From contig SUWK01000018.1 in NCBI GenBank assembly GCA_015061525.1, positions 1 to 40,865 on the forward strand: DNA of 40,865 bases. Direction: 5' to 3'. Below the pieces are notes generated by a model. It had not been told where the DNA came from and did no database searches. It worked only from the letters and a program-made list of their open reading frames with translations. The stretch is from Lentisphaerota bacterium (GTDB lineage Bacteria; Verrucomicrobiota; Lentisphaeria; Victivallales; Victivallaceae). Within the stretch, counting starts at the first letter, position 1; the number at the start of each line of letters is the position of its first letter. This document shows positions 1 to 40,865 of the stretch, piece by piece. The position numbers were made by a program, and so were the translations under genes.

Positions 1-109
1 CATTTTTCACACACCCGTTTTTTCTAATAACTTATCCTGAATCCCGTGAAAAATTACGCTTGAATTTTTCACTTTATGTTTTTATGACAAATTTATGCTG
101 AACCTGCGG

Positions 110-1048
110 TCAAAGGTTTTGTGTATATTCACCGAGAATTTTTTTCGCTCCCGGAAAAGTTTGGTCTTTGAGTTCCAATATGATGGTGAATGAATTTTTC
201 CCGCCTGGTAAAACTTTTTCATTGGGACCGATCGGCTCCAATTCGCAGAAATCCCTGCAGTAAAATACACACGCCGTCATCCCCGATTCATTATTGTACC
301 GCCGCTCCGGAAAAATCGGGTAGGTGATGGTCAAAAGCAGATCATTCGGCGAAAAATAGTGCAATTTACCCGACAAAGAATCAAAACTTAATTTCGGATC
401 AACCGGAAAAGGATGGATCGCAGCATATTTTCCGGTAATTTCCACCGCCTTATCCTGCGGACGCATCAACAGCGTACCGCGATGATAGGAGTAATATCCT
501 GCCGGATAACGGCTGATTCCTTCACGCGGAATTATACATACGCCGCCGGGGACGGTCAAAATCCGCCCCCAGAAGTTCCACTGCACCGGCGTGGAAGAAA
601 TATTTGTCATGATCTGGGTCACGCTCAAACGGGAATCATTTTCCGATAATTCATAAATTCTGGTCAACGCCACTCCGGTACGCAAATCGGGCTGACTTAC
701 GGCGATGGCAGTCGTATTTGAAATTTCATGCAGCTGCCACTTCTTTTCCCATAATAACGGATGGCGTGGGATGGTGATTTCCGGACCGATGTCAAATCTG
801 CCGCCGGACGGGTCAACTTTTTTGCCGCCATCGGGGAATTCCCATCCCGCCTGGGTATTGTCCAAATAAAGAATATTGCGACCATTCAAGGAATACTCCA
901 GCAATCTGCCGCCGTAAGCAGCGATCACCACACGGGTATGGGAATTTTTCAACTCAATACAGTCGTCGTAACCGGAATAACTGCATATCCCACCCGACAG
1001 CACCCCTGCGACTGACATTACTATTGCTGTTAGAAAACTTTTATGCAT
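110..1048 (-). CDS. Secreted DUF4380-like protein
   Basis: A 312-residue protein starting MHKSFLTAIV. The ATG at 1048 is preferred over the in-frame ATG at 1063 because GGAG lies 7 nt upstream of it. The first 20 or so residues form a signal peptide (hydrophobic run ending near SGG), so the protein is probably exported. The remainder is beta-rich (VVIAAYGGRLLEYSLNGRNILYLD near residues 40-65) and resembles the galactose-mutarotase-like sandwich of DUF4380 proteins; this is a pattern judgement only. No catalytic residues can be named. It is the last gene of the minus-strand operon behind the DUF4838 gene, with almost no gap, so a role in the same carbohydrate pathway is likely. Confidence 0.7.
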   Translation of the reverse strand: MHKSFLTAIVMSVAGVLSGGICSYSGYDDCIELKNSHTRVVIAAYGGRLLEYSLNGRNILYLDNTQAGWEFPDGGKKVDPSGGRFDIGPEITIPRHPLLWEKKWQLHEISNTTAIAVSQPDLRTGVALTRIYELSENDSRLSVTQIMTNISSTPVQWNFWGRILTVPGGVCIIPREGISRYPAGYYSYHRGTLLMRPQDKAVEITGKYAAIHPFPVDPKLSFDSLSGKLHYFSPNDLLLTITYPIFPERRYNNESGMTACVFYCRDFCELEPIGPNEKVLPGGKNSFTIILELKDQTFPGAKKILGEYTQNL

Positions 1049-1063
1049 CGCAATTTGCTCCAT

Positions 1064-1477
1064 TCATTTTACAGGAATCAATTCCAGAGCATCAACATAC
1101 AATTTCTTTACCGGACCATTGGGGGCGGCAAGATTGAAAATCAACAGCTGTTCGCCTTTGTATTCCACCACACCGCCGGTTATCCAGCGATACTCTTTTT
1201 CGGACAACTCCTCCGCATTGATCCGCCGGATGGTGGTGATTTTCATGATCGACTGATTTTGTGCTCCGAAAGCTGCTGCATAGCCTTTTTTGCCATTCAT
1301 TTCCGCACGCAATCTCATGCGTATACGGTATTTGCCCGGAACAAATTTCGGATAATCACGCATACGCCACTGGACATACCAGTTACCATCGGGACGCTGC
1401 ACAAGAATTTCGCCGGTCAGCGATTTTTTATCTTTTACCCGTTCCAGCCCGGTCTGATCTTTTCTGGACATAGCCAT
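1064..1477 (-). pseudogene. C-terminal domain of the DUF4838 protein, in a shifted frame
   Basis: A 137-residue open frame overlapping the 3' end of the DUF4838 gene by about 50 nt. It has no signal peptide and no Shine-Dalgarno sequence before its ATG. Its text (GLERVKDKKSLTGE, then WYVQWRMRDYPKFVPGKYRI and a KLYVDALELIPVK end) reads like the beta-sandwich tail expected at the C-terminus of DUF4838-type proteins. Removing one A from the AAAA run near 1465-1470 would fuse it smoothly to the upstream frame (VQK followed by DQTGLERVKD). It is therefore best read as the separated tail of the upstream gene, through true mutation, sequencing error or programmed shift. A separate small gene is possible but less likely. 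Confidence 0.6.
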
Positions 1478-3320
1478 AACATGATTGCATAGCGGGCAGG
1501 ATGACCGTCCCTGCCGGGCGTTTTTTAATGTAGTCGATCAAGCCGATTTCATACTCGAACTGGTCAAGTTGCTGATCTGCCTGACCTTCACGTGATTCAG
1601 AAATGCCGCTGACTTTGTATTTTTTCAGCAATTCCCGCAATTCGGTGATTTTAGCCTGATATTCTTCGGCGGATTTTGCAGCACCGACCCCCTGTTCGAT
1701 CGCATGCCAGAGTATACACATTTTTTCAAATTCAATTTCTTTGATCACCAATGGGTCAGTCGCCGCGGCAAGAGCCTGTTCAATCAATTTTTCAGCGGCA
1801 GGGCCGAATTCAGCGGAAAAAGCAAAGTTGCTTCCGGGTTTGTTTGCTGCATGGTGTCTTTCCCATTCGCGAATAAGCAGATTGTTGTATTCCAACATGA
1901 AAGGAGCAACTTTTTCACCGTAAAATCCGTTGATATAATCTTCGGCAAGTTTTTTGATATCCCAGTTCGGATTCCACAGCAATTTCTGGGTTACCCAAGT
2001 ACGCATTGACGCCAGAGAACCAAGTTCATTGCTGTAATTAGTAAGCATCATAACGCCCTTGACTTTTTTATCCCTGAAATAACGGATACTGTTTTCCAAT
2101 ACCGGCAAATCGGCACGCGGTTTCAAATAAAAACGGAAATTGGTCATATGATCCCAAATCAAAATACCGCCTTGCGTAATTTCAGCCCATTTGTTGATAT
2201 ACGCATAATCAGGAGTATCTTTGATAAAATCAAAAGGATAAGTGTTGATCCTGTTGAAAGTCATAAAACGGATCATAACATTGGGAGCAGGACGCACATA
2301 ACGCGGCGGTTTCATTGACCAGCGGTAGGCCAGAGTACTGATCGGCACATTGGGATAAACTTTGCCGACTTCGGCGGCGACAGCGTTGATAAAGTGAATT
2401 ACCAGACCGCTGGGGGCACCTTCAAGTTTCACGATTCTGGCACATTCAGGGCATTCGCAATAGTCATCGTTGTCGGCTTGACTGATGGTGAGAAATTCCA
2501 TATCAGGCTGTTCGCTGATTGCTTTGATTGCCTGTTGGGCAACGATTTTCCGCACTTCCGGATTGGTCATGCAAAACTGTCCGCCGGAATGAAAATTGGT
2601 ACGGCTGCCATTGCGGATGGCGAAATATTCAGGATGGGCAGCGAAAAAATCCTGCCGCCGCATAAAACGGTGTATCATAGTATGCTGAAAATATTTCAGA
2701 CTCTGCCGCAACTGACGCAATTTATTTGCTTCCGCCCACTTTTCATCGATTACCCTGTAACTTTTGAACGCCCAGTCGGAATAGACTATCCGCTGATAAA
2801 ATGGCGGCTGATAACTGCGTGGAACGACTTTTGCCTGAGTGATGATTCCAGCCGGGGCAATCGCTTTCTGATGTTTATGATAATAACGCCACGAGAGGTC
2901 TTCTTCCAAAAATGCAGTCACTGCATTGAGCAGCCCGTCAGGACAACTGGCAGACAGTACAATATTCAGTTTCTCATCTACGGAAATTTTATAACCGTCT
3001 GCCCCCAGACCTTTTGTCTGGTCGTCAAGGGTGATTTGCAGGGGAGCATCGGCTGAAAAATCACAACCGCTGACCACTTTCCAGTTAACTTTCAGAAAAT
3101 CTGCTGCTTTGCCCGGTACTCCACTTAAACGATAGTTGCTTCTGCCGTTGACGGTAAGCTGGATGATTTTCCCCTCCCCGGCGGGGGCAAGTTCATTTTT
3201 CCACGCTCCGAATGATGGACAGCCCAATAACAGTGCCACGACTGTCAGCAAAACAACCATACCGGAATGCCCTGATTCCAGTACCGCAGAAAAGAAAGAT
3301 TTTTTCCGGGAAGATCTCAT
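1428..3320 (-). CDS. Exported DUF4838 glycosidase-like protein
   Basis: A 630-residue protein preceded by AAGGAG at 7 nt spacing. Residues 1-38 hold a basic start and a hydrophobic stretch (VVLLTVVALLLGC) that is either a signal peptide or a lipoprotein signal with a weak LLGC lipobox. Residues about 45-160 resemble the N-terminal alpha/beta domain of GH67-type enzymes (LGADGYKISV, then AVTAFLEEDLSWRYY). Residues about 200-500 match the DUF4838 TIM-barrel region, including a Cys cluster in DDYCECPECARI. The frame runs out in an unrelated tail (SDRAGTGKR) while the expected C-terminal domain continues in another frame. Substrate is unknown; polysaccharide or glucuronide cleavage is inferred. 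It has a strong promoter and a shared operator upstream. Confidence 0.8.
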   Translation of the reverse strand: MRSSRKKSFFSAVLESGHSGMVVLLTVVALLLGCPSFGAWKNELAPAGEGKIIQLTVNGRSNYRLSGVPGKAADFLKVNWKVVSGCDFSADAPLQITLDDQTKGLGADGYKISVDEKLNIVLSASCPDGLLNAVTAFLEEDLSWRYYHKHQKAIAPAGIITQAKVVPRSYQPPFYQRIVYSDWAFKSYRVIDEKWAEANKLRQLRQSLKYFQHTMIHRFMRRQDFFAAHPEYFAIRNGSRTNFHSGGQFCMTNPEVRKIVAQQAIKAISEQPDMEFLTISQADNDDYCECPECARIVKLEGAPSGLVIHFINAVAAEVGKVYPNVPISTLAYRWSMKPPRYVRPAPNVMIRFMTFNRINTYPFDFIKDTPDYAYINKWAEITQGGILIWDHMTNFRFYLKPRADLPVLENSIRYFRDKKVKGVMMLTNYSNELGSLASMRTWVTQKLLWNPNWDIKKLAEDYINGFYGEKVAPFMLEYNNLLIREWERHHAANKPGSNFAFSAEFGPAAEKLIEQALAAATDPLVIKEIEFEKMCILWHAIEQGVGAAKSAEEYQAKITELRELLKKYKVSGISESREGQADQQLDQFEYEIGLIDYIKKRPAGTVILPAMQSCYGYVQKRSDRAGTGKR

Positions 3321-3378
3321 TTTTTCACTCCTTGTTTTTTTTTGATTGCAACAAAAGATCTTTTGTCTCTTTGACCAT

Positions 3379-3407
3379 AATATATCACCTTTAACGCGAT
3401 ATGTAAA
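3379..3407 (-). promoter_or_regulatory. Promoter of the DUF4838 operon
   Basis: On the minus strand, TTTACA (3407-3402) and TATATT (3384-3379) are separated by 17 nt. TGA directly before the -10 gives an extended -10. The gene starts about 60 nt downstream. The same layout recurs at 5743-5770. Confidence 0.65.
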
Positions 3408-3418
3408 TAGTTGATAAA

Positions 3419-3441
3419 TTATAATTATAGTACTATTGTAA
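3419..3441 (-). promoter_or_regulatory. Candidate activator site upstream of the DUF4838 promoter
   Basis: Inverted repeat TTATAAT-N9-ATTGTAA beginning 12 nt upstream of the -35 box. It matches, at identical spacing, the better repeat TTACAAT-N9-ATTGTAA at 5782-5804. Position and symmetry suggest an activator site; the nearby AraC protein (5853) is the natural candidate. Confidence 0.5.
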
Positions 3442-3520
3442 ACTAAATTGATGAAAAATACCGATTATTTAGCATAAAACTAAATATATTTATTTCCGAT
3501 GCCGATTGATTGCAATAAAT

Positions 3521-3568
3521 AAAAAAATCCTTAACTGACATAGAAACGCAGCCCCGGGTTTCAGTCAG
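3521..3568 (-). terminator. Possible terminator of the pseudopilin/sialidase operon
   Basis: On the minus strand a hairpin closed by CTGAC/GTCAG, with an inner GAAAC/GTTTC pairing, is followed after about 7 nt by seven T. It lies 125 nt after the sialidase-like stop. The imperfect stem and delayed T-run make this tentative. The rest of the 3321-3693 gap holds the promoter and operator above and no gene that I can support. Confidence 0.4.
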
Positions 3569-3693
3569 GGGGAACTTGGATTCTAAAATATATTCAAGTT
3601 CTGTAAAAGTGCAGGAAAAGTCCGTTCACGGAATATATCCTGCGTTCTGCCCGGATAACAGGAACAAATGAAAAATTATTCAGGTGCAACCTG

Positions 3694-4776
3694 TCATGGA
3701 GTGACTTTGGCTATGCAAACCTCGGTTTGCATTCCGGAATCAGCGAAAATACAGGCATCGCTGATAATGGAATCGTTTCTGCATCCGACAGTATGAAAAT
3801 TACCGCAAAGACCTGTATCGGAATTTCTTTTTTTCATAGGCAAAATAATCGTTTCGGCAGATTTTTTCAACCGCAGTTTTTCTCCGTCAACAATTACCTC
3901 GCTGGCCCACAGCGGTGCGCGGTAACGGAAAACTTCGACATTTCCGCAACTTTTTCTGGTGTAAGCAAGATAAAGTTTATCATCGAGACAAAACCAATGC
4001 TGCTGCGTTGAGGAGGTGACAAATTCACTGCCGTCGTCAAACATCCACTTTTGCGGGGAGGCAAAATTCAGACCGTCATCGGACACGGCAAAATATCCGT
4101 TGCCGTCTTCGGCACGGATGGTCAGAAAAAAACGGTTCCCATGGCGGACAATTGATGGTTCGATCAACCCCCTGCCAATGGTATTAGTCATGGAATTTCC
4201 TTCGGTAACCGAAGCGATTTCAAAAGAGTCGGAAAGTGAAATTTTCAATACCTGTACAGCGAAGCGGGGATTCGGCGGATTGATACCAAAATAAATGGGA
4301 AGCAGAAATTCTCTTTTTCCAGTAAAATACAGCTGGGTACACGCCGCGCGCCATTCGACATAAGAATCAGCGAGCATCCGGACGGGATGGAATCTCTTTT
4401 CTTTACTGTCATAGACCGTATAATAACTTCCCCTGACAATGTCGGAAAAATCCTCTATTTTTTTCTTATGGTATCTGGCGGTACAGCCGATAAAAAGGAC
4501 GTGCCGTTTATCAGGAAAGGTAAAACAACGGACATCAGCAATACCGATGACATAGTCACCTGCGACGACTTTGCTTTCAAATCCAGGTACACCGCGCGCC
4601 TCGCTCCAACTTCTTCCTCCGTCAAAACTTTCGCAAAATTCACACGCCCCGTAGCAATCGGAACTGAAAATACGTTGAAAACTCATTAATAAATGGTTTT
4701 CACTTAAAACAGCGACGGCGGGATGAAAAGCATTGTTCCCGCACGCCGCCGGAATGGATAAAAAATCTATATTCAT
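3694..4776 (-). CDS. Sialidase-like (BNR/Asp-box) protein
   Basis: A 360-residue protein starting MNIDFLSIPA. The frame could be extended to a TTG at 4809, but neither start has a good Shine-Dalgarno sequence. An Asp-box (SFDGGRSW, residues 50-57) and a weaker one (AVSDDGLNF) with evenly spaced beta strands point to a six-bladed sialidase-like propeller; the (V/I)EPSIV segment is typical of such folds. No signal peptide is visible, so it may act inside the cell on imported sugars, or its start may be misplaced. It follows the pseudopilin gene by about 100 nt, with a perfect hairpin in between, and probably shares its promoter. Sialic acid specificity cannot be claimed. Confidence 0.65.
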   Translation of the reverse strand: MNIDFLSIPAACGNNAFHPAVAVLSENHLLMSFQRIFSSDCYGACEFCESFDGGRSWSEARGVPGFESKVVAGDYVIGIADVRCFTFPDKRHVLFIGCTARYHKKKIEDFSDIVRGSYYTVYDSKEKRFHPVRMLADSYVEWRAACTQLYFTGKREFLLPIYFGINPPNPRFAVQVLKISLSDSFEIASVTEGNSMTNTIGRGLIEPSIVRHGNRFFLTIRAEDGNGYFAVSDDGLNFASPQKWMFDDGSEFVTSSTQQHWFCLDDKLYLAYTRKSCGNVEVFRYRAPLWASEVIVDGEKLRLKKSAETIILPMKKRNSDTGLCGNFHTVGCRNDSIISDACIFADSGMQTEVCIAKVTP

Positions 4777-4844
4777 TACTGAAAAAATAATGTCTGCCAA
4801 AGGGAGCAATTCCCAAGATCAAAAAAATATACGAAATATTAGTT

Positions 4845-4864
4845 CAAGGCATTTTTATGCCTTG
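4845..4864 (-). other. Intercistronic hairpin
   Basis: Perfect 8-bp stem (CAAGGCAT/ATGCCTTG) with a 4-nt loop between the pseudopilin stop and the sialidase-like start. No T-run follows on the minus strand, so it is more likely an RNA-stability or processing element than a terminator. Confidence 0.5.
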
Positions 4865-4878
4865 CTCTGACAAGCTGC

Positions 4879-5646
4879 TTATTTGTAGGTGTTCTGATTG
4901 CCTGCGGCATCAAGAACTACTACTTCATAAGGACCGCCATTGCACTTTTCCGCAATCGGCACAAATTCCGGTGCGGTCAAACCGACAGCATGACCATCCC
5001 AGAAAGCGGTGTTCGCCACTTTGCCGTGAATAGTTTTAATATTACCTCTTGAGTTGTTCACAGTATTCCAATTCCAGGCGGTAGCCATACTGTTGGGAGT
5101 GCCTTTGTCAGCGCAAGTACTACTGGAGGCGAAGCCGGTATCAACCAGAGTCAGAGAGGAGGACGGTGAGGGAATCTTTTTCAGCACCACAAAATGATTC
5201 GTACTGTCGTAAAAAAATGCACCTGTAGGAACAGTATACGGCTGAATGCCGAATGAACCGTACATATTGTAGTGACTGAGACCGCCGGCACTGGCTGGCA
5301 AGTAATCTGTCGAGGGGCAGATGTAGTGGTCAGGAGCAGTAGTCGGATTCCCGGGGATAGTACCCCAACCAGTCATTGTTTCGGCTCCAGTTGTCGGTGT
5401 TGAAGCATAAACCCGTCCCCAGCGATGATTGCCGATCACGGACGGCATCACATCGTCACTGCCCTCAGCGTACATTAAAAATGCCATGCAATTCTGTTTT
5501 AGATTATTAAGGCAACTGGCTGCACGGCCTCTCTCACGCGCACTGTTAAGTGCTGGCAGCAGAATTGCTGCCAGAATGGCAATAATTGCAATAACGACGA
5601 GCAATTCAATGAGAGTAAAGTGATTTTTTTTCTGCGATGAATCCAT
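4879..5646 (-). CDS. Pseudopilin, DUF1559-type
   Basis: A 255-residue protein with AAAGGAG 8 nt before its ATG. A nine-residue leader (MDSSQKKNH) precedes F10 of the N-methylated helix [16 protein letters not shown], followed by the conserved [10 protein letters not shown] and NNLKQ segments and a C-terminal FWDGHAVG motif. The family is type IV pilin-like, processed by prepilin peptidase and placed in the inner membrane or in a pseudopilus. The residue before the cleavage point is His, not the usual Gly. Unlike the other two pseudopilins here, its leader codons carry no palindromes. It heads the operon with the sialidase-like gene. Its role in sugar use is inferred from this pairing only. 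Confidence 0.85.
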
Positions 5647-5742
5647 TTTGAAACTCCTTTTTTTGGTTTCTCAACCTTTTTCATTTCCAGAAATGTTTTG
5701 CTGAAAATGGTGACAAAAAAACATTTTTTGCGCTCTTACAAT

Positions 5743-5770
5743 AATATATCATTAAAAAATTTTATGTAAA
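5743..5770 (-). promoter_or_regulatory. Promoter of the pseudopilin/sialidase operon
   Basis: On the minus strand, TTTACA (5770-5765), 16-nt spacer, TATATT (5748-5743), with TGA before the -10. Nearly the same sequence surrounds the DUF4838 promoter. Confidence 0.65.
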
Positions 5771-5781
5771 TGGTTGAAAAA

Positions 5782-5804
5782 TTACAATCATAGCACTATT
5801 GTAA
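5782..5804 (-). promoter_or_regulatory. Candidate AraC operator
   Basis: Perfect inverted repeat TTACAAT-N9-ATTGTAA starting 12 nt upstream of the -35 box and about 50 nt before the divergent AraC gene. It is the better-conserved copy of the site at 3419-3441. It could serve both operons and autoregulation of the AraC gene. Confidence 0.55.
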
Positions 5805-5852
5805 ACAAAAAAGCAAAAAAGAAAGTCTGTTTTTAGCATAAAGAGCGTGATT

Positions 5853-6716
5853 ATGAAAAATTTTCAAATTTCTAAAACCGAGTTGTTGCGTCGTTGCAGA
5901 GAGGCGGTAAATCATATTGAGTGTCCTACATTGCTCTGTTTTGATGCACCGGAACATCAGGCGATCCATGCTGTGCCGCGGTTGATATTTCAGGTAAGCG
6001 GTACTGCCAGCCACAGATTCGGAGCTGAAGTAAAAGTGAATGTGCTGGAATCTCCTAAACTCCTGTATTGTTCCCGTTTCGGTTTTTTGCGTTCGGACTA
6101 TACTACACCGGGGTGCAGTATATCTTTCAGTTATTATCCGAATTATATCCGTGCAATGCACATTGATTATGACGGAGTGAATCAGCCGCCGACCATGCGG
6201 GATGTCTACTATCACAGCAGCAATCCGTTATCAGAAGCCGGAATGGAGCTGCTCAACTGCATTGAGATGCTGCACCGTTACGATAAGGACGAAATTGCCG
6301 GGAAATTGCTTGCTCCGCTTTTTTTGCTGACACTGGATGAGCTGCAAGGCAGTGAAAGTTCATCTGTTTTGCATGTGCGGTCATTGTGGAACGAGATCAA
6401 CTGTTTTCTTCAGGAACACCGCACCGAAGTCATCAGCCGGAATACGTTGGCAAAAAAATTCAATATTTCGCCAGGGTATGTTTCCAATTTAAGCAAAAAG
6501 TATATGGGGATGAGTTTTTCCGAAACCAAATTGCATTATCAACTGGAACATGCGGAAAATCTGCTTCGCAACACGCTGTTGAATATTGATGAAATAGCAT
6601 ATGAATGCGGTTTTAACAGTTCAAATTATTTTATTCGCTGTTTCAAAAAAAAGCATGGGCAAACGCCGCATGTTTACCGATACAATGTTCCTTTAAAAAA
6701 GGATGAGATGGAGTAA
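5853..6716 (+). CDS. AraC-family transcriptional regulator 1
   Basis: A 287-residue protein. The ATG at 5853 has AAGAG at 7 nt spacing, so it is preferred over the GTG at 5847. Residues from about 185 to the end form the double helix-turn-helix: first HTH around NTLAKKFNISPGYVSNLSKK, second around LLNIDEIAYECGFNSSNYFIRCFKKKHGQ (given here only in part), the signature of AraC/XylS proteins. The N-terminal 180 residues would be the sugar-sensing domain; no ligand can be named. It is divergent from the pseudopilin/sialidase operon, and the inverted repeat between them recurs before the DUF4838 operon. It is thus the likely activator of both. Confidence 0.85.
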   Translation: MKNFQISKTELLRRCREAVNHIECPTLLCFDAPEHQAIHAVPRLIFQVSGTASHRFGAEVKVNVLESPKLLYCSRFGFLRSDYTTPGCSISFSYYPNYIRAMHIDYDGVNQPPTMRDVYYHSSNPLSEAGMELLNCIEMLHRYDKDEIAGKLLAPLFLLTLDELQGSESSSVLHVRSLWNEINCFLQEHRTEVISRNTLAKKFNISPGYVSNLSKKYMGMSFSETKLHYQLEHAENLLRNTLLNIDEIAYECGFNSSNYFIRCFKKKHGQTPHVYRYNVPLKKDEME

Positions 6717-6829
6717 GCGGTGCGGTCTTGCTTGTTTTGGTGCGTGCCCCACGTTTTTCGACCTATCTACAACATGAAATTTGCAAGAGTTTCTTGTTAT
6801 AGAAAAAGTGTAATACTCAGGCAGTTTTA

Positions 6830-7254
6830 ATGGAGAATTTTAAAATTGCGGATTTTACATTGGATGTTTTTCGATTGGAAAAATCCTCCCGGGATTTTCA
6901 GCGGTTTTGGCACATCTGAAAGGTCAAACCGAATTTTTCCAGATATTTGCCCAGCCGGTCGGAATCATTGGTCGTGTTGCATTGTTTTCTGGAAACCGCA
7001 AAGAGTTTTTTCCCCGCTTTGGCACGGCTTTGGCTTTATATGTCGGCAGAGATCAAAAAGATTCCGGACTGTTTGAAAAAATTGAGGTGCATTTTCCGGT
7101 TTCAACTGTTCTGGTTAAATGGTATCTGCCGGAAAAATTTATCCCTCAATATTATTTTTATGCGGGGTGCAGAGTTATTGTTTCAACGATCATCTGGAAG
7201 AAAGAAACAGTATCAACTGTTTCAGACGGGTACTTCATTATATTGAAACTATGA
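6830..7254 (+). pseudogene. Likely frameshifted gene of unknown function
   Basis: A frame opens with MENFKIADFTLDVFRLEK and stops at 6917-6919, while a second frame overlapping at 6907 continues with AHLKGQTEFFQIFAQPVGII to 7254. Adding one T to the TTTT run near 6902-6906 joins them into a continuous 140-residue text (DFQRFLAHLKGQTEFF), which reads like real protein. I do not recognise the family. No Shine-Dalgarno sequence or clear promoter is seen. It may be a decayed gene or a sequencing error. The stretch 6717-6829 holds nothing I can support. Confidence 0.35.
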
Positions 7255-7505
7255 GTCCTGAACCGTCTGTCCGGCGTGGCAGCCGTAAAAAAAAAGCCTG
7301 TCCGACTTGCCGAAATGACGTTAGACATAAAACTATGGCAAAAAAGCAATGATCTTCCATTCCCCGCAGCTTCTTTGAATAACGGGGTGTTGAAGTCTGT
7401 TTCAACCACCAGGCAAGTGCCGGATAACTTCCGCACTTGATACAATTCCGGCAAATCGTGATTTCGCCAGCACCGTGAAATTGGACTCCGGCCGCACGAT
7501 TTCAT
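7158..7505 (-). pseudogene. Possible gene remnant behind an orphan promoter
   Basis: A 115-residue minus-strand frame begins about 25 nt after a good promoter (7531-7558) but lacks a Shine-Dalgarno sequence. Two frames in this stretch show protein-like text: VRKLSGTCLVVETDFNTPLF in one, and FNEIVRPESNFTVLAKSRFA in another that stops after 35 codons. This is what a decaying gene would look like. The family is not recognised. It overlaps the plus-strand remnant at 6830-7254 by about 100 nt. Confidence 0.2.
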
Positions 7506-7530
7506 TAAACTGTCATTCTGCTTTTGTCAT

Positions 7531-7558
7531 AATATATCACTTAATCATAAAAATTCAA
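7531..7558 (-). promoter_or_regulatory. Orphan promoter, minus strand
   Basis: TTGAAT, 16-nt spacer, TATATT with the same TGATATATTATG core as at 3379 and 9589. Only a possible gene remnant lies downstream. Confidence 0.45.
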
Positions 7559-7654
7559 GGGCGAAGATCAGCCCCAGGTCAATGCCTGCTGATTCCGGAA
7601 AACTCGGCACAGCGAGCCGTTTCTGGGCGTTTGTCGGCGTTCAAAGTGCAACTT

Positions 7655-7677
7655 CAAAGTGCGAAAATTGCACTTTG
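7655..7677. repeat. Hairpin in gene-free region
   Basis: CAAAGTGC/GCACTTTG, perfect 8-bp stem with a 7-nt loop. A third copy of AAAGTGCA lies just upstream at about 7643. No gene is attached; function unknown. Confidence 0.4.
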
Positions 7678-7708
7678 GGAATAAATGGCAAAATTCGGCA
7701 TCGCCATT

Positions 7709-7758
7709 TTGTTTTTACGGTTTGAAGTGATATATAAAAGAAAGGTGCTTACAAGCAC
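7709..7758 (+). promoter_or_regulatory. Possible promoter followed by a short hairpin
   Basis: TTGTTT, 16-nt spacer, TATATA (7731-7736) with TGA before the -10, then a GTGCTT-AC-AAGCAC palindrome at 7745-7758 at the expected start of the transcript. No reading frame follows; a small RNA is conceivable. Nothing else supportable is seen in 7759-8000. Confidence 0.3.
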
Positions 7759-8005
7759 TGCTTTTGAGGGAAAAGGAATTTTTGCACCCTTTTGTATGCA
7801 GTTTTTTTGCAAAAGTCGTTAGACGTATTCAAGTATGCTAATTTTGAGCAGAGCGGATTATAAAAATACAAACAGCAAATCAAGAATTTCAGCTTGACGG
7901 AGAATTTTGGGGAATATTTCTCTGAAATAAAATCACCATCAAACTTGAAAAAGTTTTGCCATTTTGAGCGTAAGAGAATTATTTAAAATCCCTTTTTACC
8001 TCCAC

Positions 8006-8138
8006 CATCCTTCGCTAAAGCTACGGATGGCAAGCCAGTCTTGCTATCCGTAGATTTTTTTGCTTGCAAAAATAAGCGGAGTGCAACGGAGCGGGCGAAG
8101 GATGCCTGGAAATTTATCCTCCATAGCTTTAGCGGAGG
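8006..8138. repeat. Nested inverted-repeat block
   Basis: CATCCTTCGC (8006-8015) pairs with GCGAAGGATG (8095-8104). Inside lies a 14-bp stem with one G-U pair (8021-8034 with 8040-8053, loop CCAGT) followed by seven T (8055-8061), so the inner part could also terminate plus-strand transcripts. CGCTAAAGCTACGG (8013-8026) additionally matches the reverse complement of 8121-8134 at 13 of 14 positions, giving alternative foldings. It looks like an intergenic palindromic repeat element rather than a gene. Confidence 0.6.
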
Positions 8139-8226
8139 AGGAAGCCTTGGCGACGGAGGGCTAATGGCAGAGAATTGGAGAAAAACGAATGTTCTACTCC
8201 TACATTTTCGCAGTATTTCCGCCTCT

Positions 8227-8328
8227 TCGACGGTTTGTGACAAAAGTTCATAATGATTTCTCGCTTGAAATTTCCGGCAGCTGATAGATTTTTATGTTTT
8301 TCTGCCTGTTTCTGTCACAAACCGTCGA
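8227..8328. repeat. Perfect 16-bp inverted repeat around 70 bp
   Basis: TCGACGGTTTGTGACA at 8227-8242 is the exact reverse complement of 8313-8328. The 70 bp between encode nothing recognisable. It could be the termini of a miniature element, paired binding sites or a large stem. The stretch 8329-8566 shows no gene. Confidence 0.65.
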
Positions 8329-8566
8329 TGAACCAACTTCTTGTCCTTTTAATCCGGAATCGAAATCCCATGAAATCCTTGCGGTAATCCCATTTTGAAT
8401 TGCGAAGCCGGACAATTTGCAGTTTATCAGAACCGTTTGAAAATAAAATTCCGTAATTTTTCACAATCACCCATGTGAATTTACGCCATCCCGTAAAATA
8501 ATGTGGCGGCAATAAAATTCAAATCATAAAACCAGCTCCATCATCACCAATTCAACGCCAGTGAAT

Positions 8567-8602
8567 AAAAAACTCCCGGAAACGGTGATCCATTTCCGGG
8601 AG
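8567..8602 (-). terminator. Rho-independent terminator of the sugar isomerase-like gene
   Basis: Perfect 10-bp GC-rich stem (CTCCCGGAAA/TTTCCGGGAG), 10-nt loop, then six T on the minus strand, 22 nt after the stop codon. Confidence 0.85.
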
Positions 8603-8624
8603 CAACTCTGAATAATTATGCTGA

Positions 8625-9386
8625 TCAGTCAAAGAAGTTCTCTGCAATGTAATTGAAACTGCTGCGCAGTTCATCAAAAGGATCGAGACCATTGCAATCA
8701 TCCTGCTCCACAATGAAGTATTCCACTGCGCACTCAGTTCCGGCGGCGATGATCTCCTTCCAATTCAAATTTCCGCTGCCGACAGCAAACATTTTACGCT
8801 CTCTGCCGATAATACCATACTCTTTGAGGTGCAGCAACGGCTGTTTGCCGGGAAAACGTCTGATCCAGTCAACCGGATTCTGCCCGCCGGTCTGAATCCA
8901 GAACGTATCAATTTCCGCAGCCAGGTCAGGAGCATTCTTGTAGATCAAATCCAAAACCAATTCACCGTCGACTCTGCCAAATTCCAACGCATGATTGTGA
9001 TAACTCAGCGTGATACCCTCTTTCGCCATGGCAACTGCAGCGTCATTGATTTTTCCGGCAAGATCGATCACCGCAGCTTTGGAATCGATCGGCAAATGAG
9101 GATAGGGATACGCCGTATAACGGCAGTTGAGTTTTTTCAACCGTTCAATAACCGCATCAGTTTCATCACAAATCCGCGCACCGGCCTCGTGGGTGGCACA
9201 GATAGTCAATCCGCAATCAGCGGCGATTTTCGCCAATTCCGCCTCGTCGATCGGCCCCATTCCGGAAACCTGAATGGTTTCATAGCCGATTTCCCGGACT
9301 TTGGGAAGGGTTTTCGCCACATCTGCCGGAGTTTTGAGAAATTCGCGCAGCGTAAAAAGCTGTGCAGCGAGCTGACTTCTTTTCAT
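8625..9386 (-). CDS. Sugar phosphate isomerase/epimerase-like TIM barrel
   Basis: A 253-residue protein. The ATG at 9386 is chosen because AGGAG is 9 nt upstream; the ATG at 9395 would abut it. The text matches the xylose-isomerase-like/AP-endonuclease-2 barrel: EIGYETIQVSGMG (strand 2), ICATHEAG, GITLSYHNHALEF (metal-ligand region), AEIDTFWIQTGGQNP and PLLHLKEYG, with an Asp/Glu/His set suited to a divalent metal. No signal peptide, so cytoplasmic. Such proteins isomerise or epimerise sugars or process inositol-like compounds; the substrate here is unknown. It is a single-gene transcript with its own promoter and terminator, divergent from an AraC gene. Confidence 0.8.
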   Translation of the reverse strand: MKRSQLAAQLFTLREFLKTPADVAKTLPKVREIGYETIQVSGMGPIDEAELAKIAADCGLTICATHEAGARICDETDAVIERLKKLNCRYTAYPYPHLPIDSKAAVIDLAGKINDAAVAMAKEGITLSYHNHALEFGRVDGELVLDLIYKNAPDLAAEIDTFWIQTGGQNPVDWIRRFPGKQPLLHLKEYGIIGRERKMFAVGSGNLNWKEIIAAGTECAVEYFIVEQDDCNGLDPFDELRSSFNYIAENFFD

Positions 9387-9562
9387 TATTTCCATCTCCT
9401 GTTATTATTGCAACTGATTTTTTCAGTTGATCATAATCCTCCCGGAATGACTGACACACCACCCGGTATTACCGTAAATCGCAACGCTTTTTATCCCGGC
9501 TCTGATATTCCGGAGCGATATACTGTTCTATTGCAATTTTACATTTTTCTCAAGCCGGAAAG

Positions 9563-9591
9563 TTGCAAAATTATTCCGGTTGTGCTATAAT
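9563..9591 (+). promoter_or_regulatory. Promoter of the AraC-2/GNAT operon
   Basis: TTGCAA (9563-9568), 17-nt spacer, TATAAT (9586-9591). The -10 overlaps the -10 of the divergent promoter on the other strand. Confidence 0.6.
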
Positions 9592-9616
9592 ATATCACAT
9601 ATTTTTCTTTAGTAAA
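9589..9616 (-). promoter_or_regulatory. Promoter of the sugar isomerase-like gene
   Basis: On the minus strand TTTACT (9616-9611), 16-nt spacer, TATATT (9594-9589) with TGA before the -10. A second GTTTACT lies directly upstream near 9620-9626. Confidence 0.6.
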
Positions 9617-9655
9617 TAGAGTAAACAAAAATAAAAATAGATTTTTTGATCTTTT

Positions 9656-10462
9656 ATGAATTTTTTTGACGGCATAGAGTTTATCCGCTACGGAAATCTG
9701 CCGGATTATACTGTAACGCTGAATAAACTGTATTTTGCCGATTACTTCGGCATCCAGTACAATCACACCGGCAGCTGCCGTCTGCAGATCGATGACGGTC
9801 AGGAAATCATGCTTAAAGGCGGAGAAGGGTTCTTTTCTGCGCCGGGACGGGCTTACTCTTATGGTGCCCCTGCCGGAAAAAGCCGCCACCACTGTTTCAT
9901 CTGCTTTGCCGGAGAACGGGTAAACTCATTTATCCGCGGCAAACTCTTTTCGCCTTTTGATCAACGTCCGGTTTTTCAAGTACACAATCCGGAAAAATTC
10001 TATCGAAGTATGTTGGAACTGCAAAATCTGCTTCGTTATCCATCCGGTTTCCGCGCCGCCCGCCGCGTTCATCTGCTGGAAGGTCTGCTGCTGCAGATCA
10101 ATGAAGAACCAGCCAATGACGGTAATATAAATCCATTTCTCAGGCAGAATATCGATCAGCTGCGGCGCAACATTGCCGCCCAACCGCAAAAAAACTGGGA
10201 TTTCACGGCGGAGGCAAAAAAAATCTCTGTTTCATATCCGCATTTCAGAAGGATTTTCCGGCAGATCACCGGTTTTGCCCCCACCCGTTTTCTCATCGAA
10301 TGCCGTCTGAATACCGCCGCATATTTACTGTTGCAGACCAACATGCCGATCAATGAGATCGCCCACGATTGCGGTTATCAGGATGAGTATTACTTTTCAC
10401 GCCTTTTCAAGCAGTACCGCAACTGTACCGCAACTGAATACCGGAAAAAATTAGGACATTGA
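9656..10462 (+). CDS. AraC-family transcriptional regulator 2
   Basis: A 268-residue protein with an N-terminal cupin-like sensing domain (about residues 20-90, with GQEIMLKGGEGFFSAPG as the cupin strand turn) and a C-terminal double HTH from about 165: FTAEAKKISVSYPHFRRIFR then MPINEIAHDCGYQDEYYFSR. The ATG at 9656 has no strong Shine-Dalgarno sequence but sits about 60 nt from a good promoter. The stop touches the GNAT gene, so they are co-transcribed. It probably controls the divergent isomerase-like gene through the overlapping promoters; the ligand would be a sugar, unknown. Confidence 0.85.
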   Translation: MNFFDGIEFIRYGNLPDYTVTLNKLYFADYFGIQYNHTGSCRLQIDDGQEIMLKGGEGFFSAPGRAYSYGAPAGKSRHHCFICFAGERVNSFIRGKLFSPFDQRPVFQVHNPEKFYRSMLELQNLLRYPSGFRAARRVHLLEGLLLQINEEPANDGNINPFLRQNIDQLRRNIAAQPQKNWDFTAEAKKISVSYPHFRRIFRQITGFAPTRFLIECRLNTAAYLLLQTNMPINEIAHDCGYQDEYYFSRLFKQYRNCTATEYRKKLGH

Positions 10463-10470
10463 AGTATAAA

Positions 10471-11001
10471 ATGAATATCGGATTTGAAGAACTTACCACC
10501 GGAGAATCATTGCAAATCATCCGGGATATTGCCGCTGACATCTGGCCGAAAACCTTTGCAGAGATTCTTTCCCGGGAACAAATCAGTTATATGATGGATA
10601 TGATGTATGCTCCGGAAGTGATGTCCAATGAGCTTGCCGGAGGATATCACTTTGAGATCATAAAAATAAATAATGTTCCTGCCGGATATTTTTCATGGTC
10701 GCCCTATGAACCGGCAGGAACCGCCAAGCTGCATAAACTCTATTTACTGCAGGAATATCATGGTAAAAACATCGGCAGCTGTATGCTCAAACAAGTTGAG
10801 AAACGGGCATACGCCGCCGGATTTACCACTTTGCGTCTCAATGTCAATAAATACAATAAGCGGGCAAAAAAAGCCTACTTGCGCAACGGTTTTACAATAA
10901 CTGAATCGGTAAAAATCGATATTGGCAACGGATTTTTCATGGATGATTTTGTCATGGAAAAGTCTATTGCCGCCAAATTACAGCTGCTCAATCAAGCATG
11001 A
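10471..11001 (+). CDS. GNAT-family N-acetyltransferase
   Basis: About 176 residues from the ATG at 10471; a TTG at 10459 overlapping the AraC stop is the alternative start. Acetyl-CoA binding motif A is visible in LHKLYLLQEYHGKNIGSCML, with the E-Y-H-G-K-N-I-G loop, followed by the usual C-terminal NKYNKRAKKAYLRNGF. The family transfers acetyl from acetyl-CoA to an amine; the acceptor cannot be told. It is translationally coupled or nearly so to AraC-2. No terminator with a T-run follows; a 7-bp hairpin (CTGTGCC/GGCACAG, 11024-11052) lies between it and the convergent gene. Confidence 0.85.
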   Translation: MNIGFEELTTGESLQIIRDIAADIWPKTFAEILSREQISYMMDMMYAPEVMSNELAGGYHFEIIKINNVPAGYFSWSPYEPAGTAKLHKLYLLQEYHGKNIGSCMLKQVEKRAYAAGFTTLRLNVNKYNKRAKKAYLRNGFTITESVKIDIGNGFFMDDFVMEKSIAAKLQLLNQA

Positions 11002-11187
11002 TCGCTTCCCCCCAAAAGAGCATCTGTGCCCGACCATTGGTATATGGCACAGCAAACTCCCGGTACAATTCTTCAAAGCACTGGGTCGCCGCCCCGGCAA
11101 CTACTGCTAATTCCTGATAATTCACTTTTCATCCTCATAAAAAATGGCGAAATACACATACTGCATATTCCGCCCGAGAATTTATTT

Positions 11188-14100
11188 TCAATCACGCAAC
11201 GAATACGGCGGCGCACCGTTGCGCCGTTTGACAACGGCACTCATCAGTGCTTCCATATTCTCCTGCACTCTCTTGTCAAGAGCCTCAATTTCCGGAAGAA
11301 CTTTGGCAGCATCGCCGCCGTTATCCAGATAATCGGTAAGACGGTTGACATCGCGGAAGTCGTCGATGACCTTCTCTTTCAATTGTTGGAACGCAGTATC
11401 CGGATCATCAACATAACGGCTCCACTTGGCAGTTTTTTCATACATTTCCGGGGTGATGATGAACTCCACATTCTGCACCAGTTCAAAATCTTTCTGTCCC
11501 AGGTAACTGCGCATACCGGAAATCAGTTTCCACGCTTTGCCAAGCGGAGCAGCAGCGATCCGTTCATTCAGTACGGCAAACTCTTTATTCAAAGCCGCCA
11601 GAGCCTGACGTCCGGGAAGTTTGTCGAATTTCCACGGATCAATGACCGCAATGCCATTTCCGGCAGCGCGTTTGGCAGCAACCAGATAACGGGCAGCTTC
11701 ACGGTTGTAACGGCCTTTGTGAACCGCATCAATTTCGGCTTCATCCTTACCAAGATACAAATAAACAGCTCCGCCCGGGGCAAGTGTCCGGGTGATCTTT
11801 TTCCCCTCAAGTTCTTTGAGCGCAGTCAGATCCCAGCCTTCCTGCGGCAGAGAGATAACCGCTTTTTCCGCGGCATTGGGGTTTTGATTGACCGCGACGA
11901 TGATCGTACCTTTGGGAGATTTTAATGCGTAAAGCTTTACGGCCGCTCCGGTATAAAAGCCGTTGGGGTCAGTGAAGTTTCTGCATTCTACCGCACAACC
12001 GCCGGGAAGTTCCGCCGGACGGCTCTTGAGCAGCAGCATACCGGTACCTGCCATTTCCCGGAAACCGTCAACGATCGCCTCCCAGCCGGGACCGGGCATT
12101 GCAGAGGCATTCAACGGAGTTTGCCGTAAGTGGAAATACTTTTTCACCCACTGCCAGCCGGTATTGGTAAAGCCATACCAATGGATACCGCGAACACCGG
12201 CAGCTATCGCCAGATTGAACATCAAGCGGATCTCACCATCTGTCGGATAAGCGTAAATATCATATTTTCTCGGTTCACCGGCATTGAATACCTGCGGCAT
12301 GAACCAGACCGGTTTTTCTCCGGCGCGTTTGACCTTGTCGGCAAATTCCGGGTAAACACTCCACGGATTTGCTCCGGAAGAGCTTTTGCGTTTTACAGGA
12401 TAAAAGTCCGCATAATAGATCGGCATATACGGCATCAATTCAACTGTGGAAGAATTGAGGATGGTAAAGATCACAGCACCTTGGGGCATGATTTTTCTCA
12501 GCGCATCATTAGCGGCAAGCACCACGTCGATATTGGCGGGCAGCGGTTCATCACCGGTATTGATAGAGAGCAGCCGGTCGCCGTAAGTGTGGACAAATTT
12601 CTGCAAATTGGGAGCTTCCCAGACTTTGAGGATCTCCGGCAGACGTTTTTTATACGCCTCTACATCAGTATCTTTACGATGGTACATCATCCTGCCCAGA
12701 CCAAACGCCATCCGGTGCTTACGGATAAATTCACCGAATTCATGTTTGCCGTCAGGAGTTTTGAAAAATTCTTTGTGCGATCCATCCATGACCAGATGCA
12801 CTCCACCGACACTGGTGGCATAACTGTCAGTGAACACCCGGGTAAGACGCATGGCAGTGGGACGGAACATTTTATAAAATCCCGGACTCACCTCCATACC
12901 GGCGGTTTCCGGTTCAATCAGATTGCAAAGTGAAGCTCCGCAGGGGAAAAACTCTTCACAGATCGGCGGCAGCGGCTCACCGGCAGGCGGCGGGGGCATT
13001 TCGATCGGTTTGATCTCTTCCACGCGAACGTTGTTCTTCTTCGCGACCTCATCAAGATAGATATCTTTCTGACCGCTCAATACCTTAACTGCGGCATCCG
13101 TTTTCCAAACTTCACCGGGCTGGAGGGTAAAAGGACGGTAATACCACTCCATCGTGGCAAACGCCGGAACCAGATAGTTGTATGCCCGGACACTCTTTTT
13201 GATATCGTAGGTAAACAGCAGCGTCGTACCGGCATCTTTATAAAAACGCGCCATCCATCCGGCACGCAGAAGATCATTGATAATGGAATTCAAGCCGTTG
13301 AGCGGTTTGCCGTCCTGATGAAAGACCTGGATCCAATCCGGTGTCGGCCAGGTGAAACTGCCGTTGGCAGAAGAAATAAAACTCTGCATACGGCAGTTGA
13401 CCTCCATCGGATTTTTGCTCTTGTTGCGGAACTCGATCGCAACTTTTATCTCGGTACTGTTATCAGGCAATTCGTAAGTCCGGACGGCCTCAAGTCCGGC
13501 AAATTTACCGGCATCGATCGTCTGAACGACTTCGATTTTTTTATTCGGAACCAGCACTGTCGCTTTGGACTGCGCAAAACGCAACTGACCGGGAGTACGG
13601 TTGCCGGGAACAATAAAGGTGAACATACCGCCATTATCACCAATCAGATTCGGGCGGGAAAAATCCATTTTATTTCCAGCGATCTTCAGAGAATCAATAC
13701 CCCCGCCGATGCGAGGATTGATAACTGCTTTGATTTTGCCGTTATCCAACACAGTTCCGCCGGAAATCCGGCATTTGACGGCATCAAAATCAACTTCTCC
13801 GACAGAGGCGATGATCTCCAGACTCAACTCAAATGCGGTAACACCGGCAGGAACCACCACATTGGTATCAAATCTCTGCCATTTTTCAACAGCATTGCGG
13901 CTGTCAAGAAAATAGTTTTTAAGTTTTTTACCATCTTTGTCATACCAGAAAATGCGGATATAGGCTTTACCCTTGCCGCGGATCATGGCATCAACATAGA
14001 TCCGGTCTCCGGGTTTCACCGCCGGTTTGACTTCACTGCGCAAAGAAGCGATCGCTTTTTTGTCACCGCAGATAAGACGGACGGCACGGAAACCGTCAAA

Positions 14101-14805
14101 TGCACCATCAGTAACAATTTTGCAGTAAGATTTGGCATTCGGGTGAGCATATCCCTCCCAGCCTTTTGCCGGATAGTGCCGCCAGTTGCGGTTGCTGATC
14201 TTATCGGCAGGCACTTCAAAACTGCCGTTCGCCGGAAAACCCGCATCGGCCGCCGCAATCGTTTCAGCTTTGACGATATTGCAGTCAACAGCATCAAATT
14301 CCACTTCAACCGGAACATTGATCGCCTCAAAACTGACTACAAAACTCTCGGCTCCGTCAGGAACTTTTGCCGTCACTTCAAAATTTTTCCAATCTTTATC
14401 GGCGTATTTTCCCGCCATGAAATACTTTTTCTGCATTTTGCCGTCTTTATCATACCAGCAAATGCGGATATGGCATTTACCTTTGCCGCGGATCATGGCA
14501 CTGGCATACACCTGATCGCCGGGAGCAGCGGGAATGCGTTTTTCGTTGCGGACAGTTGCCATACCTTTATTGTTTTTGGAGATCATCTTCACCGCGCGTT
14601 TACCATCAAATGCGCCCTGTTCCACGATCTCAAACGTGCTGTTTTCATTGGCGAGGTAGATTTCCCAGCCTTTCGCCGGATAGTGCCGCCAGGTACGGTC
14701 ACTTTTCTTTACCGGCAACTCTTCAAAACTGCCGTTTTCAAACAAAGCCGCCGACAGTGACAACGCCGTTGCCGAAGCAAATAATAGTGTCAAAAATTTT
14801 TTCAT
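11188..14805 (-). CDS. Giant secreted glycosidase-like protein with tandem binding modules
   Basis: A 1205-residue protein, AAAAGG 8 nt before the ATG. A signal peptide (MKKFLTLLFASATALSLSAA) is followed by two tandem CBM4/9-like sandwiches (about 22-178 and 190-346) that share HYPAKGWE, MIRGKGK and IRI(C/F)WYDKDGK; the duplication is also clear in DNA at a 507-bp offset. Residues about 355-600 form a mutarotase-like sandwich (VINPRIGGGIDSLKI). Residues about 630-960 look like a TIM barrel with LSINTGDEPLPANID (possible acid residue Glu) and GVRGIHWYGF. The C-terminal 200 residues are helical. It probably cleaves an external or periplasmic polysaccharide. No GH family can be assigned with confidence. 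Last gene of a three-gene operon. Confidence 0.75.
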   Translation of the reverse strand: MKKFLTLLFASATALSLSAALFENGSFEELPVKKSDRTWRHYPAKGWEIYLANENSTFEIVEQGAFDGKRAVKMISKNNKGMATVRNEKRIPAAPGDQVYASAMIRGKGKCHIRICWYDKDGKMQKKYFMAGKYADKDWKNFEVTAKVPDGAESFVVSFEAINVPVEVEFDAVDCNIVKAETIAAADAGFPANGSFEVPADKISNRNWRHYPAKGWEGYAHPNAKSYCKIVTDGAFDGFRAVRLICGDKKAIASLRSEVKPAVKPGDRIYVDAMIRGKGKAYIRIFWYDKDGKKLKNYFLDSRNAVEKWQRFDTNVVVPAGVTAFELSLEIIASVGEVDFDAVKCRISGGTVLDNGKIKAVINPRIGGGIDSLKIAGNKMDFSRPNLIGDNGGMFTFIVPGNRTPGQLRFAQSKATVLVPNKKIEVVQTIDAGKFAGLEAVRTYELPDNSTEIKVAIEFRNKSKNPMEVNCRMQSFISSANGSFTWPTPDWIQVFHQDGKPLNGLNSIINDLLRAGWMARFYKDAGTTLLFTYDIKKSVRAYNYLVPAFATMEWYYRPFTLQPGEVWKTDAAVKVLSGQKDIYLDEVAKKNNVRVEEIKPIEMPPPPAGEPLPPICEEFFPCGASLCNLIEPETAGMEVSPGFYKMFRPTAMRLTRVFTDSYATSVGGVHLVMDGSHKEFFKTPDGKHEFGEFIRKHRMAFGLGRMMYHRKDTDVEAYKKRLPEILKVWEAPNLQKFVHTYGDRLLSINTGDEPLPANIDVVLAANDALRKIMPQGAVIFTILNSSTVELMPYMPIYYADFYPVKRKSSSGANPWSVYPEFADKVKRAGEKPVWFMPQVFNAGEPRKYDIYAYPTDGEIRLMFNLAIAAGVRGIHWYGFTNTGWQWVKKYFHLRQTPLNASAMPGPGWEAIVDGFREMAGTGMLLLKSRPAELPGGCAVECRNFTDPNGFYTGAAVKLYALKSPKGTIIVAVNQNPNAAEKAVISLPQEGWDLTALKELEGKKITRTLAPGGAVYLYLGKDEAEIDAVHKGRYNREAARYLVAAKRAAGNGIAVIDPWKFDKLPGRQALAALNKEFAVLNERIAAAPLGKAWKLISGMRSYLGQKDFELVQNVEFIITPEMYEKTAKWSRYVDDPDTAFQQLKEKVIDDFRDVNRLTDYLDNGGDAAKVLPEIEALDKRVQENMEALMSAVVKRRNGAPPYSLRD

Positions 14806-14823
14806 TGCGTTAACCTTTTTTAC

Positions 14824-15642
14824 TTACAAAGTCGGTTCGGTGACAAATCTCAAATTGCTGGCAGTAGTAATATCCCACATATTCAACCCGCCGGAATGAC
14901 CGCTGTGATAATATTTGTCAGTATTCTGAACTGATCCGTCAAGGAAAGCAGCATTCATATTTTTGCCATGCGCACCGGCAGAACCGACATTGGCATGCTT
15001 GTAACTCCACAATACTTCGACAGCATTGACACCGTTACCTTCTTTACCGGCCATTGCGGGGAATGAATAGATTCTCCACTTATCCCCGAATACCATGGTT
15101 TGGGCAGTATAATTACCGGATTTGCCAAGTTTCAAAAGCTGGGTGTATCCATCTTTAGTTGAATCATATCCGGTATACGTACCGGCTGAAAGTGCCATAT
15201 TCAGACCATAAGACAGTGCCAGATCAAAATTACTCCACCGCCGACAGGTGGGAGTGTTGCTGGGACAGCCGAGAACTGCTTCTGCGGGCGCGCCGCCGCC
15301 GTTTTTGTATTTATTGCCATCGTAAGTATTCATAAGATAAGATCCGGCCATCACCTCATACCACATAAGCTGGGTACCATTGAGATTGGGAGACGGCGCC
15401 TTGAACGGCAGCAGGTTATCATCATTATCCTGAGCATACATGTTCCAATAGAGAGAAAGCTGCTTGAGGTTATTTATGCAGCTGGCACTTCGTCCGCGTT
15501 CACGGGCACTGTTCAAAGCGGGCAATAAAATCGCCGCCAGAATCGCGATGATCGCGATAACCACGAGAAGTTCAATTAAAGTAAAGCTGGCCAGCTTTAC
15601 TTTCCTGCAGCAGGAAAGTTGATTTTTCAGAGACCTTTTCAT
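14824..15642 (-). CDS. Pseudopilin, DUF1559-type, with palindromic leader
   Basis: A 272-residue protein with AAAAGGAG 8 nt before its ATG. A 19-residue leader (ending KVKLAS) precedes F20 of [16 protein letters not shown], then [15 protein letters not shown] and a C-terminal AFLDGSVQN. The cleavage-site residue is Ser rather than Gly. The leader contains two Cys. Codons 8-22 consist of two overlapping palindromes (15578-15619). It lies between the TIM-barrel-like gene (37 nt) and the giant glycosidase-like gene (18 nt), so all three are made together. Likely an inner-membrane/pseudopilus protein; a role in presenting or secreting the neighbouring enzyme is inference. Confidence 0.85.
15578..15619 (-). 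other. Two overlapping palindromes in pseudopilin leader codons
   Basis: A perfect 26-nt palindrome (15578-15603, centre GCTGGCCAGC) covers codons 14-22 including FTL. A second one (15599-15607 with 15611-15619, arms ACTTTCCTG/CAGGAAAGT, centre 3 nt) covers codons 8-15. They share ACTTT at 15599-15603, so the two hairpins compete for the same bases in the mRNA. Confidence 0.85.
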
Positions 15643-15679
15643 AAATCATTCTCCTTTTTTTTGAAGTTATTCAAGGCAC

Positions 15680-16480
15680 TTAAATTTCTTCATTCCCATG
15701 TTCTTTCAACCACGCCTGCATCTGCGGCACAGTATCAAGACCGAGGTCTGCACAGCAATTGGAACAGATGATGATACCTTTGATCTTACCTGCTTTGATA
15801 TATTTATAATAGACATCCAACTGATGCTGCATTTGTTCCGGAGTATACGGTTTGCCGTTGCCGTAGTCCCAGAGGTAGCAGCCGCAGTAGAAACGTTTGC
15901 CGGGATTGGCGGCGATGACTTTTTCCAGATTTTCTTCCAGTTTCCAGAGATTTTCGCCATACCACGTCCAGAAAGTGATCACGTCAAAAACATCCAGAAA
16001 CTCTTGGACATCCAGATGCATTTCGCGTTCATAGTAGACCGTCCAGTATTCCAGCGGTCTGCCGACAGCGGTACGGAGAGTTTCCTTAACTTTCTTCAGC
16101 ACTTCCGGGGTGAAAATTTCCCGGCGGCGGTCGCTTTGCAGAAAGTCATCCATAATTCCGCCAACCACATTGGTATGCATTTTCGCCTGACGCAGAACCT
16201 CATCCAAATCCGCAAGATTCTCTTCATTGCGGCTGACACTGCCTGCTCCGACGATCGACCAAATGACCTCTTTAAGTTTATCCAGCGGAATTGACTCATT
16301 GTCAAACGGCGGGAAAGGTCCCGCTCCCATCGCCACCCGGCAGCAGCGGTCAATGCCGAAAAATTCACATCCTTCAATAGGAGTCATCGTGTTTTTACCG
16401 GGCAAACGGTAGTCCGGATTTACATGATGAGAACCGGGGGTCTGCCCCCACAACCACACGCCATCGATCAATTTTGCCAT
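15680..16480 (-). CDS. Conserved TIM-barrel-like protein of unknown function
   Basis: A 266-residue protein with GAGGTG 6 nt before the ATG. It starts AKLIDGVWLWGQTPGSHH and shows alternating strand/helix pattern with acidic residues at strand ends (VVGGIMDDFLQSDRR, LEYWTVYYEREMH, VFDVITFWTWYGENL, GKRFYCGCYLWDYG), as in glycosidase-like barrels. An unusual number of Cys (CCRV, CNCC-like ICSNCCAD) suggests a cytoplasmic protein; no signal peptide. I do not recognise a named family. It is the first gene of the operon with the pseudopilin and giant glycosidase-like protein, directly behind a palindromic promoter shared with AraC-3. Confidence 0.7.
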   Translation of the reverse strand: MAKLIDGVWLWGQTPGSHHVNPDYRLPGKNTMTPIEGCEFFGIDRCCRVAMGAGPFPPFDNESIPLDKLKEVIWSIVGAGSVSRNEENLADLDEVLRQAKMHTNVVGGIMDDFLQSDRRREIFTPEVLKKVKETLRTAVGRPLEYWTVYYEREMHLDVQEFLDVFDVITFWTWYGENLWKLEENLEKVIAANPGKRFYCGCYLWDYGNGKPYTPEQMQHQLDVYYKYIKAGKIKGIIICSNCCADLGLDTVPQMQAWLKEHGNEEI

Positions 16481-16522
16481 TTTTTACACCTCTTTTTTTG
16501 GTTATTTTACAATTAATAATGG

Positions 16523-16550
16523 TTGATATTTATCGTTTGTTGTGTATATT
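16523..16550 (+). promoter_or_regulatory. Promoter of AraC-3
   Basis: TTGATA (16523-16528), 16-nt spacer, TATATT (16545-16550), about 45 nt before the ATG. The -10 lies inside the palindrome 16542-16556. Confidence 0.55.
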
Positions 16551-16556
16551 ATACAC
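16542..16556. promoter_or_regulatory. Palindromic operator over two divergent -10 boxes
   Basis: GTGTATA-T-TATACAC, perfect 7-bp arms. It contains the -10 of AraC-3 on the plus strand and TATAAT (16553-16548) of the divergent operon, whose -35 would be TTTATG at 16575-16570. A protein bound here would block both promoters. Confidence 0.5.
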
Positions 16557-16575
16557 CATATAACCCCGGCATAAA
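16548..16575 (-). promoter_or_regulatory. Promoter of the TIM-barrel/pseudopilin/glycosidase operon
   Basis: On the minus strand TTTATG, 16-nt spacer, TATAAT. The -35 is weak, which fits activation by a divergent AraC protein. Confidence 0.45.
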
Positions 16576-16595
16576 ATGTCAAAAAAGGGAAAAAG

Positions 16596-17366
16596 ATGTC
16601 AAAAACGCCCAACACGCTTGAAATTCACCGGATGAAATTTATTGCAGAAGTCCCCCGCTGGCATTACCGCCACGCCAGCACCCCGACTTGGAGGTTTTAT
16701 TGGAATCCGCTTCCGGGAGCGTGGCTGAAATCCGGCGATAAAACCATTGAACTGCTGCCGGAAACTGCCGTACTGATTCCTCCGCAGACTCCTTTTGCCG
16801 CCGGAGCCGATAAACCATTTTCACATTTCTTTGTTCACTTCTCAATTCCACTCTATTGCAATCCTGATAAAAGGCAGATATGGACACTGAAAAGCAAAGA
16901 TGTCATTCTGGAAGAGTTTCAAAAAGAGTTGCCGCACCTTTCCGGGCAGCGGATGTTCTGGACAGCAGCCAGCATCGTACAAGCGGCATTGACCAGACTG
17001 CCGCAGGATGTTTTCAGTGAATGCGAACCGGAAAGAGAAAACCTCTTTGACAAAGCGGTAAAATTTCTGGATCAGGATCACGCTTATTCGCTTTCCTATG
17101 CCGAATTGGCGCATCTCTGCGGAACCAGTATCAACACCCTGCAACGCCAATTTGTCTCTGCCACCGGATTATCCATCCGTAAATGGCAGCTGAACCGGAA
17201 AATGGAAAAAGCGGTACAGCTGCTGCTCCATGACGGTTTTTCCATCAAAGAGACCGCCGATATGCTCGGCTTCGCTGACCGCTATCACTTTTCCAAAGCG
17301 TTCAAACATTATTTCGGTATATCCCCCGCTCAATTTGTTAAAAGCGGCGGCATCCCCCTGCCCTGA
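16596..17366 (+). CDS. AraC-family transcriptional regulator 3
   Basis: A 256-residue protein with AGGGA 6 nt before the ATG. The N-terminal part is a short cupin-like domain (LPETAVLIPPQTPFAAGADK with a following FSHFFVHFSI strand). The C-terminal double HTH starts near residue 160: LSYAELAHLCGTSINTLQRQ and FSIKETADMLGFADRYHFSK, ending YFGISPAQF as in AraC/XylS proteins. Divergent from the pseudopilin/glycosidase operon, which it most likely controls. It ends 12 bp from the convergent 673-aa gene, with only a 5-bp hairpin between. Confidence 0.85.
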   Translation: MSKTPNTLEIHRMKFIAEVPRWHYRHASTPTWRFYWNPLPGAWLKSGDKTIELLPETAVLIPPQTPFAAGADKPFSHFFVHFSIPLYCNPDKRQIWTLKSKDVILEEFQKELPHLSGQRMFWTAASIVQAALTRLPQDVFSECEPERENLFDKAVKFLDQDHAYSLSYAELAHLCGTSINTLQRQFVSATGLSIRKWQLNRKMEKAVQLLLHDGFSIKETADMLGFADRYHFSKAFKHYFGISPAQFVKSGGIPLP

Positions 17367-17378
17367 CGGCAGTCAAAA

Positions 17379-19388
17379 TCAATATGCGTGGATCGCGATC
17401 ACTCCGGGATAGGCTGTTCCGGATTTACCGATGCGGAGTATCGTCTGCGGCGCATCGCCGGTCAATGTGATAACTCCATTTGCCGGCACGGAATAACGTT
17501 CACAGCGTCCATTGAGGGTTATCTTCACCTCGGAAACCTCCCCGGCACACAGATGTATATCAATCACTCCTCCCGGAACGCTCTGCAGTTCGACCTCAAT
17601 AAAGCCATTCGGAAAAACCGTATTCCCGGCATACCGCACCGGAACCCCATTTTTCAGCAGACTGTGGCTGGCATGCATGTAACGATAAACCCGGTACTGA
17701 TCACCGAATGACCCCGGCAATACTATATCCGCTGTTTTTTCCGAAACAAGTTTTTTTCTCAAACTCTGTTCCGCCTCATACTGCTCCAACATCTCCCGGC
17801 ACAATATCCGCAACCCCTTAAGATAAACCCGGTCAAGGTCATCCCCCGGCAGCGGCGCACCATCACAGCAACTTTCCATCGTCGGCAAAGACTCCGAAGG
17901 ATCGGTCAACAGCGATGTTATGAGTATTTCCGCTTCTGCCGCCGCGATCCGCAATTTTTCCGGATGCTCCGCACCGTTTTCCAAATCATCAAAATACGCA
18001 CACAAAGCTTCTGTAAAAGCTGCGATCGCTTTTCCGGCGATCCCCAATATCCGCCATACCCGGAATGCTTTACGGAACTCTTCCGAAGCAAGGACATTTT
18101 CCAGTTTCAACAATTTCGCCATGCCTTCTTCTGCAATCTGCAGAGCTTCGCATTTTTCCCGGCGGATCGCCTCGCGGCCCGGAGCATCCTGATCGGACAA
18201 TATCCCCCAGTTTCCCCGCAGCTGTCGCAAAGACACCCCATTTTTATAAACCCCCAGAGAACCTCCGGCTGCGGGCCACTTCCAGTCATGCAGGATCGGA
18301 AACTTGTGAAAAACCACATTACCGCAAATAAAGTTGGTCTTCAATACCGCCTCCAACCCCATATGCGCCAATTCGGTCATCTCATTTTCACACCCCTGCC
18401 AATGCTTTGCCGCCCACTCTTTATAGATCGTTTCCGCAGAAACTTCCGGATCACGGATCAAACGGTGGTAGGCGTACAAGTTGATCTCATGGCTGTCAAA
18501 AATATTGTTGCCGATACGGTCAAGACGGATGGCGTAACGGGAAACTCCGGCAGCCTCACCACTATGAACATAACGGACAATATTTTCCACATTCGCTGCC
18601 GGCAGATATCCGGCACCGAGAAATTCACCCAGCACATCACATTCAGCATTGAGCATCGTACCCGGCTGCCGTTTCAAAAACGGATTCACCGGCAGAAACG
18701 GATCAAAGTCATAGGGGGTGATTTTGGTTTCTATATCAAAATGATGATCTTGCGCCGCCACTCTCGCTCCGCGCAAAATCCCCTCATAATCCTCGGCAAT
18801 AGAACCGAAAGAACGCAAAATGAAACGTTTGCCCCGTTTCTCGTGTTCTTCAGCAAAGATCCGCACGATCTTCTCCACCACCAGATCCGGCGGATAACGG
18901 TCAGGATCAGAGTTGTGGATAACCGAATAATCCGCCTCGGTCAAAGTCAGCACCACGCCGCCGATCTTAGGGATAACCCGGAATATATTGTCAAGTTTAT
19001 ACCGCAAAAATTCCTCAAAATCCTTACCCAGCAGATCAAACTCGCCGTCCTTGTCCAACAATGCCGGACGATCATTCAGCATACCTTTAGGCATCATGAT
19101 CTCACGATGCCACAAATATACGGGTTTATCCATCGCTCCGGCAATATCAACGATCTCCTGCAAAGTCTGCCGTGTCCGCATGATCAAATCGCGGTCGCAC
19201 TGCGCCGCCGCTTGAGGATACGGTTCAAAAAGAAGCAGACCATTCAAACCTCCGGCAGGATTGGCAAAGGCTCCGCAAATTTCAAAACTGTCAACATCAT
19301 AACGGACAGCTTCCGCGGCCACCCGGCGCATATAGACACTGTCTATCGTTGTCGGGTGCATCAAACTCCAGGTTATCTCTTTTTTCAT
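17379..19388 (-). CDS. Glycosidase-like protein of unknown family
   Basis: About 669 residues from the ATG at 19388 (GGTG 8-9 nt upstream); ATG 19397 and GTG 19400 are alternatives. Residues about 10-330 read as a TIM barrel: SFEICGAFANP, GGVVLTLTEADYSVIHN (an acidic pair at a strand end, as in alpha-glucuronidase-like barrels), RFILRSFG, RYAIRLDRIGNN. A helical region with a Cys follows, then a C-terminal beta domain (about 590-669, EVKITLNGRCERYSV). No signal peptide, so it likely works on imported sugars. Its neighbours (dehydrogenase, aldolase, IclR) suggest a uronic-acid-containing substrate; this is inference. No named family is certain. Confidence 0.7.
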   Translation of the reverse strand: MKKEITWSLMHPTTIDSVYMRRVAAEAVRYDVDSFEICGAFANPAGGLNGLLLFEPYPQAAAQCDRDLIMRTRQTLQEIVDIAGAMDKPVYLWHREIMMPKGMLNDRPALLDKDGEFDLLGKDFEEFLRYKLDNIFRVIPKIGGVVLTLTEADYSVIHNSDPDRYPPDLVVEKIVRIFAEEHEKRGKRFILRSFGSIAEDYEGILRGARVAAQDHHFDIETKITPYDFDPFLPVNPFLKRQPGTMLNAECDVLGEFLGAGYLPAANVENIVRYVHSGEAAGVSRYAIRLDRIGNNIFDSHEINLYAYHRLIRDPEVSAETIYKEWAAKHWQGCENEMTELAHMGLEAVLKTNFICGNVVFHKFPILHDWKWPAAGGSLGVYKNGVSLRQLRGNWGILSDQDAPGREAIRREKCEALQIAEEGMAKLLKLENVLASEEFRKAFRVWRILGIAGKAIAAFTEALCAYFDDLENGAEHPEKLRIAAAEAEILITSLLTDPSESLPTMESCCDGAPLPGDDLDRVYLKGLRILCREMLEQYEAEQSLRKKLVSEKTADIVLPGSFGDQYRVYRYMHASHSLLKNGVPVRYAGNTVFPNGFIEVELQSVPGGVIDIHLCAGEVSEVKITLNGRCERYSVPANGVITLTGDAPQTILRIGKSGTAYPGVIAIHAY

Positions 19389-19407
19389 AAGGTTCATCAC
19401 CGTAAAC

Positions 19408-20322
19408 TTATTTTTTCTGCCATCTTAAAGCTGCATCAATGATCTTTTTTGCTGAACAGCTCCAGAAATTCCGTTCAAAATCCGCTGAAAATGCCGCTAT
19501 ATGCGGAGTAAAAATAACATTGTCAAGCTGAAAGAGCGGATGATCCTTGGCAGGTGGTTCATCGCACAGCACATCCAATGCCGCCCCGCCGATGGTACGA
19601 TTCTGCAGTGCTTCAAGCAGAGCTGCTTCATCCACCACCGGACCGCGGGACGTATTGACCAGAAGTGCATTCTTTTTCATCAATCCCAGACGGCGGGCAT
19701 CGATCAGATTGCGGGTCTCGTCGGTCAACGGACAATGCAATGACACAAAATCAGAAGCAGCAAGCAATTCATCCAGATCCATGGAGTCAGCGACGAACGG
19801 ATCATAGTGAAGAACTCTCATGTCGAATCCGGAAACCATCTTTTCCACACTCCGGGCAATTCTGCCGTAACCGACCAAGCCAAGCGTCCGACCGGAAATG
19901 TGCCAATCCATACCATTAGGCTCTTCCCAGTTGCCGCGTCTTACTTCCCGGTCATAATGTACCAGACGACGCACCAGCGCGAAAAGCATCGCCACAGCAT
20001 GTTCAGCGACACAACCGGAAATGGATTCCGGAGTATTGAGCACCTCAATTCCCAGTTTTTCCGCGACAGCCACCGGCAAAGCATCCAAACCGCTGCCGCT
20101 GCGGAAAATAGCCTTGCATTCCGGCAGACGGCTCAAAACCTCGCCGGTCAATCCCGGATTAGGTCCGAAAAACCAGATCAAATCTGCCCCTTGAGAAAAT
20201 TCCTCCACCTCCTCCGGACTTTGACATTTGCGGCATTCAAGCGAAATACCGGCATCACGGATCTGCTGCAAATACTCTGCCGGAACCGAATTTTCACCAC
20301 CGGAAATCAGAACTGTTTTCAT
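19408..20322 (-). CDS. D-isomer-specific 2-hydroxyacid dehydrogenase
   Basis: A 304-residue NAD(P)-dependent oxidoreductase of the phosphoglycerate dehydrogenase-like class. The Rossmann motif is GLVGYGRIA (about 145-153), with the acidic residue after strand 2 in LHYDPF. The catalytic Arg lies in VNTSRGPVVDEAAL, Glu in DVLCDEPP and His in TPHIAAF. The start is 2 nt after the aldolase stop, and its own stop lies 19 nt before the preferred glycosidase start, so the three genes form one operon. It probably interconverts a 2-oxo acid and its D-2-hydroxy acid in sugar-acid breakdown; serine biosynthesis is less likely given the context. Confidence 0.9.
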   Translation of the reverse strand: MKTVLISGGENSVPAEYLQQIRDAGISLECRKCQSPEEVEEFSQGADLIWFFGPNPGLTGEVLSRLPECKAIFRSGSGLDALPVAVAEKLGIEVLNTPESISGCVAEHAVAMLFALVRRLVHYDREVRRGNWEEPNGMDWHISGRTLGLVGYGRIARSVEKMVSGFDMRVLHYDPFVADSMDLDELLAASDFVSLHCPLTDETRNLIDARRLGLMKKNALLVNTSRGPVVDEAALLEALQNRTIGGAALDVLCDEPPAKDHPLFQLDNVIFTPHIAAFSADFERNFWSCSAKKIIDAALRWQKK

Positions 20323-20324
20323 TT

Positions 20325-21086
20325 TTATTTATCCCGCTGCTCAAGCATATTACGGAAACCTTGCGCCATAAAGCCCCAATCGCTGCCCATCGCGATCCAA
20401 TCAACACCGCGCTCCTGCCAGCGGGAAAGCGGACCGGATGCCGTTCCGAGCATTTTTCCGGCAGCTTTGGTCTTGCGGCAGATTTCATCAATCACTTTAT
20501 TCAGCTCCTCATCCTCGGTCTGGCACAGAATACCCATGCTCCCGGAAAGATCACACGGTCCGATGCAGATACAATCCAACCCGGGAACTTTCAAAATCTC
20601 ATCCAGATTACGGACAGCATCAATGTGTTCGATCTGCACTATAACCAGCGGTTCAGACTCGGAGATCCGCAGATATTCAAAAAGATCATCAGCACCGTAT
20701 CTGACCGCGCGGCGCACACCGCATCCGCGGATACCGCGCGGCGGATAACGGCAGGCGGAAACCGCTGCTTCAGCCTCTTCAGCAGAGTTGACCATCGGAA
20801 TTATCACTCCCGCCGGAGCAAGATCCAGTACCGGCTTGAGAACTCCGGGATCATTGGCGCACACCCGGACAAAAGGAGCGCAGCCGGTTCCGCGGCAGGC
20901 GGTCACATGTCCTTTGATGGTGTCAAGAGTATGCGGCCCGTGTTCAGCATCGATCCACACAAAATCCAATCCGCAGTCTCCGGCACACTCGCAAACCGCA
21001 AGATCGGAAAGAGTTATAACTGCTCCGATCGCAGTTTTTCCTGAAGCGATCGTATTCTTGAACTTGTCCAAATGATTGATTTCCAT
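20325..21086 (-). CDS. HpcH/HpaI-family aldolase 1
   Basis: A 253-residue protein from the ATG at 21086, which has AGGAGG 6 nt upstream; the frame open to 21119 lacks such a site. Class II aldolase/citrate-lyase TIM barrel: FVWIDAEHGPHT (catalytic His region), metal ligands Glu in VQIEHIDAV and Asp in CIGPCDLSGSMG, and the RYPPRGIRG loop. The family cleaves 2-keto-3-deoxy sugar acids or similar into pyruvate (or a hydroxypyruvate relative) and an aldehyde. First gene of the operon with the dehydrogenase and glycosidase-like protein; divergent IclR regulator. It is a paralogue of the aldolase at 30394. Confidence 0.88.
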   Translation of the reverse strand: MEINHLDKFKNTIASGKTAIGAVITLSDLAVCECAGDCGLDFVWIDAEHGPHTLDTIKGHVTACRGTGCAPFVRVCANDPGVLKPVLDLAPAGVIIPMVNSAEEAEAAVSACRYPPRGIRGCGVRRAVRYGADDLFEYLRISESEPLVIVQIEHIDAVRNLDEILKVPGLDCICIGPCDLSGSMGILCQTEDEELNKVIDEICRKTKAAGKMLGTASGPLSRWQERGVDWIAMGSDWGFMAQGFRNMLEQRDK

Positions 21087-21119
21087 ATTTTTCCTCCTGT
21101 ATTTCACTGGTTGTACCAT

Positions 21120-21148
21120 ACTATAACATCAGAGAAGAAAAAAAGCAA
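21120..21148 (-). promoter_or_regulatory. Promoter of the aldolase/dehydrogenase/glycosidase operon
   Basis: On the minus strand TTGCTT (21148-21143), 17-nt spacer, TATAGT (21125-21120), 33 nt before the start codon. Confidence 0.55.
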
Positions 21149-21179
21149 ATATTTTTTATTAAAAAAAGAATATTTTATA

Positions 21180-21208
21180 TTGTAAAATAACATAGCTTGA
21201 GTTATATT
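21180..21208 (+). promoter_or_regulatory. Promoter of the IclR gene
   Basis: TTGTAA (21180-21185), 17-nt spacer, TATATT (21203-21208), 25 nt before the ATG. The 31 bp between the two divergent -35 boxes are A/T-only apart from one G and would hold the IclR site. Confidence 0.6.
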
Positions 21209-21233
21209 ATTACGCAAACGGGAGATTTTCAAT

Positions 21234-21965
21234 ATGATACAAGTCATCAGCAGGGTATTTACGATATTGGAAGAGCTGAGTCTGGACGGTGAAGTTTCGC
21301 TTGACTCATTGGCACGGATAACCAACTTGAATAAAGGTACTCTCTGCAATATTCTACGCTCACTTATTGAACTTGGTTACGTCAGCCGCACCAGAGGCAG
21401 TCACTATGAATTGACCGCCCGTTTTGCGGAATTGACTGCACCGGAAAAACGCTCTGCAGCTGAAATGGAAGCATTGAACCGGACTGTCGTATCTCTGGCA
21501 GATGCCACAGAAGAATCCGGAGTACTTGCCGCCTTGCGCGGCGGACGTGTCGCGGTTGTCTCCCAGGCGCAATATCAACGGGCATTGATGGTCAATGCGG
21601 TGGAAATCTATGCAGCCCTTTCCCTTTACCACAGCGTTTCCGGCAGAATATTGATTTCACACCTGCCGACAGCCGAACGTGCGGCATTGTGCAGCCGATG
21701 CGGTTTTCCCGGTGAAAAATGGGATGATATTTCCACCTTGGAAGAACTGGAAAAAGCCTGTGCAAAAATCCGCAAAGACGCTTTATCGGTGATGAAAAAT
21801 CAAAGCGACGGTATCATCGCTTTTGCCGTTCCGGTATTTCTGCCCGACGGAAAAATCATGTCGCTCGGTCTGACTATGCCGCTGATGCGCTGCACTCCGG
21901 ATAAACGCCGGAAAATATTGTCTGAATTGCAAATCCATGCAGACAGATTAAAAAATCCGGCTTGA
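21234..21965 (+). CDS. IclR-family transcriptional regulator
   Basis: A 243-residue protein with GGGAG 9 nt before the ATG. Residues 1-60 are the winged helix (ISRVFTILEELS, LARITNLNKGTLCNILRSL, GYVSRTRGSHYEL); the rest is the IclR effector domain (VSQAQYQRALMVNAVEIYAA, SVSGRILISHLPTAERAAL, IIAFAVPVFLPDGKIMSLGL). IclR proteins sense small organic acids or sugar acids and often repress divergent catabolic operons, which fits the aldolase/dehydrogenase operon opposite. The 3' end overlaps the convergent small gene by 18 nt. Confidence 0.88.
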   Translation: MIQVISRVFTILEELSLDGEVSLDSLARITNLNKGTLCNILRSLIELGYVSRTRGSHYELTARFAELTAPEKRSAAEMEALNRTVVSLADATEESGVLAALRGGRVAVVSQAQYQRALMVNAVEIYAALSLYHSVSGRILISHLPTAERAALCSRCGFPGEKWDDISTLEELEKACAKIRKDALSVMKNQSDGIIAFAVPVFLPDGKIMSLGLTMPLMRCTPDKRRKILSELQIHADRLKNPA

Positions 21966-22343
21966 AATTTCCTGCAAAATCGTTTTGATTTCAGAGAGTA
22001 TTTGCAGTTCCTGATTTGCACAGGGAAAACGTTCCTGCAAAGTTTCATCATTCAGAAAACGGTAGAGGTGCGGATATTTTTTCAGGTCGCAGCCGTGATT
22101 CAATTCAAGGATTTTTGTCAGGGTCTTATCGGTTATCCGGCGATCCTGATAATGGGCAGCCGATGCCGCACAGCCGATGATACTATCGGAATAAAGTTCC
22201 TTTTCACCGAGGAAACTCGCCACATCAAAGCCGGGAACGCAGTTTTTGTTTTCCTGCGTTTCCCGTGCTTGAGCGTAAACTGCAATAACTGATTCAATCA
22301 GCTTCTGCAGACGATCAAATTTTTCTTGTGACAGATATTTCAT
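21948..22343 (-). CDS. Small protein of unknown function
   Basis: 131 residues from the ATG at 22343, which overlaps the upstream stop as ATGA. A longer in-frame opening to 22631 is only a shadow of the upstream gene. Mostly helical and soluble (MKYLSQEKFDRLQKLIESVI at the start; two Cys). No family recognised. Last gene of the seven-gene operon; its end runs 18 nt into the IclR gene on the other strand, and no terminator is visible. Confidence 0.65.
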   Translation of the reverse strand: MKYLSQEKFDRLQKLIESVIAVYAQARETQENKNCVPGFDVASFLGEKELYSDSIIGCAASAAHYQDRRITDKTLTKILELNHGCDLKKYPHLYRFLNDETLQERFPCANQELQILSEIKTILQEISSRIF

Positions 22344-22666
22344 TGTTTCCCCAAATTCAGAATAAAACCAAACAGCCCCGTGAAGAATGCGACAAGTGAC
22401 AGAGCCATAAACAAAAAATACAGCACAATACTGTACGGGCAGAAAAGATTTATTAAAAGCAGTACCAAAAGTAAACCGCACACTGTTTTTACCGGCGAAT
22501 TTCCATACAGACTCAGAAAAAGCAGCGGCAGATAAATAATTGCTCCGTTCCAGATATGAGCATAAAAATTGCAGAAAAAAATCACCGCCGCCGCCAAAGC
22601 CAACGCCAATGGAGCAACTTTCATCAGCCAATAGTTATTGGTAAAGATGTTTCCGGTGATTTTCAT
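22340..22666 (-). CDS. Small membrane protein
   Basis: 108 residues with three to four membrane segments (about 15-35, 41-56, 60-76, 80-104) and a basic end. No Cys or charged motif that would give a function; family not recognised. It follows the preceding gene by 6 nt and is coupled to the next by ATGA at 22340-22343. Confidence 0.65.
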   Translation of the reverse strand: MKITGNIFTNNYWLMKVAPLALALAAAVIFFCNFYAHIWNGAIIYLPLLFLSLYGNSPVKTVCGLLLVLLLINLFCPYSIVLYFLFMALSLVAFFTGLFGFILNLGKQ

Positions 22667-22672
22667 ATATTT

Positions 22673-23128
22673 TTAATCCTTGTGAATGATTTTCTGATAA
22701 ACGTTCAGGACAAATTCCGGTTCTTCATCATCTTCAATATCGTCAGTAAAATTTGCCAGATCCAAGGGATTTCCGGCAGAAGATGCGAGAAAATTCTGTA
22801 CGATTTCCGCTTCGCTGTCCACAATTTGCAGTTTGCAGTTAAAAGGCAGTTTGTCATGGGCGGCATTGATAAAGCCGAAACGCAACGCATTTGCCAACGC
22901 ATCATACCACAGATAATAACGCAGATCCGCGGGAGCATCGGCTTGCTGTTTATCTTTGATCGCAGTCAATAAATCACATATTTGCGGAACAGAAAATTTT
23001 TTACTTTCTCTGGCAGAAAGCACCAAATCAAAGCAATTATTTTCTAATTCCCGATCCAATTCATCCACGCTGGGAGCGAAATATAGTTTGCGGCTTAAAT
23101 TTTTCTGCAGCCACTTGTCTGTTTTCAT
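22673..23128 (-). CDS. Soluble acidic protein of unknown function
   Basis: 151 residues from the ATG at 23128 (GGGAGG 5 nt upstream; the frame open to 23242 lacks a site). The Shine-Dalgarno sequence is inside the end of the upstream gene, and ATGA overlaps its stop. Predicted helical, with an acidic patch TDDIEDDEEPEF near the C-terminus. No family recognised. The alternation of soluble and membrane proteins in this operon suggests a small complex, which is inference only. Confidence 0.65.
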   Translation of the reverse strand: MKTDKWLQKNLSRKLYFAPSVDELDRELENNCFDLVLSARESKKFSVPQICDLLTAIKDKQQADAPADLRYYLWYDALANALRFGFINAAHDKLPFNCKLQIVDSEAEIVQNFLASSAGNPLDLANFTDDIEDDEEPEFVLNVYQKIIHKD

Positions 23129-23382
23129 TTTTTCCTCCCGCTGAAGATAAAATATACTGCTTCGACAATCAATGCTAAAATCAGTACCGCAAGGGCGATA
23201 CCGAGGATTTTTCCCGGCAGCCACTCGTAATATTGTTTCCACAATTCCCAGTTGTACCGGAATACCTGTCCAGTTTTTTCCATACTGAACGCAAAGTAGG
23301 CAAAACGGTGCAGCAGCCCCGTGATCAGCAATGCTATCAATGTGACAGAAAGTATTTTAAAACTGACGCCTGATGTTTTCAT
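23125..23382 (-). CDS. Small membrane protein with two helices
   Basis: 85 residues. Membrane segments at about 9-26 (ILSVTLIALLITGLL) and 58-80 (GIALAVLILALIVEAVYF), with an aromatic loop between (YNWELWKQYYEWLPG) and a basic tail GRKK. No family recognised. Start 18 nt after the upstream gene; coupled to the next gene by ATGA. Confidence 0.65.
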   Translation of the reverse strand: MKTSGVSFKILSVTLIALLITGLLHRFAYFAFSMEKTGQVFRYNWELWKQYYEWLPGKILGIALAVLILALIVEAVYFIFSGRKK

Positions 23383-23400
23383 TTTCCCTCCGGCAGAATA

Positions 23401-23733
23401 TCACTTCCCTGAATTTTGTTTTTTCTTTTCCGTTTCAGCCGGACGCATCCAGGGAAGAGTCCACTCGTCCGGAAATACCCGGACAAGATTGTGGCGGTTC
23501 GGATTTTGCAGAGAGCAGCCAATCCCAATATAATTTTCAAGCATAAAACAAAGTTTTCCTGCTACCCAGAAACAGGGCAGAAAAAGGATTCCTCCAACAA
23601 TCGTGCTGTAATATTTTATAACGAGAAAAGGCAGCACGCCGCCAAACAATACAAGGATGATAATACTGCCGGCAAAACATACGATATACCATTTTATCTT
23701 TGTCCAAGTGGAGTCTTTTTCCGATACGATCAT
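23401..23733 (-). CDS. Small membrane protein
   Basis: 110 residues from the ATG at 23733 (AGGA 4-5 nt upstream); the frame open to 23775 overlaps the upstream gene. Two to three membrane segments (about 14-38 and 42-65), then a soluble C-terminal tail of about 45 residues with WTLPWMRPAE and a Lys-rich end. No family recognised. Confidence 0.65.
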   Translation of the reverse strand: MIVSEKDSTWTKIKWYIVCFAGSIIILVLFGGVLPFLVIKYYSTIVGGILFLPCFWVAGKLCFMLENYIGIGCSLQNPNRHNLVRVFPDEWTLPWMRPAETEKKKQNSGK

Positions 23734-23738
23734 TTTTC

Positions 23739-24377
23739 CTACCGTCCCATGTTCCAGTTTACCAACGGCAGCCACGGAATGTAAGATTTGGAATTGTAAT
23801 TGAGTAAACCGAGCTGGAATATAAAACTGCTGTCGTGGTCTGCGGCATTAAAAATGCCAAATTGCCAGCAGATGTTCCTGTTATGATATCCTCCGGCATT
23901 TGCATTCAAAAATCCTACTTGCAATGGAGCATTGAGATTGGCGATGCCAATGTGCATAAGATCAAAAAAATTGATGCCGAAAAACTGTACAAGTTTGAAT
24001 TTCCCGGACACATTGAATAAGCCGATTTTCATGCCGTAATTTTCATTGGTATCGGTACAATTTTCAAGCAAACCGATCATCAAACCGTAATTGCGGTCAG
24101 TAAGCGATGCCGCGGAAACTTGAATACCGTAATTGTTTTTCAATTCAGTTATGCCGCCAACTGAAATAGTGGAAGAATGCTGTTGTATTCCCAACAGTCC
24201 AATAGAGAATAACGCAACCGAATCAGAATCAAACAAATTTGCCGATTCAAAAATACCAACTCCAACTTGCACCGGGGCAAATTTCCAACCGGAAATCACC
24301 CCCTTGCTGTCAAACTCCCCGGCAAATGCAGAGGAAACGACCACCGCCGACAAAATTATCAATAAAAATTTTTTCAT
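23739..24377 (-). CDS. Secreted surface-repeat protein (LA_2272-like)
   Basis: 212 residues. The signal peptide MKKFLLIILSAVVVSSAFAG is followed by glycine-rich repeats of the type YG(L/M)xIGL(L/F)xN, FGIxNFFDL, VGFLNANAG, FGIFNAADH, LGLLNYNSK and an ending IPWLPLVN. This is the pattern of LA_2272-type surface-repeat proteins, predicted to form a beta-rich outer-surface structure. The ATG overlaps the stop of the giant GH42-like gene (ATGA), so the two are made together. The repeat family assignment is from memory of the pattern; function unknown. Confidence 0.65.
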   Translation of the reverse strand: MKKFLLIILSAVVVSSAFAGEFDSKGVISGWKFAPVQVGVGIFESANLFDSDSVALFSIGLLGIQQHSSTISVGGITELKNNYGIQVSAASLTDRNYGLMIGLLENCTDTNENYGMKIGLFNVSGKFKLVQFFGINFFDLMHIGIANLNAPLQVGFLNANAGGYHNRNICWQFGIFNAADHDSSFIFQLGLLNYNSKSYIPWLPLVNWNMGR

Positions 24378-27300
24378 TTTATCCTGATTATTCTGGTTTC
24401 CCCCGGAATAATATCAAAAGCCGGAGCATCAGTATTTACGGCAAGGACTTCACCTGTCACCGCATCAATAAATGTGCGTTTGCCGGGGAACTTCAGCACC
24501 TTTCTGCCGCCGTTTGCCGAATGGATACCCAAGAGTTCACTGCCGATGTAAACAATACAATCCGGATCATTATCCACATACAAGTGAACCCCCGCCGAGC
24601 GGGCAAGTTCGCGCCACAGATCCAGCGGCAGCAGAGCAACGGTGCTGTAAAAGCTCCGCCAGTTTTTGAATTTCTTATACGCCATTGGCTTATACATGGA
24701 ATTATTCAGAAATGACCCGAATTTTTCCGCATCCGGATCAACCGCCACTGCCGCCGTGTCAGCATTGCCGCAGTTGGCATGAAGGATCTTTTCCACTTTT
24801 TGGAAAAGTGTGCCGCCGTCAACAGCCGGATCAAAACGCATAACCATCTGCAGAGCCCCGCTCTCCGCCATTTTGATACCGGTCAAATCTGAAACATTTT
24901 CCACTGATTTGCTGCGCCCGTTGATATAGCCGCTGTTGTGCAGAAATACCAGCAGTTTACCATCACGTTTCAGGTCATTTATCGCCTGACGCTGCTCTGC
25001 TGTCGGAGCTAACGCATTCAAAAAAACATACATTTTGTATTCCGGAAATCCGGGCTTGCCGAGGTCACTCAAAAACCAGACATCGTAAGGTGCGCCCAGA
25101 AAACCGAATGCCGAATCCTGACGGGGTTTGAACCGCAACCTTTTGGCATAGGTGCAGTACGCGTAACTTTTTTCATCGGCAATAAGTGCGATTTCCGCCG
25201 GAACGACCGGAGAAACCGGATCAACAGCAGCGATATTCTGAATATTGCCTATCGTGCGCCAGAGAGCAGAGTTCTCAAACATGCCGCCGAAAATATCGTA
25301 CCAGTGCAGTCCCATGCCGTTCACCCGGCTTTTCATGAACATTTTACGCGCCTGCGAAGCAAATTCAAAGAGCGAACCGGTCTTCGCCCACTTGGCGGCT
25401 CCGGCGATGTATGTCCGGATATCCGCCTCATCTACAAAGAGTTTATTATGTTTGCGGTAACTTGCCGCCGGCACGATCAATTCATGGGGTCTGCCGACCG
25501 GACGTTCAATATAATCCACCGCCACAAGATAATCAAAATCCGGATTCCGCAAAATCCGCTCAATATCCAGTTCCGCCCACTGCAAAATACCGTAGATGGA
25601 GAAAAATTTGCCGTAATACGCCGCCACCAGACGGGTGCGGTCAGTGGCGGATTTGATCATCGCAGCATAATCGCAGATCAAATCCGCTACACATGAGGAA
25701 TACGCCAGATTGAAATCCACGATATCGGCATCTTTCACCGGGTCAAGTATCGGCTGGGTATCGTCACCCTGCCGTCTTTGCGGTGACGGGACAGCTATAT
25801 CGGCAAAATCTTTATATGAACTTTGCCATTGGTTATTCAGCTCTTCCACAGTGCCGTACTTTTTCCGGAGATACTCATGGAAATAATCGCGCATCGGCAC
25901 ACTGTAATCACCGACAAAAGTTCTGCCGTTGCCGGACCACTGCATAAATTGTCCGTCATCCCCGCCATCCATACCGATACCGGCAACACGGTTGAAATAC
26001 GGCTGCTGTTTCATATATTCGATGACCTTGCGGAAAAATGCGGTCGAATCTTTGCGGTATTTCTGCGAACCGTAAGAAATGTACGGTTTCACGCCTTTGT
26101 CGGAAATAAACCTCTCTCCGGGATTTTCTTTCAGATACCACGGCGGAGCATCGGTATTGAAATAAACGATCAGATAACTGTTCGGCGCATAAAACAGCGA
26201 TGACTGCAAATAAAGATCCAATTCGGCAGTATTTATTGAACCATCCGGCAGCCAGAGTCGGTTGAAATACAAGTTGGTTTCAACAAACCTCACCCCTGCC
26301 CGGTCAATGCCGCCGGTAAAGCGGTATCCGGTGGTGTCATTGCGGAAATTGATGGCACTGCGCTGCAAAAGAGCCGGGACAACCTTGCCGTTGATATGTA
26401 TCGCCGGAATACCGTTGACCTTTCTGACTTCCGCTTTGAGGGGAACTGCCGGAGTTTTGCCGGCGGAAATAGTCAACTGACCGACCTTTTCCGGAAAAAT
26501 CAGACTGCGGCTTTCCAGTTCAACAGAGTAAGTGTCATTGAACGCAGCTTCCGGTACAGTCAATCTGCCGGATAAGCCAAGCACCCCTTCCCGGCTGTCA
26601 AGAGCAAGCGGCATCCGGAAAAATTCCCGGTCACCTTTTATCAGTTTCAACCAGACTTTGATATTTCCATCAATTTTGCGGCAGGGGGCAGTCAGATTGA
26701 AATCGACGGTTTTTCCGGCAACGCCATGCCATTGGTACGGCAATCCGGCAAATTTGATTTCCGGTATCGGAGCAAAATTGGTATAACGGGTTTCCCCATA
26801 GGGCAGCTGCGGCGGACGGGTGTTGCTTACAGCCAAAGGCAGCTTGCCGTAATCAAAATCCATCACACCTTTATCCGGCATAGATACTTCCAGATACCGC
26901 CAGTCGGTTCCGCTGGCGATGTACCGGACCGAGCCGTCTTTCATCACCAAAGTCAATTCGCCCATAAAGGTGGCAGGTCCGAAAGGGATACGGGCATTGC
27001 CGCAGAATACATTTTTGCCGTTTTTCAGATACGGCAGCACATCTGCCACCGCTTTCGGAGTCGTCCAGCCGAAAGTACGCCCCAAATCGTGACCATTGAT
27101 ATAAGCTGTACCGTTGTTGGAGCCGATATATTGACACCCGGCCTTTGCCACTTGGGTCAAATCAAGCTCGAACTCCTTTATGTAATATATGGAACTGCCG
27201 TTTTTGCGGGCAGGAGTTCCCGGCGGATCATTCGGCAGCAGCCAGCTTGCCTGCCAGTAATTCGGTTCCAGCGGCGGCAAACCGGGATCACGGACGATAT

Positions 27301-28198
27301 TGCGGATCCGCCACGGCGGGAATTTGCCGTTCTCATCTTTCAAGGTAAATGACACATCATGGGAATCGGCATCCATGGCAAAAGCAATATCGAACATGCG
27401 CTTTTTGTCAAGCTCAAGCGGGAGCGTCCGGGTGAATGTTTTACCGTTTTCATCAGTGAACTTCAATTCCATTACCGCCTTTCTCACCGGCACAGTAATC
27501 TCACCGGTAAGTTTGTTTTTTTCAGTCAGAGGCAGAAAACTCCGGTCTACAAAGGCATCTTTACCGGTAAGCAATTTTTCCTGTGCCAGCATTTTCAACT
27601 CATTTTCCGGCAAAACCCGGTCAAAAACGGCGATTTTGCCGACGGCGACACGCTGCTGACCGCTGTTTTTTGCCCATGCCGGCTGATCGTTGATATGCCA
27701 TTGGCGCGCATTGCCGTCTTTGCCCCAGACAAAATTCATCCAGTGTGAACCGGCAAGACGGCCGTTGATCCACAATCTGCTCATAGTGGATTTACCGTTG
27801 CTCTGCCAGGTCAATGCCAGATGCACCCATTTGCCCGGAACGATTTGAGGCGACCTGACAACGATATTTCCCTGAAGTTTTTTCTGCACATCCAAACACC
27901 ACAATACCCGGAATGAGCCGTCTTTCTGCCGGTAAAACTCCATTGCCGGAAGGTCATTTTTCTGCCGGGAACCGATTTGAACCACACTGTAAACACCTTT
28001 ATCATCAGCATCCCACTTTTCCGGGCGCACCCACAATGAAAGCGTACCCGACGGAGCTGCCGGGGCGTTGACTGTGACAGCTTTGTACCATTGAGCATTT
28101 TCCACTGCTCCCGGGAGAATATTGTCACGTAGAACAGTTTGTGCCGCAATCAGACCGCAGCAGCACAGCAATATACCGATGAACAAAATACGTTTCAT
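24374..28198 (-). CDS. Secreted LamG/GH42-like glycosidase, one LamG domain
   Basis: 1274 residues, AAGGA 7 nt before the ATG. Signal peptide (MKRILFIGILLCCCGLIAA), one LamG-like sandwich (about 22-210), a galactose-binding-like domain with AYINGHDLGRT (about 365), a GH42-like barrel (about 600-1000) with KKYGTVEELNNQW (about 783), and a trimerisation-like domain (LAPTAEQRQAINDLKRDGKL). The usual GH42 Asn-Glu pair is not seen: the corresponding strand reads GMDGGDDGQFMQW; FVDEADIRT offers another Glu. It likely acts on a beta-linked polysaccharide outside the cytoplasm. Close paralogue, in inverted orientation, of the gene at 31184. Heads a seven-gene operon. Confidence 0.8.
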   Translation of the reverse strand: MKRILFIGILLCCCGLIAAQTVLRDNILPGAVENAQWYKAVTVNAPAAPSGTLSLWVRPEKWDADDKGVYSVVQIGSRQKNDLPAMEFYRQKDGSFRVLWCLDVQKKLQGNIVVRSPQIVPGKWVHLALTWQSNGKSTMSRLWINGRLAGSHWMNFVWGKDGNARQWHINDQPAWAKNSGQQRVAVGKIAVFDRVLPENELKMLAQEKLLTGKDAFVDRSFLPLTEKNKLTGEITVPVRKAVMELKFTDENGKTFTRTLPLELDKKRMFDIAFAMDADSHDVSFTLKDENGKFPPWRIRNIVRDPGLPPLEPNYWQASWLLPNDPPGTPARKNGSSIYYIKEFELDLTQVAKAGCQYIGSNNGTAYINGHDLGRTFGWTTPKAVADVLPYLKNGKNVFCGNARIPFGPATFMGELTLVMKDGSVRYIASGTDWRYLEVSMPDKGVMDFDYGKLPLAVSNTRPPQLPYGETRYTNFAPIPEIKFAGLPYQWHGVAGKTVDFNLTAPCRKIDGNIKVWLKLIKGDREFFRMPLALDSREGVLGLSGRLTVPEAAFNDTYSVELESRSLIFPEKVGQLTISAGKTPAVPLKAEVRKVNGIPAIHINGKVVPALLQRSAINFRNDTTGYRFTGGIDRAGVRFVETNLYFNRLWLPDGSINTAELDLYLQSSLFYAPNSYLIVYFNTDAPPWYLKENPGERFISDKGVKPYISYGSQKYRKDSTAFFRKVIEYMKQQPYFNRVAGIGMDGGDDGQFMQWSGNGRTFVGDYSVPMRDYFHEYLRKKYGTVEELNNQWQSSYKDFADIAVPSPQRRQGDDTQPILDPVKDADIVDFNLAYSSCVADLICDYAAMIKSATDRTRLVAAYYGKFFSIYGILQWAELDIERILRNPDFDYLVAVDYIERPVGRPHELIVPAASYRKHNKLFVDEADIRTYIAGAAKWAKTGSLFEFASQARKMFMKSRVNGMGLHWYDIFGGMFENSALWRTIGNIQNIAAVDPVSPVVPAEIALIADEKSYAYCTYAKRLRFKPRQDSAFGFLGAPYDVWFLSDLGKPGFPEYKMYVFLNALAPTAEQRQAINDLKRDGKLLVFLHNSGYINGRSKSVENVSDLTGIKMAESGALQMVMRFDPAVDGGTLFQKVEKILHANCGNADTAAVAVDPDAEKFGSFLNNSMYKPMAYKKFKNWRSFYSTVALLPLDLWRELARSAGVHLYVDNDPDCIVYIGSELLGIHSANGGRKVLKFPGKRTFIDAVTGEVLAVNTDAPAFDIIPGETRIIRIK

Positions 28199-28237
28199 AT
28201 TTCAGTCCTTTTCCATAATGACATACTGATATGTAAT

Positions 28238-28266
28238 AAAATACACTGATCTTTCACCTTTGTCAA
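28238..28266 (-). promoter_or_regulatory. Promoter of the GH42-like operon
   Basis: On the minus strand TTGACA (28266-28261), 17-nt spacer, TATTTT (28243-28238), about 40 nt before the start codon. Confidence 0.65.
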
Positions 28267-28316
28267 TGGATAATGAACAAATCACTACATTTTTTACATT
28301 TTTTTGATTTTTACTA

Positions 28317-28344
28317 TTGACTTTTGTTTTTTTATGTGTATACT
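28317..28344 (+). promoter_or_regulatory. Promoter of the pseudopilin/GH42-like operon
   Basis: TTGACT (28317-28322), 16-nt spacer, TATACT (28339-28344). A small palindrome GTATA-CTT-TATAC (28338-28350) overlaps the -10 and resembles the operator at 16542. Confidence 0.65.
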
Positions 28345-28400
28345 TTATACAAAGCGCATTTATTGCAGCAATCCCAACTAAATAAAAAAGGAGACAAAGA

Positions 28401-29204
28401 ATGTCTAATTTACTCTCACAGGTGAGAGTAAACCGCATGCGGTTTACTTTGATCGAACTTCTGGTCGTCATCGCCATCATCGCCATTCTGGCAGCGATAT
28501 TGCTTCCTGCTCTTAATTCCGCAAGAGAGCGCGGCAGAACCGCCAGCTGTATCAACAATCTCAAACAGCTCGGTCTGGCAAGCAGCAACTATTCAATGGA
28601 TTACACCACCTTTGTTCCGATGGGCGGATCATTCGGATTTGGTGATGCTGGAAACATGAAGTATGCTCCGGCATATCTCTATTTGAAACACGGTTATCTG
28701 CCCGGTAATGTATGGACTTGCGATTCTGTAACTGAAGTTACGAATCAGTTTCTGATTCCGAACACAGCCCCCAGTTCCACAAACTGGCTCTGGTGGTATC
28801 CGCATTACGGTTACAATGTGGTCGGTGTCGGTCACGACTGGAGCGGTCTTTACTCAACTGCGGGTACAACGACGAATTACAATGAACTTTCTCCGTTGAT
28901 CCCCGGTACGGAGAAATCAGCTTCATCGCTTATCCTGTTTGCAGACTCCGCACGTACCACCACGAACCCGAATTACGGAACAATGTTTGCGGTTGATGTA
29001 AGCCTTACCTCTCTTACCGGATCCCGCGGCTACATCCGTGACCGCCACAACAACAAATCTGCCAATATCGTCTTCGTTGACGGTCATGCAGAAAACGTGG
29101 TCGATCCCATCCGGTATCAGGAAACCGGCGGTAACCTCAACTCCACCAAGCACTTTGACACGCTTGGACACAAACACTATTGCCGCGGCGGAGCTGAAGG
29201 ATAA
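28401..29204 (+). CDS. Pseudopilin, DUF1559-type, with palindromic leader
   Basis: 267 residues, GGAG 7 nt before the ATG. A 14-residue leader ([14 protein letters not shown]) precedes F15 of [16 protein letters not shown], then [15 protein letters not shown] and a C-terminal [10 protein letters not shown]. The cleavage-site residue is Arg. Codons 4-16 consist of two overlapping palindromes, as in the pseudopilin at 14824. It is the first gene of a five-gene operon with a secreted propeller-like protein, an aldolase, the 1473-aa GH42-like protein and a DUF4434-like protein. Membrane/pseudopilus location is family knowledge; its partner role is inference. Confidence 0.87.
28411..28448 (+). other. 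Two overlapping palindromes in pseudopilin leader codons
   Basis: TACTCTCAC-AG-GTGAGAGTA (28411-28430) overlaps by AGTA a perfect 22-nt palindrome (28427-28448, centre ACCGCATGCGGT) that ends in the FTL codons; a G-U and an A-U pair can extend it to 26 nt. Only one hairpin can form fully at a time. Same arrangement as at 15578-15619. Confidence 0.85.
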
Positions 29205-29227
29205 TAATCTGCTGAACAGTCAATAAA

Positions 29228-30397
29228 ATGAGTCGTATTCTCTTTGGGGTGATGTTGACCATGCTTTTGATGCAAAGCGCAGCCGGACATTTCGTCTCTG
29301 CTGATGAATTTCTGAAAAAGCGGATCGCGATCAGTGATACAAAGCGTTTCACCTCATCATCCAACCCGGTCAGTTGCTTCGATCCGGAAACTCAAACCAT
29401 CTACTCACCATACCACGCAGCTTTCTCGGGGTATGGTGAGCAAATGTCTGTTTTCGCTCTGGCGGAAACTCCGATACCGGCTGTTTCCGGAGCAAAAAAC
29501 CATGTTCTGCTGCAAAGCGGTGTACCCTTTCAAGGAAAAAAATACCGCAATCCGGTCGATGCCAGTGCCATTATATGGAAAAATCAGGTGCGGGTCTTTT
29601 TCCTTGCCAACTCCTCTGAATACTATTTTTTTGACTGGTCAAAAAGTGAACACAAAATAACAACTCCCATACAGCCGCTGCTGTGCAAATCCCCCGGAAG
29701 CGAAACTTTACCGCTGACTGCCGAAGCTGTAAAAAAATTTCTGGATGCCAACAACTGCACCGGTTACCGCCTGACACGCGATCCCCGGGAACACATCATT
29801 ATGACGTCCCGCCCGGCGCGGGTCGGAGATACCTTTTACGGCACGATCACCAGCGGCTGGTCACAACCGGTGCTATTCCGCTGCTCCGACGGAAAAACCA
29901 TTGAATTTCTCTCGGTCATCCCCGCAATAGCTCAATATGAGTGCGCCATTACGGTGCTGAATAATAAAGTTTATGCCCTGCTGCGCGGTACGACTGCCAA
30001 AGATAATTTCTTCGCTGCCGATATGAACGACTGGAAATTCCGCCCTTGCGGCAGACTTCCCGCCGCTGAAACCCGCGCCCAAATGCTTACACGGAACGGC
30101 AAAGTCCTGATCGCTTATTCACAAAACGGTATTCTCCCCAACAAGATCCGCAACGGCAGAAACAATATGATCATCCTGGAGGGTGAGGGAGAAGATCTTA
30201 AAAATTACAAAGAAATTTTCCGAGTAGTAGATGAGATCGGTTTTGTTTCATTTGATATCGTGGAATGCCATGAAGATTTGTATGTGATCTGGAGCAACAG
30301 TGAGCGTTTCCCCGATCAAAAAGTCAGTGTCAGCGGACAAATGGCTCTGCAAGGCAAAGATGTTCTTTTTTGTTCCAAACTTACCGCCGGAAAATGA
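29228..30397 (+). CDS. Secreted beta-propeller-like protein
   Basis: 389 residues with a signal peptide (SRILFGVMLTMLLMQSAAG). The rest shows evenly spaced beta hairpins (ASAIIWKNQVRVFFLANSS, VGDTFYGTITSGWSQPVLFR, CAITVLNNKVYALLRG, NFFAADMNDWKFRP, LYVIWSNSERF) like a sialidase-type propeller, but no clear Asp-box. Function unknown; glycan binding or cleavage is plausible from its neighbours. It starts 23 nt after the pseudopilin stop, without a strong Shine-Dalgarno sequence, and overlaps the aldolase start. An 11-bp inverted repeat lies inside the gene at 29404-29440. Confidence 0.7.
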   Translation: MSRILFGVMLTMLLMQSAAGHFVSADEFLKKRIAISDTKRFTSSSNPVSCFDPETQTIYSPYHAAFSGYGEQMSVFALAETPIPAVSGAKNHVLLQSGVPFQGKKYRNPVDASAIIWKNQVRVFFLANSSEYYFFDWSKSEHKITTPIQPLLCKSPGSETLPLTAEAVKKFLDANNCTGYRLTRDPREHIIMTSRPARVGDTFYGTITSGWSQPVLFRCSDGKTIEFLSVIPAIAQYECAITVLNNKVYALLRGTTAKDNFFAADMNDWKFRPCGRLPAAETRAQMLTRNGKVLIAYSQNGILPNKIRNGRNNMIILEGEGEDLKNYKEIFRVVDEIGFVSFDIVECHEDLYVIWSNSERFPDQKVSVSGQMALQGKDVLFCSKLTAGK

Positions 30398-31167
30398 GAG
30401 ATATGAAAAAAACTTTACATGACGGAAAAACGGCGTTTGGAATTTTTTCCGCGTTTGCAGACCCCGCTGCAGTTGAAATTGCCGCCGGATGCGGATGTGA
30501 TTTCCTGATTCTCGACGGTGAACACGGTCAGGCTGATGAACGGGCAATTTTCACTCAAATTGCCCGTCTGGAAAAATATGATACCGTAAAAATAGTCCGT
30601 ATCCCGGCTTTCCGGGCAGAATATATAAAAAGGATGCTTGATTTCGGAGCGGACGGTATTCTCTGCCCGATGATAGAAACCGCTGCACAAGCGGAGGAAT
30701 TTTCCAAATCTTTACGTTATCCGCCGTATGGCTCCAGAGGTATGACTGGAATTTTCAGGGCTTCAGATTACAATAACAATTTTGATGAATATTATTCACA
30801 TGCCGCTGAAAATGTATTCGCAGCAGTACAGATAGAAAGTGCCAAAGGCGTGGAAAATGTTGAGGAGATCGCCGCTGTTGACGGTATTGACATGCTCTTT
30901 ATCGGACACTCTGACCTCACGATCGATTACGGTTGTTACAAAGATTTTTCCAATCCGCAAATCATCGCCGCAGAAAAAAAGATCATCGCCGCCGCCCGGA
31001 ACAACAACAAATCTGTCGGCATGGTGCTGCGCGCCGGCATGGATATCAGAGAATACACCGGACGCGGAGTTGATTTTATTTGCCTTGGCACTGATATCGG
31101 CATTATGCAAAATGCATTGAAAGAAAAAATCAATTTTTCCAGTAACATATTAAAAAACAACCAATAA
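30394..31167 (+). CDS. HpcH/HpaI-family aldolase 2
   Basis: 257 residues from the ATG at 30394, overlapping the upstream stop as ATGA; the ATG at 30403 is an alternative. Same class II barrel as the gene at 20325: FLILDGEHGQAD (catalytic His region), RYPPYGSRG, metal ligands in VQIESAKGV and FIGHSDLTIDYG. It should cleave a 2-keto-3-deoxy acid or related compound to pyruvate and an aldehyde in the cytoplasm. Its place between secreted proteins shows that the operon couples outside degradation to inside catabolism of the same glycan. Confidence 0.87.
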   Translation: MRDMKKTLHDGKTAFGIFSAFADPAAVEIAAGCGCDFLILDGEHGQADERAIFTQIARLEKYDTVKIVRIPAFRAEYIKRMLDFGADGILCPMIETAAQAEEFSKSLRYPPYGSRGMTGIFRASDYNNNFDEYYSHAAENVFAAVQIESAKGVENVEEIAAVDGIDMLFIGHSDLTIDYGCYKDFSNPQIIAAEKKIIAAARNNNKSVGMVLRAGMDIREYTGRGVDFICLGTDIGIMQNALKEKINFSSNILKNNQ

Positions 31168-31183
31168 AAGAAAGGATGAAACA

Positions 31184-34100
31184 ATGAAAAAAAGTTTTCT
31201 ACTCATGACTATGCTGTTCACAGCAATGGTCTGCAGTGCCGCCACCGTCACGGTGCGGCAGAACGCCCTGCCCGGTGCAGCAGATGATCCCGGCATGTAT
31301 CAACCGGAAAAAATCACCTGTCCGGATGATCTCAAATCCGCCGGAACTCTCAACATCTGGGTAAAACCGGAGAAATGGGATGCCGCTGATAAGGGTGTTT
31401 ACTGCGTTGCCGATGCCGGAAACCGCAACGGAGTTCCCGGTTTTGAAATATACCGCAACAGCAACAACACTCTCAGAGTACTGCTTTTCAACGATGCAAG
31501 AAAAAATGCGATCGGCGATATCACAGTAAAAGGCGATGCCATCGTCCCCGGTCAGTGGAACATGTTGACTTTAGGCTGGAAAGATAACGGTAAAAGCACC
31601 ATTATCAATTTCTATATCAATGGCAAAAAAGCCGGTCAACGCTGGGTCAATTTTGTCTGGAATCCGGCGGCACAGGCAAAAGTATGGAATTTGAACAACT
31701 CCCCCGCATGGGCAAAACAGCGTACCAAATTCAAAGTCGCTCTTGGTAAATCGACAGTTTATTCCCGCGAATTGTCTGCCGATGAAATCGAAGTTCTTGC
31801 CAAAGAAAAATATTCCGCCGACAAAGCCGATGCCCCGCAAGACGGCACTGTAACCTTGCGTGACAACGTGCTTCCCGGAACCGGTATCAACGAAAAACTT
31901 TACGCTCCGTCAAAAATATATCCCGATGCCGATTTCGGCAACGCCGGAACTTTTTCCGTCTGGGTCTACACTGATAAATGGAACAATGCCGACAAAGGCA
32001 TTTACTACATCGTCAACGGCGGCACCCGGGGAAAAACTCCCGGATTTGAATTGCAGCGCAACCCGGACAACTCCCTCCGGCTGCTCTGGTTCCGCGATGT
32101 GGCAAAAAAGCAGATAAGCGACATCATATTCAAAAATGTTCCCTTCGCACCGGGCAAGTGGACCCATATCGCATTCACCTGGAAAACCAACAGCAAAACC
32201 GGCATGCTCAAACTCTACGTTGACGGTCACTACGCCGGTGAACGCTGGCTTAATTTTGCATGGAGCAAAGATGATGTTCCGAAACTCTGGCACATCAATA
32301 ACTCCCCGGACTGGGCAAAAAAACGCAGCAAATTCCGTCTGGCAACCGGCAAAACCGTGCTGATTCCCCGGGAATTGTCCCCGGAAGAGATCAGTATTCT
32401 TGCCAAAGAAAAATTTTTACAGGGAGCAAGAGCCTACAGTGAACGGAATTTCCTTCCATACACCACCGGAAACCGGATCACCGGACAACTGGCGGCTCCT
32501 GTAAAAAATGCAGTAATGCTGGTTGAGTTCGCAGATGAGCTTGACCGTATCACCGAAAAAGAAATACCGCTTGCTGTTGATGCAAACGGTATTTTTGATC
32601 TTGACCTGACAATGGATGATGATACCCATACCGTCATGTTCACACTCAAAGATAAAAACGGCAAACTCCCCCCTTGGCGCATCCGCAAAATCGTTCACGA
32701 TTCCGGTATGCCGCCGATCGAAAAAAACTACTGGCAGGCATACTGGCTGCGTACCGCCACCATCCGTACTCCGGAACAGGGCAGATTCATGGGCGGCACA
32801 TGGTACTTTGCCAAAGAGTTCGACCTTGACCTGTCACAAGTTGCCAAAGCCGGCTGTCAGTACATAGGCTCAAATAACGGTACAGCTTACATCAATGGTC
32901 ACGATTTGGGACGCACTTACGGCTGGACAACTCCGAAAGCTGTTGCTGATGTGCTGCCGTATCTGCGTAACGGCAAAAACGTTTTCGGCGGCGATGCCTA
33001 TATCCCCCACGACAGTTCCACCTGGATGGGTGAATTGACTCTGGTAATGAAAGACGGCTCCGTGCGTTACATCGCTTCCGATGCCACGTGGCGTTACTCT
33101 GATGTTAAAGTCGAGGGCTGGGGCAAACCCGAATTCGATCACTCAAAATGGAATTTTGCCCTGGCCTACATGCGCCCGCCCCAGCGGCCCTACGGCGAAA
33201 CCCGCTATACCAACTTTTCCCCGGTTCCCGCAGTTGCTCCGGAAGCGATCAATATTGCCGGAGTTGCCGGCAGCAGTGTAAATGTGAAATTCACCGCTCC
33301 GCTTGCAAAAAATGAACCGGATGCCAAAGTCTGGCTCAAACTTTTCCGCAATGGTTCTGAATTTTACCGGATGCCGCTGAATTTGAGCTGGGCAGACGGC
33401 AAATTGACCATGCAAGGCGATCTGGTGATCCCGTCAACCGCGATGAGTGCCGATTATGAATTAGCTCTGGAAAGCCGGGATATGACCTTCCCGGAAAAAG
33501 TCGGAACTTTGAAAATTTCCGGCAATCCGCAAGTTAAACCACTGACCGCTGAAGTAAAAAAAGTCAAAGGGACTCCGACTCTTTTTATCAACGGCAAAGC
33601 TGCCCCGCTGCTCCTGCAGCGCTGCGCGATCAACTTCCGCAACAGCACCATCACCTACCGTTATATGACCGGGTTTGACAAATCCGGAGTCAAACTGGCA
33701 GAAATCAATCTTAATTTCAGCCGTCTCTGGAAACCGGATAATACTCTGGATACCGAATATCTCGATCACTTTCTGCAGTCCGCGCTCTTTTACGCGCCCA
33801 ATAACAACCTGATTCTCTTCTTCCAGACAGATGCCCCCAAATGGTATGTCAAGAAGTATCCGGAAGAGGGCTTTGTTTCCAATGAAGGTCCCAAACCGTA
33901 CATCTCCTACGCTTCACAGAAATATCGTAAAGATTCCGCAGAATTTCTCGCAAAGATCCTTGAATACGTCAAGACCCGCCCCTACTATCACCAGATCGCC
34001 GGTTTCGGTCTGGATGGCGGCGATGACGGACAATTCATGCAGTGGGCGGGCCGCGGCATCCTCTATGTCGGCGACTATGGTCAGGCTATGAAAAATTATT

Positions 34101-35605
34101 TCCATGACAGCCTCCGCAAAAAATACGGCACCATCGCCAAACTCAATGCCGAATGGGAACGCGCTTACAAAGATTTCAGCGAAATCGAAATTCCCTCTGT
34201 GGAACGCCGGAAAGGTACTCTGGAAAAAGTATTCCTCCATCCGGTCAAAGATGCCGATGTGGTGGAATTCACCCGCGCTTACTCCGCCTGTGTCGTCGAT
34301 CTGATCAGCGATTATGCGGCTGTGATCAAAAAAGCCACTGAACGTAAACGCATCGTGGCGGCATATTACGGTAAATTTTTCTCCATCGCCGGTATTCTGC
34401 AATGGGCAGAACTGGATATTGAACGTGTCCTGCGCAACCCGGATTTTGATTACCTGATCGCGGTGGATTACAAACAGCGTCCTATCGGCAAACCTCACGA
34501 AGTCAGCGCACCGCTTGCCTCATACCGTCTGCACAACAAAATTTTTGTGGATGAAGCAGACTGCCGCACGTTCCTTACCGGTTCAAAAGATTGGGAAACC
34601 GCCAAAACATTGTTTGAATTTGCCTCTCAAGGCAGAAAGATGTTTATTTTAAGCTGGGTGCGCGGTCATGGCATGCACTGGTACGATCTCCACGGCGGTG
34701 TCTTTGAAAACACCGGTCTGCTGCGTACCGTTGAAACCATCCAGAAAATCGCCGAAGCCGCTCCCGCAAGAGAAGTTCCAAAAGCTGAAATAGCCGTGTT
34801 TGTAGACGAGAAAAGCTTCCTTCACACCACTTACACCAGGCGCGGTCTGAATGCCAGCCGGCAAGGATCTGCATTTCTCCGCATGGGAACCACTCTTGAC
34901 CGTTATTTCCTCAATGATCTGCTCCATCCGGATCTCCCGGAATACAAAATGTATGTATTCATGACCGCATGGGCTCCGACAGCGGAACAGCGTCAGGCGA
35001 TCGAAAAACTCAAACGCGACGGCAAATTGCTGGTATTCCTCCACAATACCGGATACATTGACGGCAAAACCATCGGCGTGGACAATGTTTCCCGCCTGAC
35101 CGGTATCCAAATGGCAGACAGCGGCAACATCAATCTGGCAATGCGTTACAACCCGGGTGAGCTGCCGGAAGTTTTCAAAAAAGTCAAAGATCCGGTCTTT
35201 GCAAGCGTCGGCAAAGTTGAACATGCCGCAGTTCCGGTGGATAAAAATGCCAAAATTTTCGGTTCATTCCTCTTTGACCAAAAACATAAACCGATGGCTT
35301 ACCGTGATTTCGGTAATTGGAAAAGCTTCTACAGTGCCGTTTCCCTGCTGCCGCTGGATCTGTGGCGGGAACTTGCACGCAAAGCCGGAGTGCATTTCTA
35401 TGTGGATAATGATCCTGACTGCATGGTCTATGTCGGCAGCGATCTGGTCGGTATCCACTCCGGCAAAGGCGGTAAAAAAGTGTTGAATTTCCCTGCCGCC
35501 TATACTTTCATTGATGCAGTCAGCGGTAAAACGCTTGCAGAAAAAACCAAAAAACCGGCATTTGATATTTTGCCGGGAGAAACCAAAATAATCCGGATAA
35601 AATAA
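31184..35605 (+). CDS. Secreted LamG/GH42-like glycosidase, two LamG domains
   Basis: 1473 residues, AAGGA 7 nt before the ATG. Signal peptide (MKKSFLLMTMLFTAMVCSAA), two tandem LamG-like sandwiches (about 23-210 and 222-415; both with (N/S)(I/V)WV and (L/I)NNSP(A/D)WAK), a galactose-binding-like domain (AYINGHDLGRT, about 568), a GH42-like barrel with KKYGTIAKLNAEW (about 980), and a trimerisation-like domain (WAPTAEQRQAIEKLKRDGKL). As in the paralogue at 24374, the strand GLDGGDDGQFMQW lacks the usual GH42 Glu, while FVDEADCRT keeps one. The second LamG domain is the main difference from the paralogue. Predicted to act on an extracellular polysaccharide. Confidence 0.8.
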   Translation: MKKSFLLMTMLFTAMVCSAATVTVRQNALPGAADDPGMYQPEKITCPDDLKSAGTLNIWVKPEKWDAADKGVYCVADAGNRNGVPGFEIYRNSNNTLRVLLFNDARKNAIGDITVKGDAIVPGQWNMLTLGWKDNGKSTIINFYINGKKAGQRWVNFVWNPAAQAKVWNLNNSPAWAKQRTKFKVALGKSTVYSRELSADEIEVLAKEKYSADKADAPQDGTVTLRDNVLPGTGINEKLYAPSKIYPDADFGNAGTFSVWVYTDKWNNADKGIYYIVNGGTRGKTPGFELQRNPDNSLRLLWFRDVAKKQISDIIFKNVPFAPGKWTHIAFTWKTNSKTGMLKLYVDGHYAGERWLNFAWSKDDVPKLWHINNSPDWAKKRSKFRLATGKTVLIPRELSPEEISILAKEKFLQGARAYSERNFLPYTTGNRITGQLAAPVKNAVMLVEFADELDRITEKEIPLAVDANGIFDLDLTMDDDTHTVMFTLKDKNGKLPPWRIRKIVHDSGMPPIEKNYWQAYWLRTATIRTPEQGRFMGGTWYFAKEFDLDLSQVAKAGCQYIGSNNGTAYINGHDLGRTYGWTTPKAVADVLPYLRNGKNVFGGDAYIPHDSSTWMGELTLVMKDGSVRYIASDATWRYSDVKVEGWGKPEFDHSKWNFALAYMRPPQRPYGETRYTNFSPVPAVAPEAINIAGVAGSSVNVKFTAPLAKNEPDAKVWLKLFRNGSEFYRMPLNLSWADGKLTMQGDLVIPSTAMSADYELALESRDMTFPEKVGTLKISGNPQVKPLTAEVKKVKGTPTLFINGKAAPLLLQRCAINFRNSTITYRYMTGFDKSGVKLAEINLNFSRLWKPDNTLDTEYLDHFLQSALFYAPNNNLILFFQTDAPKWYVKKYPEEGFVSNEGPKPYISYASQKYRKDSAEFLAKILEYVKTRPYYHQIAGFGLDGGDDGQFMQWAGRGILYVGDYGQAMKNYFHDSLRKKYGTIAKLNAEWERAYKDFSEIEIPSVERRKGTLEKVFLHPVKDADVVEFTRAYSACVVDLISDYAAVIKKATERKRIVAAYYGKFFSIAGILQWAELDIERVLRNPDFDYLIAVDYKQRPIGKPHEVSAPLASYRLHNKIFVDEADCRTFLTGSKDWETAKTLFEFASQGRKMFILSWVRGHGMHWYDLHGGVFENTGLLRTVETIQKIAEAAPAREVPKAEIAVFVDEKSFLHTTYTRRGLNASRQGSAFLRMGTTLDRYFLNDLLHPDLPEYKMYVFMTAWAPTAEQRQAIEKLKRDGKLLVFLHNTGYIDGKTIGVDNVSRLTGIQMADSGNINLAMRYNPGELPEVFKKVKDPVFASVGKVEHAAVPVDKNAKIFGSFLFDQKHKPMAYRDFGNWKSFYSAVSLLPLDLWRELARKAGVHFYVDNDPDCMVYVGSDLVGIHSGKGGKKVLNFPAAYTFIDAVSGKTLAEKTKKPAFDILPGETKIIRIK

Positions 35606-35617
35606 AGGAGAAAGCAA

Positions 35618-36589
35618 ATGATTACCGGTACATTTTTGGATGAAATCAGTTTTGATATCCCGCATCATAACTGGGGAGTGGAAGAGTGGGACAAAGATTT
35701 CCGCGCAATGAAAGCGATGGGGATCAAACGGGTCATAATGATCCGCTGCGCCCACAAAAACTTTATGACTTACGATTCAAAAGTCATTCCCCGTATCAAC
35801 TCTGATTATGTGATGCACAAGCCCCCCGTCGACCTGGTGGATATGTTCCTGACGCTGGCAGAAAAACACGATATGGAATTTTTCTGCGGCACCATGCACT
35901 GTCACAACACTCCGACCCGTACCTGGACCGACCCCAAAATCTACGATGAAGAGGCGCAGTGGAACATCGACATCATTTCCGAAGTCTGGGAACGTTACGG
36001 ACACCGCAAAGCGTTCAAAGGCTGGTATCTGACTCACGAAGTCAGCCGCAACCATCCGGGAACGATCGACCTCTTTCTGAAACAAGGCGGATTCGCCAAA
36101 AAGATCTCCGGCGGTCTGCCGACCCTGATCTCTCCGGGATTTTCCTGCGGTGTCAAAACTGCCGGTTTCGTCGCCCGCGATGCAAAACCCGCCAAAACGA
36201 TGGAAGAGATGTTTGAAGATTGGGAAGCGATCTTCTCTCAGCTGGGCGGCACGCTTGACTACGTGGCGTTCCAGGATGGTCATGTGCAGTTTGATGAATT
36301 GATCAAATGCCACAAAGGTATCCATGCTCTGGCGGAGAAATACGGCATTGACACCTGGACGAATATTGAAAGTTTCGACCGCGATATGCCGATCGCATTC
36401 CTGCCGATCAAATGGGAAAAATTCCTCTGGAAGATCGAAGCTGCGCAGGCTGCCGGTATCAAAGATGGTATCACCTTTGAATTTTCACACTTCATGAGTC
36501 CCAACAGTATGTACGGCTCAGCTCACGGTCTGTATGACCGCTACTGTGAATACTTCGGTATTCCTGCCCGTTCCGCGGACTTCCGCTGA
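35618..36589 (+). CDS. DUF4434-like TIM-barrel protein
   Basis: 323 residues, GGAG 8 nt before the ATG. The start TGTFLDEISFDIPHHNWG and DKDFRAMKAMGIKRVIMIRC match the DUF4434 glycosidase-like barrel. Further strand ends hold acidic residues: FKGWYLTHEVSR, DYVAFQDGHVQFDE, TWTNIESFDRD and GITFEFSHFMSP. No signal peptide, so it probably acts in the cytoplasm on oligosaccharides released by the giant enzymes. Last gene of the five-gene operon, 12 nt after the GH42-like gene and followed by a strong terminator. Confidence 0.75.
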   Translation: MITGTFLDEISFDIPHHNWGVEEWDKDFRAMKAMGIKRVIMIRCAHKNFMTYDSKVIPRINSDYVMHKPPVDLVDMFLTLAEKHDMEFFCGTMHCHNTPTRTWTDPKIYDEEAQWNIDIISEVWERYGHRKAFKGWYLTHEVSRNHPGTIDLFLKQGGFAKKISGGLPTLISPGFSCGVKTAGFVARDAKPAKTMEEMFEDWEAIFSQLGGTLDYVAFQDGHVQFDELIKCHKGIHALAEKYGIDTWTNIESFDRDMPIAFLPIKWEKFLWKIEAAQAAGIKDGITFEFSHFMSPNSMYGSAHGLYDRYCEYFGIPARSADFR

Positions 36590-36611
36590 TAAAAATTCTG
36601 CATAAACCCCA

Positions 36612-36651
36612 AAATCCCGCCGTTCAAAAAAGTTGATGGCGGGATTTTTTT
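36612..36651 (+). terminator. Rho-independent terminator of the pseudopilin/GH42-like operon
   Basis: AAATCCCGCC/GGCGGGATTT stem, 16-nt loop, then a T-run to 36651, 22 nt after the stop. Confidence 0.9.
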
Positions 36652-36662
36652 GTAAACTTCAT

Positions 36663-36691
36663 TTGACATCTTTACAAAACAGAGCTATATT
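36663..36691 (+). promoter_or_regulatory. Promoter of the thiamine operon
   Basis: TTGACA (36663-36668), 17-nt spacer, TATATT (36686-36691). Transcription would begin just before the riboswitch aptamer. Confidence 0.8.
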
Positions 36692-36704
36692 AAACGCATT
36701 GTAA

Positions 36705-36790
36705 CACAGGGGTGCTGTTGTCGCGGTGGCAATGGCTGAGATCAAACCCTATGAACCTGAAACGGGTAATGCCGGCGTAGGAAGAAAGAA
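36705..36790 (+). ncRNA. TPP riboswitch (THI element)
   Basis: The conserved blocks appear in order: GGGGTGC, GGCTGAGATCAAACCC, TGAACCTGAAACGGGTAATG and GCCGGCGTAGGA. This is the thiamine pyrophosphate aptamer, which turns expression down when TPP is plentiful. TGTAACA (36700-36706) can pair with TGTTACA (36804-36810) to close the structure. Confidence 0.95.
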
Positions 36791-36851
36791 ATGAAAATTT
36801 TTGTTACACCATTTTTTACCGTGTGCGTTCCGCACCGGCATGCCAAGCAAT

Positions 36852-36884
36852 GGGACAGCACAATGTCCCGGAAAGGATTTCCGG
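36852..36884 (+). promoter_or_regulatory. Riboswitch expression platform hiding the thi4 ribosome-binding site
   Basis: Hairpin GGGACA/TGTCCC (36852-36869) overlaps by 2 nt a hairpin CCGGAAA-GGA-TTTCCGG (36868-36884). The second one contains the AAAGGA Shine-Dalgarno sequence of thi4, 8 nt before its ATG. No terminator T-run is present, so control of translation start is more likely than of transcription. Confidence 0.6.
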
Positions 36885-36885
36885 C

Positions 36886-37665
36886 ATGTCAGCGGAAAAC
36901 ATCATTTCAACAGCAATCATCAGCAAATTCAGCCAGAAACTTATTGAGGGATTGAAACTTGACGTCGCCCTTGTCGGCGGCGGTCCCTCTGCTCTCGTAG
37001 CCGCCCGCTATCTGGCTGAAGCCGGATTGAAAACCGCCATCTTTGAACGCAAACTGGCTCCCGGCGGCGGCACATGGGGCGGCGGAATGCTTTTCAATGA
37101 GGTCGTCGTCCAGGATGAAGCTCTTGATATCCTTGACGACTTTGCCATCACTCACAAGCAACTGGAAAATGCCCCCGGCTATCATACACTTGATTCCGTG
37201 GAAATGGCAAGCGGACTTATTTTCGGAGCGATAAAAGCCGGAGCAAAGATTTTCAACTCCGTCAGCGTTGAAGACCTCGTTTTCAAAAACGGCAAAGTCA
37301 ACGGGCTGGTTATCAACTGGACTTGTGTTGAACGGCTCGGTCTTCATGTTGATCCGCTGACCGTGATCGCAGAAAATGTGATCGACGGAACCGGTCACCC
37401 CAGTGAAATACTCAACCTTGCTGTAAAAAAAGCCAAAATCCAGCTCGACACCCCGACCGGCGATATCATCGGCGAAAAACCGATGTGGGTGGAAAACGGC
37501 GAAGCATCCACCGTGGAAAACACCCGCTGCTACTTCCCCGGATTATACGCCTGCGGCATGAGTGCCAATAACGTTATGGGCGGATACCGCATGGGACCGA
37601 TCTTCGGCGGCATGCTCATGTCCGGACGCAAAGTTGCCAAACTCATCATTGAGAAAGGCCGCTGA
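36886..37665 (+). CDS. thi4: Thi4-type thiazole synthase
   Basis: 259 residues from MSAENIIS at 36886; the in-frame opening at 36823 lies in the riboswitch leader and is rejected. FAD/NAD-binding start [20 protein letters not shown], then [19 protein letters not shown] and the C-terminal signature [20 protein letters not shown] of Thi4. It makes the thiazole half of thiamine from NAD, glycine and sulfur. Plant and fungal Thi4 give up an active-site Cys; the corresponding stretch here reads DGTGHPSE without Cys, so this should be the sulfide-using, multi-turnover type (alignment by eye). No thiG, thiS, thiH or thiO is in the window, consistent with Thi4 as sole thiazole source. Confidence 0.88.
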
Positions 37666-37667
37666 CA

Positions 37668-38327
37668 ATGCGTACTTTATCAGAACGCCTTGAAATTTTC
37701 AAAAGTTCTGATCTCTATCCGGTGGTAAGTTCCGAATTCTGCAACGGGCGCGATGTCTGCGATATCGTCGCAGGCATTGCCGCCGGAGGAGCAAAACTGG
37801 TGCAGATCCGGGAAAAAAATCTTCCCGACTGCTCCATGTTTGAACTGGTGCAGAAGTGCAAACTCATCACCGACCGGTATCAGATGCTTTTGATCGTCGA
37901 TGACCGCGTGGATATCGCCATGGCAGCAAAAGCCGACGGAGTTCATCTGGGGCAGGATGATTTCCCGCTGACAGAAGCAAAACAACTGGCTCCGGAAATG
38001 CTTTTCGGTGTTTCAACTCACAATGCCGGTGAAATACATAAAGCTCTTGCCGGGAATTGTTCTTATTTGAACATCGGTCCCATGTTTCCGACCAAAACCA
38101 AAAGTGTCGCCTGCGGAGCATTGGGGCTGGAAAAAATCGAAGAACTCAAGTCTCTTGTCACGTGTCCTTTTTCAGTCATGGGCGGAATAAAGGAACACCA
38201 TCTGGAATTATTGTCTGCCAAAGGATTCCGGCACATCGCCATGGTTACAGAAATAACTCAGGCTCCGGATGTAGAGGCTAAAGTGCGGCACTTACGGCAA
38301 ATCATGAAAGGCAGCAGCAATGGATAA
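37668..38327 (+). CDS. thiE: Thiamine-phosphate synthase
   Basis: 219 residues, start 2 nt after thi4. Joins the pyrimidine and thiazole phosphates to thiamine phosphate. Family motifs: LVQIREKNL, LIVDDRVDIAMAAKADGVHL followed by GQDD, STHNAGEI, LNIGPMFPTKTKS (phosphate loop) and VMGGIKEHHL. Normal length. Overlaps thiD by 8 nt. Confidence 0.92.
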   Translation: MRTLSERLEIFKSSDLYPVVSSEFCNGRDVCDIVAGIAAGGAKLVQIREKNLPDCSMFELVQKCKLITDRYQMLLIVDDRVDIAMAAKADGVHLGQDDFPLTEAKQLAPEMLFGVSTHNAGEIHKALAGNCSYLNIGPMFPTKTKSVACGALGLEKIEELKSLVTCPFSVMGGIKEHHLELLSAKGFRHIAMVTEITQAPDVEAKVRHLRQIMKGSSNG

Positions 38328-39150
38328 TATCCACCCATCTGTTATGACCATCGCCGGAAGTGATTCCGGAGGCGGAGCCGGTATTCAGGCTGACTTGCGG
38401 ACATTCAATGCCTGCAAAGTTTACGGCTGTTCAGTAATCACCGCCGTCACTTCCCAGAATCCCAATGAAGTCCGCAGAGTCGACACCCTGCCGTCTGAGG
38501 CGGTAAAAACACAGATGGAAAGTGTTCTTGATGCCATTCCGATTTGTTTTGCAAAGACCGGGATGCTCGCAAATCGCAGCATCGTTGAGTGTGTGTCTGA
38601 ACTTGCTGAAAAATATGCTCTCAACGTGGTAGTCGATCCGGTGATGGTATCGACTTCCGGAGCAAAATTGCTGGAAGATACGGCGATCGAAGCGATGCAG
38701 AAATCACTCTTTCCGCTTGCCGGATGGATCACCCCGAATATTCCGGAAGCAGAACTCATCTGCAGCAGGGCACTGACAACCCCATCTGAACTTACCGATG
38801 CAGCGTTGGAACTTCATCAAAAGTACCGCGCCAATATCATTCTCAAAAGCGGTCACCGAATCATGTCGGATAAAGTAACGGATATCGTCTGTTATCAGGG
38901 GCAGCTTTTTTCGCTGAGTTCACCGGCGGCAAAGGTCAGCGGCAATACGGCTCACGGAACCGGCTGTACTTTGAGCGCGGCATTGGCAGCAAATCTGGCT
39001 TCCGGTAAAAATTGGCAGGATGCTTTGATAACAGCCAAAGCATTTGTTTACGGTTCTCTTTGTGAGAATGTGTTGTTGAGCGATACGCTTTCCCAAATGT
39101 ATCCTCCGGAAAAAAACTATTTTGATCAGGTAATCTTGAATAGACTATGA
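38320..39150 (+). CDS. thiD: Hydroxymethylpyrimidine (phosphate) kinase
   Basis: 276 residues. Ribokinase-fold enzyme that phosphorylates HMP and HMP-phosphate for ThiE. Motifs: TIAGSDSGGGAGIQADL (substrate loop), KTGMLAN, VVVDPVMVSTSG, TPNIPEAE, and the anion hole AHGTGCTLSAALAA with the catalytic Asp replaced by Cys at the usual GTGCT pattern, as in normal ThiD. Overlaps thiE (8 nt) and thiC (ATGA), so translation is coupled. Confidence 0.92.
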   Translation: MDNIHPSVMTIAGSDSGGGAGIQADLRTFNACKVYGCSVITAVTSQNPNEVRRVDTLPSEAVKTQMESVLDAIPICFAKTGMLANRSIVECVSELAEKYALNVVVDPVMVSTSGAKLLEDTAIEAMQKSLFPLAGWITPNIPEAELICSRALTTPSELTDAALELHQKYRANIILKSGHRIMSDKVTDIVCYQGQLFSLSSPAAKVSGNTAHGTGCTLSAALAANLASGKNWQDALITAKAFVYGSLCENVLLSDTLSQMYPPEKNYFDQVILNRL

Positions 39151-40448
39151 CACAGACTGAATATGCAAAAAGGGGAATAATCACCCCCCAGATGAAGCAT
39201 GTTGCCCAAAAAGAACATCGCAGCGAAGAGTTTATTGCTGAAAGAGTCGCCGCCGGGACGATCGTCATTCCGGCGAATATCAATCACAAAAACCTGATTC
39301 CCTGCGGTATCGGACGGGAACTTGCAACCAAAACAAATGCCAATTTAGGTAATTCCACTCTTTCCAGTTGTCCGGGGGCAGAAAAAAGCAAACTTGCCAT
39401 CGCCCTTAATTACGGAGCCGATACCGTAATGGATTTGAGTACCGGCAATGATATCGCGTCCATCCGTCAGGCGATGCTTGACCAAAGTACGGTTCCGCTT
39501 GGAACAGTACCGATTTACGAAATCGTTGCCCGCTTCGGCGGCGATGATTTTGCCAGAGAAAAAATCCTCGCCGTCATCCGGGAACAGGCGGAACAGGGAG
39601 TGGATTACATGACTATCCATGCCGGTCTGCTGAAAAAACATGTTCCGCTTGCCTTGAAACGGAAACTCGGCATCGTCAGCAGAGGCGGAGCATTGCTGGC
39701 AGCGTGGATGCAGAAAAATCAAAAGGAAAATCCTTTTTATGAGGCTTTTGATGAGATATTGGAAATCTGTTACCAGTACGATGTGACGATCTCTCTTGGC
39801 GACGGTTTGCGCCCCGGATGTCTGGCAGATGCGTCGGATGAGGCACAATTTGCCGAACTTGACACTCTTGGTGAACTGGTTGGCCGCTGCCGGAAAGCAA
39901 ATGTTCAAGTTATGGTCGAAGGTCCCGGGCATATTCCTCTGGATCAAATCAAAGAAAATATGGAACGGGAACAGAGAGTTTGCGGTGATGCGCCGTTTTA
40001 TATTCTCGGGCCGGTAGTGATCGACTGCGCCCCGGGATACGATCACTTTGTCGCCGGGATGGGCGGTATGATGGGAGCATATTACGGGGCGGCGATGCTC
40101 TGTTATGTCACACCGAAAGAACATCTCGGTCTGCCCAATGCCGATGATGTCCGCCGGGGGGTTGTCGCATTCAAAATTGCAGCTCACGCTGCGGATGTCG
40201 CCCTTCATAAGCCAGGCAGCTGTGACCGTGACAATGCGATTTCCGATGCCCGCGCCGCCTTTGATTGGGAAAAACAGTTTGAACTTGCTCTTGATCCGCA
40301 ATGGGCAAGAGAACTGCGCAGTCAGGCTCTGCAGGAAAGTTCAGCATCCAATCAGCACGGCTCAGAATACTGTACGATGTGCGGCCCGGATTTCTGTTCT
40401 GTAAGATTGAGCAAAAAGCTGAAAGAAAACAGCTGCAAAAACGATTGA
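39147..40448 (+). CDS. thiC: Phosphomethylpyrimidine synthase
   Basis: 433 residues, the short form found in many anaerobes. Radical-SAM enzyme that turns aminoimidazole ribotide into HMP-phosphate. Visible signatures: NLGNSTLSSCPGAEKSKL, DLSTGNDI, YMTIHAGL, SRGGALLAAWM, SLGDGLRPGC, VEGPGHIPLD and the C-terminal iron-sulfur cluster motif CTMCGPDFC. It is normally oxygen-sensitive. Last gene of the operon; its aminoimidazole precursor comes from purine synthesis, not encoded here. Confidence 0.95.
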   Translation: MTQTEYAKRGIITPQMKHVAQKEHRSEEFIAERVAAGTIVIPANINHKNLIPCGIGRELATKTNANLGNSTLSSCPGAEKSKLAIALNYGADTVMDLSTGNDIASIRQAMLDQSTVPLGTVPIYEIVARFGGDDFAREKILAVIREQAEQGVDYMTIHAGLLKKHVPLALKRKLGIVSRGGALLAAWMQKNQKENPFYEAFDEILEICYQYDVTISLGDGLRPGCLADASDEAQFAELDTLGELVGRCRKANVQVMVEGPGHIPLDQIKENMEREQRVCGDAPFYILGPVVIDCAPGYDHFVAGMGGMMGAYYGAAMLCYVTPKEHLGLPNADDVRRGVVAFKIAAHAADVALHKPGSCDRDNAISDARAAFDWEKQFELALDPQWARELRSQALQESSASNQHGSEYCTMCGPDFCSVRLSKKLKENSCKND

Positions 40449-40457
40449 TAATAAAAT

Positions 40458-40664
40458 GGGGTTGTCTCAATTGTTGCAAAAAATCTAATCGGCGATGGTA
40501 CTTCGTATGGTTCAAAACAGTATTTGCCGGGATGACAAATCACAACTTATGTGATATGTTTTATATGTTAACCCCAAGGGGTGTTTATAAGTTCCGGCTT
40601 GGATTTTACAAAATTTTGGACATTAACTACTGAGTCCATCAAGTAGGAGGGGCTGTTGCAAAAC
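40458..40664. repeat. Possible insertion-sequence end relics
   Basis: GGGGTTGTCTCAATTGTTGC at 40458-40477 and GGGGCTGTTGCAAAACC at 40649-40665 resemble each other and the ends of common insertion sequences. No transposase frame lies between. Apart from this and a weak hairpin (ACCCC/GGGGT, 40571-40582), 40449-40648 holds nothing I can support. Confidence 0.2.
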
Positions 40665-40698
40665 CTCAAAAAAGGTGAGCAACAACCCCTTTTTTTTT
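40649..40698 (+). terminator. Terminator of the thiamine operon
   Basis: GGGGCTGTTGC/GCAACAACCCC stem with one mismatch, an inner ACCT/AGGT pairing, then nine T (40690-40698). It lies 200 nt after thiC. Confidence 0.8.
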
Positions 40699-40767
40699 AT
40701 AAGCTCTGTTCCCAATATAGGTTGACAACATATTGCGCACACAAGTTGTGGAGGGTGTTAGCAGCGT

Positions 40768-40865
40768 TCAGTTTGCTTGAGGGGCGGGACACTGCGTTTC
40801 CCTCCCCTCAAACTCCCCTCCCTCAAGAGCCTTCCCGTGACTGTTGCGGGTCATTGGGTTCTTCC
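40768..40865 (-). CDS. Possible 3' end of a gene entering from the right
   Basis: A minus-strand frame is open from the window edge to a TGA at 40770-40768 and ends in ALEGGEFEGRETQCPAPQAN. The DNA is purine-rich with GAGGGG repeats and an 8-bp dyad TTGAGGGG/CCCCTCAA, so it may be a repeat rather than coding. Too short to identify. Confidence 0.2.
   Translation of the reverse strand, partial: KNPMTRNSHGKALEGGEFEGRETQCPAPQAN

Follow-up and report, generated by a model that had tools for sequence, protein, structure and literature searches.

Two overlapping palindromes written into the leader codons of a pseudopilin gene raise the question of what they serve and whether they act in the mRNA or in the DNA itself. 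We have followed this question from a window of 40,865 nucleotides (the whole stretch of DNA analysed), which belongs to the 2.83-Mb MAG of a Lentisphaerota bacterium (G000) in which the prepilin N-terminal motif is matched 133 times at E ≤ 1, several of these matches falling in some genes. Three pseudopilin genes of the window are considered here. Gene 1 (14824..15642, minus strand) and gene 2 (28401..29204, plus strand) each carry a single copy of the palindromic module described below and are ON, i.e. a start codon (ATG in gene 1) lies in frame with the pilin, as judged from the ORF, the Pfam matches and the frame; gene 3 (4879..5646, minus strand; ORF and Pfam) is without a module and serves as the comparison gene. 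By Pfam cut-off genes 1 and 2 are DUF1559 pseudopilins (SBP_bac_10 / N_methyl): gene 1 matches PF07596 (DUF1559) with 27.0 bits and PF07963 with 25.2 bits, both above the cut-off, and gene 2 matches PF07596 with 38.8 bits (above the cut-off) and PF07963 with 20.5 bits, just below the required 21.2. Gene 3 reaches just 20.7 bits for PF07963, against the same 21.2. Directly 3′ of gene 1, and judging from spacing and strand probably in one operon with it, lies the gene of a 1205-aa protein with a carbohydrate-binding domain (PF02018, 27.5 bits; 11188..14805, minus strand). Gene 2 is followed on its 3′ side by the gene of a 1473-aa protein (31184..35605, plus strand, the same as gene 2) with a laminin-G-like domain (PF13385, 98.4 bits) and a glycoside hydrolase 42 domain (PF02449, 43.2 bits).

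In gene 1 positions 15578-15603 (minus strand) form a perfect 26-nt palindrome, AAAGTAAAGCTGGCCAGCTTTACTTT, the 3′ arm of which is the TTT-ACT-TT of the Phe-Thr-Leu codons (hairpin 2), and positions 15599-15619 (minus strand), ACTTTCCTGCaGCAGGAAAGT, form hairpin 1 with 10-bp arms flanking one base; the two share 5 nt. In gene 2 hairpin 1 (28409-28432, plus strand; TTTACTCTCAC ag GTGAGAGTAAA) has 11-bp arms and a 2-nt loop, and hairpin 2 (28427-28448, plus strand; AGTAAACCGCATGCGGTTTACT) is a perfect 22-nt palindrome with its 3′ arm within the Phe-Thr codons; here 6 nt are shared. These are exactly the four hairpins with a stem of at least 10 and a loop of at most 4 in the whole window. The sequence-only reading had reported the overlapping, mutually exclusive palindromes of gene 1 at 15578-15619, with the perfect 26-nt palindrome and the 5-nt overlap, just as we find them, the arms of the second palindrome being 10 bp long and not 9 bp as it had them; the pair in gene 2 is likewise real, its start lying at 28409 and not at 28411. 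The observation is thereby confirmed, and it is more general than thought; the preferred reading, as set out below, moves from RNA to DNA.

Together the two overlapping palindromes make up a single copy of a DNA module of ~34 nt, A-P-A′-X-A, located in the leaders of many pseudopilin genes of this genus. The last A consists of TTYAC and the start of a Leu codon, i.e. it encodes Phe-Thr(-Leu) of the mature helix; A′ is the reverse complement of A and pairs with either A, hairpin 1 being A-P-A′ and hairpin 2 A′-X-A; P and X are short palindromes of free sequence. X is 10 nt long in 127 of 142 modules, part of the set having been selected for X = 10. The residue before the prepilin cleavage site is usually Gly; in leaders bearing the unit it is set by the last X codon and is often Cys, Arg or Ser. 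The counts of 142 and 133 modules used here refer to a set which mixes loci of three genomes (G000, G004 and G031), loci found by BLAST with the window gene, and loci from a scan for the pattern GTRAA-N10-TTYAC. The three genomes contribute 71 modules with both hairpins, or 63 when the pattern-scan loci are set aside, and the BLAST-derived loci are 40 stretches out of ~150 places, at least nine pseudopilin places of G031 lying outside this sample. The pattern scan, which by its design requires GTRAA-N10-TTYAC, returned at least 113 stretches, 80 of them listed with titles; 17 modules of a group labelled "other" come from 33 stretches without titles. Left out of the module set were 39 listed stretches, 34 from other or unnamed phyla and five Lentisphaerota records without a module (L191, L200, L242, L245 and L257).

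That the structure and not the sequence is kept, as had been proposed, is borne out by covariation. Over 13 stem pairs in 62 distinct modules with X = 10 from three genomes the covariation score is 0.498, compared with 0.181 for shuffles and at most 0.178 for slid alignments; the modules were preselected for the hairpin, so that the percentage of paired positions is inflated. The wobble base of the Phe codon is paired without exception (A-T 34, G-C 28), and positions in the Thr and Leu codons covary too. Hence synonymous codon choice in the pilin helix tracks the upstream arm, or both travel together. Inner stem pairs, with the outermost pair left out, are G.U in 8 of 640 cases, or in 15 of 710 when the selection tolerated G.U (1-2%). 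Among inner pairs that are not Watson-Crick, which are few, G.U has a share of 27-35%, against a naive one sixth, and 25 of the 62 modules have G.U as their outermost pair, the G of that pair presumably being held by hairpin 1; because of these two figures some selection at the RNA level may act as well.

The same design with other bases, already noted for gene 2, is also seen in genomes of the same genus. A perfect stem of at least 9 bp through the Phe-Thr codons occurs in 20 of the 87 usable pseudopilin leaders of the window's genome (87 of 98 ORFs; those dropped had a short upstream stretch, an N, or no ELLV or ELLL), and codon-shuffled leaders gave a mean of 0.075 such stems with a maximum of 1 in 200 rounds. 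Two outcomes had been named beforehand as counting against the palindromes; the first, that most family members lack them, is what we see (67 of the 87 leaders), and the second, that shuffled controls give them as often, is not. In same-genus genomes a stem of at least 7 was present at 36 of the 61 FTLIE sites read first, a BLAST-selected sample which includes two sites from the window's genome, both ends of an artefact contig, and a small number of sites from other families of the order, these last having no stem.

Several properties of the module went unmentioned in the sequence-only reading: it holds an inherent direct repeat, in other genes it stands twice in tandem, periods that are multiples of three are all but absent, and a second copy puts the gene out of frame. 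The pairing of A′ with the A on either side makes the two A copies, with which the module starts and ends, direct repeats of each other. "Competing hairpins" are thus equivalent to a unit filled with hairpins and flanked by direct repeats, which is a known slippage substrate. The period U, taken as twice the distance between the palindrome centres, is 37 nt in gene 1 (15586..15622, minus strand, 5′ of the Phe codon; residual direct repeat ACTTT, read by eye) and 34 nt in gene 2 (28409..28442, plus strand; TTTACT at either end), in both cases 1 mod 3. In 114 single-copy modules the direct repeat at offset U has a mean length of 4.7 nt (1-9), as against 1.7 at other offsets.

Over 133 modules U takes the values 31 (2 modules), 32 (4), 33 (1), 34 (106), 35 (7), 37 (4), 38 (7) and 40 (2), and it is divisible by three in a single case, L368, with U = 33. 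Among modules with U other than 34 this is 1 of 27 (binomial P 2.6e-4), and after related sequences had been merged by eye ~1 of 20 (P 0.003); in G000, G004 and G031, with modules from outside the pattern scan, it is 1 of 63 overall and 1 of 19 of those that are not 34. The test for divisibility rests on ~20 independent cases, because the excess of U = 34 could be due to inheritance. A neutral or harmful process should best tolerate periods divisible by three; nothing else hints as strongly as their near-absence that frame switching is selected for.

Tandem doubling of the module was found in 18 of 133 genes. A start could be recognised in 16 of these 18; in every one of the 16 it is out of frame with FTLIELL, and taking away one copy would restore the frame. 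For the remaining 2 of 18 no start was found. Single-copy genes with a start number 103; the script scored 99 of them in frame, and three more (L046, L364 and L374) are ON by a good in-frame start, giving 102 of 103, with L238 as the sole one out of frame. Among 175 leaders of G000, G004 and G031, sorted by eye, 27 lack a near in-frame start: 10 are doubled genes, 15 end in cassette sequence, one is an unrelated ORF and one a contig-end artefact; for the 15 cassette-ending leaders any start would lie farther upstream than the range of the script. No gene that is ON with two copies, none with three copies and none that is OFF by lacking the module was found among the 133 module genes and 175 leaders. 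The bodies of the doubled genes are intact, 17 of 18 reaching the stop after 218-349 aa and one running off its stretch, and dN/dS in ON/OFF ortholog pairs is 0.06 and 0.13, the third pair being saturated. An in-frame downstream GTG or ATG, in each case lacking a Shine-Dalgarno match, is found in some doubled genes, from which some translation might occur. We also considered start codons inside X (MCFTLIE, MRFTLIE); they are present in some genes and are not general.

Comparison of orthologs shows the same elements changing between close relatives. G004 and G031 (the genome of L216) share 21 reciprocal pseudopilin pairs, 12 of them with bodies at least 85% identical. Among these 12 the module is identical in one pair and differs by one base of the centre in another; copy number differs in two pairs, five have P and/or X changed with the pairing kept (e.g. 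core CGGTGCACCG versus CAGTCAACTG, X GGCTCAAGCC versus GCACGTGTGC), two have the module in one partner and a quite different leader in the other, and one is without modules. In one instance the module is single in G031 and double in G004, with a body 92.7-93.9% identical; single and double copies also face each other in L342/L378 (97.0%) and in L310/L313 (66%, orthology less sure). All three pairs differing in copy number are compared at the level of consensus, between MAGs of different species-level genomes.

Nearly all sequences used are MAGs, and what we report on anatomy, covariation, frame arithmetic and doubling holds at the level of the assembly consensus. This matters for the doubling, since wrong assembly of a locus that truly has one copy would likewise yield a doubled gene that is OFF and that one copy would turn ON. 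In 12 of the 18 doubled genes at least one palindrome is imperfect over 22 nt, mostly with an asymmetric centre repeated in the same orientation; such centres exclude a strand flip in the assembly graph (k ≥ 21) as the full explanation for these 12 and leave it for the other 6. That palindromes can mislead assemblers is evident at the contig end of L176, a clear inverted-repeat artefact. Gaps of 100 N in the examined stretches of G000 (three: C24, C33 and C72, at L061, L089 and L033) and of G011 (one: C5, at L163:1018) each lie between two copies of one module, which at L163 is upstream of a pseudopilin, away from its Phe-Thr codons; the gap at L138, in a genome farther removed, is not enclosed by two module copies. 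The 100-N gaps are likely the assembly scar of tandem modules that could not be resolved, which supports the doubling and does not prove it.

The leaders are also occupied by other cassettes. Of 98 pseudopilin-type ORFs of G000, 30 contain two to four in-frame copies of FTLIELLV separated by repeated cassettes, examples being L015 (C85:8898-9566), L055 (C21:75983-76486), L072 (C55:13775-14248) and L073 (C93:68541-69158). The copies lie 108-342 nt apart, with 22 of 36 spacings equal to 180, 183 or 231, and each cassette ends in its own FTLIELLV, by which the mature pilin is rebuilt. Two main types are found in this genome, stacked and often at contig ends. A third, shorter cassette (L088, L225, L230, L246 and L353), found in other MAGs as well, terminates on the right in a palindrome module, which is doubled in L353. 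The 231-nt cassettes (e.g. L086, L402:8898) likewise end in a hairpin with pilin codons: their final codons, GATCAGCG, just ahead of FTLIE, match the Thr-Leu-Ile codons, CGCTGATC, as reverse complement.

The reading that we prefer, and hold to be true with slightly better than even chances, is that hairpin-assisted slippage between the A copies changes the number of modules and that these act as a multi-locus phase-variation system, one copy meaning ON and two copies OFF. During replication the palindromic interior P-A′-X would fold into hairpins, the nascent strand would slip between the A copies, and one module would be gained or lost; with one copy the start codon would be in frame with FTLIELL and with two copies out of frame. 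According to the available text of PMC4134008, replicative polymerases slip in vitro where a hairpin is combined with short direct repeats, and in that of PMC13334657 E. coli is described as removing inverted triplications by slippage. The direct repeats of single-copy modules are short (1-9 nt), so copy gain may be slow; the switch would run in both directions. P and X would be free to drift, since nothing would matter beyond their self-complementarity and a period other than a multiple of three, and compensatory changes might be speeded by template switching between the arms. Many pseudopilins would thus be switched independently and stochastically, perhaps with polar effects on the genes behind; the pseudopilins putatively switched in the window precede glycan-binding or glycan-degrading proteins. 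The wider proposal, put forward tentatively and as somewhat short of an even chance, is that in this genus of uncultured gut Lentisphaerota some 20-30 pseudopilins per genome each have their own diverged module of this 1-ON/2-OFF kind, that cells consequently would differ in their subset of pseudopilins and perhaps of secreted glycan-degrading enzymes, and that modules and leaders are exchanged among genes.

An unlikely alternative, yet the best of those considered, is that the module is a mobile or exchangeable palindromic element tolerated in the peptide that is cleaved off, its structure serving its own spread and not the host gene. The sequence-only reading had named both an in-frame palindromic element and an exchange of leaders among pseudopilins, and in part these ideas stand: bodies of orthologs are 87-99% identical and the leaders sometimes quite different, with wholesale replacement in L336/L198 (body 98.8%) and L346/L219 (body 87%). 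Exchange thus appears to occur, maybe as a second consequence of the module. That other in-frame cassettes occupy the same leaders also fits such an element. The pattern GTRAA-N10-TTYAC has 55 places in the window's genome (reversed control 23), and at 26 of the best 50 of the 55 the spacer is largely self-complementary; pseudopilin leaders hold 23 of these, contig ends two and another gene one. Confinement of 23 of 26 to pseudopilin leaders speaks against an element spreading for itself; in favour of one is the place in the other gene, a complete module (C7:4364, at L115) in the signal-peptide region of a large exported protein that is not a pilin, with a period of 34 by eye. Relatives of this protein in G000 include proteins near pseudopilins on C97 and C24, and a test for filled and empty sites on its gene gave no informative pair, the matches being just 26-29% identical and present in 3 of 18 other genomes. 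A single Y1-transposase match in G000 (PF01797, 34.8 bits, above the cut-off) agrees with mobility; against it, the match is absent from 11 of 18 genus mates, including the module-rich G004 and G011 (for the Y1 family, the one searched), and mobility of the RAYT/IS200 type was set aside on these counts. A mobile palindrome explains the place of the module and the turnover of leaders, not the periods, as a selfish element gains nothing by avoiding those divisible by three. In the pattern scan of named genomes the 80 listed stretches contain 84 matches, of which 32 have at least four of five spacer pairs self-complementary; all 32 are from records titled Lentisphaerae or Lentisphaeria and, where a title names the source, from the gut of sheep, yak or roe deer. 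The listed matches from other phyla are background, their spacers being mostly unpaired.

Less probable still is a mutational by-product, in which repeated template switching at palindromes would generate functionless modules and the doubled genes would be broken or mis-assembled. A-A′-A with spacers indeed has the DUP/INV/DUP design of small inverted triplications, which the available text of PMC13334657 describes as unstable by slippage, and the artefact at L176 and the six doublings that a graph error could produce lean the same way. Against a by-product of this kind are the strong concentration in pseudopilin leaders described above (23 of 26, from the best 50 of 55 places), the near-absence of periods divisible by three, the intact bodies of the doubled genes, and a 400-kb sample in which no overlapping hairpin pair was found, though ~3 modules of any kind were expected there, a loose bound.

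The mRNA switch or pause suggested earlier, in which two exclusive hairpins would govern initiation or pausing during synthesis of the pilin helix, we regard as improbable and do not prefer: its location directly after the start codon, the covarying stems, folds that exclude each other by construction, and the share of G.U among the few inner mismatches suit it, but the inner stems are almost entirely Watson-Crick, with G.U as rare as given above, the folding of the two window leaders is modest as RNA (z −1.3 and −2.3) and more extreme as ssDNA (z −2.7 and −4.1), and neither the avoidance of periods divisible by three nor the doubling is predicted by it, which together lower an RNA hairpin as the main function.

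If slippage between A copies does switch these genes, phase variation would have a form that uses two overlapping DNA palindromes as its repeat unit and works with just one or two copies, and repeat finders that seek long arrays would miss such switches. In a phylum that has received little study, pseudopilins would then be under combinatorial ON/OFF control, which would suggest a reason for keeping dozens of pilin-like genes. Annotation and short-read assembly would be predicted to misread such genes, as N gaps and apparent frameshifts.

In the literature searched, outside which lie most subscription journals and bioRxiv preprints, no such module is described, and the systems nearest to it each share a part of the design. 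REP/BIME palindromes with their RAYT transposases are, in the accounts available, likewise short palindromes in many places per genome, sometimes arrayed; they are extragenic and conserved in sequence, whereas the module is intragenic and variable, in a genome with one Y1 match. The Rickettsia palindromic elements, as far as the available text of PMC10969869 goes, are also palindromic DNA in frame within coding sequence, but measure ~150 bp, belong to defined sequence families and lie in unrelated host genes. The module is ~34 nt long, of free sequence, nearly confined to one gene family, and breaks the frame as tandem copies; the combination of conserved sequence and unrelated genes is not seen in it, P and X varying freely and pseudopilin leaders accounting for nearly all of the listed palindromic places. 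Small inverted triplications (DUP/INV/DUP), as presented in the available text of PMC13334657, share A, inverted A′, A and spacers, as well as slippage over hairpins, and have median sizes of 148/160/148 bp in rad27 mutant yeast and in tumours. The module has the corresponding direct repeat and A′.A pairing; its arms are ~5-15 bp, in contrast, and within one bacterial genus it occupies a constant site in a gene family. Tandem repeats in promoters of M. tuberculosis resemble it in their long units (e.g. 58 bp) and in copy number varying within populations; they differ in their promoter location and proposed role in tuning expression, the available text of PMC12817950 describing neither a palindromic design nor frame switching for them and naming slippage at simple repeats as a route to phase variation. 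In logic the module resembles contingency loci with slipped-strand mispairing, where the repeat number shifts the frame near the start of a surface-protein gene and the period is not divisible by three: here too the period avoids multiples of three (132 of 133), copy number differs between orthologs, and copy number sets the frame of the start. The tracts known for phase variation mostly consist of short units repeated many times, whereas the unit described here is ~34 nt long, is built from two overlapping palindromes, is present in one or two copies and has bases specific to each gene.
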